64,000 nt of DNA from Parvimonas sp. oral taxon 393 str. F0440 (lineage in GTDB: Bacteria > Bacillota > Clostridia > Tissierellales > Peptoniphilaceae): the NCBI GenBank assembly GCA_000223315.2, contig AFUS01000005.1:186001-250000 (forward strand), in the 5' to 3' direction. The notes beneath the pieces are model-generated. The model saw only the letters and a program-made list of their open reading frames with translations. It searched no databases and had not been told where the DNA came from. A program made the position numbers and the translations under genes. Each line of letters opens with the position of its first letter. The first letter of the stretch is position 1. Of the stretch, positions 1 through 64,000 are shown in pieces.

Positions 1-475
1 TCAGATGAAATTCCAATACCCGGAATGATAGCTCCCCCTTGATAAACCGAACTTTCATCAACTACATCAAAAGTAATTGCTGTTCCAATATCTATAATTA
101 TCAAAGGAACTCCATATTTTTTAATTCCAGCAACTGAATTTACAATTCTATCTGCCCCTATAGTTTTAGGATTATCATGATTTATTTTAATTCCCAAAGC
201 ACAATTATCGTCAATAATTATTGGCTTTAAATTAAAATATTTTTTATAGCATTTTCAATTGAATGCATTACATCAGGAACAACAGAAGCTACAATAACAT
301 CTTCTATTTCTGATTTCTTAATATCATTAGCATTTAATATCTCTGTAATTGACATTGCATACTCATCACTTGTTTTATTTTTTATCGTATTAAGTCTAAA
401 ATCACAAATTAGTGAATATCCTTCATAAACACCTAATACGATATTTGTATTACCAACATCTATAACTAATAACAT
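1..475 (-). CDS. coaX: Type III pantothenate kinase, 3' end outside window, one frameshift
   Basis: CoaX phosphorylates pantothenate in the first step of coenzyme A synthesis. The start region reads MLLVIDVGNTNIVLGVY, the phosphate-binding DxGNT motif of the ASKHA fold. The second part carries TIGADRIVNS and a GGAIIPGIGIS segment, both family hallmarks. I chose the Met at 475, because the 11 upstream residues in frame look like leader sequence and most family members begin MLLxIDxGNT. The frame breaks near 226-245 inside a run of six A on the gene strand. Adding one A restores the sequence NAIKKYFNLKP, so this is probably a sequencing indel. The C-terminus lies beyond position 1. Confidence 0.9.
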
Positions 476-905
476 ATTTTTCTCCAAATCATTAATAATT
501 TTTTTCAATTACTTATTTCAATCTAATTTTAACATTTTTTATATTTTATTACAATTATAATATAAAAAAAAGAGTAATTTTATATAAAATTCTAAATCCT
601 GGCAAAAGATTTTTAAGTATATGTCAAAATATAATATAAATTTAAAAATAAAAGTTATACCAATAATATTAAGCATTTGTATTACAATATAGAAAAACTG
701 ATAAGTCAAATAAATTATTGCTAACTGATATAACAGAATTTAATATGGTAAATTATTAAAAAAGATATATTCATAACCTATTCTAAATACTTTTAACGAA
801 AAAATTATATCATATATAAAATAGGTTTTAGTCCTACAATAACTATATCAAATAAGTCATTAAAAGAACTTTAAATACTATTAACTCAAAGAAGAATTAA
901 CAATT
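476..905. other. AT-rich intergenic region, no gene seen
   Basis: Positions 476 to about 905 hold no ORF with coding character and no clear RNA structure. The right part may contain further decayed sequence of the IS3-type transposase relic that becomes recognisable at 906. Confidence 0.5.
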
Positions 906-1178
906 CATACAAACTAAGGATTTTATTACTAACATAACAGTTTATTAAGGAATTAGAAAATAACAATATAAGACAAAGTATATTTTTTAAAACTATATAA
1001 GTAATTGGAAATATTTTTGGAATAATGAAACAAAAAATATTTTATGGATAAAAATATTCTTACTATTGAAAAATTAACAGAAGATATAAAAGAGTTTATT
1101 AAATGGTATAATACGAAAAATATTAAGGAAAATTTAAAAGGAATGTCTCCTATTTATTATAGAATTACATTCCTTTGA
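906..1178 (+). mobile_element. Degenerate IS3-family transposase (OrfB C-terminal) relic
   Basis: Translating the plus strand across frames gives decayed pieces of an IS3/IS150-type DDE integrase. HTN*GFYY*HNS resembles the HSDQGxxY motif, GNIFGIMKQKIFYG resembles the ESFFGxLKxExFYG motif, and the C-terminal piece is IKEFIKWYNTKNIKENLKG followed by MSPIYYR. Several stops, at least one frameshift and the Asp-to-Asn change in the HSDQG motif show the element is dead. I could not find its terminal inverted repeats. Confidence 0.75.
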
Positions 1179-1245
1179 ATAATATATTTAACTGTCCATG
1201 TTTTTGGCTTCAATTCATTTTCTAGCTTTTTAATAAAAGTAAAAA

Positions 1246-4200
1246 TTATTCTTCATCTTTTCTCTTATATCCAATCACTCCTACAACTCCTAAAGCTAAG
1301 ATTGATGTTAAAGCATAACTTACGTTTGATATATTTGTTTTTGGTAATTTATTTGCTTTTTTTGAAGTTCTATTCTTTTTAGAATTATCTTCCGGTTTAA
1401 CATCTTGACCAGGCTTATTATTATCATTTCCCGGCTTGTTGTTATCTTCTCCAGGTTTGTTATTATCATTTTCCGGCTTGTTGTTGTCTTCTCCAGGTTT
1501 GTTATTATCGTCTTGTTTATCTCCGTAAACTACTGCATAAACACTGAAATGATTAGTTTTAAATGTAACTTCTCCATTTTCGTAAGTGAAAGGAATTTCT
1601 TTTAATCTACCATCTATATGATATAATTTTTCTACTTTTGCTTTTACTTTTATTGTAACAGTAACTTCCCCTTTTGGTTGTACTTCTCTGTTATTTGCAT
1701 CTTTTAAGTTTATATCATAAGAGTCATATTCTTTTCCAACTAATTCACTTGGATTCACTCCTTTTGTTAAAAGCTTCCAGTCTTTTTCTAAAGTATTAGT
1801 ATCTCCACTTACAACTATTGAACTATCTTCGTTTTTTAGTTCAACTTTTTCAACTTCAGGTTCTTGTGGTTTATCTACTAATGAATTTATTGCATCTCTT
1901 AGGTCTTTTTCTGCCTTATTTACTTCTTCTTGTGTAGCATCTTCTTTTGCTAAAACTTCTTCTGCTTTTGCCAATGCTTTATTCATCGCTTCGATTGATT
2001 CGTCAGTTTTATCCTTTGTTGTTTCCGGATTTTTTGCCTTATCTACTGCTTGTTGTAGTGATTCTTTATTTGCTTCAACCTGAGAATTTTCTTCTTTATA
2101 TTCTATTACAGTATCATAAATGGATAAAGTTTTAGTATTTATATCAACAATATTTCCAATTTGATTAAAAGTAAGTTTAGTTAGACTTCCGTCTTTTTCT
2201 ACTTGATATACATTTTTAGCTATTTTTCCATCTTTTATAGTTCTGTGAATAACAAAATTTCCATCTGCCATTTTTGAAACTTCACATCTTTTAACATTTA
2301 TCAACTTAAATCTAAATAAATCAAAGTCCTTTCCTTCTAAACCCTTTACTAAACTTTTATCAGGTCTTATAGTTTGTAATTTTAAGTCTTTAAAATTCAT
2401 TCCGGAAACTGTTGTATTTCCATTTGAACAAGTTATTCTTGTATTATTATCATTTTCTGTTCCTTTTTTTACTAAATTTAAAAAAGTTGCGTTTCCACAA
2501 GATGAATGATCAAATACGTATTTACCATCTCCCCATTTTTTAGGATGATTTGGTCCTCTTTCTGATTTATCAACAAGTGTAAAAGGAAAATTTTCAATTG
2601 CAAACTTATTATCCGGATCTTCAATTCTAACTGAATATTGAACATTTTCGTATAATTCTATTGGTGTTAAAGGAACTCCCCACTCGTCTTCAGGTAATGT
2701 TGTTGCAACAACTGTATCATATTCACTTGTAAAAATTACTTTTACTTTACTGTAATCTTGAGGGTTATTTTTATCTTGTTTAATTCTTACATAATTAATC
2801 TTATATTTTTCATTAATTTTTTCATGTGTTTCTAAAGGTCTAACAACTATTCTTTCTATGTTAAGATGTGCTCCGGTTGCATAAGGATTTTTAGTTTTAT
2901 GTCTTATTGGTAAATTTCCATCTCCATTAGCCCTAAAGTAAAGTTCACTAACTTCTTTTATAAATGGAGCATCAGCCATTATAAAGTCCTTATTTTTATC
3001 ACTAGTAAATAGTATATAATCATCTTTTTCGTAAACTTCTAAAGCTGGAAGTTTACCATTAATAGTTTTTATTTCTGCTACTCTTTCCTGTTTTGTAGCA
3101 TTATATAAATTAAATGTTACTACCTCATTAGGTTTTAAATCTCTTTCCATATCATCTTCAAGAACTTTTATAGGTATTTCTGACATTGTAATTTTCTTAT
3201 CTGAAAAGTCACATAAATCTTCAACACAATTTCCTGTAGATTTTTTCTTCATTACAAATTCTGTTAAAACTGTACCATCTTCTTTGTAAACTTTTAGCTC
3301 TCCATTTAATTTTTTTACATTAATCTTTATATCTGATAATTCATATTCAACATCTTCTACTAATTTAACATTATATTCTTCATTTTCAACCAGTTTAAAT
3401 TTAACTACACCGGAATTTGATTTATATGTTACTTTGTTATTATCTCTTCCTATAACTTCAAAACTTAATTCCTTTGCAATAGGAGCATTCCCGCAAGAAC
3501 CACAAAGTACATCAAATGTAAATTCTTTCTCAATAGGTTGAACCGGCGGTTGTGATTCCTTATTTTTTAATAATAAACTTTTTATTTCGATATTTCCATT
3601 CATTAACCTATAAATAGGTGTTCCAAAGTCAGAAACTCCTTTTATACAAGTAAATGTAACATCTTCCATTTCATATTTGACATTGGAAATTAATTTTATA
3701 GTATATGTTTTATTTTCTTCAACTCCAAAATTAATTGCACTATTATTATCCGGTTTTACAATTTTGGTTTTTCCATCACTTGTAACTTCAAATGATACAT
3801 CCTTTATGCTTGATCCTTTTTCGTCTGTTACCAATAATGCTTTACTAATTTCATCTTCCGGATTAGATGGATTTGGAGTAGGAACTACAACCCCTTTCTT
3901 TTTTCAACTGTAATTGTATCAGCATCATCTTCTCCATCAAAAGAATATTCACCGTCTTCAACAGTTAAAAAGATATCATTTGCTTCGTAATAATTATTTT
4001 CTTCTAGAAAAACACTGTAAACGCCATCTTCCAATTTAGGCATTTGCGCGATTCCATCTTTAGAAGTAAATTCTCCAACTTTTTTTAGCGGATAACCTGT
4101 CTTAATTGTAAATTTTAATTCTCCAACAGTATTCTCGTTTTTCTTATTCTTCTTATCCCAAGTAACAACTTTTACTGGATGTGTTTCTTCGGCTTTTGTA

Positions 4201-4277
4201 AAAATATTTGAACTAATAATAGTTGTAAATACAATAATTAAAGCCAAAATACCTGATAAAATTTTCTTGATTTTCAT
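1246..4277 (-). CDS. Large LPXTG-anchored surface protein, one frameshift
   Basis: This is a cell-wall-anchored protein of about 1010 residues. The N-terminus (MKIKKILSGILALIIVFTTI, then an Ala-rich cleavage region near KAEE) is a signal peptide. The C-terminus has LPKTN, a hydrophobic span and KRKDEE, a sortase sorting signal. Between them are repeated beta-rich modules of the pattern ELSFEVI...VKFKLVENEEYNVKLVED, two CxxC-like pairs, a helical segment rich in K/E/A near 1880-2080, and a short NNKPG repeat spacer before the anchor. The gene starts after a GAGGAAG ribosome site. The frame breaks near 3890 in an A-run; one extra A fuses VEKKKGVVVPTPNPSNPEDE to the second part. Adhesin or matrix-binding roles are typical for such proteins, but nothing here proves a ligand. 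Confidence 0.85.
1403..1513 (-). repeat. Tandem 21-bp repeat coding NNKPG(E/N/Q)D
   Basis: Five 7-residue units (NNKPGED, NNKPEND, NNKPGED, NNKPGND, NNKPGQD) lie directly before the cell-wall anchor of the surface protein. Such hydrophilic Pro/Gly repeats span the peptidoglycan. The unit number could vary between strains through slippage. Confidence 0.85.
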
Positions 4278-4491
4278 TTTTTACTTCCTCTCTATAAAAA
4301 TATACAATATGTTTTAGACTAATAAACATACAATACTATTATATATTTATATATATCAAAGTCAATACAGAAAAGCATTTCATTTAAAAATTTAATATTT
4401 ATAATTTAAAAATAAGATAATCTTATAAAAAATAATTTAAAATTTCCAAAATACTTATCAATAGATTTAAGAACTTAAAAATGATATTTTA

Positions 4492-4525
4492 ACAAAAAAA
4501 ACGATTAAGAAGAAATCTTAATCGT
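4492..4525 (-). terminator. Rho-independent terminator after the 4552-5016 gene
   Basis: ACGATTAAGA and TCTTAATCGT form a perfect 10-bp stem around AGAAA at 4501-4525. An A-run on the plus strand at 4493-4500 gives the U-tract in the minus-strand transcript. Confidence 0.85.
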
Positions 4526-4551
4526 CAAAATCTTATAAAATAAATATTAAA

Positions 4552-5016
4552 TTACAATCCACGTTTGAAGAATTTACGGAATTCAGAAACTTCAGCAACA
4601 CTTTGTGAAATTGATACTTTATATTTTGCACCGTTTACAAATCCTGGATCAAATGTTATAGGTTCAAATTGATAATGTACATTTTCTTTATCAGCAACAC
4701 AATAACCTACAAATGTTTTTATTGTTGCTCCATTTTCTTTATTAAAGAATTCTGGTTCTCCATATTCTGATAATGTAGCATTTACATTAATTATAACAAC
4801 TTCTCCCTCTTTATATCCTACAATAAAATTACTATGTTTTGTAACTTTTACAACAACAGCATTAGTCTCATTTTGCATATGACAGTAAATTAACTTATAT
4901 TCGTCGCCGTTTTCTACACAAGAATTGAAAATTTCACGCATCCTTGCCTTATTTTTTCTGTTATCCTCATCACTTGCTCCTGTTATAGCTTTTTTAACAA
5001 TATCAAATAATCCCAC
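4552..5016 (-). CDS. Uncharacterised small cytosolic protein
   Basis: This intact 154-residue protein begins MGLFDIVKKAITGASDEDNR and has no signal peptide or membrane span. It has a charged helical N-terminus, then a predicted beta-rich body (KLIYCHMQNETNAVVVKVTK, VVIINVNATLSEYG) and a basic C-terminus (FRKFFKRGL). I do not recognise a family. It has its own terminator and a clear AGGAGGAAATA ribosome site, so it looks like a single-gene transcription unit that is really expressed. Confidence 0.7.
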   Translation of the reverse strand: MGLFDIVKKAITGASDEDNRKNKARMREIFNSCVENGDEYKLIYCHMQNETNAVVVKVTKHSNFIVGYKEGEVVIINVNATLSEYGEPEFFNKENGATIKTFVGYCVADKENVHYQFEPITFDPGFVNGAKYKVSISQSVAEVSEFRKFFKRGL

Positions 5017-5105
5017 TATTATTTCCTCCTATATTAATATCATTATTAAAAATTTTTTCACTAAAATTATATCATTTTACAAAACACATGTCTATATTAT
5101 CACAT

Positions 5106-5145
5106 AAAAAAGTAAGGAACAAATATAAATCTGTTTCTTACTTAA
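5106..5145 (-). terminator. Terminator after pyrG
   Basis: On the minus strand, AAGTAAGAAACA pairs with TGTTCCTTACTT (one G-U pair) across an AU-rich loop and is followed by a T-run. Confidence 0.8.
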
Positions 5146-5151
5146 TATTAA

Positions 5152-6765
<1,614 letters not shown>

Positions 6766-6768
6766 CTA

Positions 6769-6818
6769 AAAAAATTGGTCTTTTTTATCTCTAAATAGAG
6801 AAAAAAAAACCAATTTAC
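6769..6818 (-). promoter_or_regulatory. Possible pyrG leader attenuator hairpin
   Basis: On the gene strand, AAATTGGT and ACCAATTT pair, with an inner TCTCTATTTAGAGA stem. The 5' arm is pyrimidine-rich and a T-run of seven follows immediately before AGGAGG. This is a terminator placed between promoter and start codon. In Bacillus subtilis and relatives, pyrG is controlled by a leader terminator with CTP-dependent reiterative transcription at the 5' end. The shape and position match that, but the promoter I see does not begin with GGG, so the mechanism here is unproven. Confidence 0.55.
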
Positions 6819-6863
6819 CAAAATTTAATTTATTCTATTATACTTTATTTTTCTTATACTAAT

Positions 6864-6892
6864 ATGATAAAATATTTTTTAAATTATGTCAA
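6864..6892 (-). promoter_or_regulatory. Likely pyrG promoter
   Basis: TTGACA (6887-6892) and TATCAT (6864-6869) are separated by 17 bases on the minus strand, about 50 bases before the leader hairpin. Confidence 0.6.
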
Positions 6893-6917
6893 GTACAAAA
6901 ACAAATTATTTAATAAA

Positions 6918-8177
6918 TTATATTCTTGATCTCAATTTTAATATCTTATAAAGTCTTAGTACTGAATAAATATAAGAAGCTAACCTCATTGTTACACCAT
7001 ATTCATCTTTTATATTCATTATTTCGTTATATGCTAATAACATTTTATATTCTACTTTATTTAAAACATCATCTTCTGTCATATCAATACCTGATATATT
7101 TTGAACCCATTCAAAATATGAAGCAATTACTCCACCTGAATTTGCTAAAATATCAGGAATTACTCCAATATCCTTTTGCCTTAAAATTCCATCGGCAATA
7201 TAATCAACAGGACCATTAGCACCTTCAACAATTAATTTTGCTCTAATTTTTTTTGCTTCTTCTTCTGTAATTGCATTTTCTAAAGCACAAGGAATAAGCA
7301 CATCTACATCTAAAGAATAAAATTGATCAATTGAAATATGTTTAGCATTTTCATAGTTAATTAAAGTATTATATTTTGCAAAATGAGAAATCAACTCTGA
7401 AATATTAAAACCGTCTTCATTATAGATTGTATAGATGCCGTGTTCACTATCATACTCTGAAATTGACAAAATATTACCACCCATTCTTGCTAAATGTTTT
7501 GCAGTATTAGATCCTACATTACCAAAACCTTGAATTGCAATCTTTGAATCCTTGATATTAACACCAATTTTCTTTAGTGATTCTCTTGTAATAACAGCAA
7601 CTCCTACACCTGTAGCTTCTTTTCTACCATAAGAACCACCAAAACCTAATGCCTTACCTGTAAAAGTAGCAAGTGTATTATTACCGGTTAATTTTATATA
7701 TTCATCTAACATCCAAGCCATAATTTTTTCATTAGTATTTACATCAGGAGCAGGAATATCAAATCTGTCTCCAATATATTTATAAAGTTCTTTTACATAA
7801 CCTCTTGAAAGTTTTTCAAGTTCATTTTCAGATAATTCATCTACATCTACAATTATTCCACCTTTTCCGCCACCGAAAGGAAGATGAGTAGCTGAACATT
7901 TTAAACTCATCCAAATAGAGAGAGCTTTAACTTCATCGCCATTTACAGAAGGATGAAATCTGATACCCCCTTTATATGGCCCCATAACATCACAATGTTG
8001 CGAACGATAGCCTTTAAAAATCCTGAATTTTCCATCATCCATTTTAACAGGAATATTTATTTCAATAGTTCTTTCAGGTTCTTTTAAAAGTTCATATAAA
8101 CTACCATCTAAATTTAAAATTTCACAAGATTTTTTTAAAATCATTTGGACATTTTCTAACGGATTTACACTATGCAT
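6918..8177 (-). CDS. gdhA: Glutamate dehydrogenase
   Basis: This 419-residue enzyme interconverts glutamate with 2-oxoglutarate and ammonia, a key entry point in amino-acid fermentation. The catalytic Lys is in LPFGGGKGGI (Lys105), the substrate-binding region has GGIRFHP, and the Rossmann motif GFGNVGS lies at residues 217-223. PAPDVNT and NSGGVIASYFEW are further family signatures. The start is supported by GGAGAATTGT before the ATG. Length and motifs fit the hexameric small form of clostridia. Cofactor preference (NAD or NADP) cannot be settled by eye. Confidence 0.95.
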   Translation of the reverse strand: MHSVNPLENVQMILKKSCEILNLDGSLYELLKEPERTIEINIPVKMDDGKFRIFKGYRSQHCDVMGPYKGGIRFHPSVNGDEVKALSIWMSLKCSATHLPFGGGKGGIIVDVDELSENELEKLSRGYVKELYKYIGDRFDIPAPDVNTNEKIMAWMLDEYIKLTGNNTLATFTGKALGFGGSYGRKEATGVGVAVITRESLKKIGVNIKDSKIAIQGFGNVGSNTAKHLARMGGNILSISEYDSEHGIYTIYNEDGFNISELISHFAKYNTLINYENAKHISIDQFYSLDVDVLIPCALENAITEEEAKKIRAKLIVEGANGPVDYIADGILRQKDIGVIPDILANSGGVIASYFEWVQNISGIDMTEDDVLNKVEYKMLLAYNEIMNIKDEYGVTMRLASYIYSVLRLYKILKLRSRI

Positions 8178-8186
8178 ACAATTCTC

Positions 8187-10082
8187 CTATAAATAATTTT
8201 CCCATTCTAAATATAAATTTTCCTTTTCTTTTATCAACTTAGATAAATCTTCGCTAATTTTTAAAAATTTATCTTTATTATTAAAAATTTCAGGATTTTG
8301 AATATCTTTGTTTAAAAGTTCAATTTTATCTTCAATTTCAAAAATTTTATTTTCAATTTCCTGTAATTTTTGTTTTTTAGCTCTTTCTTGTATTTCTATT
8401 TCTCTTTTTTTCTTCTTCTCTTTTTCAACTTCTGTTTTTGAAATTACTTTTTCTTCTACTTCATTTTTTTCATTTAACTTTTCTAAAAAATAGTCATAAT
8501 TTCCATAAAATTCAGTTATTCTTTCGTCTTCCAAATACCAAATCTTATTGACTACCTTATTCAAAAAATATCTATCATGTGAAATTGTTAATACAGTTCC
8601 TGAATAATCAACAATTGCTTTTTCTAAAATCTCTTTGCTTTCGATATCCAAATGGTTTGTAGGTTCATCTAAAAGCAAAAAATTAGATTTGGATAACATA
8701 AGTTTCAAAAGTTCAAGTCTTGCTCTTTCTCCACCACTCAGTTCTCCAACTGACTTAAACAAATCCTCATCATAAAAGTTAAATTTTGCAAGATGACTTC
8801 TAACTTCAAAATTATTCATTCTTGGATAAGCATCCCAAAATTCTTCCATAACAGAATTTTGATTATTCAAAGTTTTTTGTTCCTGATCATAGTATCCAAG
8901 TGAAACTCTGGCACCTAAATCACAACTACCTTTAATTGGCTTTAAATCTTTACAAATAATTTTAAATAGAGTTGTCTTTCCAACTCCATTTTTACCAACA
9001 AGACCAATCTTATCTCCTTTGTATATATTTAGGTTTATATTATCAAATAAATTCTTATCAACAAATCCCATTGATAAGTCTGAAATTGTCAAAACATCTT
9101 TTCCAGATTCAACTTCCGGAACAAGTTTTAATTTCATAGAATTTTTATAAATTTCAGGATTTTCAACTAAATCAATTTTTTCAAGCAGTTTACGCCTTGA
9201 ACTTGCCTGTTTTATAAATCGATTATTTCCATAATTTTCAAATCTTTGGATAATTTCTTTTTGTCTTGAAATCTCTTTTTGCTGCTTTTCATAGAGATGT
9301 CTATTTATTTCAAACTCTTTTTCACGTCTTGAAACAAATTCATCATAACCACAATTAAAACTTTTCAATTTCTTATTTTCTATCGAAAAAATCCTATTAC
9401 AAACAGAATTTAAAAAATATCTATCATGTGAAATTATTAGACAACTTCCCTTGTAATCTCTAAGATAAGATTCTAAAAACTGAATTGACTCTATATCTAA
9501 ATGGTTAGTAGGTTCATCGAGTAAAATCATATTTGACGGTTTAAGTAAAATTTTAGCTAGATGCAATCTACTCTTTTGTCCACCACTCAAATTATTTACA
9601 GATTTGGAAAAATCCGACTCTAAAAAGCCAAGTCCGAACAAAACTCCTCTAACCTTTGAGTTATATGAATAACCGCTATTCTCTTCAAAATAATGTCTTT
9701 TACTTTCATAAATATCAAAAAGTTTATGAATTTCATCTTCACTTAAATTTTTATTTCCCATTTCAATTTCTAATTCTCTAATTTCTTTTTCAAGTAAAAT
9801 TATATCTTCAAAAACTTCCAAACACTCTTCATAAACTGTTTTATCGCTTGTATATGAAATATTTTGCCTTAAGATAGATAAATTTACATTTTTAGCAAAA
9901 TTTATATCTCCACTATCAAAAGATAAATCTTTAGTCAGAATGTTAAATAAAGTAGTTTTTCCACTCCCGTTATCTCCAACAATTCCTACCTTATCTCTAT
10001 CAGAAATTGAAAATGTCAAATCTTCTAATATATTCTCATTCAAAAACGACTTAGTTAAGTCATTAACACTTAAAATAATCAT
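8187..10082 (-). CDS. ABC-F family ATPase
   Basis: This cytosolic protein of 631 residues has two ABC ATPase domains and no membrane segment. Domain 1 has the P-loop GDNGSGKTT, the signature LSGGQKSRLHLAKIL and the Walker B LLLDEPTNHLD-type sequence. Domain 2 has GKNGVGKTT, LSGGERARLELLKL and LLLDEPTNHLD. The linker (EKQQKEISRQKEIIQRFEN) is long and charged, and the C-terminus is a coiled coil. This fits the Uup/YdiF branch of ABC-F proteins, which act on ribosomes. It overlaps the end of the upstream membrane-protein gene by four bases, so the two are probably translated together. Confidence 0.9.
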   Translation of the reverse strand: MIILSVNDLTKSFLNENILEDLTFSISDRDKVGIVGDNGSGKTTLFNILTKDLSFDSGDINFAKNVNLSILRQNISYTSDKTVYEECLEVFEDIILLEKEIRELEIEMGNKNLSEDEIHKLFDIYESKRHYFEENSGYSYNSKVRGVLFGLGFLESDFSKSVNNLSGGQKSRLHLAKILLKPSNMILLDEPTNHLDIESIQFLESYLRDYKGSCLIISHDRYFLNSVCNRIFSIENKKLKSFNCGYDEFVSRREKEFEINRHLYEKQQKEISRQKEIIQRFENYGNNRFIKQASSRRKLLEKIDLVENPEIYKNSMKLKLVPEVESGKDVLTISDLSMGFVDKNLFDNINLNIYKGDKIGLVGKNGVGKTTLFKIICKDLKPIKGSCDLGARVSLGYYDQEQKTLNNQNSVMEEFWDAYPRMNNFEVRSHLAKFNFYDEDLFKSVGELSGGERARLELLKLMLSKSNFLLLDEPTNHLDIESKEILEKAIVDYSGTVLTISHDRYFLNKVVNKIWYLEDERITEFYGNYDYFLEKLNEKNEVEEKVISKTEVEKEKKKKREIEIQERAKKQKLQEIENKIFEIEDKIELLNKDIQNPEIFNNKDKFLKISEDLSKLIKEKENLYLEWENYL

Positions 10083-11260
10083 AAAGCACCCTTTTGGAAA
10101 ATAAACTTGGATTCAAAAGAACTAACCTTTCCAACCGCAAGTAAAACACTAAAATAAATATATGCAGTTTGATGCCAAAGTATTGTAACATCCAACATAC
10201 CATGTAAAATAACAACAACTGTTAAAGCAATTACAAGTCTAAATAAATTTCTTTTTCTTATACTATATACTAACTTAAATATTCCAATAAAAAGCGGAGC
10301 AATTACTAAAATACCGACAATTCCGAAATTTATAAGTATATCTAATACAATATTATGAGCATGATTAGCAGGATGAGTTACCCAACTTGTATTTTGATAT
10401 GCCATAGGACCACTTCCAAACAAATAAGTTTGTTTAAATAATTTTATTGCATTTTCCCAAATCTCTTTTCTTGTTCCTAAAGAATTACCAATAAATTCAT
10501 ATCTAGGAAAAATCCTGTTTGAAAAAATCATTAGGATAACTATAACTACTGTAAATACTCCAAGAAATGCAAATACTTTTTTATTATTTTTTGTTAAAGA
10601 AAGTACTAAGGTTGCAATTAAAATTGTAGGTAAAGCAGTTCTGTTTTCAGTTAAAAAGAGAACAATGAATGCAAGTGTACTTACACACAAAAAATACAAT
10701 CTATTATTTTTATCCTTATTAGATAAAAAGTAATACATCGCTATTATAATTATAAATTCACATATTGTCGCATAATAATTTGTATTAAAAAACGATGATA
10801 TAGGTCTATGCAAAGACATATATTCTATAAATTCATACATCTTTAAATTCATACTTAATTTCTTATACAAAACTGAAAGAATAGTTAAAATAAAACAAAA
10901 TATCGAAACAAGCATATATAAATTTATAATTTTTGAAAATAATTTTCTATTTATAATTGTTCTATAATACATAAAAAACATGGAGAATTCAAATATAATA
11001 ATTGAAACTCCTATACCATATAAATTTTGTTTTAAAACAGATACAATAAATATAAGACCTGTAAATGCTAAAATATTCTTAACATAAGGAGTTCCTTTTA
11101 ATACAGGAATAATTTTTCCGGTTACTAATAAATAGAAAAATAGAGCATTAAACGAAAAACTAAAAATAAAAGGTAAAAATACCGTAAATGAAACTATTAA
11201 AATTAAAAGTTCATCTACATTAAGCTCATACTTTTCTAATATTCCATTAACATAATTCAT
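10079..11260 (-). CDS. O-antigen ligase / polymerase-like membrane protein (Wzy_C family)
   Basis: This is a polytopic membrane protein of about 393 residues with roughly ten hydrophobic spans. The segment YFLCVSTLAFIVLFLTENRT followed by a loop with GTRKEIWENAIKLFK and GSGPMAYQ, then HPANHAHNIVLDILINFGI, is the RxxxW and HxHNxxLxxxxxxG pattern of Wzy_C/WaaL glycan ligases. It probably acts on a surface polysaccharide or lipid-linked glycan. I place the start at the internal Met after a GAGAGG site; an upstream ATG at 11278 has no ribosome site. It couples to the downstream ABC-F gene. Confidence 0.8.
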   Translation of the reverse strand: MNYVNGILEKYELNVDELLILIVSFTVFLPFIFSFSFNALFFYLLVTGKIIPVLKGTPYVKNILAFTGLIFIVSVLKQNLYGIGVSIIIFEFSMFFMYYRTIINRKLFSKIINLYMLVSIFCFILTILSVLYKKLSMNLKMYEFIEYMSLHRPISSFFNTNYYATICEFIIIIAMYYFLSNKDKNNRLYFLCVSTLAFIVLFLTENRTALPTILIATLVLSLTKNNKKVFAFLGVFTVVIVILMIFSNRIFPRYEFIGNSLGTRKEIWENAIKLFKQTYLFGSGPMAYQNTSWVTHPANHAHNIVLDILINFGIVGILVIAPLFIGIFKLVYSIRKRNLFRLVIALTVVVILHGMLDVTILWHQTAYIYFSVLLAVGKVSSFESKFIFQKGAL

Positions 11261-11278
11261 ATATTTTAAGCCTCTCAT

Positions 11279-11475
11279 AAGCTATCTAACAATATTTTTA
11301 AGTTGTAATTATTAACAACTTTTATTAATAATAAAATTTTAATCTAATATAAGTTTTATATATAAATTTTCTCAAAAAACAAATACAATTATTGTACTTT
11401 TCACTAAATTGATAATCTTTAAAACACTAAAATTTTTAATAAAACTTATTCCAATTATAGCATAAAAACAAAAAA
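11279..11475. other. AT-rich spacer without a gene
   Basis: The stretch holds no convincing ORF. It presumably contains the promoter for the ligase/ABC-F pair, but no strong -35/-10 pair stands out. Confidence 0.4.
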
Positions 11476-11501
11476 ATAAAACTCTTTAAAAAGAGTTTTA
11501 T
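11476..11501 (-). terminator. Terminator after rex
   Basis: ATAAAACTCTTT and AAAGAGTTTTAT are perfectly complementary. An A-run at 11469-11476 supplies the U-tract for the minus-strand transcript. Confidence 0.8.
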
Positions 11502-11561
11502 CCTATAATTATAAAGCATCAAGTTTTATAAAAATAACTTAATAAAAATATTCAACATAAC

Positions 11562-12209
11562 TTATCTTACACCAGGATAATCTTTTAGACTATTCATATA
11601 ATATGTAAGAGTCAATAGGCTTCCATCTAAATGTACATTTTCCAAAACAACATTTTTTGGTAATTTTAAGTCAATAGGTGCAAAGTTCCAAATTCCCTTT
11701 ATACCACAAGCAACTAATTTATCTGTAATTTCTTGTGCAGGTCTAGCAGGAATTGCCAAAATAGCAATATCAACTTTTTCTTTAGTAACAACTTCTTCCA
11801 ACTCTGAAATATCTTTTACAACAACGTCATTTTGTTTGCTTCCGATGATTTCTGGAGAATTATCAAAAATTCCTACAACCTTAAAGCCTTTTTTTCTAAA
11901 TCCACTATAATTTAACAATGCACTTCCGATATTTCCAAATCCAATAATAACTACATTATAAGGTTTATCAACACCCATAATTTTTTCTAATTCAATTTTT
12001 AACTCTTCAACATTGTATCCATAACCTTGTTGTCCAAATGCTCCAAAATGATTCAAATCTTGTCTAATTTGTGAAGCAGTCAAACCTGTAATTTTACTTA
12101 ATTCTTGGGAAGATACTCTAATTATTCCCTTATCTCCAATAAGTTCAAGGTATCTATAATATTTAGGTAAACGTTTTATAACTGCAACAGAAATTTTCTC
12201 ATCTAACAT
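11562..12209 (-). CDS. rex: Redox-sensing transcriptional repressor Rex
   Basis: Rex represses fermentation and respiration genes and leaves DNA when NADH/NAD rises. This 215-residue protein has the N-terminal winged helix (RLPKYYRYLELI, SSQELSKITGLTASQIRQDL) and the NADH-binding Rossmann domain with IIGFGNIGSALL (residues 88-100). The C-terminus holds the domain-swapping helix near LTYYMNSLKDYPGVR. A strong AGGAGGCTATT ribosome site precedes the start. An inverted repeat just downstream of its promoter could be an operator, possibly its own. Confidence 0.95.
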   Translation of the reverse strand: MLDEKISVAVIKRLPKYYRYLELIGDKGIIRVSSQELSKITGLTASQIRQDLNHFGAFGQQGYGYNVEELKIELEKIMGVDKPYNVVIIGFGNIGSALLNYSGFRKKGFKVVGIFDNSPEIIGSKQNDVVVKDISELEEVVTKEKVDIAILAIPARPAQEITDKLVACGIKGIWNFAPIDLKLPKNVVLENVHLDGSLLTLTYYMNSLKDYPGVR

Positions 12210-12265
12210 AATAGCCTCCTACCATCTTTTTCTTTTTTAATTAATTTTTTTAATATGTAAATTTA

Positions 12266-12316
12266 AAAACGTACTCCCGTTTTAAGTATTATAACACCTA
12301 TTCAAATTTATTGCAA
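12266..12316 (-). promoter_or_regulatory. rex promoter with overlapping inverted repeat
   Basis: On the minus strand TTGCAA (12311-12316) and TATAAT (12289-12294) are 16 bases apart. Directly after the -10 box, at 12266-12283, AAAACG and CGTTTT flank six bases. The symmetry sits where a repressor would block initiation. It does not match the known Rex consensus exactly, so the regulator is unknown. Confidence 0.55.
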
Positions 12317-12420
12317 TATTTTTTACAATGTTTTTTACAATACATAACTAATTTCTTTAATCTTTGTCAGTTTATTCCTACTATAATAAAAATTTTTTAA
12401 TACTTTTTAAACAAAATATC

Positions 12421-12449
12421 TTGAAAAATGTAAATAAAAGTTTTAAAAT
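12421..12449 (+). promoter_or_regulatory. Promoter of the Crp/Fnr gene
   Basis: TTGAAA (12421-12426) and TAAAAT (12444-12449) are 17 bases apart, followed by an AGGAGG site at about 12465-12472. Confidence 0.6.
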
Positions 12450-12476
12450 ATAGTTAATATATTTTAGGAGGTAAAC

Positions 12477-13115
12477 TTGAATAACTTTGAAATAATAAAA
12501 GAATGTCCAATTTTTGAAAATTTTACAATAGATGAAATAATGGAAATATTTTCAGTAGTTTCCTTTTACGAAAAACAATACAAAAAAATGATATAATTCT
12601 AGCTGAAAATACGAAAATAGAATATTTTGGAATAATTACAAATGGAAAAATAGCTGTGTCAAATTTTGACTACTTTGGAAATAGAAACATACTTAATGTT
12701 TTTGAAAAAGGAGATTCATTTGGTGAAGCCTTAGTTTCATTAGAAATGCAAATCCCTCATGAAGTGATTTCTCTTACAAATTCATCTGTAATCTGGATTA
12801 AATATAAAAGTCTTTGTAAATCTCAAAATTACCAAAAAATTCTAAATAATTTTTAATTATAATCTCTATGAAAAATTTAATTTTAAATAAAAAATTACAC
12901 ATTTTATCTAAGAGAACTACAAGAGAAAAAATTTTAGAATATCTTTCTAATCAAAAAAAGCTTCTATCATTAGATAGTAACTTTGAAATAAATCTAAATA
13001 GAAATGAAATGGCAGATTACCTAGCACTAGATAGGAGTAATCTTTCAAGAGAGCTTGGAAAATTAAAAAAAGAAGGAATAATAGACTTTGAAAAAACAAA
13101 TTTAAACTACTATAA
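12477..13115 (+). CDS. Crp/Fnr-family transcription regulator, frameshifted
   Basis: Reading through three breaks gives a protein of about 213 residues. The cAMP-binding-like N-terminal domain contains IIKECPIFENFT, ILAENTKIEYFGIITNGKI and FEKGDSFGEALV. The C-terminal winged helix has REKILEYLSNQ and the recognition helix LALDRSNLSRELGKLKKEGI. Breaks fall in A-runs near 12585 and 13091 and a T-run near 12852. With the last corrected, the end reads FEKNKFKLL, a typical family terminus, right before a terminator. The start is TTG after TTAGGAGGTAAAC. The gene is divergent from rex. The ligand is unknown; no Cys cluster for an Fe-S centre is evident. Confidence 0.8.
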
Positions 13116-13141
13116 AAGACCTGTAAAATCACAGGTCTTTT
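13114..13141. terminator. Bidirectional terminator between the Crp/Fnr gene and dpaL
   Basis: AAAAGACCTGT and ACAGGTCTTTT form an 11-bp stem around six bases. It ends both convergent genes. Confidence 0.85.
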
Positions 13142-13152
13142 GTTTTAAGAAT

Positions 13153-14362
13153 TTAATTGTTCCAATCTCCATTAATAATTTTTCTATAATTTTCCGGATC
13201 AGTATCTCCTTCTGTATTAATCAAAAGAATAACAGAATTTTCATCTATTTTCATTTTTTCTTAATCTCTTCCATAGAAGGTTCTGCCAAAACTCCAAGTA
13301 ATGCACCCATTGTTGAAGCACCTGATTCTCCAGAAATAATTTTTAAATCTTCTCCTTTATTAAAGGCGTAGGCTCTCATTCCATCAACTGCCATTTCATC
13401 AGAACCGGAAATGTAAAAATCAGTATAATTCCATATAATTGGCCAAATAAGACTACAAGTTGTTCCGCAATTCAATCCTGCCATAATAGTTGTTGGAGCT
13501 CCACCTACAGAATAAGATTTACCATCTCCTATCTCTGCAGAACGATAAATACAATCTGCAACATTTGACTCCACAATAGTAAATATAGGTTTTTATTTTT
13601 ATAATGTTCTACAAAATATGCAATCATTCCACCAGCCATTGAACCAACTCCTGCCTGTAAAAAAATATGTGTAGGAATTACATTTAATTTTTCTAACTCA
13701 TCAGTGATTTCATAAGCCATTGTAAGATACCCTTGAATAATCCAAGTCGGAATTTTCTCATATCCATCCCAAGATGTATCTTGAATTAATATCCAACCAT
13801 GTTTTTTACTCATTTCTAAAGCATATTTTACTGTATCATCATAACTTAAATCTGTAATCTCTACTTCAGCAGGTCCAACTTTACGAATTGCTTCTGCACG
13901 AACTTCCGCTGTTCCATAAGGCATATATACATGAGCTTTACATCCAAATAATCCTGATGCCCAAGACACACCTCTACCATGATTTCCGTCTGTACATGTT
14001 ACAAATTCAATCTGCTCAAGTCTTTTTCTATACTTATCAGATAATAAATCATTTAAACTTGTAGTATCCGGATTAAGATTTAATTCATCACATAAAATTC
14101 TAAACATCGCATAGCTTCCACCAAGCCCTTTAAATGCATTTAGTGAAAAACGCTTTGATTCATCTTTTACATAGATTGCACCAACATTCAACTTTGAAGC
14201 TAAATTAGTAAGACAAATTAGTGGAGTTTTCTTGTATTCCTCAATTTGCTTATGAAATTTCAATACAGCCTTCGCCTGTTCTTCTCCATATAATTTTATA
14301 TCCAATTCCTTTTTTGTATTTGAACTTTCAAGAACTTTTATCTTTTCAAATTTACTATCCAT
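13153..14362 (-). CDS. dpaL: Diaminopropionate ammonia-lyase, two frameshifts
   Basis: This PLP enzyme of about 403 residues degrades 2,3-diaminopropionate to pyruvate and ammonia. The Lys that binds PLP lies in NAFKGLGGSYA. CTDGNHGRGVSWA is the Asn/Gly loop, GVGSMAGGM the phosphate-binding loop, and ISGESGASTMGALLG lies late in the fold. Breaks occur near 13575 and in the A-run near 13255. Repairing the latter gives the family C-terminus with ILLINTEGDTDPENYRKII. The start at 14362 follows AAAGGAGATTTTAAA. With glutamate dehydrogenase it points to amino-acid fermentation. Confidence 0.88.
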
Positions 14363-14409
14363 TTTAAAATCTCCTTTCAAATTGACCGTAAAATTATAAA
14401 ACTTAAAAT

Positions 14410-15893
14410 TTAATATTCATTATCTATTTCATCTAATTCATCCTCAGTACATTTTCTTAAAATATGTTTTACTTTATTAAGTGGATAAGGAACATATTTT
14501 TCCTTATAATATTCTACACTTTTAACTTCCACTATTTCCACTTTGTTTTTATCTCCTGCAGGAACTAAAACATAATCTCCCTCACTGATGGAATCATCTG
14601 TAGTTATATAATAATAGTATTTATATGAATTTCTAAATTCAACTTTGCAATAAATAAATTCTCCATACTCACGTCTTGGCTTATCATAAAAATCCTTACT
14701 TAAAACTTCAATTTTATAAAAATATATCATAAAACTCTTAATTTCTTCAATTATTTCTTTCCATTCATAAGGAAGTCCTTCTTTATCATAAGAACCCTTA
14801 AGAACTTTTCTAGGAGATTTTTTAAAATCTACAATCATCTCATAATCTCTTTTTTCGTTAGGAATTTCAACAAAATTATCATTTTTTTCTCTAGTCTCAA
14901 GCATATTTGGATCATATAAAGCCTCTAATAAATCTTTAAAATGTTTATTTACATTTAATTTCATATAATAATTTACATCATCACTTATCTGAGTATGTTC
15001 AATAGAATTGCTATCCCTATCTAAAATAAGTTTTTCAGTATATACAAAATCCTTATTATCTACATTTTTAACATTCTTATAATCTAACTGAATTCGATTA
15101 ATTTTATCATACTCATAATTATCAAATAAAATTAAATTATCATAATTCAATATTTCTCTAATTTTTTCGGAAAGACTTTCTCCATCAACTCTTATATTAT
15201 ATCTTAAATTACCTTCATATCTATAACTTTCATAATCTGAATCTGTAAGTTCCATTTGCCAATATCCAATTTCTTTTGAATGTTCTAAACTGTAATAAAC
15301 ATAATTATCCTCTAAAAATTTAGAAATCAGCTTAAAAATTTTCTTTACTTCTTTATCATCAATTTTAAAATTCTTTATACTTGTACTTTCCTTTTGCTTT
15401 TTCCAATAATAATAATTTGAAACACAGACCTCTCCATTAATATTTATAAAAATATTCTGTTCAATCTCCTTAAGTTCTTCATTAGGAAATCTATAACCAA
15501 CATTATTTGAAGTTATTTTTATCTCATTTATTTTCTTTCCAATTGAAAAAGGATTCATCCTTAAAACATTAAGAATATGAGTAAAAATACAATCAATACA
15601 TAAGCGATATTCTTTTATATCTCTACAATATTTAAAACCTTTAAATTTAATTAGTAAAATTGATGTAAGAGCAGCTAAATCTAAATAATGCTCTATAACA
15701 TATTTTAATTTAATATGAGATTTAATTTTTCTAAAGAAATTCTTTGAAAAACGCAAGCCTGAACTTTCAAAAATATCTAATTTACAATATTCATTAAACA
15801 TCTTATTAAAATTTTCTTAAATTCATATTCATTTACATTAGTAATATAATCTTTCCAATTATTTATAAATTGATAAAGACCTAATTTATCCAT
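14410..15893 (-). CDS. Uncharacterised protein, probable 5' frameshift
   Basis: I do not recognise a characterised family. The main frame (463 residues from 15801) is rich in Tyr, Lys and Glu, with no signal peptide or membrane span. Its C-terminal part (YYYITTDDSISEGDYVLVP, then VEIVEVKSVEYYKEKYVPYP) has the look of a small beta-barrel module seen at the C-terminus of various uncharacterised proteins. Upstream, a different frame reads MDKLGLYQFINNWKDYITNV and joins in with one indel near 15805, so the true start is likely at 15893. It lies alone between dpaL and another orphan gene. Confidence 0.6.
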
Positions 15894-16160
15894 AATTACT
15901 CCATAAAAATATTTTAACAATTATTTTTAAAAATAGATTTTATAAAAAAATTCATATCATCTAAATTTTTGAATTTTTAACTGTCAACTATGAAAAAATT
16001 AAATATTTAATAGATTTTATAAATATTATTTTATTAATAATATTTATAAAATTTTCTAATAATACTGCTCATATTACATATAAAATGTAAGATATTTAAT
16101 TACAAAAATAATTATTAAGATTTAAATAATACATTATATTCTTCAATTCTTCTACGTTAT

Positions 16161-16925
16161 CTATTTTTTTGATTTACACTTATAGCAAACTCTGTACCCT
16201 CTATAAATAATCATTCTAATACAATAAGCTATAATTATATTTAATTCGTTTGGCTTTAAATTTTTCAAATCCCAATTAAATTCATTTTTTCCCCAGTAAA
16301 TAGGTCTCTTATTTTCATCAACCATTTCATTCAAATAATTTTCGACTATAAAATCATCCCAATTTTTATTTTTATCAATCCATTCTGTCTTTATCCAATA
16401 ATGTAAATTACTTTTCGATGACCTGAGAGATTTCCCATGTTCTATTTTTTCCCTAATTTTATCATCTTTTAAACTATCTCCATCTTTCTTCTCATTATTA
16501 AATATCTGTTTTATAAGATATAATTTTCGAGAAAAATTATCTGTTCCAACCTTTCCTCCCAAATTTCCTCCTTCACCTATTGGCAAGTAATTTCCAACTG
16601 TATGATAAATGTCTTTAAAAATTTTAAATAAACGAATTGACTCTAAATCAGAATTTTCATCTATAAATTTAAATACAGATACTGTTGTTAATACATCTCC
16701 AACGATATCAATAGAGTATTTTTCATCTTCATTATTTTTAGAAAGCCATGCTCCAGATGTTGTCATTTGATTCCTTTTCTTATTATATTTATTAAACTTA
16801 TATTTTTCTAGAAAATCGTACTTTGTTTTATAAATATTTACAATTTCTTCTGATACCTCGGTATGTTCACATTTCTCAGATTTAATTTCTTTTAAATAAG
16901 GATATTCATTTATAATGTTTTTCAA
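16161..16925 (-). CDS. Uncharacterised protein with HTVGNYLP motif
   Basis: This protein of about 255 residues has no signal peptide or membrane span. The central segment FKDIYHTVGNYLPIGEGGNL resembles the HTIGNF region of a broad group of uncharacterised bacterial proteins (DUF6994-like), but I cannot confirm it. The end has a CYKCKSKK pair of Cys. I place the start at a TTG (16923-16925), eight bases after AAAGGAG and just after the stop of the upstream methyltransferase gene, which implies translational coupling. An upstream ATG at 16952 lies inside that gene and has no ribosome site. Confidence 0.6.
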   Translation of the reverse strand: MKNIINEYPYLKEIKSEKCEHTEVSEEIVNIYKTKYDFLEKYKFNKYNKKRNQMTTSGAWLSKNNEDEKYSIDIVGDVLTTVSVFKFIDENSDLESIRLFKIFKDIYHTVGNYLPIGEGGNLGGKVGTDNFSRKLYLIKQIFNNEKKDGDSLKDDKIREKIEHGKSLRSSKSNLHYWIKTEWIDKNKNWDDFIVENYLNEMVDENKRPIYWGKNEFNWDLKNLKPNELNIIIAYCIRMIIYRGYRVCYKCKSKK

Positions 16926-16926
16926 T

Positions 16927-18245
16927 TTATACATCTCCTTTCTGAATCTCAACTACCACTTCACAATGCACTGTTTTACTAAACATATCACATAGTTTTA
17001 CTTTCTTTAATTCAAATCCACTGTCGATAAAATATTTTAAATCTCTTGTAAGTGTCGCTCTATTACAACTTACATATACAACTTTTTTGATATCATTTTT
17101 GATAATAGTATCTACAACCTTTTTATCAAGTCCTTTTCGTGGAGGATCTACGGAAATTATATCTATATTATTGTTTTTTAATATTTCTTCAATTTTTTCT
17201 TCACTTTTACCATATAAAAACTCAACATTTTTCACATCATTTAGTTTTAAATTTTCTTTAGCGTCTTTTACTGCATCTTTTACAACTTCTACACCGATTA
17301 CCTTTTTAAAATTTTCTGAAAAATATATACTTGTTGTTCCTATTCCAGAATATAAATCCAATAAATTTTTATCTTTGTTTTCTCCTAAAAAATCTTTAGC
17401 TATTTTGTATAAATTTTCAGTTTGAAATCTATTTACTTGAAAAAAGCTCTTTGGAGAAATATTAAATTCATATTTTCCGATTTTATCAGTAAAATTCTTC
17501 TTTGAAAATATTAATTTACTTTCTTGTCCCATAATTATACTTGCTTTTTTAGGGTTTATATTTATATATCCACTTACTAATTTTTCATATTCATTTAAAC
17601 TTTTTACAAAATTTTGAGCTTCTACTATATTTTCTTTTACAACAACTGTAATCATAATCTCAGACTTGTAATTTGACCTTATGCTGATATTTTTTAAAAT
17701 TCCATCATCAGTATTTACATCATAGGACTTAATTTTAAATTCTTTTAATTTTCTTGTAAAAATGGTAAAAATTCATTTATACTCTCATCACTTAATGGAC
17801 AATTTTCAAGTTTTATTTTGCTTTCCCCATTATCCACACAGTAACAAAGTTCAAAATTTTCATTTGTCTTTAATTCAATTTTATTTCTATAATTTAAGTT
17901 GTTTTTATTTTCTAAAATTTCAACATTTTCTAATTCTATGCCTATATTTTTTCTAAGGCTGTCTAAAAACATCTTTTTCTTTAATTCAAGTTCTTTTTCA
18001 TATTTTAAATTTATAAAATGATAGATATCTGTTAGTTTTTCATCGTATAGATTTTCTCTGTATTCACTATATTTCAAATATTTTTTAACAAATCCGTTAG
18101 AAAATTTTTTCTTTTTTTGAGTAATTTCAACATCTACAATATCTCCAACAAGTCCACCTTTTACAAAAACTATTCCCTCTTCACTTTTTGCAACTCCAAG
18201 TCCCTCATTAGTATTGTCAATTATTTCTAAATTTCTTAATTCCAT
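16927..18245 (-). CDS. 23S rRNA (uracil-5-)-methyltransferase, TrmA/RlmD type, frameshifted
   Basis: It methylates a uridine in RNA using S-adenosylmethionine. The N-terminal TRAM domain (about residues 1-55) contains GLGVAKSEEGIVFVKGGLVG. The catalytic domain has FFQVNRFQTENLY, the SAM site LLDLYSGIGTTSIYF, DPPRKGLD, and the nucleophile motif VYVSCNRATLTRDL. The frame breaks near 17745-17760 in an A-run; correction joins LPFLQEN to KLKEFKIKSYDVN. I do not see the usual four-Cys Fe-S motif. The start codon overlaps the stop of the upstream RNase gene by one base (TAATG), so the two are coupled. Confidence 0.85.
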
Positions 18246-19321
18246 TATTTTCCTCTTTGTCTTGTAATTTCATATAATCCAAGTTTTGTAAATCCATGAA
18301 AATTCCAAATCTTATTATCAAAAATTTGTATTTCCTTAATTTTTTCTTCCAAAATTTCTTTTTCTTTTGTTTTCATATTTATAAAATCTACAATTATTAT
18401 TCCCGAAATATCTCTAAAAGAAATCTGTCTAATAATTTCCTCAATTGCAATTAAATTTACAGATAATGCATTTTTACTTTTATTTGTTTCATTTGTTTTT
18501 TCTTTGAATTTACATCTATTACCGTAAGAGCTTCTGTTTCTTCTATAACTATATTTATATCTTCAACTTCAACTATCTTTTTATTTAATCCCTCTAGATA
18601 TACTCCGATATTGTAGTCATATCTTGGAGAGTATTCCTCATCGTATTTTAATTCACTTTTCAAAAATTTATTATCTTTAAAACTCTTATATATCTCTTTA
18701 TCATTTAATATACAGCAATATTTTTCATTATCAAATAGAAAGTCCTCTAAAAAATTCTCCTTTTTGTAGATTAATTTCGGAACCGGTAAATTATGTAAAC
18801 TATCTACTATTTCTTGCATTTTTTTTACATTTTTTCTTATATCATTCAATAAAGTGTCTTCATCACAATCGACACTTTTTGTTCTCAATTTTACTGAAAA
18901 ATTTGATTTTATATTTTTTATTTTACTAAATCAAAGTTATGTTCTTTTAATTTTTTGAAATCAAAATATCTTCTCTATTTTTGTAAGATATAACTGAAAA
19001 CATTGAAGAAACAGAAAAATTCATTGAAACATTTGGTGCTTTTTCTCCTGCATTTATTTTGTAAATCTCAACAAAAATAACATCTCCAACTTTTACTTCT
19101 CCAATAGTATCTTTAAAGTCTAAAAATCCATTTTTTCCATTTTTAAGTTCTACAAAAAAACATTGTAATGAATCAACTTTTTTTACAACCCTTACTCTAT
19201 ATATATCTCCAATTTCAAAATCACTAAATACTTTTACAAAATAGGAGTTTAACTTTGAATTTATAACTTTTCCATATTCAATTTTTTCTTCATTTTTGTA
19301 TATAAATAAATAATCTTTCAA
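18245..19321 (-). CDS. rng: Ribonuclease E/G family protein, compact, frameshifted
   Basis: Joined frames give about 358 residues, much shorter than the usual 460-490 of RNase G. The N-terminal S1-like domain contains FSDFEIGDIYRVRVVKKVDS and NGKNGFLDFKD. The catalytic domain shows ALTVIDVNSK, where the Asp is the metal ligand, then IRQISFRDISGIIIVDFINM, the second Asp motif, and HGFTKLGLYEITRQRGK at the end. Breaks lie near 18480 and 18890-18960 in A-runs. The family processes rRNA 5' ends and degrades mRNA. The reduced length seems real, since both the S1 and DNase-I-like parts are present; the C-terminal small domain is missing. Confidence 0.8.
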
Positions 19322-19330
19322 AACTTTCTC

Positions 19331-19594
19331 CTATTCAACATATTCAAAATTATTCTTTTTATATAAAAATTTTTTCAACAACCCACAAAAATATACACAA
19401 AAAATATAATTAAGCTGTGCAAGATTATAATTATACTCTAAAATTAAATTTCTATCTTCTCTAATATTTCTCTCTTCACTTAAATTTTTCAATTTTTTAA
19501 AAATCTTATTAAATTGATAATAATAAAAACTTTGATGTATCACTAAAATAGCAATACTAACTAAAAACATAATATTAAAAAATAATTTAATCAT
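19331..19594 (-). CDS. Small membrane protein
   Basis: This 87-residue protein has an N-terminal membrane span (LFFNIMFLVSIAILVIHQSF), a charged helix (KKLKNLSEERNIREDRN) and a second weaker hydrophobic stretch (YIFCVYFCGLL). It lies nine bases upstream of the RNase gene on the same strand and after the groEL terminator. No family is recognised. Confidence 0.55.
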   Translation of the reverse strand: MIKLFFNIMFLVSIAILVIHQSFYYYQFNKIFKKLKNLSEERNIREDRNLILEYNYNLAQLNYIFCVYFCGLLKKFLYKKNNFEYVE

Positions 19595-19604
19595 AAAAAC
19601 TCCA

Positions 19605-19634
19605 TAAAAAAAGAACTTGGTTAATCCAAGTTCT
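19605..19634 (-). terminator. groESL terminator
   Basis: AGAACTTGG and CCAAGTTCT form a 9-bp stem around TTAAT. An A-run at 19605-19611 gives the U-tract on the minus strand. Confidence 0.85.
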
Positions 19635-19670
19635 ATTTTACCATAAATTTATCTATAAGTTAACTACTTT

Positions 19671-21302
<1,632 letters not shown>

Positions 21303-21313
21303 TTAAAAACCTC

Positions 21314-21598
21314 CTAATCTTCAACTACTGCTAAAACATCAGCAATTTTTACAACAATATATTCTTTTTTATCAAGTTTAACTTCAGTTCCTGCATATTT
21401 TGAGAATATTATTTTATCTCCAACTTTAATTAAATCTTTTTTATCTTCATCCTTTAAAATTTCATCACCAATTGCTAAAACTTTAGCAACACTAGGTGCT
21501 TCTTTTGCAGAAGTAGGAAGAACTATACCTGAACTTGTCTTTTCTTCTACCTCAACCATTTCTATAACTAATTTATCTCCTATTGGTTTTAATTTCAT
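21314..21598 (-). CDS. groS: 10 kDa co-chaperonin GroES
   Basis: This 94-residue protein is the lid of the GroEL chamber. MKLKPIGDKLVIEMVEVEEK begins the conserved beta barrel; SGIVLPTSAKEAPSVAKV holds the mobile loop that binds GroEL; ILKDEDKKDLIKVGDKIIFS continues the barrel. An AGGAGGT site precedes the ATG. The CIRCE operator begins 23 bases upstream. Confidence 0.97.
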   Translation of the reverse strand: MKLKPIGDKLVIEMVEVEEKTSSGIVLPTSAKEAPSVAKVLAIGDEILKDEDKKDLIKVGDKIIFSKYAGTEVKLDKKEYIVVKIADVLAVVED

Positions 21599-21620
21599 AA
21601 CATACCTCCTATTAAAGTTA

Positions 21621-21647
21621 TTAGCAGTCTATTAACTTGAGTGCTAA
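21621..21647 (-). promoter_or_regulatory. CIRCE operator of groESL
   Basis: TTAGCAGTC, nine bases, GAGTGCTAA on the plus strand. This is the HrcA-binding inverted repeat with one base changed in one arm (consensus TTAGCACTC). HrcA is encoded in this window at 57.8-58.8 kb. Confidence 0.93.
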
Positions 21648-21661
21648 TTAATTACAAATAT

Positions 21662-21690
21662 ATTATACCACATAAAACATAATTTATAAA
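21662..21690 (-). promoter_or_regulatory. groESL promoter
   Basis: TTTATA (21685-21690) and TATAAT (21662-21667) on the minus strand are 17 bases apart, just upstream of CIRCE. Confidence 0.65.
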
Positions 21691-21699
21691 CATTTTTAT

Positions 21700-21984
21700 A
21701 AAAAATTTTATTTAAAATATTTTATTATCTGATTTTATTTTTTCTTTAATAACTAACTCAATAATTTTCCTCGCAATCTATGATAATTTTGATAACAACA
21801 TCTAAAGAAATATCATCAATTTATTCACATATAATATTTAATATAACAGAAATCTTAACCCAATTAGTGTGAGATCTCTCCGCTTCGGTCGAGATGACGT
21901 ATTGTTGGATTTTCATTTCAAAGAAAAGTGACGTGAAATATTTTTTACATTCTAACTTGTAAACTATAAGTAACTTTTAGTATC
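21700..21984. other. Intergenic region with a GC-rich imperfect palindrome
   Basis: No gene is visible. At 21869-21899 a block containing GATCTCTCCGCTTCGGTCGA is strikingly GC-rich against its surroundings. ATCTC and GAGAT, then CCG and CGG, can pair around CTT with a small internal loop. It resembles the short dispersed intergenic repeats carried by many bacteria, but I see only one copy here. Confidence 0.5.
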
Positions 21985-22026
21985 AAAAAATCACTCAATT
22001 AGATTTTACTCTATTTGAGTGATTTT
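21985..22026 (-). terminator. Terminator after the histidine-triad gene
   Basis: AAAATCACTCAA pairs with TTGAGTGATTTT across a 16-base loop. On the minus strand the 3' arm runs into TTTTTT. Confidence 0.85.
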
Positions 22027-22042
22027 AAATTTAGAAGATTAA

Positions 22043-23976
22043 TTAAATTGTAATATTATTTCTTCTCATTTTCCTTTTCTTCTGATTTTTTTGATTTTCA
22101 GTTTTTGATTTTTCTTCTACTTTCTTTTCTTCAACTTTTTTATCTAAATTATTAAGCTCTTTATTTTCTACAATATCTTTATTTGAATCTTCCTTTATAT
22201 TATTTTTTTCTTCTGATTTTAGAGATTTATCCTTATTTGAGTTTTTATCATCTTTATTTTCATCAGCTTTTTTATCCTCAAAATTAGGAATGTAATTATT
22301 ATCTTCTTCATCTTCATAATCTTCATCATCTGAAACAGCTTTTTTTGGCGCTTCAGGTAATTTCTTTTTATATCTAATCTCTCCATTTACTTTTTCAAAA
22401 TCAGCTAAACTGAATGTTAATGTCTCATCATTTATATAAACATAAGCAATATCTCCAATAATATTTACATCTGTTTCATCTTCAAGATTATAAACTTTCA
22501 TAAGATATTTCACTACTTCTTGTCTATCAACAGTTATTTTAGACTCAATTTCTGCATTTGGATTTTCAATTATATATTTTAGAGCAGATACTATTTCTTT
22601 TGCAGTACAATCTCCATATTGACCTGCTTTAGCATTTTGAATAATTTGCTTTATAGTTATTGCATGATAGTGATTCCCATGTAACCAATAAAAAATTCCT
22701 TTAGTTTCCCCGTTTGAGCCGTAAACAGCTAATGTTGTATTTAAATCTCCATAATGTCTCATTGCTCTAAGATTACTGTCAAGATATGGAATTACTTTAT
22801 CTTTTATTTCCGCTTTTACACTTTCATAAGTAAATAATTCATTTTCATCTACACCAATATCAGAATGGTCACTTCCTTCTTTGATATATTCTGCATCAGG
22901 ATAATGACTTTTTGGGTTTTCGTGAACAACTCCAACTTCCTTATCTCCAATATATAAATGCCAATGATCTCCATGATCTACAATTTTTGTTACACCTTTC
23001 GGCCATTCAAATGGTTTTTATTTTCATCTCCGTGATTACCTTGATATTCTCCAAATTCAGCTTCAGGATAAAGTGATTTTGGATTAGTATATGTGATTCC
23101 TTCATTCCCCTTTGAATCATAAATATGATAATGGTCTCCGTGTTTTAAAATCTTTACTATATCATATCTGTCAACAGGATTTTTTCCCAAAACATTTACT
23201 ATATTTAGATTCTTTCTAGCTTCAAATAATTTTTCACTAGCACTTGGAACATTTGGTTTTTCATTTTCTGTATTATCTTGTGAATCTCCATGATTTCCTT
23301 TATATTCTCCAACTTCTGCATTTGGATATTTTGAAGTAGGATCAGTATAACTAATATACTCTTTACCACTTTCAGTATATATATGCCAATGATCTCCATG
23401 TCTTAAAATCTTTACAACTTTATCTTTTTTCTCTTCAATAATATTTGTATGTGAATAGTTATTTGAATTTCCTCTATTCCTATTAGAACTATGTGAGCCT
23501 ACATAAGTTCCAACAGTAATATTAGGAAACATACTAGATGGATTTTCATAAGTTAAATATTCTTTTCCATCTGCTGTATAAACATGCCAATGGTCCCCGT
23601 GTTTTAAAATTGATGTTACATTTAATCCTCTTAACTTACTCTTTGAAACAACACTAACAAGAGAAAGTGAATTTCCATCGCCTAATTTTGAAGGATCTGT
23701 ATAAGTAATATGTTCTTTACCGTCTTTCGTAAAAACATGCCAATGGTCTCCGTGCTTATATGACCTGACTATATCATCTTTTTTTATTTCCGCATCAATT
23801 AAAACTTCTGTAGTTTCATCTTTTTTATAATTCGTTTCTTTTTCTACAAATTCAAATTTTTTAGTAGAAGATTTTTCCTTTTCTTCCTGTTTTTTTGAAC
23901 AGCTTGTAAGTAAAATTGCACTACAAACTAAAATCAAATTCATTTTATAAATTTTATTCTTTAAATTTTTACTCAT
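22043..23976 (-). CDS. Histidine-triad (Pht-like) lipoprotein, frameshifted
   Basis: This surface lipoprotein of about 644 residues has the lipobox LLTSC (Cys26). It carries six HxxHxH metal-binding motifs: HGDHWH three times, HGDHYH, HGDHWH again (in the 22763-22990 stretch) and HGNHYH. Each except the last sits in a repeat ending (L/I)TYxDPxSxYPxAE. The C-terminal part is a long charged tail rich in E/K/D/N. The frame breaks near 23005-23015; repair reads KPFEWPKGVTKIVDHGDHWH. Pneumococcal Pht proteins scavenge zinc and pass it to the AdcAII binding protein. Here an AdcA/ZnuA-like gene lies 9 bp upstream, so a shared zinc role is likely. Confidence 0.87.
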
Positions 23977-23985
23977 AATATCTCC

Positions 23986-24965
23986 CTATTCACTAAAAGA
24001 TTTAACTAAAGCATTTAAATTTAATTCCATTAACTTTAAATATCCCATTTCAATTTCTTCATCTGTCAAATTTTCCATTGTATATAAAGTATCTGTTTTT
24101 GTGTTAGTATTTTTAGCAAGTGTTTCTGCTACTTTTGGAGTTGCTTTTCCTTCAAAGAAAATTGTATTTATTTTATATTTCTTAACAAAATCTGCAATTT
24201 TTTGAAGTTGCTTTGCTGATGGTTCATCTTCCGGTGATATACCTGTTACTGCAACTTGCTTTAATCCATAATCATTTGCTAAATAGTTGAAAGCGGCGTG
24301 ACTTACAACAAAATATTTTTGTTTACTCGTAACTTTTGAAAGCTCTGTTTCAAATTTTTTGTCTAAAGCTCTAAATTCATCTTGTGCTTTTTTTAGATTT
24401 TCTTTATAATATGCTTCATTTTCAGGATCTATTGAAGAAATTTTTTTATAAATAGTATCAAGTTGAATAATTGCATTTTTTACACTAAGCCAAGTATGTG
24501 GATTTATTTTATCATGTCCATGGCTATCTTCTTTTTCATCTCCGTGATTATGTTCTTCTTCCAATCCATCTCCACTTTCTAACAAAGTTAAACCTTGTGA
24601 TAGATTTAAAAACTTATTTTTATCCTTAACCGTATCTTCAATCGCAGAAATAAAGGATTCCATATTCGCACCATTATATATAATCAAATCTGCTTTTATA
24701 ATTTCCTGCATATCTCCTGCTTTAAGTTCGAAGGAATGTGGTTCTTGATTTCCTTTTATTATCGTTTTAACTTCCATTTTATCCCCGACAATTCTCTTTG
24801 TAAGATCAGTTACAGGGAAAAAAGTAGTATAAATAACTTTTTTGTTTCCTTTTTGTTCAGTGGTTTTTTGTTCTTTAGTTTGTTCATTTTTATTTGATGA
24901 ACAAGCAACTAAAAACATACAACTAATCATAATAATTGAAATAATTTTTTAAATTTTGTATTCAT
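23986..24965 (-). CDS. Zinc/manganese ABC transporter substrate-binding lipoprotein (AdcA/ZnuA-like), frameshifted start
   Basis: This is a cluster A-I metal-binding protein. Features are the signal ending FLVACSS, IYTTFFPVTDLTKRIVG, the metal-ligand His in QEPHSFEL, a His/Glu-rich loop (EEEHNHGDEKEDSHGHDK), INPHTWLS, and VVSHAAFNYLANDYGL. The His-rich loop favours zinc. The in-track start at 24930 lacks a signal start. One A added to the run at about 24940 gives MNTKFKKIISIIMISCMF from 24965. No permease or ATPase gene is adjacent, so it either shares a distant transporter or works with the Pht-like protein downstream. Confidence 0.88.
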
Positions 24966-24982
24966 AAAAATCCCCTTTATTT

Positions 24983-25040
24983 TTAATGCAAATAATTCTT
25001 ATTTGTGTTAATATTATACTACTTATTTTTTATTTTTCAA
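24983..25040 (-). promoter_or_regulatory. Promoter and palindromic operator of the zinc-uptake operon
   Basis: TTGAAA (25035-25040) and TATAAT (25013-25018) are 16 bases apart on the minus strand. Immediately after the -10, at 24983-25011, the palindrome CAAATAA-GAA-TTATTTG is flanked symmetrically by TTAACA and CATTAA. This near-perfect 29-bp symmetry over the start site is expected for a metal-responsive repressor (Zur/Fur or AdcR type). The regulator is inferred from the genes it controls. Confidence 0.7.
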
Positions 25041-25062
25041 TAGTTAAAATCAAAATTTTTAC

Positions 25063-25100
25063 AAAAAAATACTACTTAATTGAAAAATCAATTAAGTAGT
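25063..25100 (-). terminator. Terminator after nrdAB
   Basis: ACTACTTAATTGA and TCAATTAAGTAGT form a perfect 13-bp stem around AAAA at 25071-25100. The A-run at 25062-25068 gives the U-tract on the minus strand. Confidence 0.88.
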
Positions 25101-25109
25101 TTTTAAATT

Positions 25110-26159
25110 TTATAAATCGTCTAAATCATCATCTATTACACTTGCTTTTGAATAAGCTGATGGTTTTGCTTCAAAGAAATCTGTCTTTATTGCATTTGGG
25201 TCTGAATACTCACTAACCCACTTCATGCTTTCTGGTTCTTCATCATAACCATCATAAAGTTTACCAAAGTTTAAAGCAGTGCTTCTTAAGTTTCCAAGAT
25301 ATTTTATATAATCTTCAACCATTTGCATTGTAAGACCTGGAATATTTTCCCCCAACACGTATTTTCCCCAAGCTATTTCTTGTTCTACACCTGTTTTAAT
25401 CATATCTTTATATACAGCAACTTTTTCTTCTGTAAATAATTCCGGTTCTTCATTTTGTAATTCTAAAATCATTTTTTTGAATAACCAAAGATGCGTATTT
25501 TCATCTCTATTTATATATCTGATTTCTTGTACTGAGCCAGGCATTTTCCCATTTCTTCCTAAATTATAGAAAAACATAAATCCTGAATAGAAGTAAACCC
25601 CTTCAAGAATATAATTTGCAACCATTGTCTTTACTAAACTATATGGATCTTTATTTTCTTGAAACTCATTATATAAGTCTCCAATGAATTTATTTCTTGC
25701 AAGAAGATGTTCATCATCTCTCCATTGATATAAAATATTTGTTCTTTCTTCAGGAGAACATATACTATCTAACATATATCCATAACTTTGTGAATGGATA
25801 GCTTCTTGATAAGCTTGAATAGTAAGACAAAGATTAATTTCATTTGCTGTAATATATTCTCCAATATATGGAAGATTAGCAGTTTGAATACTGTCTAAAA
25901 ATATAAGAAAACTTAAAACTTTATCAAAAGCAGTTTTTTCATATTCATCTAATATTTTATAATCTTTTAAATCTTGGAATAAATTTATTTCTTCCGGAAT
26001 CCAGAAATTATTCATGGCATTACGGTACCATTCAGTAGTCCAAGTATATTTTACATTGTTAAAATCATTTAGATTTGTTGTATTTCCATTTATCATTTTT
26101 CTTTTTGATAATTCAATATCTCCATTTTCATTAAATAGAGCTTTTTTATTTAATTCCAT
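25110..26159 (-). CDS. nrdB: Class I ribonucleotide reductase, beta (radical) subunit
   Basis: The beta subunit carries the di-metal site and tyrosyl radical that start nucleotide reduction. All ligands are visible: Asp89 (FLDSIQ), Glu119 and His122 (QEAIHSQSY), Glu186 (ILEGVYFYSGF), Glu220 and His223 (RDENTHLW). The radical Tyr126 follows EAIHSQS, so this is a tyrosyl-radical enzyme and not the Tyr-less class Ic. The 349-residue sequence is complete. It lies 12 bases after nrdA and shares its regulation. The C-terminus (ASVIDDDLDDL) is the acidic tail that docks on the alpha subunit. Confidence 0.95.
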   Translation of the reverse strand: MELNKKALFNENGDIELSKRKMINGNTTNLNDFNNVKYTWTTEWYRNAMNNFWIPEEINLFQDLKDYKILDEYEKTAFDKVLSFLIFLDSIQTANLPYIGEYITANEINLCLTIQAYQEAIHSQSYGYMLDSICSPEERTNILYQWRDDEHLLARNKFIGDLYNEFQENKDPYSLVKTMVANYILEGVYFYSGFMFFYNLGRNGKMPGSVQEIRYINRDENTHLWLFKKMILELQNEEPELFTEEKVAVYKDMIKTGVEQEIAWGKYVLGENIPGLTMQMVEDYIKYLGNLRSTALNFGKLYDGYDEEPESMKWVSEYSDPNAIKTDFFEAKPSAYSKASVIDDDLDDL

Positions 26160-26171
26160 AATATCTCCTTC

Positions 26172-28697
26172 CTATGCTGAACAGCTATCGCATTCTTCAA
26201 TATCTAAACTCTTACTTCTAATATAATAAATACTCTTTAAACCAACTTCACAAGATAAAATCAAAAGATTTAAAATTTGACTCATCTTATAGTCTGTTGT
26301 AATATAAAGATTTAAACTTTGTCCTTGATCAATATGTCTCTGTCTAACTCCACCGGCTTTTATAGACCAAGTTTGATCTACTTCGTGAGCATTTTCATAA
26401 AGCCAAAATGTTTCAGGAGTTAAATCAGGAGCAACTCTCGGAATAATTGAACCTTTTTTCTCTTCAAGGAAATATCTCATCATAACAGGATCTACACCTG
26501 CTGTAGTTCCTGCGATAATAGAAGTTGAACCTGTAGGAGCAACAGCTAAAAGATAAGCATTTCTAAGTCCGTTTTTAGCAACTTTTTCTTTAAGTTCAAT
26601 CCATTCTTCAGAATTGTATTCTCTTTTTTCAAAATATTTTCCATTTTGCCATTCTGAACCTTCAAAATATTTATAACTTCCTTTTTCTTCAGCAATCTTT
26701 GAACTTTCCTTAATAGCAAAATAATTTATTTTTTCATAAACTTTATCCATAAATTCTAAATGTTCTTCTGTTTGCCACATAATTTTATTTTTTACAAGAG
26801 CATGATGATAACCACTTGTTCCAAGTCCAATTGCTCTGTATTTTGCATTAGTTATTTTAGCAAAAGGCGTTGGATAGTAGTTTAAGTCAATTACATTGTC
26901 CAATGCTCTTATCATTGTAGAAACTACAAATTCCATTTCTTCATCATTTTTTAGGTCAATATTTCCTAGAACTAAACTTGCAAGATTACAAACTACAAAA
27001 TCTCCGGCTTTAACATCAGTTACAACATGATCTTCTCCATCTATTTGTAAAATTTTATCTTCAACATCTAAAATTTCTTTCATATTTTGCATTATTTCAG
27101 TACAAAGATTTGAAGAGTAAATCATTCCCTTATGTGAATTTGGATTTGCATTATTTGCATTATCTCTATTAAAAATAAATGGAGTTCCTGTTTCAACTTG
27201 ACTCTTTAGAATTAATTTAACTAAATCTTTTACAGTTAAAATTCTTTTATCAAGTCTTGGCTCTTTAATACAAAGTCTGTATTTTTCTTCCCACTCTTCT
27301 CCGTAAAAATCTTCCAAACAAAAGCCCATTACTTCTTTTACTTCATGCGGACAGAATAAATACCAATTAGAATTGATATTTTCCTTTGCTAAACGCCAGA
27401 ATAAATTAGGGAAACAAATAGCAGGGAAAACATCATGAGCTTTCATTCTGTCATCTCCATTATTTGTTCTAAGATTTAAGAACTCCGGAATATCTCTATG
27501 CCATACATCTAAATATACAGCACAAGAACCTTGTCTAACTCCTAGTTGATCAACAGCAACTGCTGTGTCATTAGCAAGTTTTATCCATCTGATAACACCA
27601 CCTGCAACCCCTTTAAATCCACGAATATCTGAACCATTGGCACGAACTTTCCCGAAATATAATCCCATTCCGCCACCATGTTTAGAAACTTGAGCAAAAT
27701 TATCTATACTTCTGTAAATTCCCTTTAATGTATCAGGAACTGTATCTATAAAACAGGAAGAAAGTTGATGGAACGGCTTTCTTGCATTTGACATTGTAGG
27801 AGTTGCTACAGTTGCCTTTAAATTACTAAGCACATCATAAACTTTTTTTGCAAAAGAAACTCTATCTTTTTCAGGAATTGCAAGATGCATCGCAATACCC
27901 ATAAACATTTCTTGCATTGTTTCAATTACTTTTTTATGTGAATCACAAATTAAATATCTCTTGTATACTAAATCTAAAGATGAATAAGTAAATAACTCAT
28001 CTCTACTGTTATCTATATACTTTTCAAGCTCATCAATATCATCATTTGAATAATTTTCTAAAATATATTCTCCATATAAATTAGCTTTTGTTAAAACTTG
28101 TATCTTTGATTTAAAATCAACAATATGCCATTCTTTTTCATAATTTGAAATTTCTTTATGAATTTTATAAGCATAAATTCTAGCAGAAATATATTCCCAA
28201 TTTGGATTTTCCTTTGAAGTCAATTCAGAAGATGCCTTTATCAAAAGCTCAACTTTTTCGTTCAAAGTTGAACTCGGTTTAACAAAGGATAAGAACTTTC
28301 TACATAATCTGTCAAGCTCATAACCCTCTGTTGAAAAATCTTTTTGAATTTTTGCAAGCACTTCAATCAAACTTTCATCTTCAATATATTCTCTAAAAGA
28401 ATTTAATTCTTTTCTTAGTGAATTTCTCTTTTCTCTATATAAGATATAACTTTTTAAAGTTTCATAATGATTATTCTTAGTTAAAGTCTTTTCAACATAA
28501 TCTTGAACTTCTTCAACACTTATACTTGAATTTTCATCCTTATCTTGTAAAATACTTTCAAATACCTCTTCTGCCAATTGTTTTGAAAGTACCTTTTTAT
28601 CTTCATCACCAACACTAATAAATGCTTTATAAATTGCATTTTCTATTTTAGAAATATCAAATGATACTTCTGATAAATCTCTCTTTATAATCCTCAA
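26172..28697 (-). CDS. nrdA: Class I ribonucleotide reductase, alpha (catalytic) subunit
   Basis: The alpha subunit reduces ribonucleoside diphosphates. The N-terminal ATP-cone (RIIKRDLSEVSFDISKIENA, about residues 2-95) is the overall activity switch. The barrel carries PTMSNARKPFHQLSSCF (active-site Cys), NLCTEI and the SGYHHALVKNKI region. The C-terminal EECDSCSA supplies the redox Cys pair. The start is TTG at 28697, after GGAGGTGATTTTG; the longer frame to 28754 covers the promoter and operator. At 841 residues it is a typical full-length class Ia-like subunit. Confidence 0.94.
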   Translation of the reverse strand: MRIIKRDLSEVSFDISKIENAIYKAFISVGDEDKKVLSKQLAEEVFESILQDKDENSSISVEEVQDYVEKTLTKNNHYETLKSYILYREKRNSLRKELNSFREYIEDESLIEVLAKIQKDFSTEGYELDRLCRKFLSFVKPSSTLNEKVELLIKASSELTSKENPNWEYISARIYAYKIHKEISNYEKEWHIVDFKSKIQVLTKANLYGEYILENYSNDDIDELEKYIDNSRDELFTYSSLDLVYKRYLICDSHKKVIETMQEMFMGIAMHLAIPEKDRVSFAKKVYDVLSNLKATVATPTMSNARKPFHQLSSCFIDTVPDTLKGIYRSIDNFAQVSKHGGGMGLYFGKVRANGSDIRGFKGVAGGVIRWIKLANDTAVAVDQLGVRQGSCAVYLDVWHRDIPEFLNLRTNNGDDRMKAHDVFPAICFPNLFWRLAKENINSNWYLFCPHEVKEVMGFCLEDFYGEEWEEKYRLCIKEPRLDKRILTVKDLVKLILKSQVETGTPFIFNRDNANNANPNSHKGMIYSSNLCTEIMQNMKEILDVEDKILQIDGEDHVVTDVKAGDFVVCNLASLVLGNIDLKNDEEMEFVVSTMIRALDNVIDLNYYPTPFAKITNAKYRAIGLGTSGYHHALVKNKIMWQTEEHLEFMDKVYEKINYFAIKESSKIAEEKGSYKYFEGSEWQNGKYFEKREYNSEEWIELKEKVAKNGLRNAYLLAVAPTGSTSIIAGTTAGVDPVMMRYFLEEKKGSIIPRVAPDLTPETFWLYENAHEVDQTWSIKAGGVRQRHIDQGQSLNLYITTDYKMSQILNLLILSCEVGLKSIYYIRSKSLDIEECDSCSA

Positions 28698-28724
28698 CAA
28701 AATCACCTCCGCAAATTTATACCC

Positions 28725-28780
28725 ATTATAAAACAAAATATATATAGAAATCAAATTTTATTTTTAACTATATATAGTAT
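28725..28780 (-). promoter_or_regulatory. nrdAB promoter with two NrdR-like boxes
   Basis: Box 1 at 28765-28780 has the core CTATATATAG, a full match to the NrdR box core CwAtATaTwG. Box 2 at 28735-28750 has ATATATATAG, one mismatch. They are 30 bp apart, about three helical turns, as usual for paired NrdR boxes. A TATAAT at 28725-28730 (minus strand) lies directly downstream of box 2. NrdR itself is not in the window. Confidence 0.7.
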
Positions 28781-28932
28781 GTTTTATAGTATTTTCAAAA
28801 ATTTTTTGGTGGAAATAAAAATATCACTACAAGTAGTAAAAAATTTTTTTAAATTTTTCTTAAACTAAGAATATAATAAAAAATATGATATAATATTCGT
28901 GATAATAAAAATTTTTTATGAAAGGAAAATTC

Positions 28933-29564
28933 ATGAGACTTAGAAAAAAATGGTGGGCAGTTCCGGAAATGAAAGAAAATGCTCAAGTAATATTTAATGC
29001 AGAAACTTAAAAGGAAATGGAACGAAGAATTTAAAATATAATCCAATAAATCTTGAACTCGGTTGTGGAAAAGGAAAATTTATAAGTGAAATTGCCGATG
29101 TAAATAAAGATATTAATTACTGTATATTAGATTTAGACACAAATGCAATAGTATATGCAACCAGAAAAATCAGAGATTTGGAATTATCAAATGTTCGTGC
29201 AATTCCCACAAATATTGAAAAAATTGATGAATTTTTTAACGAAAATTCTATATCCAGAATTTACATAAATTTCTGTAACCCTTGGCCAAAGAAAAGACAT
29301 CATAAAAGAAGGCTAACTCATCCCAACTTTTTAGCAAAATACAATAAATTACTTGTAGAAGAAGGAGAAATACATTTCAAAACAGATGATGACAATCTCT
29401 TCGAAGCAAGTTTAGAATACTTTAACGAAAATGGTTTTGAAGTAATACTAATTACATATGACTTAGCAAACTTTGACTATCCACAAAACATAGAAACAGA
29501 ATACGAAAATAAATTCAAATCATTAGGAATAAAAATAAAATTCTTAATAGCCAAGAAGAAATAA
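28933..29564 (+). CDS. trmB: tRNA (guanine-N7)-methyltransferase, frameshifted
   Basis: TrmB makes m7G46 in tRNA. The start MRLRKKWWAVPEM resembles the family N-terminus. The SAM-binding motif LELGCGKGKFISEIA follows, then NFCNPWPKKRHHKRRLTHPNFLAKY, the diagnostic PWPKxRHxKRRL segment. The C-terminus IETEYENKFKSLGIKIKFL is conserved. Between 28985 and 29040 about three bases are missing from A/T runs; repair reads ETLKGKWNEEFKN. Length after repair is about 211 residues. The start follows AAAGGAAAATTC. Confidence 0.88.
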
Positions 29565-29580
29565 TTATAAAAACAAACAA

Positions 29581-29613
29581 AAAGACAGCAATTCATACAA
29601 TTGTTGTCTTTTT
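29581..29613. terminator. Bidirectional terminator between trmB and the HAD gene
   Basis: AAAGACAGCAATT pairs with AATTGTTGTCTTT (one G-U) around CATAC. T-runs lie on both sides, so it can end both convergent genes. Confidence 0.85.
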
Positions 29614-29631
29614 AATTTATAAACATTCAAA

Positions 29632-30333
29632 TTATAAAGTTTTTAACTTTTCAATTAAATCTTCAAAACTTCCTTTTTCACAATTTACTTTACATTCAGG
29701 ATAAGTATAAAGATAATCCGTTACTAAATAACAATTCATCCCTGCACTACTCGCAGCAAATATATCTTGTCTTTCATCATTTCCAATCATCAAACAGTCT
29801 TTCGGTTCAACATCCAATTTTTCACATAAATCTAAATAATACTTTGGATTTGGCTTTGAAAAAGAACTATTACTATAATGAGTAACATAATCGAAGTCAT
29901 CAATATCTAGTCCTGTCCATTTCAATCTAACTAATGCATCTATAGGAAAAACTGGATTAGTAGCAAGAACAACTTTTCTTCCATTCTTCTTTGCAAGTTC
30001 AACGGCAACTTTCGCCAAACTATTTTCAGTTGAACACTTTTTTAACTTAGTAAAAAACTCATTTGCATAAAACTTTTTCAATACTTCTTTAACATTAGAT
30101 AAATCAATATTTATATTACTATTAAACTTATCCCAAAAGGCCTCTTCATTAGTTCTCTTTCCATCATTTTTAATTATTTCATGAGTTGCAGTCCAAATAG
30201 TTTCAACAAGCTTCTTACTATCAATATTATACTCTGAAAAAACTTTTGACAATTCCGCAAAATAAATATCAACAAATAATTTCTCATCTAAAGGAAGCAA
30301 AGTTCCATCCAAATCAAAAAATATAGCTTTCAT
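29632..30333 (-). CDS. HAD-superfamily phosphatase
   Basis: This 233-residue cytosolic hydrolase starts MKAIFFDLDGTLLPLDEKLF, motif I with the Asp nucleophile. Motif II is KVVLATNPVFPIDA, and motifs III/IV are SKPNPKYYLDLCEKL and CLMIGNDERQDIFAASSAGM. The cap is helical (FWDKFNSNINIDLSNV). The start is the Met at 30333 after GGAGGAAAA. Substrate unknown. Confidence 0.87.
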   Translation of the reverse strand: MKAIFFDLDGTLLPLDEKLFVDIYFAELSKVFSEYNIDSKKLVETIWTATHEIIKNDGKRTNEEAFWDKFNSNINIDLSNVKEVLKKFYANEFFTKLKKCSTENSLAKVAVELAKKNGRKVVLATNPVFPIDALVRLKWTGLDIDDFDYVTHYSNSSFSKPNPKYYLDLCEKLDVEPKDCLMIGNDERQDIFAASSAGMNCYLVTDYLYTYPECKVNCEKGSFEDLIEKLKTL

Positions 30334-30348
30334 TTTTCCTCCAAACAT

Positions 30349-30539
30349 ATTACTAATTACATCAAAAATTATATAAAAAGTAATATTAATTCAAAATTTA
30401 AAGTCTTTTAAAGAATAAATATATTATAACCTATTTTTTTACAAATTAGCAAATGAATAAAATAAATATATTAAGCATTAAAAATTTTCCCAAAATAATG
30501 TATTGTTAATAATTGATTGATATTTTCCTTTTCCTTAAC
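30349..30539. other. AT-rich spacer before relic CRISPR repeats
   Basis: No gene is visible. The region separates the HAD gene from two decayed CRISPR repeats. Confidence 0.5.
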
Positions 30540-30635
30540 ATTAACATTACAGTATGTTTCTATTTAAACGAATTGTAAAGTAACTATTAAGCATCATGAA
30601 TATAAATTTACATTACATTATGTTTCCATCTATAC
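30540..30635 (-). CRISPR. Two-repeat relic CRISPR array
   Basis: A copy of the 30-bp repeat with one mismatch at 30540-30569 and a second copy with four mismatches at 30606-30635 flank one 36-base spacer-like segment. They are separated from the next array by a membrane-protein gene and a hydrolase pseudogene. The decay suggests an old, inactive array end. Confidence 0.85.
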
Positions 30636-30675
30636 AAAAAGTTCGGTGTTAATGAAATTTATCAAATATATTTAT

Positions 30676-31182
30676 TTACATTAATGGAATAATTACCGTT
30701 AAAATGAATGCTAAAAGAATACTTGCAACACAAAATATAATAAGCTTATTCATTTGACTTTTCGTATTGAATCCAAAGTTGTCATATCCCTTCGCTCCGG
30801 CAGTTTCAGGGTAAATCTTTGCAGGCAACTTTAACTTTGTAAGCATAAGATAATCAAAAAATATGATATCAAATAATTTATATCCTTCAGTGATAATGAA
30901 AAATCTGATGAATGCACCAAAAAAAGACATATCAGTTTTTACCGTATCAACCATAGCCCATATAAAAACCGCTATTACTCCAACAAATCCGACTATCATA
31001 ATACATACACCAATTATATTCACCCAAGAAGCTCTGTCCGGTATCTTCTCCATCATTTCCTTTATATCATCAGGTGCACCAAAATGTTTAGAGCCGAACT
31101 TCGGAATCACAATAATAAAGTCCATCATCATAAATATAGCTAATAGACACACCAGTCCCAACATAATAAGCGTCTTAATCAT
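30676..31182 (-). CDS. Uncharacterised integral membrane protein
   Basis: This 168-residue protein has four hydrophobic spans: residues 3-30, about 55-80, about 90-112 (FFGAFIRFFIITEGYKLFDI) and a C-terminal span (LIIFCVASILLAFILTVIIP). A loop with KFGSKHFGAPDDIKEMMEKI sits after the first span. No known family is recognised. It lies between the relic repeats and the hydrolase pseudogene on the same strand. Confidence 0.6.
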   Translation of the reverse strand: MIKTLIMLGLVCLLAIFMMMDFIIVIPKFGSKHFGAPDDIKEMMEKIPDRASWVNIIGVCIMIVGFVGVIAVFIWAMVDTVKTDMSFFGAFIRFFIITEGYKLFDIIFFDYLMLTKLKLPAKIYPETAGAKGYDNFGFNTKSQMNKLIIFCVASILLAFILTVIIPLM

Positions 31183-31215
31183 CTAAATTATTTCTCCTAT
31201 AGTTTAATTTTATTC

Positions 31216-31545
31216 TTACAAAAATATTTTCAGTTTATATGCATATTCTTTCGGATACTCGTGCAAAAATTGTCCGTGTCACATACTTTCAAAAACTTCT
31301 GTTGAAATTTTAGCCAGATATCCTTTCAATTTCTTTTCACCCTTAGCTGAAATAGATTCTTCACTTCCACGTCAAAACAAGACCGGGTTAGAAAATTTTC
31401 TTAAATTATCTATAGTTTTTTGAATTATGGTAAAAAAATTTTTCCTATATCCCCTTATCTAATCAATCCTTAAAGTGGAATAATTTAAAAATTCTTTTAG
31501 TTTCTTTTTGAACAGTTTATCTTTCAGAAGCACTTCAAGCAATGT
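31216..31545 (-). pseudogene. Decayed alpha/beta hydrolase C-terminal fragment
   Basis: The minus strand gives NPVLF*RGSEESISAKGEKK, then KGYLAKISTEVFESM and *HGQFLHEYPKEYAYKLK. This is the Asp-region and catalytic His segment (GHGQFLHE-type) of an alpha/beta hydrolase. Two in-frame TGA codons replace residues, one of them the Gly before the His motif. The upstream part to about 31545 is weaker, with a further stop, and runs up to the first repeat of the array at 31550. No N-terminal half is present. Confidence 0.65.
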
Positions 31546-31549
31546 CGCA

Positions 31550-32106
31550 ATTTACATTACAGTATGTTTCTATTTAAACTTAGCTGCAAAACCAATCGTG
31601 CTTTTTATAGCTAAACTCATATTTACATTACAGTATGTTTCTATTTAAACCACGAAACAGAGCTTGTACTCGGAAGAACAATAAAATTTACATTACAGTA
31701 TGTTTCTATTTAAACTTAAGAAAGAAATATTATGGTTACACATAGAAGGATTTACATTACAGTATGTTTCTATTTAAACATTGTTCCACTTCATAAACTT
31801 GCACAATACAAACTTATTTACATTACAGTATGTTTCTATTTAAACAAAAAAAGAAATTTCAAAGTTTAAAGAATAATGCTCAATTTACATTACAGTATGT
31901 TTCTATTTAAACGCGAAGAAACTTGCTAGAATGAATGCTGAAGAAAATTTACATTACAGTATGTCTCTATTTAAACACTTGTTACATCATATACAACGAA
32001 AGAAGATGAAGATTTACATTACAGTATGTCTCTATTTAAACAAAGAAGTTGAAGATAAGAAGTTAGATTTTTCTAAATTTACATTACAGTATGTTTCTAT
32101 TTAAAC
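31550..32106 (-). CRISPR. CRISPR array, 9 repeats, 8 spacers
   Basis: The 30-bp repeat begins ATTTACATTACA and ends TTTCTATTTAAAC on the plus strand. Repeats begin at 31550, 31621, 31686, 31750, 31816, 31883, 31947, 32012 and 32077; spacers are 34-41 bases. The repeats at 31947 and 32012 share one T-to-C change (ATGTCTCT). The reverse complement ends ATGTAAAT, a type I-B crRNA handle, so I infer minus-strand transcription. The right flank does not resemble the leader of the large array, so this array probably has no leader of its own. Confidence 0.97.
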
Positions 32107-32343
32107 TAACTAATGTATTTAAAGAATTATTAAAGAAAGAAATTACATTACATCCTTTTGTAAAATAATGGATTCATAATTTTTCAATTTACATCCAATA
32201 ATATTTGCGCTTTATATTACTATTATATTTTTTAAAAAACTATCAATAATATTTAATCTTGTTCTAATCATAAAAGTATATCTTTTCTATGATCTTATTG
32301 ATTCAGTTTAAAACAAACTATTCATTATATACTGCCAAATAAT
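32107..32343. other. Flank with a decayed repeat remnant
   Basis: About 33 bases after the last full repeat, AAATTACATTACAT at about 32140-32153 looks like the start of a decayed repeat. Beyond that, no gene or structure is seen. Confidence 0.5.
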
Positions 32344-32829
32344 TTAATATATAAGTACAATGATTTTAGCTAAAATTAAAGCCACTAAAAATAAAACAGG
32401 AATAAAAATAATTCTCTTTTTAATTACATCTAAAACACTAGGTATATATTCACTATCCTCTATGCCTTTGATTTTTAAATTTTTGCTGTTCTTAGTCCAT
32501 AAAATATCCATAACCGCTCCATCAAAGATATTCCAAGATTGAAGAAAAATATTTAATTGAATAAATGCCTGTTTAAAATCATTGATTTTATTCCACAATC
32601 CAACAATTAGTATCAAACTTCCAAACATTAAAATAATAAATAAAGAATAAAATATAACCTTATTTCTTTTAACTGTTTTATAATCTGTATAACCAAATTC
32701 AACAACCTTATCTATAACGGATTTAGGATAAAAATATACAATATTAATCGCATTACCTCTATATGACAAAGCTACTAATAATGTGAATAATAAGCAATAT
32801 AAAATTACTTGTAAAAATAAAATATCCAT
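32344..32829 (-). CDS. Uncharacterised membrane protein between two arrays
   Basis: This 161-residue protein has an N-terminal span (ILFLQVILYCLLFTLLVALS), a second (VIFYSLFIILMFGSLILIVG) and a C-terminal span (IIFIPVLFLVALILAKIIV). The soluble part between contains FPKSVIDKV-like and FDGAVMDILWTKNSKNLKIKG stretches. No family is recognised. A strong AGGAGGGGCTATG-type site precedes the start on the minus strand. Confidence 0.6.
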   Translation of the reverse strand: MDILFLQVILYCLLFTLLVALSYRGNAINIVYFYPKSVIDKVVEFGYTDYKTVKRNKVIFYSLFIILMFGSLILIVGLWNKINDFKQAFIQLNIFLQSWNIFDGAVMDILWTKNSKNLKIKGIEDSEYIPSVLDVIKKRIIFIPVLFLVALILAKIIVLIY

Positions 32830-32929
32830 TTTAACATAGCCCCTCCTATATATGTTAAAATACTTAGTGCAATCGGAAAATATAGTTGCTCCTATAGTAC
32901 ACCCTGCTCTAATTCCAAACTTAATTTAT

Positions 32930-33490
32930 TTAACCTTTAATAAATGACTCTTTTATTTCAGACAATTTTTTTAGCTTTTTTTCAAATACCACTTCATTCA
33001 TCCCATTTTTAATTGCAATCTCATAATAATCATTGAATTCAGGATGATTATTTTCTTTTACAACTGCTAAAAGTTCTGCAAAATATCCCCAAGCATTATT
33101 GAAACTTTTTGTTGAACTATAATCTTCTCTTTTTGGCATCCACTGTAGCTTTACAAAGAATTTATTCAGTATCCTACTCCAAGTTTCTACATCATTATCA
33201 TAACAAAAAAACTTTGTCTCAAACAGACTGCCAAAACGCCTGTCCCAAAATTTTACATTGTCAGGCAAATACCATATATCACGGCATATCAATTCCTTTA
33301 TTATTCTTTCAAGTATTTCAGCAGGAAAACCACCTACACAATCATAACTTCCAGCAACTGAAGTATGTGTAGCTTCCTCTTTAAGTTCTTCATAAGCTGT
33401 ACTGCTATCAAGTAATAATAAAGCAATTTTAGCCCTATGTCCAAATGTTTTTCCCGCACTTAGTATTTTGTACTTATTAAATTCGTTCAT
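32930..33490 (-). CDS. Uncharacterised soluble protein between two arrays
   Basis: This 186-residue protein has no signal or membrane span. It has a mixed helical composition with KILSAGKTFGHRAKIALLLL, SYDCVGGFPAEILERIIKEL and NAWGYFAELLAVVKENNHPE. It follows AGGAGGTCTGTCTT before the ATG. It is the first gene of a probable two-gene unit with the membrane protein downstream. I recognise no family. Its position between CRISPR arrays makes it worth testing, but no evidence assigns a defence or anti-defence role. Confidence 0.6.
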   Translation of the reverse strand: MNEFNKYKILSAGKTFGHRAKIALLLLDSSTAYEELKEEATHTSVAGSYDCVGGFPAEILERIIKELICRDIWYLPDNVKFWDRRFGSLFETKFFCYDNDVETWSRILNKFFVKLQWMPKREDYSSTKSFNNAWGYFAELLAVVKENNHPEFNDYYEIAIKNGMNEVVFEKKLKKLSEIKESFIKG

Positions 33491-33708
33491 AAGACAGACC
33501 TCCTAAAACTTTATAATAATGTTGTATCAAACAATACAAAGGAAACATTTATTATAATTAGTTTTGTAGTTTTTTATATTATAGCATAATTGCTAATCAA
33601 AATACAGAAATAACTCTATTAGGATTAGCAATATAGTAATGACATTTTCACTACTCACAAACAAGACTTGAATCGCCATCTCAATGTCAAAAATATAACT
33701 ATCCTACG

Positions 33709-36700
33709 AAATTACAGTATGTTTCTATTTAAACTCATATCACGCAAACGGGCTAGACTATGTACCACATGAATTTACATTACAGTATGTTTCTATTTAA
33801 ACCACTATATTACACATGTTGGCATATATATATATAGGAAAATTTACATTACAGTATGTTTCTATTTAAACAAAACTCTACAATTCCTACTTTTGGTGTT
33901 CCATCATTTACATTACAGTATGTTTCTATTTAAACTCAGCAGTTGTTGCAAGTGCGACAGGTCGTACAAATTTACATTACAGTATGTTTCTATTTAAACT
34001 ATATTCAACACCTTTTACGGTCCAAATTTCAAAATTTACATTACAGTATGTTTCTATTTAAACGACGGAGAGCAAATCGGGGAAACCACTTATAACTCAT
34101 TTACATTACAGTATGTTTCTATTTAAACTAAAAAATGCGGGAACGAAGAATACTTTTATGAAAATTTACATTACAGTATGTTTCTATTTAAACTATCTCA
34201 GAAAAGATATTGAAAAGAATTTACTTTTATTTACATTACAGTATGTTTCTATTTAAACTTTGGAAATTATTATTTTGTTGAAACCAAAGCACCAAATTTA
34301 CATTACAGTATGTTTCTATTTAAACTTCAGGTGTTGACAATGCGATAACATCAAAAGTAATTTACATTACAGTATGTTTCTATTTAAACAATTTATCAGC
34401 TCAACTTATTGATACTTTTAATACATTTACATTACAGTATGTTTCTATTTAAACAACAGGAGCATATGTAATAGAGGATAAAGATGTAGCATTTACATTA
34501 CAGTATGTTTCTATTTAAACAAATAAAGCACATATACTAAAGTTGTTCCAATCCCCTCATTTACATTACAGTATGTTTCTATTTAAACCTATCAACAACA
34601 CCTTTAACAACTCCATATGCGGCTTCAATATTTACATTACAGTATGTTTCTATTTAAACAGATCTTTTTCCTTTTCTTTTTCTTGAAACTACCATATTTA
34701 CATTACAGTATGTTTCTATTTAAACGCTTTAAAAAGTATCTCTGTATTTTTTTCGATACAATTTACATTACAGTATGTTTCTATTTAAACGTAACAATTT
34801 TTTAACAGAAATCAGCAACTATCAAATTTACATTACAGTATGTTTCTATTTAAACGGAGATAACATACTCCCTTTTTTTACTTAGAACTAATTTACATTA
34901 CAGTATGTTTCTATTTAAACCTTTAGCTTAAGAGCTGTTAATACTAAAAATCCAAAAACATTTACATTACAGTATGTTTCTATTTAAACTGAGTATATTA
35001 CTATGAAAGAAAAACCCTTATTACATTAATTTACATTACAGTATGTTTCTATTTAAACAAAGAATTTTTTTTGCAAGATTTTTAAATCGTGAAATATTTA
35101 CATTACAGTATGTTTCTATTTAAACAGTAAAAGAAAGTTTAAAAACTTTTAATCTTGACAATTTACATTACAGTATGTTTCTATTTAAACGCTGCTTGGG
35201 GAATTGTTAAGGTTGCAAGTATAATTTAATTTACATTACAGTATGTTTCTATTTAAACCGTGTAGAAGTTTTATATCTTGATGATTTTCTACAATTTACA
35301 TTACAGTATGTTTCTATTTAAACCTAGAAGTGTGGAAGAAGCAAGAGAAATTATAATAAATTTACATTACAGTATGTTTCTATTTAAACCCATTGCAACA
35401 TTATAGAAGTGTGTTACGATAGCATTTACATTACAGTATGTTTCTATTTAAACGCTGCTTGGGGAATTGTTAAGGTTGCAAGTATAATTTAATTTACATT
35501 ACAGTATGTTTCTATTTAAACTATGATAGACATTAAAGTAATCGGTTCAGGTAGTAGATTTACATTACAGTATGTTTCTATTTAAACTTGAAACTTTAAC
35601 AAAAAACGAGAAAACTATTATTGATTTACATTACAGTATGTTTCTATTTAAACGCATCCTTTAAATGATGATAATATTGTTGCGAAAAGATTTACATTAC
35701 AGTATGTTTCTATTTAAACAGCTATATCCGTTTCGACATAGATGGTATGGAAATATTTACATTACAGTATGTTTCTATTTAAACTCTCCATTTTCATTAT
35801 CCAACATCAAGTTATAAACATTTACATTACAGTATGTTTCTATTTAAACGTGGGTAAAATATTGTAATACCTTTGTTGTAATATCATTTACATTACAGTA
35901 TGTTTCTATTTAAACTGGCACATAATATACAAGATTTAATAGGTGCATTATTTACATTACAGTATGTTTCTATTTAAACAAAACAACAATATTTGATGCT
36001 TATAGCTGGCTTTTGATTTACATTACAGTATGTTTCTATTTAAACTTTGATAATGTTAAATCTTTTACATTTATAGACATATTTACATTACAGTATGTTT
36101 CTATTTAAACTCAAATTTATGCTCTAGCATAATTCAACTCTTAAATTTACATTACAGTATGTTTCTATTTAAACTTTGAAACGAGAAAGTCATATTTTTT
36201 AAAAGCCTTTGATATTTACATTACAGTATGTTTCTATTTAAACCGCATAACGAAATACTAAAGCAAGTATTTTCTAAATTTACATTACAGTATGTTTCTA
36301 TTTAAACTTGAAACTTTAACAAAAAACGAGAAAACTATTATTGATTTACATTACAGTATGTTTCTATTTAAACGCATCCTTTAAATGATGATAATATTGT
36401 TGCGAAAAGATTTACATTACAGTATGTTTCTATTTAAACAGCTATATCCGTTTCGACATAGATGGTATGGAAATATTTACATTACAGTATGTTTCTATTT
36501 AAACCTCTCTGTCCTGTCTGCTGAAAAATTCATAATTTTATTTACATTACAGTATGTTTCTATTTAAACGGTGGACAGTTTGAAAGAGACAATTTTAGAA
36601 TTAATATTTACATTACAGTATGTTTCTATTTAAACAATACCTTATAGTGAAGACATTTTGTTGACTGTTAGATTTACATTACAGTATGTTTCTATTTAAA

Positions 36701-37946
36701 CTTCGCCTAATGTTATGAAAATGTATCTATCTTCAATATTTACATTACAGTATGTTTCTATTTAAACTTCTCTTCTTATGATTTCCCATTTTTCTTTTTG
36801 CCCATTTACATTACAGTATGTTTCTATTTAAACCATTTCAAAAATGAATCAAGTTATAAGTGAATTTAAATTTACATTACAGTATGTTTCTATTTAAACT
36901 CTCTACCTCTGCTCATATTGTCAATTCCACGATAAATATTTACATTACAGTATGTTTCTATTTAAACAAAAAGTGATTTTAGAAGCAATACAAAAGCAAA
37001 CATTTACATTACAGTATGTTTCTATTTAAACTGAAAAAGCTGTCAATGATATTTTAAAAGCGGAAATATTTACATTACAGTATGTTTCTATTTAAACTTA
37101 AAAGGGGCTTTTGCGACGATAGGAACAATAATATTTACATTACAGTATGTTTCTATTTAAACTGATTTTTTGGACCTTTAGCAAAAACTATTCTTCCATT
37201 TACATTACAGTATGTTTCTATTTAAACACTTTTACAACCTTTAACTTTTTTGTGTCTATTTTATTTACATTACAGTATGTTTCTATTTAAACTATAATTT
37301 TCTTAAAATTGTATTTATATTGTTTCCTTGATTTACATTACAGTATGTTTCTATTTAAACAATATTAATTTTTTACAAAATTAATATTATTAGTATTTAC
37401 ATTACAGTATGTTTCTATTTAAACCAAGAAAGTTACGGTAAAGAGCCTGACATTTTCCATTTACATTACAGTATGTTTCTATTTAAACACTCTTGGAAAT
37501 GGAATAAAGACTGCCGCTAAAGTATTTACATTACAGTATGTTTCTATTTAAACGATATTTTATAATAACAAAAATAAAAAATAGAAAGAATTTACATTAC
37601 AGTATGTTTCTATTTAAACTTTTTCAGGCTAGTGAAAGCAAGTATGACGGAAAAATATTTACATTACAGTATGTTTCTATTTAAACCGGAGCATGATGTT
37701 TATCTTGAGCCGTTCTTTGGTATTTACATTACAGTATGTTTCTATTTAAACGCAAGACTAGCAAAGCCAACAAAAGAAGTTGCAAAATTTACATTACAGT
37801 ATGTTTCTATTTAAACTTTTGTGCCATTTGTGCAATGCCTAAAACAACAGCATTTACATTACAGTATGTTTCTATTTAAACAAAGGCAAAAAATAATCTT
37901 GATGAAGAAAAGATAAATTTACATTACAGTATGTTTCTATTTAAAC
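33709..37946 (-). CRISPR. Large CRISPR array, 65 repeats, 64 spacers
   Basis: The same 30-bp repeat occurs 65 times at about 65-bp spacing; spacers are mostly 34-38 bases. The leftmost repeat (ending 33734) lacks its first bases, as expected at the old, leader-distal end. The others are nearly all identical. The last full repeat is 37917-37946. The minus-strand repeat begins GTTTAAATAG and ends ATGTAAAT, matching type I-B repeats, so the leader is on the right. Duplicated spacers: 35191-35228 equals 35454-35491, and the three-spacer block 35588-35754 equals 36308-36474. Confidence 0.98.
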
Positions 37947-38173
37947 AGGTAGCTCTGTACATATTGAAAATACTACCATTAATTCGAAAATTCTGTCTAC
38001 CTACAAAATTTTTTTGAAATTTTACACTAAATTTTTTAACCAAAACAGAATTACTTGAAATTTTAACATTTTTTTAATCTGTCGAACCTCCAGTAAATTT
38101 CACATACTGAAGGTTGACAAATCATCTTTTTTAATAATTTTACTATCCTTAGTTTAATATATTGAAATTCAAA
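37947..38173 (-). promoter_or_regulatory. CRISPR leader with an inverted repeat
   Basis: This AT-rich stretch lies between the youngest repeat and the type III genes and holds no ORF. At 38081-38116 GTCGAACCTCCAGTA and TACTGAAGGTTGAC are nearly complementary, separated by eight or nine bases. Position and composition fit a leader, which would hold the array promoter and integration signals. The exact promoter is not clear to me. Confidence 0.65.
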
Positions 38174-39063
38174 TTATTCAATTATATTTAATTCAATCAA
38201 TCCGTATGGTAGCATTGTTTTTTCATCAATATAAAATCCATTTTGCACATTATTATTTTGATTAAGCTCAGATAGACTACCTAAAATTCCCTTATAACCA
38301 CCTAAAAATACTATATTTTATTATTTTGTATTTGTTGTATTAGTTTTTGAATATTATCTTTAATCTTTTTCAATTTTTCTAAATAATTTTCATTATCTTT
38401 ACTTTTTTCTACCTGATCTTCTAATTTTCTATCCTCTATCCAAGACTCAATATTTGTTATCCTTCTTTCTATTTCTTCCATATAATTATTTAATTTATTT
38501 TTAGTACTTTCAAAACTATCTTCTAATTTGTTTTTGAAGTCTACAGATACGTCACATCTAAATAAGACTTCAGTTTCAAATTTTTTTCCACTTCCAATCA
38601 TCTCTATAGCTACACTAGGAAAAAAGGTTTCAAATTTTGGGGTTTTATAAATAGTCTTTTGCTTATTATCTTTATTTTTCTTCTTGTCGTTTTGATATAA
38701 GTATTGAAATTTATATAAATTTTTTAATTCTATATTTTCATTACTAATCTTAATATCTTGAAATAAAATGCTACTTCTAAAGCTATTGTCATCTTCATTT
38801 TTTGTACCCGATAATAATGCTCCTTTTAAAGAAGATGCTGGAATATAATACTCTTGTGCATATAAAAATTCATTTTCAGGTAATAAATCTCTCTCTTCAT
38901 AACTATAAAAAGGATAAATAATATTTATATTATCAATATTTACTATGTTTGAATTTTTTATATTTTTCTTAATATTTTTATAGTCAACACCCTTGTACAA
39001 TGCTTTTTCCATTCTAGGAGATAAAATCAAGGATGAAATAGTTGTAATTTTAAGTTTCACCAT
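38174..39063 (-). CDS. Type III CRISPR RAMP protein, Csm5-like, with coiled coil, frameshifted
   Basis: About 296 residues after repair. The N-terminus MVKLKITTISSLILSPRMEK, then EYYIPASSLKGALLSG, is the RAMP xSSLKG motif. FFPSVAIEMIGSG and, after the break near 38311, FLGGYKGILGSL (the Gly-rich loop) and LPYGLIELNI complete the fold. This order resembles Csm5, the subunit capping the crRNA 3' end. Residues about 170-250 (DSFESTKNKLNNYMEEIERR onward) form a long charged coiled coil inserted before the Gly-rich loop, which normal Csm5 lacks. It is the last gene before the leader. Assignment to Csm5 rather than another Cas7-like subunit rests on motif order and gene order. Confidence 0.7.
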
Positions 39064-40292
39064 TTACACCTCCAATTTAATAAGATAAGAGTTACCAAAA
39101 ATAATTGCATTTTTCTTATATAAAGGATTATATTTACTATTATCTATACTTTTCCCAACTTTATATAATTCTGTTTTATCTTCTTTTACTTTAATAACAC
39201 TCCCTGCAGTTACAAAACTAATTACTTTAGATATTTCATTTTCTATTTCAAAAGGCTTTCTGTCAGATGTATATATATCTAAAACTGAATTATTCTCATC
39301 AATATTATCAAAATTTGGTAATAAAACTCCAATATTAAGATAATTTGCATTTGTAGATGATATCTCCTCATCTTCTTCGCTTATAATTTCAATATTATGA
39401 ATACTGTACTCATTATAACCCGAGCTTCCTTTCCCTCCTAAAAAACATGGAATTTCAGATTTATCACCTATTGTCTTCTGTTCAGAAATACTATTTTTCA
39501 TATATTTCAAAATATTTGAAATACAAGTTCCTTCCATTACCTTAACAAAGAAACTAAATTCTTTTACAAAATTATCTTCTTTATCTACAAAAGAAAGAAT
39601 AGGTAAAGAATATGCAACATTTGGTAATCCTGGAAGTTCTTTAATTTGATTTTCTAAACGAAATTTTTGAATGAAAGTTTGATTTTTCTTTATATAATTA
39701 AAATTTTTCATCTTTTTTACATTAATTATTTCTTTACTTTCTGAAAGTATCAAAAAATCATTCAATTGACATCTCTCAATAAAATCCATATTTTTAATAG
39801 ATTCATAGATATTTTTAGCAGATAAATTATTTATATTTTCAGATAAACTATTATATTTATTTTTTATTTTATCTAATTCTAATTTTAAATTATTTATTTC
39901 ATCATTTAATTTTTCTTCTCTTCTTTATTTAATTCGATACTCTCATTTTTTTTTATATTATTTTTGCTTATTAATTCTTTAACTATCGATTTGCTTTCAA
40001 TATTTAATTCATTTTGTTCTTTTCATATTCTTTAATTTTTCCTGATTTTCAGCTAACTTACATTCTAAGTTTTGAAGAATAAACGCTTTAGGTGTAGGAT
40101 AATACCCAGTAGGCATTAAATTTGAAATCATACATTTTTCTTTCTTTTCCTTAACCCCTTTTACAAATATGCTAATCTCATCTTCAGTGCAACATTTCTT
40201 AGAACTGTTAATTAAAAAACCAAAAAGTCTTTGAGAATCAGGTATAGTTGTCATTTCTCCTATTTTTTCAATTTAACTTCATATGTTATCAT
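39064..40292 (-). CDS. Type III CRISPR RAMP protein, Csm4/Cas5-like, with coiled-coil insertion, frameshifted
   Basis: About 410 residues after repair. MITYEVKLKKIGEM then TIPDSQRLFGFLINSS matches the IPSDTLFGAL motif of Csm4 (Cas5 group), the subunit that holds the crRNA 5' handle. A further segment, CMISNLMPTGYYPTPK, follows. From about residue 85 to 190 there is a coiled coil (LECKLAENQEKLKN ... INNLKLELDKIKNKYNSLSE). The C-terminal half contains GLPNVAYSLPILSF, FLGGKGSSGYNEYSI (Gly-rich loop) and VTAGSVIKV, the usual Csm4 ending. Breaks lie near 40265 and between 39790 and 40010, all in A/T runs. The start at 40292 has AAGGATGA upstream. Confidence 0.72.
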
Positions 40293-40312
40293 TTCATTCA
40301 TCCTTTTTTATT

Positions 40313-41005
40313 CTAATCAATTATTTCTACTTTTATTTGTCCATATCCTCTTGACTTTGAGTTGCCAATTCTATACAATCCACAATTAAATTCTTTCAAT
40401 ACTTTTTCAAGCTCATCTTTTATTAATCCTTCTTTTGAAGAATCTTCTCTTTCCATAGAAAATGGATTATAGAATCTAATAATTCCTTCAAACTCAACAC
40501 CGGGTTTTATAACTTTATAGGTTCTTGGATTACTAAATATATTTCCGTCTTTTTCTTCCAAACTATTTTTTGTATCTATTAAAAAATAATCTTCTTTTCT
40601 ATTCTTACATTTTGATACCCTAAAATCAGAGCAAAATAATCTAGGCATACCATTAACTCCTTCAATTCCAAAAATATATTCTGATTTGAAATTTTCGTTT
40701 TTATACTTTAAATTTGATATTATTTTATTAATTTTTTCAGTCTTATTTATATCTTCATTCTCATATTTCTTTAAAGTTTTTTCAATAACAGATTTTATAT
40801 ATCCAGTAGTATCTTCCATTTTATATTGATATTTTTCTCTAATTAAATTACGCAATGCTCCTTTAAAAGCTGAACCATGAATAATTGGGTTCCCTTTTTC
40901 ATCTGTAGTTGTTGACTGATCAACTCCTCCTACGGAAAAACTTTCCGTTTGGTTTCCAATTAAACAACAAGAAACTGTAGTTATTTTTATTTTAATTTCA
41001 AACAT
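40313..41005 (-). CDS. Type III CRISPR backbone protein, Csm3-like (Cas7)
   Basis: This intact 230-residue RAMP protein is the likely repeated backbone of the complex. SVGGVDQSTTTDEKGNPIIH followed by GSAFKGALRNLIRE matches the Csm3 region, with Asp29 in the place of the target-RNA-cleaving Asp. FGIEGVNGMPRLFCSDFRV and the C-terminal GLYRIGNSKSRGYGQIKVEI (Gly-rich loop) complete the fold. It follows cas10 and precedes the Csm4-like gene by 20 bases. Only one such gene is present. GGAGG at a good distance supports the start. Confidence 0.82.
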   Translation of the reverse strand: MFEIKIKITTVSCCLIGNQTESFSVGGVDQSTTTDEKGNPIIHGSAFKGALRNLIREKYQYKMEDTTGYIKSVIEKTLKKYENEDINKTEKINKIISNLKYKNENFKSEYIFGIEGVNGMPRLFCSDFRVSKCKNRKEDYFLIDTKNSLEEKDGNIFSNPRTYKVIKPGVEFEGIIRFYNPFSMEREDSSKEGLIKDELEKVLKEFNCGLYRIGNSKSRGYGQIKVEIID

Positions 41006-41085
41006 AATTTCATCCTCCTTTATTTTTCTATAAAATATTATACTCTATTTTTGTTTATATATTATTTTCTATATATGATAATATT

Positions 41086-43026
<1,941 letters not shown>

Positions 43027-43924
43027 CTATTCCTCCTTTATATCTTTATTAAACATATCTACATAATCTAAATGTGGAAAGAATATTGGATTATTTATTA
43101 ACATTAAAAGTTGATTGAATTGAAAAATAAATGATAGTAATGTATGATTACCATCAACAACATATGTTTTGCTTTTTAAATCATACTCTTTAAGTTTATT
43201 TATTTCTTCATCATTTATAATATAATCTTTTATATAATTTTCCAATTTTTTCTTTTCTTCTTTTAAGTTTTCACCATCTTCTATAAAATTAGTACTATGA
43301 TTACAATTTAAGAACCAATCAAATAAATTAGTATATTTTTATTATACTTAATATTTAATCTATTTTCTATAGCATTTAATGTAATGTCAAATCCACACTC
43401 CATAAAATCACTCTTTCCAATATGACAAAAAATTTTAATCGGAGTTGTACTAGTTTGAGAAGAATATTTTTTATACTTTACACCATAATGTATCCCTTGA
43501 ACAATCCTCGTTATAGAATTTTTTCCTGTCTTTAAATTATCTATTGAAGAACACCAATCTTTCAAGGCTGCTTTTGTTTTATCTGATTTTGTAATCTTAC
43601 TTTTACATTCAATAACAGCTGCTACAGCTTCAATAGGAATAAATTTTAAAGTTCCATATCTAAAAATATAAGGAGTATATTGTTCATCATAAACAGCTAA
43701 GTCAACTTCTTTGGAACAATGTCCAAAAGAATCCATAATAAAGACTCCTCTTTCAATATTAAATTTTTTTGGTACTAATCTTTCAAATAAATTTTTCCAA
43801 ATTTCTTCCCTATTGGAACCAAGAGTGGTACCATGCTTACAAGAATAATTTAATTGTGTTACTAACTCTTTTTCTAAATTATCATAATTATCTATGATAT
43901 GTTGAATATGATTTTTTTGTCCAT
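43027..43924 (-). CDS. DUF6602-like putative nuclease, CRISPR-associated, frameshifted
   Basis: About 299 residues after repair of breaks near 43915 (a run of seven A) and 43325. The repaired N-terminus reads MDKKNHIQHIIDNYDNLEKE, then GSNREEIWKNLFERLVPKKF. Next come MDSFGHCSKEVDLAVYDEQY and IPIEAVAAVIECKSKI. The E-V-D...D then E-C-K pattern is like the PD-(D/E)xK nuclease core, and the order matches DUF6602 proteins. The C-terminal part includes YVVDGNHTLLSFIFQFNQLL. It starts after GGAGG, lies 48 bases after cas2 and is coupled to cas10. This placement suggests a subunit or effector of the type III module. No CARF domain is seen. Confidence 0.65.
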
Positions 43925-43971
43925 AACTACCTCCATTATCATATATTTTTTATACTATAAATTTAATTATC

Positions 43972-44250
43972 TTAAATAAAATTATCTGTAGCTCCGTTGT
44001 CTATGCCTAGGATTTCTTTTTCGAGCCATTTTTCGTCTCTACTGTTAAATATTATTAGTGAATCTCTATCTTTTCTTATTATTTTGGCTAATGATTTTTT
44101 TAAGGTAAATAGTTGGGATTTGGTTAATTCTCCTTCGAATACCGAATTTTGTACATGAGAGAGATATTTTTTACAAGTTTTGAATGTATCTCTCCACACT
44201 TTTGCACCTTTTTCATCAAGCACTATATCATAAACTAATATTATATACAT
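43972..44250 (-). CDS. cas2: CRISPR adaptation endonuclease Cas2
   Basis: Cas2 dimerises and bridges two Cas1 dimers for spacer integration. The 92-residue protein starts MYIILVYDIVLDEKG, with the conserved Asp in VYDI, then KYLSHVQNSVFEGELTKSQL, the typical second strand and helix. Its ATG lies two or three bases after the cas1 stop, and GGTGG within the cas1 end serves as ribosome site. I trimmed the longer frame, whose first ATG lies inside cas1. Confidence 0.95.
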   Translation of the reverse strand: MYIILVYDIVLDEKGAKVWRDTFKTCKKYLSHVQNSVFEGELTKSQLFTLKKSLAKIIRKDRDSLIIFNSRDEKWLEKEILGIDNGATDNFI

Positions 44251-44252
44251 TT

Positions 44253-45244
44253 CTACCACCAAAGTTTAAAGCTTTCATATTCTTTTTCATTCATTAGATG
44301 TTTTACAAGTTTATATGCCTCTAATCTAATTAAATATTTGTAACTTACACTTTTTCCTAAAGTTTTATGCTTTATAGTTTTATTTAATCTATCTTCATAT
44401 TCTTTTAAAACTATCTGGGAACCTTGTTTTGTAAATTGAAGATAATTTAATCCTTCTATGAAGTGCTTTTCTGTAATTTGCTTTTTATTTAAGAGTGAAA
44501 AAATCATTCTATCCCCTATAAGAGGTTTAAATATCTCTGCTATATCAAGCGCAAGTGAAAATCTTCTATCTCCGGGAGAATGTAGATAACTAACAGTAGG
44601 ATTTAATTGTGTTATGTATATTTGTGAAAGTACAGTCGTATAAATTAGTGTATTTACAAATGAAATTAAAGTATTTATTAAATTATCCGGTGGACGCTTT
44701 ACTCTTTTTTCGAAATTTATTTCTTTATCAATAATTGTATTCCATGAGTCATAATAAACTTTATGAATATTTCCTTCTATCCCCATAAGTTCAGAAATAT
44801 TGGTTTGTAAATCAATATGTCTTTTTAAATTTGAAATAATCTCAATAAATTCTTTTACATTTTTCCCTCTTTCATTATAGTACCTTAAGTTTCTTAAAAT
44901 TCCCTCTGTTGCTCCCTTAACAAATTCTTTTGCTAGAACAAGTCTTTTATCGTCATTAGAAAAGTATTCTACCTGTTTTACGAGTAATTTACCTGAAATA
45001 TTTTGTTCTTTTGGATAAAAACTGCCTGTATAAAAATTATAATAGTTAAAAAAATGTACAGATATTCCGTATTTTGAAAGCATATTTATCAAACTCGTAT
45101 TAAAGCCCATTTCAGTCATAACATAAATATCTGAAACAGTTTCTATTGGAATATCTTTTTTATTTCCGTTGTTCGTACAAATCTGTAAAGTATTATCTTT
45201 TCTTTTTAAATCTGATTCAGAATATATAAAATAGCTTTTTTCAT
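44253..45244 (-). CDS. cas1: CRISPR integrase Cas1
   Basis: Cas1 catalyses spacer integration at the leader end. Catalytic residues are seen in LMGIEGNIHKVYYDSW (Glu), SYLHSPGDRRFSLALDIAEI (His and Asp). The family is type I-B. An uninterrupted frame reaches 45266, but the GGGAGGAG ribosome site points to an ATG at 45242-45244. Using that ATG needs one extra A in the run that follows, which gives MKKSYFIYSES, the usual subtype start. So a start-region indel is likely. The stop overlaps the cas2 start region. Confidence 0.94.
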
Positions 45245-45253
45245 AACTCCTCC

Positions 45254-45748
45254 CTATATTAGACATATATCACAATATGCACAATTTTTACATAATTTTA
45301 TCTTTTTAAATTCAGGGGGCTTTTCACTTTCAACCAAAGTTCTTATTTCTTCCAAAATTTTTGGTATTTTTTCAAAATCTTCCAATTCCAATTTAATTAT
45401 CTTACTCTTTCTTAGAAGAGGATAGTCCAAAACTCCCGTAATGTCTTTAACTCCTTCATTATGTAAAATCCAAAGATAATATTTTATCTGTTCAATAGAG
45501 GCTTCCTCCATTACTTTACTCTTTTTTACTTCATGAATTATATTTTTATCTTTTATATAATCTATATTTATAATATTTTTTACATTAATATGCTTTTCTT
45601 CTCCACTATAAAATTCTTCATCAATGGATTTTCCTATTGAAACATCTTCATTTGTATGCTCCATTGTAATCCCATTATAAAAATACCAAAGTTTCCTTTT
45701 ACAAACAAAATTGTAATAAACCATTATCCCCGTAATTTCTCTATCCAT
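45254..45748 (-). CDS. cas4: CRISPR adaptation nuclease Cas4
   Basis: Cas4 trims prespacers and selects PAM-containing ends. The 164-residue protein has the first Fe-S Cys at 16 (NFVCKRKLWYFYNG) and the C-terminal cluster C153/C156/C159/C162 (CKNCAYCDICLI). The RecB-like nuclease core shows GVLDYPLL (Asp) and HEVKKSK (ExK). The order cas4-cas1-cas2 is that of type I-B loci. Confidence 0.93.
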   Translation of the reverse strand: MDREITGIMVYYNFVCKRKLWYFYNGITMEHTNEDVSIGKSIDEEFYSGEEKHINVKNIINIDYIKDKNIIHEVKKSKVMEEASIEQIKYYLWILHNEGVKDITGVLDYPLLRKSKIIKLELEDFEKIPKILEEIRTLVESEKPPEFKKIKLCKNCAYCDICLI

Positions 45749-45756
45749 AAAATCAC

Positions 45757-48122
45757 CTATATAAAACTATCATATTCATATTCATAATCTGTTTTATTAA
45801 CATCAATTATTTTTTCAAATCCTACACCGTCTAACAACTTACCTTCTTCAGAAGTCAATCTTATAAATCCTTTTTCATCATATTTACAATATACTTTGTA
45901 TAAGTTTATATTTTTTGATATTTCAATTTTTTCTTTTAAATATTTAGTATCATATAAACCAACAGATACAGTATATTTCATAAGTTCGTCTAATTTTTTA
46001 GTATATTTTAACTTTAATTCTATTTTTTCATCTTCAGATTCACTGCAAATTAATTTGCTCTTTATATCTTTAAGTTCATTTAATATTGAATTTATCTCAT
46101 TTTCATTTAAAAGTCCTCTTTCAACATCTACAGGAAAAACATTAAATGATATAATATCTCTAAATGTCTGTTTAGTTTCAGTTTCTATTCCCAAATCTCT
46201 TAATGATATATTAATATAATTATATCTGTCCTTGTATTCTTTCAAAAATGCAGACTCCTTTATTTTTTCAAAAGTGAAAAATTCTTTTATTAAATTCTGT
46301 TTATCCTTTTCAGTTAAAATACCATCCCCTTTTTGTTTAATTGCTTCTTTACTTAAATCATAAATTTCTTTATAAATAAATCCTTTTTTTGAATCTTTGT
46401 TTTCTTTTAATAAATTTTTATTTATTTCTGTAAAAACATAGCAGTTATAATCATTAACTTCTTTTTTCCCTTTTCTATTAACTCTCCCAAGTCTTTGAAA
46501 TAAGCCATTTAAATCTGAAAGTTCTGTAAATAAGAAATCAAAATCTATATCTAAACTGGCCTCCACTATTTGCGTTGATATCCAAATTTCATTTCCTATA
46601 TTTTCAGTTTTTCCAATTTCTATTATTTTATTTTCTTTTTCATTTCTTTCTTTTTTTATAAACTTACTGTGTAAAATATTTATATTTACTAATCCCTTTT
46701 CTTTCAAATCTGCAAAAATTTCTTGAGATTTTTTTATGGTATTACAAACAACTAAATATTTTTTATTATTTGAATTGTTTTTCACATAATGATTATAAAT
46801 ATATTCAGAATTAAGTTCTTCCTCTACTACTTTTACATTATGTCTTTTCATATCATTTGTAAATTCTTTAGTAATAAATTTATATTTTTGCTCCTCTTTG
46901 TTCAAATAATCAAAATTTTCTGTAAACAATAAGTCTTTTATGAAAGGTGGAAAAGTTGCTGTAATTATGCAAACTTTCCCACCTATTTCAATTATATCCT
47001 GTATTCCACGAATAAGAGTTGCAAGAAGCTCAGGACTATATGCCTGTATTTCATCTATAACAACTTTTGAATAACTCATCATAGCATTTTTAAATTCAAA
47101 TCCTTTACTTCTAAAAACAAAATCAAAAATCTGATCAGGAGTTGTTATATTTAAAGGAATAGAAAACTTTTTACTATTTTCGTAATAGGATAAAATTTTA
47201 TCATTATCTTCACCTTCAAAATTCTCAAGATACATACTCAAAGTGTCGCTATGCAATAATGCGAGCTTTTCTTCAATTTCTTCACCATTACAAATATTAT
47301 TTCTAATCCTGTAATAAATAGAATTTATAGCTGTTTTTAAAGGCAACACAAAAAAGCCTTTGGTATCACCAATCCAATGTAATCCCGCTTCAGTCTTTCC
47401 CATTCCTGTCTGTGCAATTACTATTAAATTTTCTTTTTATTTTCCTTACAAAAATTTTGTAATTCATTCCAACTAGCTTTGTCATCTTCTCTTTTCCAAC
47501 CGTTCAGCAAATTATCCAATCCCTTTTCCAAAAAATCAGGATAAAATTCAACAGGAATATGAGCACTTGCAGAATAATCACATTTATTAAGTAGTCCTAA
47601 AATTTTTATAAAGTTCATTTGATTTTCTTTATAAGAATCTTTAATCTTTTTTAAATTTCTATCTAATTTTTCTTTTCGATTCTTGTCTAAATCAGGATAA
47701 ATATTTAAAAGTCTCTCTAATATCAACTTTCTATTGTCTTCACAAGTTATATATTTAAAATTATTAATATAATGATGATGATTTAAAATTGCATAAGATG
47801 CCAAATTATTCTCATTAAGAAAACTATTAGAAAAATTATTTAATTCAATATACATCATATAATATGACAATATATTATGAGGAACCTCTTTAAACTTATC
47901 AAATTTAGTATTGTTTTTAAGCCTTTCAGTAAATAAAAAATCTGCCTTACCTACGTCATGGTATATAATTGCTCTTTCTAAAATTTTACTATCTTCAGTA
48001 TCTATATAATTCAAACTTATAAGTAATTCTAAACATTTTAATAAGTTTTCTGTATGCTCTTCAATAGTTTCATCCGGTTTTGCAAGTGACTCTGCTATAA
48101 ATCTATTTTTGAAAATTTCCAT
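45757..48122 (-). CDS. cas3: Cas3 HD-nuclease/helicase, frameshifted
   Basis: Cas3 unwinds and degrades DNA after Cascade finds a target. The N-terminal HD domain has His23, AIIYHDVGKADFLF (His55-Asp56), PHNILSYY and NHHHY. After the break near 47425-47440 (A-run) the sequence reads KENLIVIAQTGMGKTEAGLH, the Walker A. VVIDEIQAY (motif II) and ITATFPPF (motif III) follow, then QIVEASLDIDFDFLFTE and QRLGRVNRKG (motifs V and VI). With the break repaired it is one protein of about 787 residues, as is usual for type I-B. Without repair it would be separate Cas3'' and Cas3' genes. Confidence 0.92.
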
Positions 48123-48130
48123 TTAATCTC

Positions 48131-49248
48131 CTAAACTAAACTAACAATATAACCATCTTCATCCAAATAAATATTTTTATCTGTGGATTTATTATATTCT
48201 TTTAATTCATCAAAGTCTATTTTGTATTCAGATAAATAACCAACTCTGTACTTTTTAAATTTTCTTTTTCCATCTTGTATTTCATAATTTTTATTAATAT
48301 AATAATTAGTACCTCTGGCTTCTATTTTTTCAGTTATCTCTTTAAAAATATCTTTTAAAAATATTGTTTCTTGTTCAATTGCATCTGTAGGAACATATCC
48401 ACTATTATACATAAATTCAATATCATTCGGATTATCTTCATAAATATTAACAAATTTAACTTCTTTTATCTCTACAAAATCTTCACTTCTTCCAAGTGAT
48501 GTTAAATTGTATATATTTTTTTCAACAGTATCCAAAACTTCTTTAGAACCCCTAATATGAACTACCAAATCTACATCATAAAGAACTTCATAATATTTAA
48601 TAGAAGTAGTTAATGAAGCATAATAAGAATACGGAATTGCATATTTACTATTTTTCTCTTCATCAAATTGTAATTTTTCAAGCTTTATTTTTGAATTTAA
48701 ATCATTAATTTCAGACAAAAGATTTTTATATTCCTCTGATTTCTTATCAAATTGTTTTTGTCTCATTTTAAGTTTAGAAATTTCATCTTTTATACTTTTT
48801 TCAAAATTTTAAAATCATCTGACTTCTTTTGATAAAATTCTCTTAGATTACATATTCTGATGTATTCTTTCAATTCTTCTTCATCATATATATCTATAGT
48901 AGTCCGATTCTTAAAACTATTTTCTTGAGGTTTTAAGGCTTTAGCAATAATTTTATATCCTTCATTAAAAGTATCAGGATTTTTTAATTTAACTAAAATT
49001 CCTCTATCATCCATAACATTATTTAAAAAGGTTTGATCCTTATACATTTCTTTCCCTAAGGATTGAAATCTACCTTGAATACTTATATCCATATCTTTGT
49101 ATTCTTTATAGTTACAAGCATTATGAATTGCACCGATTATGGTTGAATAAGGTGGAAGTGGATAAGTCATTTTATTTTCTGAAGTTTCCTCTTTTTTATA
49201 ATTAGCTTTATTTTGATGTAACTTTATCCTTAAAAGTTTATCCTTCAT
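48131..49248 (-). CDS. cas5: Cascade subunit Cas5, type I-B, long form with coiled coil, frameshifted
   Basis: Cas5 holds the crRNA 5' handle. The N-terminal part reads LLRIKLHQNKANYKKEETSE and MTYPLPPYSTIIGAIHNACN, the RAMP helix motif. After the break near 48790 the frame continues SIKDEISKLKMRQKQFDKKS. Residues about 155-220 form a coiled coil, then KYAIPYSYYASLTTSIKYYE and a C-terminal domain follow. At about 372 residues it is longer than the typical 200-250. The start overlaps the cas7 end by 11 bases. Confidence 0.87.
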
Positions 49249-50140
49249 AATATTTTTTTACATCCCCTTTTAACTTTTCAAAAAATTCAGTAACACTTAT
49301 AGGATTTAACTTTTCTTTTATTTCCTTTTCATTTACAAAATTTCCACCTTCAATAAATGCTATTTTATAATCTTCTTTATTTAGCCTTTCAATCAATTCA
49401 TCAGTTATTTTTAGTGTGCTTTTTGTAACATTCACGACATTATCAAAATAGTGAGTTTTACAACTTCCAATTCCTCCAAATATTAGTAAAGGCTCAGAAT
49501 TATCAAGATTTCCTTTAACAACTAATGATAAATTTTCTATTGTTTCCAATATTAAATTTACTCTTTCAATTTTTTCTGAAACTTCCGCCTCTGAATCAAA
49601 ATTTTCATCAACACCCACTTTGTCTAAATCAAATGTTATACTGTATTTCTTTAATGATTTATCAAACTCATATTGATATGGCATAAGTCCAGATTCTCCG
49701 GCTTTTTCTTGTAAATTTATTCCATTATCTCTAGCATAAGTTGATGCTAAACATAAATTGTTGTGAAATCTTGTTTCATTAACAAATTCATCACATGCAA
49801 CCGCATCTGTTAAATAAAATGAACTTTTTCTTATAACTGTTAAATTGTTAGTATTCATATATCCGCCTTCAAGCGCTCTACAATTTGATGCATTCAATTT
49901 TTCAGTAACTTCTTTTTGGGTTACTTTTTTATCAACTACAACCTTCAAATCATCATACATTCCACTTTGAGTCATAATTGCATTTTTCATACTTTCTCTG
50001 CTTCTGGTAGCATAAATTTTACCATTTTTAAAAACTTTTTGTACAGATGATGCATTCCCCAAACTTTCTCCATAATTTGATGTAATATTACATATAATAG
50101 TAAGTGTTAATCCTAAATTTTTCTTTTCTTTATTTTCCAT
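49238..50140 (-). CDS. cas7: Cascade backbone Cas7, type I-B (Cst2/DevR group)
   Basis: This intact 300-residue RAMP protein coats the crRNA spacer in several copies. LTLTIICNITSNYGESLGNA, then KIYATRSRESMKNAI, matches the N-terminus of the Cst2/DevR group. FYLTDAVACDEFVNETRFHN and LSLVVKGNLDNSEPLLIFGG follow. It starts after AGGAGGATTTAAAA and its end overlaps cas5. Confidence 0.93.
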   Translation of the reverse strand: MENKEKKNLGLTLTIICNITSNYGESLGNASSVQKVFKNGKIYATRSRESMKNAIMTQSGMYDDLKVVVDKKVTQKEVTEKLNASNCRALEGGYMNTNNLTVIRKSSFYLTDAVACDEFVNETRFHNNLCLASTYARDNGINLQEKAGESGLMPYQYEFDKSLKKYSITFDLDKVGVDENFDSEAEVSEKIERVNLILETIENLSLVVKGNLDNSEPLLIFGGIGSCKTHYFDNVVNVTKSTLKITDELIERLNKEDYKIAFIEGGNFVNEKEIKEKLNPISVTEFFEKLKGDVKKYYEG

Positions 50141-50152
50141 TTTTAAATCCTC

Positions 50153-50502
50153 CTATTTGTTTTCGTTATTTCCATTTTTATTATTATCTTCTTTAACACG
50201 CAATGCATTTACAAATGTATATGCCACATTTTTATTTTTTCAAAATCTTTGAATAAATAATATGCAAAATCAAATGTTACAGAACTATAAGATGAAAGTT
50301 GAAGTAATGTTACTGAAAACTTTTCATAATCTTTAAAAGTCAAACATGAAATTAATTTATTCCTATATGCATCGATTTTTCTAGGTGTGTCTTTTAATTT
50401 AATAACAACTTTTTCTGCACTTTCCCTTGCATTAAACAAATTAAAATTCATTTGTTTCTCTTCCTTTTCAAATTGCTCTTTTTCTTTTTTGTTATTCACC
50501 AT
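50153..50502 (-). CDS. Small helical protein in the I-B operon, possible Cas11-like subunit, frameshifted
   Basis: About 116 residues after repair of an A-run near 50235. The body NLFNARESAEKVVIKLKDTP and YRNKLISCLTFKDYEKFSVT looks all-helical, followed by FDFAYYLFKDFEKNKNVAYT. It sits between cas8 and cas7, where small-subunit (Cas11) genes occur in some type I loci. In known type I-B systems, Cas11 is usually made from an internal start within cas8. Size, helicity and place suggest a separate small subunit, but I see no diagnostic motif. Confidence 0.55.
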
Positions 50503-50570
50503 AATATCAACTCCTTCGTATATTTTTTGATTTATTCTAATTAATTGACTAATTAAAAAACTATGGTTAT

Positions 50571-51677
50571 CTATTTTGTTTTCTTTGCTATCTTTATTTT
50601 TCCCTTACTGCCATCTCTAAGGAGCTTATCAATCAAATAATCTAAATACTTAGTATATAAGATACAATCAATAACTTCATCTAAAATCGGTTCATATTCA
50701 TCCGTTCTTAATTTGCAAGGACTGTTTATTGCTTTAAAAATATTATCATCTTTTATATTTGAAATTTTTTCGAAAATTCTAATAGCGGAATTTCGTAAAA
50801 ACATTGTTTCAAAATATTCCTTATTTTCCTTTTTACCATTTTTAATCTGCATATTTTTAGATATTATTTCAACTTCATAATCTAAAAATCTTGAAACATT
50901 TTTTGTAGTAAAAAACAAATTTAACTTAAAGTTTTTAAAAATCCCCACTGAATTTTTTTCATCTAAATCCAAATTTTTATCTGTTAAATAATCATTTGAT
51001 TTTAATAACATATCAGTTGAAAAATTATTATTAATAAAAAATGAACTATCTCCTTTTGAAAACGCAAAAGGAATATAATCAAACTCACAATAATCCTCAT
51101 ATACATAAGTATTATAGTCCCAATTGAATGATAAAGATTTTGTCTTTCTCCCTTGATCAACATAATATCCCAATAACCTACATATTTTTTGTTTTTCTTT
51201 TCCCATACAACTTGGATTACAAAATTTCGAATACATTGATTTTGCCCCTTCAAATGTCTTTTTTATTAATTCAAGCTTATTATCAGATATTTTCAATAAA
51301 ATATTATCCTTGTTTTTTATAGAAATTTCATCATTTTTAAATGTATTTTTCATTATTGTATTCCAAAAACTTTTTAAATTTTTAACTTTTTCTTCATCAA
51401 AATCTTCAGAATTTAAAAGATTTTCCAACCTTTTATGATGCATTTTATCTTTAAAATATTCTTCTGCAAAATCATAATATTTCTCTTCATTTTTTGATAT
51501 ATCTATATCATCAAAATTATATAAAAGCACATCACTTCTTCCATTATATTCTGTTGAATAATTGAGTTTATGATATTTTAGATACCTTATAATTCCAACT
51601 GCAGCTGCTGAAAATCTCCAATCAGAAAATTCTAATTTTCTATCATATCCGTTAAAATTACCTTTATCTTCTATCAT
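50571..51677 (-). CDS. cas8: Cascade large subunit Cas8 (Cst1-like)
   Basis: Cas8 recognises the PAM and recruits Cas3. This 368-residue protein starts MIEDKGNFNGYDRKLEFSDW and RFSAAAVGIIRYLKYHKLNY, a typical Cst1-like start. Cys residues in KFCNPSCMGKEKQKICRLLG form a possible zinc site. The C-terminus (SKGKIKIAKKTK-type, basic) is helical. The start ATG overlaps the cas6 stop (TAATG) after GGGAGATGATT. Large subunits diverge strongly, so the call leans on the operon. Confidence 0.8.
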   Translation of the reverse strand: MIEDKGNFNGYDRKLEFSDWRFSAAAVGIIRYLKYHKLNYSTEYNGRSDVLLYNFDDIDISKNEEKYYDFAEEYFKDKMHHKRLENLLNSEDFDEEKVKNLKSFWNTIMKNTFKNDEISIKNKDNILLKISDNKLELIKKTFEGAKSMYSKFCNPSCMGKEKQKICRLLGYYVDQGRKTKSLSFNWDYNTYVYEDYCEFDYIPFAFSKGDSSFFINNNFSTDMLLKSNDYLTDKNLDLDEKNSVGIFKNFKLNLFFTTKNVSRFLDYEVEIISKNMQIKNGKKENKEYFETMFLRNSAIRIFEKISNIKDDNIFKAINSPCKLRTDEYEPILDEVIDCILYTKYLDYLIDKLLRDGSKGKIKIAKKTK

Positions 51678-52416
51678 TAAATCATCTCCCAAGAATCTAT
51701 AAGCTGTAATAGTCCGAAACCTGATGCATTTTTACTTCCGACAGACGAAATCAGCATTTCGTTTAATAAGCTATTATCGGCATTAATTATAATTACTCCT
51801 AAACTAGCATCGATATACAATCCATAAAAAAGTACAACAGCTTTTTTCATTTCAGAAATATCCATCTTCATATCATCAATAGCGTTGGAATAATTTGGAA
51901 AATGGATTTTTAAATTTTCTTTAAATTTATCAAAGAAATCATCATCTTCAACAGTTATATGTCTGTCTGTATTATCTCCTCTATTATGGTCACGAATGAC
52001 AAGAGGAGAACAAAATTTAAATCTTGCACAATTTCCAACAATCTTTTTTTCATTTACAATTTTAGCATCTGTTAAAACTATAAAATTATTTTCAGAAATT
52101 TTAAATTCCTTATCTTTATATTCTAAAAACGAATTGAAAAAGATAGTTCCAACATCTTTTTTTGGAGCTTTAAAAGTAATCTCAAAATTATTTTCTCCAA
52201 CTTCAATTCTGTTAGGAAAAAATTTAGGTTTAAAAAATTTAACTGCCCATGAATATTTTTTTCATCACTTTTGATATAATCATCCCCAAAAAACTTTTCA
52301 AAAAATTCACCATTAGAATAATTTGATACTGCTGTTTTAAAAAATTTAATACAGAAACGATGATAATCTTTAGGGATGAAATTATTATCTGTTTTAAATT
52401 TTAAAACGATTTTCAT
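51677..52416 (-). CDS. cas6: crRNA-processing endoribonuclease Cas6, frameshifted
   Basis: Cas6 cuts the repeat transcript; the single cas6 here must serve all arrays and probably both effector modules. The N-terminus MKIVLKFKTDNNFIPKDYHR, then FFKTAVSNYSNGEFFEKFF, has the early Tyr-His. After breaks near 52255 and 51870-52120 the frames join as VKFFKPKFFPNRIEVGENNF, CARFKFCSPLVIRDHNRGDN and GSKNASGFGLLQLI, the C-terminal Gly-rich loop of Cas6. Length is about 247 residues. First gene of the cas run, with GAGAGGTG before the ATG. Confidence 0.86.
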
Positions 52417-52478
52417 AACGAACACCTCTCTTTATATTAATTTATTATTATCTTATTTTAATTTAAAATTTTAATATT

Positions 52479-53164
52479 TTAATCAAATGTCTTAGGTTCA
52501 TAAATTTTATAATATTTTCCTTTGTATTTTATTATATTTTCCTGCTTTTCATATTCGTTTGTAGAAGAATCTTTTACCTCTGCTTCGTATAAGTCGGATT
52601 TTATTAATAGCTTTCCTTTTTGGTCATATAATTCAATTTTTTTGTCTTTCATTTTAGATACATTTTTTATTTCACTCTTAAAAATTTCTTCAAGAATAGA
52701 TTTTTCTTTTAGTTCTTTAAAATCACTTACTCCGTTTTCAATCACGATTGTGTATGAAATGTTATAAATATTTTTTGTAGTTTCATGATCATCAAGACTC
52801 TTTATTTCAAAAAGTAATATTATTACTATAGAGACTAAACTTATTATATATTTTATTTTTTCAGATTTCTTTGATATTATGATGAAAAAGATGTCTTCTA
52901 ACAAAGCCAAAACCCATACAAATAATCCTATAACTACCAAATCTACAATAAAAAAGAGTATAATTACTAAAGCGACAATAATAAAATGAAATAATCCATA
53001 AAATTTTAAAATCTTTTCAGGATTTTTCATTTTAGGATTTCTCATTAAAATATTATATGCTTCAGAAACATACTCCTTATTTCTAATCTTATAGAACATA
53101 ATTCCTATATATACATATCTTGTCAAAATTAAAACCATTAAACCATAAAAAACAAGTATCTCAT
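52479..53164 (-). CDS. Uncharacterised membrane protein upstream of cas6, frameshifted start
   Basis: About 228 residues. Several N-terminal spans (LYGLFHFIIVALVIILFFIV, VLALLEDIFFIII, YIISLVSIVIILLF) are followed by a soluble C-terminal domain with IVIENGVSDFKELKEKSILE. A start at 53164 (MRYLFFMVL) after AGGAGGATAACA needs one base in a T-run near 53140; the uninterrupted frame begins at 53138. It lies 62 bases upstream of cas6 on the same strand. No family is recognised; a link to CRISPR is possible only by position. Confidence 0.6.
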
Positions 53165-53257
53165 TGTTATCCTCCTAGTAATCTTATTAATTTATAACTT
53201 AAGATGATTATAACAAATTAAACTAATATATTCAACAATTTAATGAAAATATTTTCA

Positions 53258-53288
53258 TAAAAAAATAGCGAAGTTTTTCTTCGCTATT
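53258..53288 (-). terminator. Transketolase terminator
   Basis: AATAGCGAAG and CTTCGCTATT form a 10-bp stem around a T5 loop; the A-run at 53259-53265 gives a U-tract on the minus strand. Confidence 0.87.
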
Positions 53289-53307
53289 CTTTACAAATTT
53301 TTATTAA

Positions 53308-55280
53308 TTAAAATAATTCTTTTTTTATTTTTTCATAAACTGCATCAACTGTAAATCCATATTTTTCAAATAATAGATTTGCAGGTGCTGATGCTCCAAA
53401 TGTGTCAAGACCTATTGAAATTCCATCTAATCCAACATATTTACCCCAGCCGAATGTTGATAGAGCTTCAATGCTGACTCTCTTTCTGATGTTATTAGGT
53501 AATACTCTTTCTTTATATTCTTTACTTTGCTTTTCAAATTCTTCCATACATGGCATTGATACAAGTCTTGTGCAAATATTTTCTTCTAAAAGTTTTTCAC
53601 AAACTTTGTAAGCTAACCCAACTTCTGATCCTGATGCAATAATAATCATTTCAAAGTCTTTTCCAAAGTCTTTTAGAACATATCCGCCTTTTAGTGCTTC
53701 TGCTGAAGTTTCTTCTAAATTAGTCAATTTTTGTCTTGTAAGTGCTAAACAGCTTGGAGTTTTTCTATTTTTTAATGCAGATATCCAAGCATAAGCTGTT
53801 TCTTTTGCATCACAAGGTCTATACATTGAAACATTTGGTGTAGATCTAAACATTGCCAAATGTTCAATTGGTTCATGTGTAGGTCCGTCTTCCCCAACTC
53901 CAATGCTATCGTGAGTTAAAACATAGATAACGCCTTGATTCATAAGTGCAGAAAGTCTTACAGCAGGTTTTAAATAGTCGCTGAAAACAAAGAATGTTGC
54001 ACAATATGGTAAAAGTCCTCCATGTAATGAAATCCCGTTACAGATTGCAGCCATTGCATGTTCTCTTACTCCAAAGTGAATATTTTTACCGCTTCTGTTT
54101 TCAGGTGAATAGTAGTCAAATTCTTTCATTGTTGATTTGTTTGAAGGTCCTAAATCCGCTGAACCTCCAAAAAGATTTGGTAATAATCTAGAAAATCTGT
54201 TTAATACAATTCCACTTGATTCTCTTGATGCCATATCTTTATCAAATTCAGTAATTGATGAATCGTTTAAGATTTCTTCGTCAATTTCTTCTTTCATAAA
54301 TTTTTGGAATAAATTATATTTTTCAGGATATTTAACTTTGTATTCTTCAAGTAATTTTTCCCATTCATCAACAAAAGTATTCTTTCTTTCAACAACTTCT
54401 TTCATATATTTTTTAACTTCTTCCGGAACATAAAAACTTTCTTCATATCCCCAACCAATATTTTCTTAAATGTTGGAATATTATCTTCTCCTAAAGGTTC
54501 TCCATGTGCTGAAGCACTTCCCTCTTTGGTTGAACCATATCCAATTTTTGTCTTTATTTCGATTAATGAAGGCTTATCAGTTAGCTTTGCTCTTTCTATC
54601 GCTTCTTTAATTTCGTTAATATTATTACCGTCTGCAACAAAATAAGTATCCCAACCTAAAGCTTCATATCTGCCTCTTACATTTTCACCAAAAGCAGTTG
54701 AAGTATCCCCTTCAATAGTAATATTATTGCTATCGTATAAAACTATAAGTTTTCCAAGTTTTAGTGTACCTGCAAGTGAAGATGCTTCATTGCTGATTCC
54801 TTCCATAAGACAACCGTCTCCAACGATTGAATAAGTATAGTGATCTACTATTTTACAATCGTCAGTATTAAAAATTGAAGCTAAATGACTTTCAGCTAAT
54901 GCCATACCAACAGCCATTGAAACACCTTGTCCAAGTGGACCTGTTGTAGCGTCTATTCCTGCAGTATGTCCATATTCAGGATGTCCCGGAGTCAAACTGT
55001 CAATTTGTCTAAAATTCTTTATATCTTCAATACTAACACCATAATCGAATAAATGAAGTAATGAATATAAAAGCATAGAACCATGTCCTGCTGATAAAAT
55101 AAATCTATCTCTGTCAAACCAATTTGGATTTTTAGGAGAAATCTTCATACAATCATTAAATAAAGTAAATGCCATTGGTGATGCTCCAAGTGGAAGTCCG
55201 GGATGTCCTGACTTTGCTTTTTGAATAGCATCAGCACTTAATGTTCTCATAGTATTAATACATAAATTCTTAATTTCCAT
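53308..55280 (-). CDS. tkt: Transketolase, frameshifted
   Basis: Transketolase moves two-carbon units between sugar phosphates. It is about 657 residues after one repair near 54405-54470. [19 protein letters not shown] is the N-terminal pyrophosphate region; [20 protein letters not shown] is the ThDP/Mg motif GDG...[20 protein letters not shown] and [20 protein letters not shown] lie in the second domain. The break falls in an A-run ([14 protein letters not shown] frame to VEEVKKY...MKEVVERK frame). Full-length bacterial transketolases have this size. It has its own terminator and follows that of dnaK. Confidence 0.95.
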
Positions 55281-55359
55281 ATCATTTCCTCACTTAAATA
55301 TATTATTTTTTTAAATAAACTTAACGAACTTATTATATCAATAAATACATTTTTTTCAA

Positions 55360-55391
55360 TAGAAAAGGTAGTGCATCACACACTACCTTTT
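55360..55391 (-). terminator. Terminator after dnaK
   Basis: AAAAGGTAGTG and CACTACCTTTT form an 11-bp stem around CATCACA. The minus-strand 3' side has TTTT. Confidence 0.8.
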
Positions 55392-55404
55392 AGCATTTTT
55401 TATT

Positions 55405-57225
55405 CTATTTATTTTCGTCTTCATCAACTACTTCATAGTCAGCATCAACTACATCATCTTTCTTTGGTTCTGCTCCTTGTCCTTGTGGGTTAGCATTTTG
55501 ATATAATTTTTCTGAAATTTTGTAGAATTCTTGAGTTAAAGCGTCATTCTTTGCTTTAATGTCTTCTACATTGTCAGTTGTTATTGCTGATTTTAAATCT
55601 TCTAATTTTGCATTAACTGCAGATTTTTCATCTTCTGAGATTTTTCCTTCTAAATCTTTCAAAGTTTTTTCAGTTTGATAGATTAAAGATTCAGCATTAT
55701 TTTTAGTTTCTACAACTTCTTTTTTCTTCTTATCTTCTTGAGCAAATTGTTCTGCTTCTCTAACTTTCTTATTAATTTCATCTTCAGATAATTTTGTTGA
55801 TGCAGTAATTGTAATCTTTTGTTCATTTCCTGATCCTAAATCTTTAGCACTAACATTTACAATTCCGTTAGCATCTATATCAAAAGTAACTTCAATTTGT
55901 GGAACTCCTCTTGGAGCAGCAGGAATACCTGTTAATTGGAATCTTCCTAATGTTGTATTATCATGAGCAAATTCTCTTTCACCTTGTAAAACATGGATAT
56001 CTACTGCTGTTTGTCCATCTGCAGCAGTTGAGAAAATTTGACTTTTTTTAGCAGGAATAGTTGTATTTCTTTCGATTAATCTTGTCATTACACCACCCAT
56101 TGTTTCGATACCTAATGACAATGGAGTTACGTCTAATAATAATAAATCTTTAACTTCTCCTGTTAAAACACCACCTTGAATTGCAGCACCGATAGCAACA
56201 CATTCATCAGGGTTAATATCTTTTTGTGGTTCTTTTCCAATTAATTTTTTAACAGCTTCTTGTACAGCTGGAATTCTTGTTGAACCACCAACTAGAAGAA
56301 CTTTATCAATTTCAGATGCAGTAAGTCCAGCATCACTTAATGCTTCTCTAACTGGAACTAATGTTTTATCAATTAAGTCTGAAGATAATTCTTCGAATTT
56401 TGCTCTCTTAATATCCATATTTAAATGAACCGGCGCTCCATCAACAGCTGTAATAAAAGGTAAGTTTACATTTGTAGTCATTGTTGTTGAAAGTTCTTTT
56501 TTAGCTTTTTCTGCAGCATCTTTTAATCTTTGCATTGCTGTTACATCTTTACTTAAGTCAATACCATTTTCTTTTTTGAATTCTGAAATCATATATTTCA
56601 TTAAAACTTCGTCAAAATCATCTCCACCAAGTCTATTGTTACCTCTTGTAGCTAATACTTCAAAAACTCCGTCTCCGATTTCCAAAATAGAAACGTCAAA
56701 TGTACCACCACCAAGGTCAAATACCATTATCTTATGTTGTTCAGTATCTTTATCCATTCCATAAGCAAGGGCTGCAGCAGTTGGTTCGTTTATAATTCTC
56801 TTAACATCTAAACCGGCAATCTTTCCTGCGTCTTTTGTAGCTTGTCTTTGGCTATCTGTAAAGTAAGCAGGAACAGTTATTACAGCTTCTGTAACAGTTT
56901 CTCCTAAATAACTTTCAACATCTGATTTAATCTTTTGTAAAATCATTGCAGAAATTTCTTGTGGGCTATATTCTTTATCATCAATCTTTACTTTATAATC
57001 TGTACCCATTTCTCTCTTAATAGAAGTTATTGTTCTTGCTGCATTTGTAATTGCTTGTCTTTTAGCAGTTTCTCCTACTAATCTTTCTCCATTTTTTGTA
57101 AAAGCAACAACTGAAGGAGTAGTTCTATTTCCTTCTACGTTTGCTATAATTGTTGGTTCTCCACCTTCCATAACAGCTACTGCTGAGTTTGTTGTACCTA
57201 AATCAATACCTATAATTTTTGACAT
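55405..57225 (-). CDS. dnaK: Hsp70 chaperone DnaK
   Basis: This intact 606-residue Hsp70 has [20 protein letters not shown] (phosphate 1), [53 protein letters not shown] (phosphate 2) and [17 protein letters not shown] (adenosine). The substrate-binding beta domain starts near [20 protein letters not shown], and the C-terminus EVVDEDENK is the acidic tail. The start at 57225 follows AAGGAGGAAAAGATT. It follows grpE closely. No dnaJ comes after; a terminator and tkt do. Confidence 0.98.
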
Positions 57226-57241
57226 AATCTTTTCCTCCTTA

Positions 57242-57771
57242 TTATTCACTAACTTTAACCATACTTGGTCTAATTACTTTATCTTTAATTTTATATCCTT
57301 TTTCAAAAGTTTCCAATACGATACCACTTTCTACTCCATCTTTACTTTCAGTCATAACTGCATTATGTAAATTCGGATTAAAAACAGCACCATCACTCTC
57401 TATTTCTTCAACCATTTCTGTCTTTAAAACTGATTCAAATTGATCTTTAATCATAACAAAACCTTTAATTGTATCATCCTCTAAATTAGCATGAGTAAAA
57501 GCTCTATTAAAATTATCTAAAACAGGTAATAATTTTAAAATTAAGTCTTCATTTGCAAGTATAATAGAATTTGATTTTTCTCTTTCAGTTCTGTTCTTGT
57601 AATTTATAAAATCAGCTTGAAGCCTTAAAAGTTGATTTTTTAATTCTTCAATTTCTGAATTTAATTTTTTTCAACTTCATCAGAAGAGTTTTGTTCTAAA
57701 GCTTTTTCTTCCACTTTTTCAGTAGTTTCTTCTTTAATCTCATCTTCTAATTCTTTTTTATCTTTTTTCAA
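57242..57771 (-). CDS. grpE: Nucleotide exchange factor GrpE, frameshifted
   Basis: GrpE releases ADP from DnaK. It is about 176 residues after one A is added near 57665. The N-terminus is acidic ([20 protein letters not shown]), then comes a coiled coil ([20 protein letters not shown]) and [28 protein letters not shown], the four-helix region. The C-terminal beta domain has [20 protein letters not shown] and [18 protein letters not shown]. The start is TTG at 57771 after GGGAGGCGAAATAG, 16 bases after the hrcA stop. Confidence 0.92.
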
Positions 57772-57786
57772 CTATTTCGCCTCCCG

Positions 57787-58799
57787 TCATTTTAAAATAT
57801 CTCTAAATCTATCATTTAAACTTAACATAGTCGATATTATCTTTTCATAGTCCATTCTTGTCGGACCAATAACTGCAATTTTCCCTTTACTTCCGTCTCC
57901 AAGGTCATAAGATGTAGCAACTATTGTATTTTCATTTAAAAAGTCTTTATTATTTTCACGACCTATGCTCACATATATTTCATCTCCGCTATAACTCAAG
58001 AACAAATTCTCCAATTCACTTTTATCCTCTAAGAAATGTATAAGCTCTTTAGCTTTATTCAAATCCCTGTATTCCGGAAAATTAAATATATTGGAAATTC
58101 CTTCTAATTCAATACTGGATTTTTCAGTCTTTGAAATCTCATTACCTATTAAATCTGAAATGTCTGTTATAAAAGGAATTTTTGAAACAAAAGTAAGCTT
58201 CAAGTATTCCAGTCTTTCGTTTAAATCAGATACTTTAACATTTATTAAATACTTCTTTAAATAAAATATTAAATCTTGTAAAATCCCTTCATTAAGTTCT
58301 GTTTTTGAATCAAAAACTGTATTAATTACTTTTCCATTATCAAAAACTAATACTAAAACATAACAATTTCCACTAATATTTATAACATCGATACTCTTAA
58401 CTGAACAATCCATATAATCTGTAATCATTGTTGCCGTTATACATTCCGTTACCTCCGAGATAATTTTTGCGGATTCTTTAAAAATTTTACTTTTTCATTG
58501 ATATGTTTTGATAAAATGTCGATTCCGTACGTATTTTTAGAAATCTCATCAAAATGAGAAGACAATAAATAATTAACATAATGTCTGTAAGCCTTATCTG
58601 ATGGAATTCTTCCGGAAGATGAATAAGCCTTATTTAAAAAACCAAGTTCTTCTAAATCGCTCATCTCATTCCTTACCGTTGCCGAACTTACTCCCATATC
58701 GTATTGTTTTGAAATTGTTCGAGACCCAATAGGTTCAGATGTATTGATATAACTATCTATTATGGCATATAAAATCTTCAATTTTCTATCATCAAGCAT
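57787..58799 (-). CDS. hrcA: Heat-inducible repressor HrcA, frameshifted
   Basis: HrcA binds CIRCE and represses groESL and its own operon. The N-terminal winged helix reads [40 protein letters not shown] and [20 protein letters not shown]. The C-terminal domain has [20 protein letters not shown] and [20 protein letters not shown] near the end. The break near 58470 in an A-run changes [15 protein letters not shown] into [11 protein letters not shown] and a stop; one base restores about 337 residues. The start at 58799 follows AGAGGTGATAAA. It heads hrcA-grpE-dnaK. Confidence 0.93.
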
Positions 58800-58813
58800 T
58801 TTATCACCTCTTT

Positions 58814-58840
58814 TTAGCACTCAATCTATTAGACTGCTAA
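58814..58840 (-). promoter_or_regulatory. CIRCE operator of hrcA-grpE-dnaK
   Basis: TTAGCACTC, nine bases, GACTGCTAA on the plus strand: the HrcA site with one changed base in one arm, the same change as in the groESL copy. Confidence 0.93.
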
Positions 58841-58844
58841 CAAT

Positions 58845-58873
58845 ATTATATTACTATTATTCCCCTATGTCAA
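58845..58873 (-). promoter_or_regulatory. Promoter of hrcA-grpE-dnaK
   Basis: TTGACA (58868-58873) and TATAAT (58845-58850) are exactly 17 bases apart on the minus strand, a consensus vegetative promoter with CIRCE placed at the start site. Confidence 0.88.
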
Positions 58874-59157
58874 GTTTTAAAACATTTTTATTAAAAATTT
58901 TTTATTAGCTGTTTATCAAAAATTTTAAAGCTGATATACAGGTTTTTTGTAAAAAATTAATTCGTCATATAACATATAATGTAAAAAGTTTTTTGAACAG
59001 TTGACAAATTTTGATAATATTGTTATTATTATCTTGTAGAAATTGTTAATTAAATTTAAAATACTTATTTTAGATTTAATTATGATTTAATATTGTATTA
59101 TATTAATGGTACAATAAAATTTTACTTTATTAGTTAAAATTTAAGGAGGACTTTTAA
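58874..59157 (+). promoter_or_regulatory. Divergent intergenic region with flavodoxin promoter
   Basis: No gene is present. TTGACA at 59001-59006 and TATTAT at 59024-59029 are 17 bases apart on the plus strand, giving a leader of roughly 120 bases before the flavodoxin gene. I see no clear riboswitch structure in that leader. Confidence 0.55.
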
Positions 59158-59586
59158 ATGAAAGTAGCAGTTGTATATTGGTCAGGTACAGGTAATACTG
59201 AAAAAATGGCTGATTGTATCGCCGAAGGAATTGAAAATGCAGGTTCTGAAGTTGAAGTAATCTTCTGTGACGATTTTGGAGCAGATATGTTAAATGATTA
59301 TGATTTAGTTGCATTCGGTTGTCCGGCAATGGGAGATGAAGTTCTTGAAGAATCAAGCTTTGAACCAATGTTCGAAGAAGTTGAAGAAGAATTAAATGGA
59401 AGAAAAATCGCTTTATTCGGATCTTATGAATGGAATGAAGGACAAAAATGGATGAAAGACTGGAAAGTTAGATGTGAAGGCGTTGGAGCTAAAATCGTAG
59501 CTGAACCACTTTGCGTATATGATTGTCCTACACCTGAAGACGAAGATGACTGTGTAGCATTTGGAGAAAAAATCGCTAAGGCATAA
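59158..59586 (+). CDS. Flavodoxin
   Basis: This 142-residue FMN electron carrier starts MKVAVVYWSGTGNTEKMADC, where SGTGNT (residues 9-14) is the phosphate loop. DLVAFGCPAMGDEVLEESSF and ALFGSYEWNEGQKWMKDWK are the loops around the flavin ring, with Trp107-type and Tyr residues. It is strongly acidic, as usual. A strong AAGGAGGACTTTTAA site and codon choice suggest high expression. It probably replaces ferredoxin in fermentation steps. Confidence 0.94.
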   Translation: MKVAVVYWSGTGNTEKMADCIAEGIENAGSEVEVIFCDDFGADMLNDYDLVAFGCPAMGDEVLEESSFEPMFEEVEEELNGRKIALFGSYEWNEGQKWMKDWKVRCEGVGAKIVAEPLCVYDCPTPEDEDDCVAFGEKIAKA

Positions 59587-59600
59587 TTCATTAAAAAACA

Positions 59601-59627
59601 AAAAGTAGCCAATGAGCTACTTTTTTT
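59601..59627 (+). terminator. Flavodoxin terminator
   Basis: AAAAGTAGC and GCTACTTTT form a 9-bp stem around CAATGA, followed by TTT. Confidence 0.9.
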
Positions 59628-59653
59628 ATGTTCTTAATATCAAAAATTTTAAA

Positions 59654-60378
59654 TTATAAAGTTGTTACATCAGCTTTTAACTTATAAATAACATCTTTTC
59701 TCTCTACGATTATATTTACTTTTTTGAAAGTTCTTCATCGTTTTTTATTCTTTGCAATAATTTGTTTGACGGATTAATTGTATAAGCATTACCGAATCTT
59801 CTAAGCATTGATAAGTCTCCGGTTGTATCTCCATAGGCATAAGACTTTTCGATGTCTATATTATATTTTTCAATGATTTCATTACAGACTTCATCCTTTC
59901 CTTCGCTATGCCACATCGGTACAATTTCTCCTGTGAATTTTCCATCTTCATCAAATAAATATTTTGTTGCTCTAAATTCTGTAACACCATATTTTTCAGC
60001 CATTTCCTTAACCAAAAAATCAGGGCTTCCTGAAATAAAAAATATTAAATGCCCATTAGCTTTATGAAATTCTAACTGATTTCTTGAAAATACATAAACC
60101 CTTTCAAATACTTTTCTTATAGATTGCTCTGCAATAAATTTATTATATTGGATATCAAAGCCTTTTAAGTCACTTCTATATTTTTCTGAAAGTGCTTCAA
60201 TATAGGCATCATATGCCCCATATCTATTAACATATTCCATATATAACTGCTTTACATCATCAACCCAAACACTTTCATCTAAGATTTCATATTTTATAAG
60301 TCTTTTAAAATGTTCAATCATAAGAGATTCTCTTGCTATAGTTCCGTCAATATCAAAAAATGCGGCTATATTAGACAT
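59654..60378 (-). CDS. HAD-IB family phosphatase (SerB-like), frameshifted end
   Basis: About 241 residues after repair. Motif I is AAFFDIDGTIARESLMIEHF, motif II LIFFISGSPDFLVKEMAEKY, motif III/IV KSYAYGDTTGDLSMLRRFG. The cap is helical (VDDVKQLYMEYVNRYGAYDA). One A near 59718 turns the early stop after ELSKK into ELSKKVNIIVERKDVIYKLK, which resembles the usual family end, so the gene ends at 59654. The substrate is unknown; HAD-IB enzymes act on phosphoserine-like or other phosphomonoesters. Confidence 0.85.
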
Positions 60379-60386
60379 ACAAACAC

Positions 60387-60683
60387 CTACTTTCTCTTAA
60401 AATTCATAAGAATTAAAGCAAAAAACAGCGAAACCACTCCACTTGTCCCAATAATCATTGAATAATAAAGCGAATTAATTCCTCTTGCAGTCAAAATATT
60501 TGTCCATCCATCTGCTAAAAATACCGTTCCAACAACAATTAAAATAAATGCAGGAATGAATTTAATAAATCTATTTTTCAATAAACTAAGTAAATATGTT
60601 AAGAGCATTGCAACAAATATTGCAAGTAAGACGATACCGACTGACAATCTCTTTTTCACTAAAATTTCAAACAATTCTTTCAT
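60387..60683 (-). CDS. Small membrane protein
   Basis: This 98-residue protein has three hydrophobic spans (VGIVLLAIFVAMLLTYLLSL, FIPAFILIVVGTVFLADGW, MIIGTSGVVSLFFALILMNF). It sits one base after the CYTH gene and eight bases before the HAD-IB gene, all on one strand. No family recognised. Confidence 0.65.
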   Translation of the reverse strand: MKELFEILVKKRLSVGIVLLAIFVAMLLTYLLSLLKNRFIKFIPAFILIVVGTVFLADGWTNILTARGINSLYYSMIIGTSGVVSLFFALILMNFKRK

Positions 60684-60684
60684 A

Positions 60685-61230
60685 CTAACTCCTATTTTTT
60701 AATTCTTCTTTAAGTTCAGGTAAAGATTTAAGACAAATTTCTCCTTCGCTTATTCCCAACAAATTCAAAACTTCACACAAATCATCATAATTGGAAACTT
60801 CAATTTCCATATATGGATAAGGATAAACTTCTTTATCCCATATATCAATGTCAATATGAGCATTTCTTAATTTATATGATGTTCTGAATTTTCTCTCTAT
60901 ATCCAGTTTATCATAGCCTAAAAAATTTAATATTTTTAACATTTCTTCACTATTTTCTAAAGAAACATTATATTCATTAAACTCTTTTAAAATTTCATTT
61001 TCTTTATGCTCTTTATATGTTAATTCTGAATTAATTTCCTTTCCATCTCTATCTAAAAGTTTTCTAATTCTTAAAAAGCTTCCATTTGGAATACAATCCA
61101 ATTTTGAAGATGTAAGTCTAATGTTTTCCTGATTTTCACTTTTTAAAAACTTCGCACCTAAATTTTTCAATTTAGTTTTTATTTCTTCAACATCTATATT
61201 TAAAATTTTAACTTCTAATTCTTTTTCCAT
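60685..61230 (-). CDS. CYTH-domain phosphohydrolase/cyclase-like protein
   Basis: This 181-residue protein starts MEKELEVKILNIDVEEIKTK, with the diagnostic ExExK (Glu4, Glu6, Lys8). FLRIRKLLDRDG provides paired Arg, and DIERKFRTSYKLRNAHIDID and YMEIEVSNYDDL provide the C-terminal acidic residues. This is the tunnel fold of triphosphate-binding enzymes such as thiamine triphosphatase or class IV cyclases. The start follows TAGGAGATAAA. It is packed between the metallophosphoesterase and a small membrane protein. Confidence 0.88.
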   Translation of the reverse strand: MEKELEVKILNIDVEEIKTKLKNLGAKFLKSENQENIRLTSSKLDCIPNGSFLRIRKLLDRDGKEINSELTYKEHKENEILKEFNEYNVSLENSEEMLKILNFLGYDKLDIERKFRTSYKLRNAHIDIDIWDKEVYPYPYMEIEVSNYDDLCEVLNLLGISEGEICLKSLPELKEELKNRS

Positions 61231-61231
61231 T

Positions 61232-61920
61232 TTATCTCCTAATAAGTCTTGGGATAAATTTTAAGTAGTCTGCAGAAATACAATGAAATTCTATTCCGTC
61301 GACTACTTCATCTACAACATTATTCAAAGAATATGCATGAAGATGTCCGTATAAAACAATTTTTATATTATGTTCCTTAACAAATAGTCCAAAGTCATTT
61401 AAAGTTCTATCTTTTTCTACCGGTGGATAATGAAAAAGGCAAATTATCTCCTTTTCCTTATTTTTTACGGAATCATAGCTTAATTTTAATCTCATAAGCT
61501 CTCTGTTATATATCTTTCTGTCTGTATCTTCTGAGAATTCGGATGACTTTGGAGAAACCCATCCCCTAGTTCCAATAAAGACATATCTTTCCGTTTCAAA
61601 ACTATTATTTTGTAAAAAGAACATATTTTTCAAATTTAAACCATTTACCTTACTTAGACTACTCCACCATAAATCGTGATTACCTTTTAAAAAATTTTCT
61701 TTCCGGGAAGACTTTCAATTCTCTTTAAATCATTATATGCTTCTTCAATTTTTAAAGCCCAAGAAATATCTCCGGGAACGACTACATAATCATCCTCTTT
61801 TACGATTTCTCTCCAAGACTTAAACATTCTTTCTTCATAATTTTCCCACGCGGAGCCGAAAACCTCCATTGACTTATCTCCAGTATAATCTAAATGCAAA
61901 TCAGATAAACCGTATATCAT
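61232..61920 (-). CDS. Calcineurin-like metallophosphoesterase, frameshifted
   Basis: About 229 residues after adding a T near 61690. Metal-binding motifs: MIYGLSDLHLDYTGDKSMEV (DxH), VVVPGDISWALKIEEAYND (GDxxW), KGNHDLWWSSL (GNHD), LFHYPPVEKD, and VLYGHLHAYSLNN (GHxH). The unbroken reading would stop after PGKKIF. The family hydrolyses phosphodiesters or monoesters; substrate unknown. It is followed one base later by the CYTH gene. Confidence 0.88.
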
Positions 61921-61928
61921 TCTAACTC

Positions 61929-62752
61929 CTAAACAAATTTTTTAACCTTTTCAATACTTTGACTTGCAACCATATATCCTTCCTTATACAAATCAATAAC
62001 ATCTTCCATATTAGTTGTAAAAGATTTGAATTTTAAAGGATTAACCGGTGCAAAAACTAATGCTTTTTCTTCCCTTTCAAGTTTATCTACTAAATCCATA
62101 GTTTCATTATATTTATTTTTTCATTTTCCATTGATTCAATAAATTTAGGATAATCTTTATATGCATACCTTACTATATCACTAATTTCTGAATTTTCTCT
62201 TCTATATCCTCTATTTTTTGCAAGCAAAACTACAAATTTATCATAACCTTTTTCAATTGCTCTCTCAAGTGGATTAGTATTGTACATTCCTCCATCAAAA
62301 TATGGAAATCCATCAATCATTACACATTTTGCCATATCCGGAAGTGATGATGAAGCTATTATTTTTTCAACCATATCCGAAGTGTTCTTTGCATCCTTTG
62401 ATGAAAAGAATTTATAACTACCGTCAAGCAATGAAGTTACTCCTGCTTCAAACTCTCCTTCTAAATTCTTATCGAATTCAGGAAAAACATATAAACTATT
62501 AACCATTGATACTAAATCAATCGGCTCTGAAGAATTCTTCAACATTTCCATATTTTTTAAAAATTCTTGAAATAATTTATTAACATCAAATTTTATTCCA
62601 CTAAAAAACTCAAATCCTGTAATAGCTCCGGCAGATACTCCGACAACATAAGGAAACTTTATTCCATTCTCTTTAAAACAATCTAAAACACCTTTTAAAA
62701 AAGCTCCCCTCATTGCTCCGCCTTCAATTACCAATGCAACTTTATTTTCCAT
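61929..62752 (-). CDS. Patatin-like phospholipase, frameshifted end
   Basis: About 275 residues after repair. ALVIEGGAMRGAFLKGVLDC is the oxyanion hole, VVGVSAGAITGFEFFSG the nucleophile elbow (GxSxG), and FPYFDGGMYNTNPLERAIEK the catalytic Asp (DGG) of the Ser-Asp dyad. The break near 62110 in an A-run gives NEKNKYNETMDLVDKLEREE, continuing to a stop at 61929. The start at 62752 follows GTGAGGTATTTT. The family cleaves acyl chains of lipids. Confidence 0.88.
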
Positions 62753-62764
62753 AAAATACCTCAC

Positions 62765-63108
62765 GTCTTATTAATTATATTTATTATTTTACCATATTTT
62801 TAGTAATTTCTCAAACAAACAAAATATCAAATTTATAATATTTTCTTAGTTCAAATTATTTTTAAAATATTTAATTTATCTAAACAATTAATTCATTTAT
62901 AATTTTATTTATAATCCAATCTTTATAAGTAAATTTAATTTTTTTAATAATTATTTGATTAGAATAATTTTATATGATATAATTTTACTACAGTATAATC
63001 AATTGGCATAAATAAAGTGCTTATCCATTTGTACAATATAGAAATCTCAAAAATTATAAGAAAATTTGTCTTTTATATATTATTTTTATAGATAATTAGG
63101 AGGAAAAA
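62765..63108 (+). promoter_or_regulatory. Divergent intergenic region with promoter
   Basis: No gene is seen. TTGATT at 62955-62960 and TATAAT at 62978-62983, 17 bases apart, form a likely promoter for the plus-strand gene at 63109, with a leader of about 120 bases and an AGGAGG site before its ATG. Confidence 0.6.
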
Positions 63109-63543
63109 ATGAAGATTGGAGTAAGAACACCAAGTGTTAAAAAGATGACTAGCTCAAGAACAACTGGAATGATTAATAGAAAAGCAAAATCTTCTTTTAA
63201 TCCACTGTATGGAAAATCAGGAATGGGTATAGTAAATAATCCTAAAAAAGCTATTTATAATAAAGTATATAATAAAACTACTGTATCTATTAAAGATATA
63301 AATATTGATATTGATATGGATAATAGTGAAGAAGATGAATACGAATCTTATAGTAAATCAAAATATAATATATTATACTTATTATCAGGATTTTTGAATA
63401 TATTTTGTGGAGTATTATTATGTTCATCAAGTATATTACTTAGTGGAATTGGCTCATTTAGTATTGTATTAGGGATATTAAGTATTATCAAATATATAAT
63501 AATCATAATATCCACAAAAAAGCCCCCACAAGATAGAAACTAA
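63109..63543 (+). CDS. Small basic protein with two C-terminal membrane spans
   Basis: This 144-residue protein begins MKIGVRTPSVKKMTSSRTTG, then NPLYGKSGMGIVNNPKKAIY. I recall similar short basic N-terminal modules in streptococcal and clostridial proteins of unknown function. The middle is acidic (NIDIDMDNSEEDEYESYSKS). Two hydrophobic spans follow (YLLSGFLNIFCGVLLCSSSI, FSIVLGILSIIKYIIIIIS). Function unknown. The ribosome site TTAGGAGGAAAAA is strong. Confidence 0.65.
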   Translation: MKIGVRTPSVKKMTSSRTTGMINRKAKSSFNPLYGKSGMGIVNNPKKAIYNKVYNKTTVSIKDINIDIDMDNSEEDEYESYSKSKYNILYLLSGFLNIFCGVLLCSSSILLSGIGSFSIVLGILSIIKYIIIIISTKKPPQDRN

Positions 63544-63624
63544 TCTGTAATGATGTGATAAACCATTAATCTTGCAAATTAATTATATCACAATTGAACT
63601 GCTATGCTTAAATAACACATAATT

Positions 63625-63664
63625 AATACAACGTTGAGAATTAAAGAATTTTCAACATTGTATT
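63625..63664 (+). terminator. Possible terminator after the 63109 gene
   Basis: AATACAACGTTGA pairs with TCAACATTGTATT (one mismatch) around a 13-14 base loop. The T-tract is weak, so this could also be another kind of inverted repeat. Confidence 0.45.
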
Positions 63665-63696
63665 GTTTATATTACCATAAAATCAAAAAATATACG

Positions 63697-63727
63697 AAAA
63701 AAGTAAGCCTATTAAACTTACTTTTTT
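63697..63727. terminator. Terminator for leuS, possibly bidirectional
   Basis: AAAAAAGTAAG and CTTACTTTTTT form an 11-bp stem around CCTATTAAA, with A/T runs on both sides. Confidence 0.8.
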
Positions 63728-63790
63728 GTAGTTTGAAAACAAATTTATTAATTAATATAAATTAAAATCATATCCATTATTTATAAATTT

Positions 63791-64000
63791 TTATTTAACA
63801 ACTATATTACAAATTTTTCCCGGAACAAAAATTTCTTTTACAACAGTTTTTCCTTCTATAAATTTTTTAACATTTTCGTTATCATAAAGTGCTTCTTTAA
63901 AATCTTCAAATTTTGCATCTTTTGGAATCATTAATGTTGTTCTTACTTTTCCATTTATTTGAATAGGCATTTCAACTTCAGAATCAATTGTTTTAGCTTC
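63791..64000 (-). CDS. leuS: Leucyl-tRNA synthetase, C-terminal fragment at window edge
   Basis: Only the last 69 residues are inside the window. EAKTIDSEVEMPIQINGKVR then TTLMIPKDAKFEDFKEALYD and GKTVVKEIFVPGKICNIVVK match the C-terminal domain of bacterial LeuRS (V-Q-x-N-G-K-x-R and the final VPGK-x-x-N-I-V). The rest lies to the right of 64000. Confidence 0.88.
   Translation of the reverse strand, partial: EAKTIDSEVEMPIQINGKVRTTLMIPKDAKFEDFKEALYDNENVKKFIEGKTVVKEIFVPGKICNIVVK

Follow-up and report, generated by a model that had tools for sequence, protein, structure and literature searches.

What does a CRISPR spacer record when its letters can be read as part of a bacterial surface protein, and from what kind of DNA was it taken? 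This question is raised by a 37-nt spacer in the window, by which we mean the whole stretch of 64,000 nucleotides analysed here (G000:C1:186001-250000; G+C 26%), taken from a 1.48-Mb genome that is assembled in five contigs and is 89.68% complete. The first-pass annotation had placed the spacer at 34259-34295 and had read it on the plus strand as a SpaA/Cna-B segment, and its coordinates, its flanking repeats and its reading were confirmed: the spacer occupies exactly 34259-34295, it is enclosed by two perfect copies of a 30-nt repeat (34229-34258 and 34296-34325), and its plus-strand translation from 34259 is FGNYYFVETKAP, with one base (A) left over. The repeat scan places it in a regular array of identical direct repeats, the main array of the window (33705-37946, 65 repeats and 64 spacers); the same repeat also forms a second, shorter array (9 repeats and 8 spacers) at 31550-32106. 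The repeat, ATTTACATTACAGTATGTTTCTATTTAAAC, is present in 76 repeat-like copies within the window, and there are 73 spacers in total, 69 of them distinct. Both arrays and the two flanking repeat copies are assigned to the minus strand, as is the spacer itself, whose orientation is taken from the position of the CC flank described below.

The AT-rich stretch at 37947-38130 (minus strand) is the probable leader, as judged by its position and the orientation of the repeats, and the repeat copy at the other end (33705-33734) has degenerated, with 5 mismatches, as leader-distal copies are expected to. The spacer is therefore likely to be among the older entries, being the 9th from the degenerate end and the 56th counted from the presumed leader. 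Within the main array, a three-spacer block (35588-35754) is duplicated exactly at 36308-36474, at an offset of 720 bases, and one more spacer is present twice (35191-35228 and 35454-35491), which suggests recombination between repeats. Some 900 bases outside the array that starts at 31550, two more repeat copies (30540-30635, with 1 and 4 mismatches) are likely an array remnant.

The SpaA reading itself can be assessed independently of any donor. On a 12-column profile of the SpaA signature made from loci L002-L051, the spacer scores 35.3 bits, while the runner-up among the 69 distinct spacers has -14.3; genuine SpaA signatures have a median of 31.2 bits and a minimum of 21.2. The score of the spacer was reached by none of 40,000 37-mers of the window (maximum 6.4) and by none of 60,000 shuffled sequences (maximum 9.5). 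The spacer carries the conserved Glu and the beginning of the AP-x-G-Y by which the signature is recognized, the x-G-Y part falling outside it, and its closest DNA matches are SpaA genes that are read in this same frame. In named Gram-positive genomes (Listeria, Clostridium, Enterococcus, Lactococcus, Vagococcus, Kurthia and others), 13 loci encode GNYYFVETKAP, with 17 occurrences of the peptide in total and each of them within a stop-free frame (495-2239 codons), and PF17802 (SpaA) was found above its cut-off in 10 of the 10 frames scanned, one frame for each of 10 of these 13 loci. Together with the SpaA-annotated plasmid matches described next, the profile score and the presence of PF17802 in these frames give the SpaA/Cna-B reading good support.

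The donor was looked for in related genomes and in collections of mobile DNA. Copies of the spacer with at most 3 mismatches were absent from 129 other genomes of the family, so that of all 130 only its own genome holds one; the same is true among the six genomes of the genus, and there the copy is the spacer itself. No exact protospacer with a PAM was thus present in the 129 other family genomes at up to 3 mismatches. In 50,697 phage records the spacer had chance-level matches only (best E 0.1). Plasmid records gave, among other weak matches, SpaA-annotated genes of Enterococcus and Listeria with 82-90% identity over part of the spacer, and 4 of the 20 plasmid matches listed (H21, H22, H23 and H26, the top three included) are annotated as SpaA isopeptide-forming pilin-related protein. 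In IMG/VR there was no exact coding match to GNYYFVETKAP, a search with the CRISPR repeat found nothing, and of the 10 stretches that matched a pattern in a search with a 127-aa SpaA query none was confirmed as a relative. A close phage or plasmid donor was therefore not found in the phage, plasmid and IMG/VR collections searched; neither was a perfect match to a phage or plasmid gene devoid of SpaA context, the outcome that the first-pass annotation had named as contrary to its reading.

Because the exact donor was not found, we infer the target of the spacer from its relatives. When the spacer with its two repeats was used as the blastn query against the 130 family genomes, the best match among those listed outside array-like matches was G002:C49:72676-72713 (E 2.2e-5 for one genome); at most six candidate stretches were scored per genome, and a better match may exist. 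This match covers 31 of 37 nt (6 mismatches), encodes LGKYYLVETKAP and is flanked by CTT instead of CC. The search of own and related genomes and of mobile elements proposed by the first-pass annotation thus brought SpaA relatives of up to 31/37 but no exact donor, and the best match is without a PAM. SpaA is also abundant, with 87 PF17802 matches in the six genus genomes, and the best match among so many relatives is therefore weak evidence for the identity of the donor gene.

The company that this relative keeps is informative. The gene at G002:C49 encodes an adhesin of 1449 aa in the stretch taken (1720 aa by genome-wide scan) with four SpaA stretches and a T-Q ester domain, and it stands together with genes of integration and transfer: near it are an ArdC gene, a MobA/VirD2 relaxase gene and a serine recombinase gene. 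With its relaxase, recombinase and ArdC genes, this element is at least mobilisable. An element of G003 carries a 688-aa adhesin with a thioester domain and three SpaA stretches; near it are genes for a tyrosine integrase, a Toprim protein, a coupling protein and a lysozyme/NlpC protein, VirB4-like matches are below cut-off only, and there is no relaxase among the genes scanned. Another element, G002:C2, has a MobL relaxase, a coupling protein, ArdC and lysozyme/NlpC, with SpaA frames at 62.8-65.0 kb.

The targets of the other spacers provide a context in which such relatives can be weighed. Comparison of the main array with the six genus genomes, in which at most 40 candidates were scored per genome and better matches may exist, gave nine places with E of at most 1e-3 outside arrays among the matches listed. 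The regions around eight of them (all except G005:C2:407538) were scanned without gaps with the 69 spacers, yielding 15 matches of at least 78% identity versus none for reversed spacers, a contrast that is partly selected, as the regions were chosen for their earlier matches, the result for the PAM being less affected. The band of 73-78% identity, which was not counted, holds 10 further matches, the control having 4 at that threshold. Ten of the 15 matches fall in two phage-like regions (G001 near 900-920 kb and G004:C37), whose scanned genes include those for a terminase large subunit, tape-measure proteins, a replication initiator, a methyltransferase and an SbcC-like nuclease. The remaining five, those of spacers 34194, 34259, 37293, 37425 and 37620, fall in elements with transfer or mobility genes. 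Leaving our spacer aside, 14 mapped spacers are divided between phage-like regions (10) and genes of mobile elements (4), and 13 of the 14 targets lie beside a CCN PAM.

The four mobile-element targets are as follows, all spacers being taken on the minus strand. The neighbouring spacer (34194-34228) matches at 30/35, with PAM CCT, a RadC-domain gene of the integrative element of G003 that directly follows the SpaA adhesin gene. The spacer at 37293-37330 matches a type IV secretion system coupling-protein gene of G002:C2 (34/38, PAM CCA), and the spacers at 37425-37458 (28/34, PAM CCT) and 37620-37656 (30/37, PAM CCC) match one lysozyme/NlpC gene of the conjugative element of G002:C2. The latter two, far apart in the array, match places only 31 bases apart in that gene (L082; G002:C2:51183-51247). 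The adjacent spacers 34194 and 34259 hence both point, among the genus genomes, to mobile elements that carry SpaA genes, but to different ones (G003 and G002:C49). A reading of spacer 33803-33841 as an NlpC peptide of the G003 element was rejected, its score of 39 being within the control range (up to 47).

When the spacers are taken in crRNA orientation, on the window's minus strand, 13 of the 15 matches have a 5' flank starting with CC (binomial probability about 5e-21 at a CC frequency of 1.9%); the two matches lacking CC are the best relative of spacer 34259 (CTT) and that of spacer 31977 (ATT). The protospacers of the arrays therefore share a 5' PAM, which, as mapped from spacers, is likely CCN for the genus. 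From the position of the CC flank, the guide of spacer 34259 is taken to be the minus strand, and it would hence pair with SpaA mRNA. A general bias towards guides antisense to mRNA was considered and not upheld: 11 of 14 matches with an assigned frame were antisense (one-sided p 0.029), and the sister arrays gave 3 antisense, 3 sense and 2 unassigned.

The signature constrains what could flank the spacer in its donor. The codon that follows ..KAP starts with the last A of the spacer, and the next codon is the Gly (GGN) of x-G-Y; since this Gly codon is invariant, the first letter of the PAM would be C. The second letter is C only if the x codon is ANG (for example, Lys AAG, giving CCT), and we presume that the donor had such a codon before the Gly. 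Signature relatives with a CCT flank do exist, in Vagococcus (L118) and in G002:C2.

Arrays with the same repeat in two sister species, G001 (32 spacers) and G005 (13 spacers), have no spacer in common with the window, and the SpaA profile recognizes a signature in none of their 45. Eight of the 45 match the same scanned phage-like and element regions, and all eight have a CC flank, a count that was made once the motif was known and has no reversed control. One spacer of G005 is identical over 37 of 37 nt, with a CCT flank, to a part of the SpaA adhesin gene of the G003 element; the match covers adhesin codons 550-561, IVSNYELTKQDT, and lies outside the SpaA signature. CRISPR arrays of this genus therefore do target an element-borne SpaA adhesin gene. 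Across the genus, arrays of three species share the phage-like regions as targets, with a CC PAM (L078:13331 in G001, L080 and L079). A spacer of the G001 array matches the chromosome of G001 itself at 36/36 with CCT, a possible case of self-targeting.

The arrays are accompanied by genes, all on the minus strand, of a type I-B system. The adaptation genes are cas2 (43972-44250; PF09827, 79.8 bits, cut-off 23.8), a type I-B cas1 (44253-45266; TIGR03641, 435.3 bits, cut-off 304.1) and cas4 (45254-45748; TIGR00372, 66.4 bits, cut-off 65), and next to them are genes for a Cas3 helicase (45757-47403; TIGR01587) and a Cas3'' HD nuclease (47424-48122; TIGR01596). By profile matches, cas5b (48131-49248) is present in two frames (48131-48766 and 48790-49248) and is followed by cas7 (Cst2/DevR; 49238-50140; TIGR02585) and by a shortened cas8 (Csx8/Cas8b-like; 50571-51692), which matches 374 of 493 profile positions, the C-terminal part of the profile remaining unmatched. 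Cas1, cas2, cas3, cas4, cas5, cas7 and cas8 of the I-B type are thus all found nearby. The frame breaks in cas5b and cas8 may be an indel error of the assembly or real decay and, with cas5 in two frames and cas8 short, the I-B effector may not be intact in the assembly. Between the array and the I-B genes there is a type III-A-like module (38311-43023, minus strand), recognized by profile matches, with Csm5-like, Csm3-like and Cas10-like proteins and a 241-aa protein (39064-39789) that has no NCBIfam, Pfam or PADLOC match; the arrays and the adaptation genes of the I-B system may also serve this module. A frame of 142 aa at 43308-43736, close to cas2, cas1 and the Cas10-like gene, encodes a NucC-like nuclease without the N-terminal part of the profile.

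These observations suggest how the spacer may have been acquired and used. We consider it probable that the spacer is a stored memory of a SpaA/Cna-B adhesin gene that an integrative, conjugative or mobilisable element brought into an ancestor, and its role is most likely that of an old type I-B immunity against the adhesin gene of a mobile element. Type I-B adaptation proteins would have taken from the element a 37-nt piece next to CC, the signature Gly codon (..KAP-x-G-Y, GGN) supplying the first C of the PAM and the ANG codon before it (e.g., AAG, Lys) the second. The minus-strand crRNA would then direct Cascade and Cas3 to destroy incoming DNA bearing a matching adhesin gene. The same guide, being antisense to the mRNA of the adhesin, could also serve the type III-A-like complex encoded beside the array. 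A broader proposal goes further: the SpaA signature on conjugative adhesins could be a favourable recurrent target of CRISPR, with the Gly codon supplying half of the PAM on the antisense strand and conservation of the protein keeping the seed region similar, and old spacers could then block many adhesin-bearing elements or prime against them while the III-A complex reads the same guide against mRNA. We regard this broader proposal as speculative and improbable.

Of the alternatives, the one that survives best places the donor gene in a chromosomal operon for a sortase-assembled pilus, as a minor pilin of another strain or species whose DNA came in by transformation, by transduction or with a larger mobile piece. 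Minor pilins of G005 (YGTYYLVETKAP, 30/37 nt) and G003 (FGTYYLVETKAP, 28/37 nt) resemble the spacer, and their peptides are the closer ones by BLOSUM62 score (53 for G005 and 56 for G003 versus 50 for the element adhesin). The pilin locus of G003 also has a 683-aa backbone-type pilin and three sortases recognized by Pfam, some 3.5 kb from the genes for ribosomal proteins L13 and S9, and among solved structures the G005 pilin is closest to 4oq1, a cell-wall surface anchor protein. In the host genome no orthologue of the pilin was found (best E 2.8e-4 versus 1.0e-263 in G005 and 2.9e-197 in G003). At the DNA level, however, the pilin matches are slightly below the 31/37 of the element adhesin, and they have no CC flank (CAT and CTT), a deficiency that the element adhesin shares. 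None of the other 14 mapped spacers falls in a gene of this kind, in regions that were, it must be added, picked for their matches. Moreover, when all 69 spacers were tried on 20 further SpaA-bearing stretches of the genus, pilus regions included, and on L083 and L153-L156, there was one match of at least 77% (spacer 37228, flank AAT), and reversed spacers gave none in the same stretches. Three points favour the element over the pilin: the targets of the other mapped spacers are phage-like or mobile-element regions, the neighbouring spacer points to a mobile element, and the sister-species spacer matches an element-borne adhesin gene exactly; a pilin donor is possible but rather unlikely.

It is a good deal less likely that the donor was a phage or prophage carrying, or adjoining, a gene for a SpaA/Cna-B surface protein. 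This alternative is in line with the 10 of 15 mapped spacers that fall in the two phage-like regions, and a looser IMG/VR match, AGSYYFVETKAPNGY, does lie in a SpaA protein with a cell-wall anchor on one provirus contig (L052), behind genes that by eye are of lysis type. But the phage records and IMG/VR gave nothing beyond the chance-level and inexact matches reported above, and this sole provirus case sits at the end of its stretch, is Lactobacillus-like in appearance and may be host flank. The proposal that the spacer is aimed at a surface protein of the host itself, for self-targeting or regulation, is very improbable. The host genome does contain 12 SpaA matches, but, in an assembly that is 89.68% complete, it holds nothing within 3 mismatches of the spacer except the spacer, no near-exact copy with a PAM was found outside the array, and the best match across the six G000 stretches that hold all 12 SpaA matches is 27/37 with the flank CAC. 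Finally, the probability that an AT-rich spacer gave the SpaA reading by coincidence is negligible, since none of the 100,000 control sequences, window 37-mers and shuffles together, came within 25 bits of its score and the best matches share the reading frame of SpaA genes. Thus, of the three targets offered by the first-pass annotation, the conjugative island fits best, with an adhesin gene beside relaxase, ArdC and recombinase genes, a neighbouring spacer that points the same way and a sister spacer matching at 37/37; a related strain stays possible through its chromosomal pilin, and the host itself finds no support.

The reading of the spacer as a memory of an element-borne adhesin bears on the genus as a whole. 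The CRISPR memory of a small AT-rich Gram-positive genus has recorded, besides phage-like regions, mobile elements with transfer genes, and its records include genes for surface adhesins borne by elements (two spacers, from two species, one of them a perfect match). In addition, CCN emerges as the likely PAM of the genus, and whether anti-conjugation immunity often records adhesin cargo becomes a question that can be tested. A literature search on CRISPR spacers, SpaA/Cna-B and conjugative elements, which covered titles and the beginnings of abstracts and is not proof of absence, found no SpaA-targeting spacer; one candidate was discarded, since in the excerpt of PMC3374615 'SpaA' is only the name of an author.

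How does this immunity compare with known systems? CRISPR immunity against integrative and conjugative elements is established. As with known spacers of this kind, coupling-protein, lysozyme/NlpC and other element genes are matched here beside a PAM; unlike them, spacer 34259 falls in an adhesin cargo gene, outside the core transfer genes. The spacer shares with SpaA/Cna-B pilins and adhesins (PF17802) the signature G-x-Y-x-x-x-E-T-x-A-P-x-G-Y, but it is a 37-nt fragment within a CRISPR array and not a gene. In the type I-B system of Clostridioides difficile, as presented in the excerpt of PMC8406132, adapted spacers are associated with a CCN PAM, YCN serves for interference, and a Tn1549-like transposon is among the favoured spacer-donor loci. 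The 5' CCN PAM described here is alike, although it comes from spacer mapping and not from experiment; unlike in C. difficile as that excerpt presents it, the effector genes are by profile a Cst2/Csx8/Cas5b set, and a III-A-like module lies between the array and the I-B genes. Adhesins encoded on Gram-positive conjugative plasmids aid mating, as described for the PrgB type in the excerpt of PMC7726212. The element adhesins found here are similarly cell-wall surface adhesins encoded with transfer genes; they differ from the PrgB type of that excerpt in being built of SpaA, thioester and TQ domains, with no polymer-adhesin domain listed by Pfam in the two scanned (G002:C49 and G003), and their role in mating is putative. 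In the excerpt of PMC11076991, a gene cluster that a Parvimonas micra tumour isolate has and gingival isolates lack holds a recombinase together with a 'SpaA isopeptide-forming pilin-related protein'. The immunity described here is thus of a known kind, and what distinguishes it is a target that can be read directly from the spacer and a PAM half of which is supplied by a protein motif.
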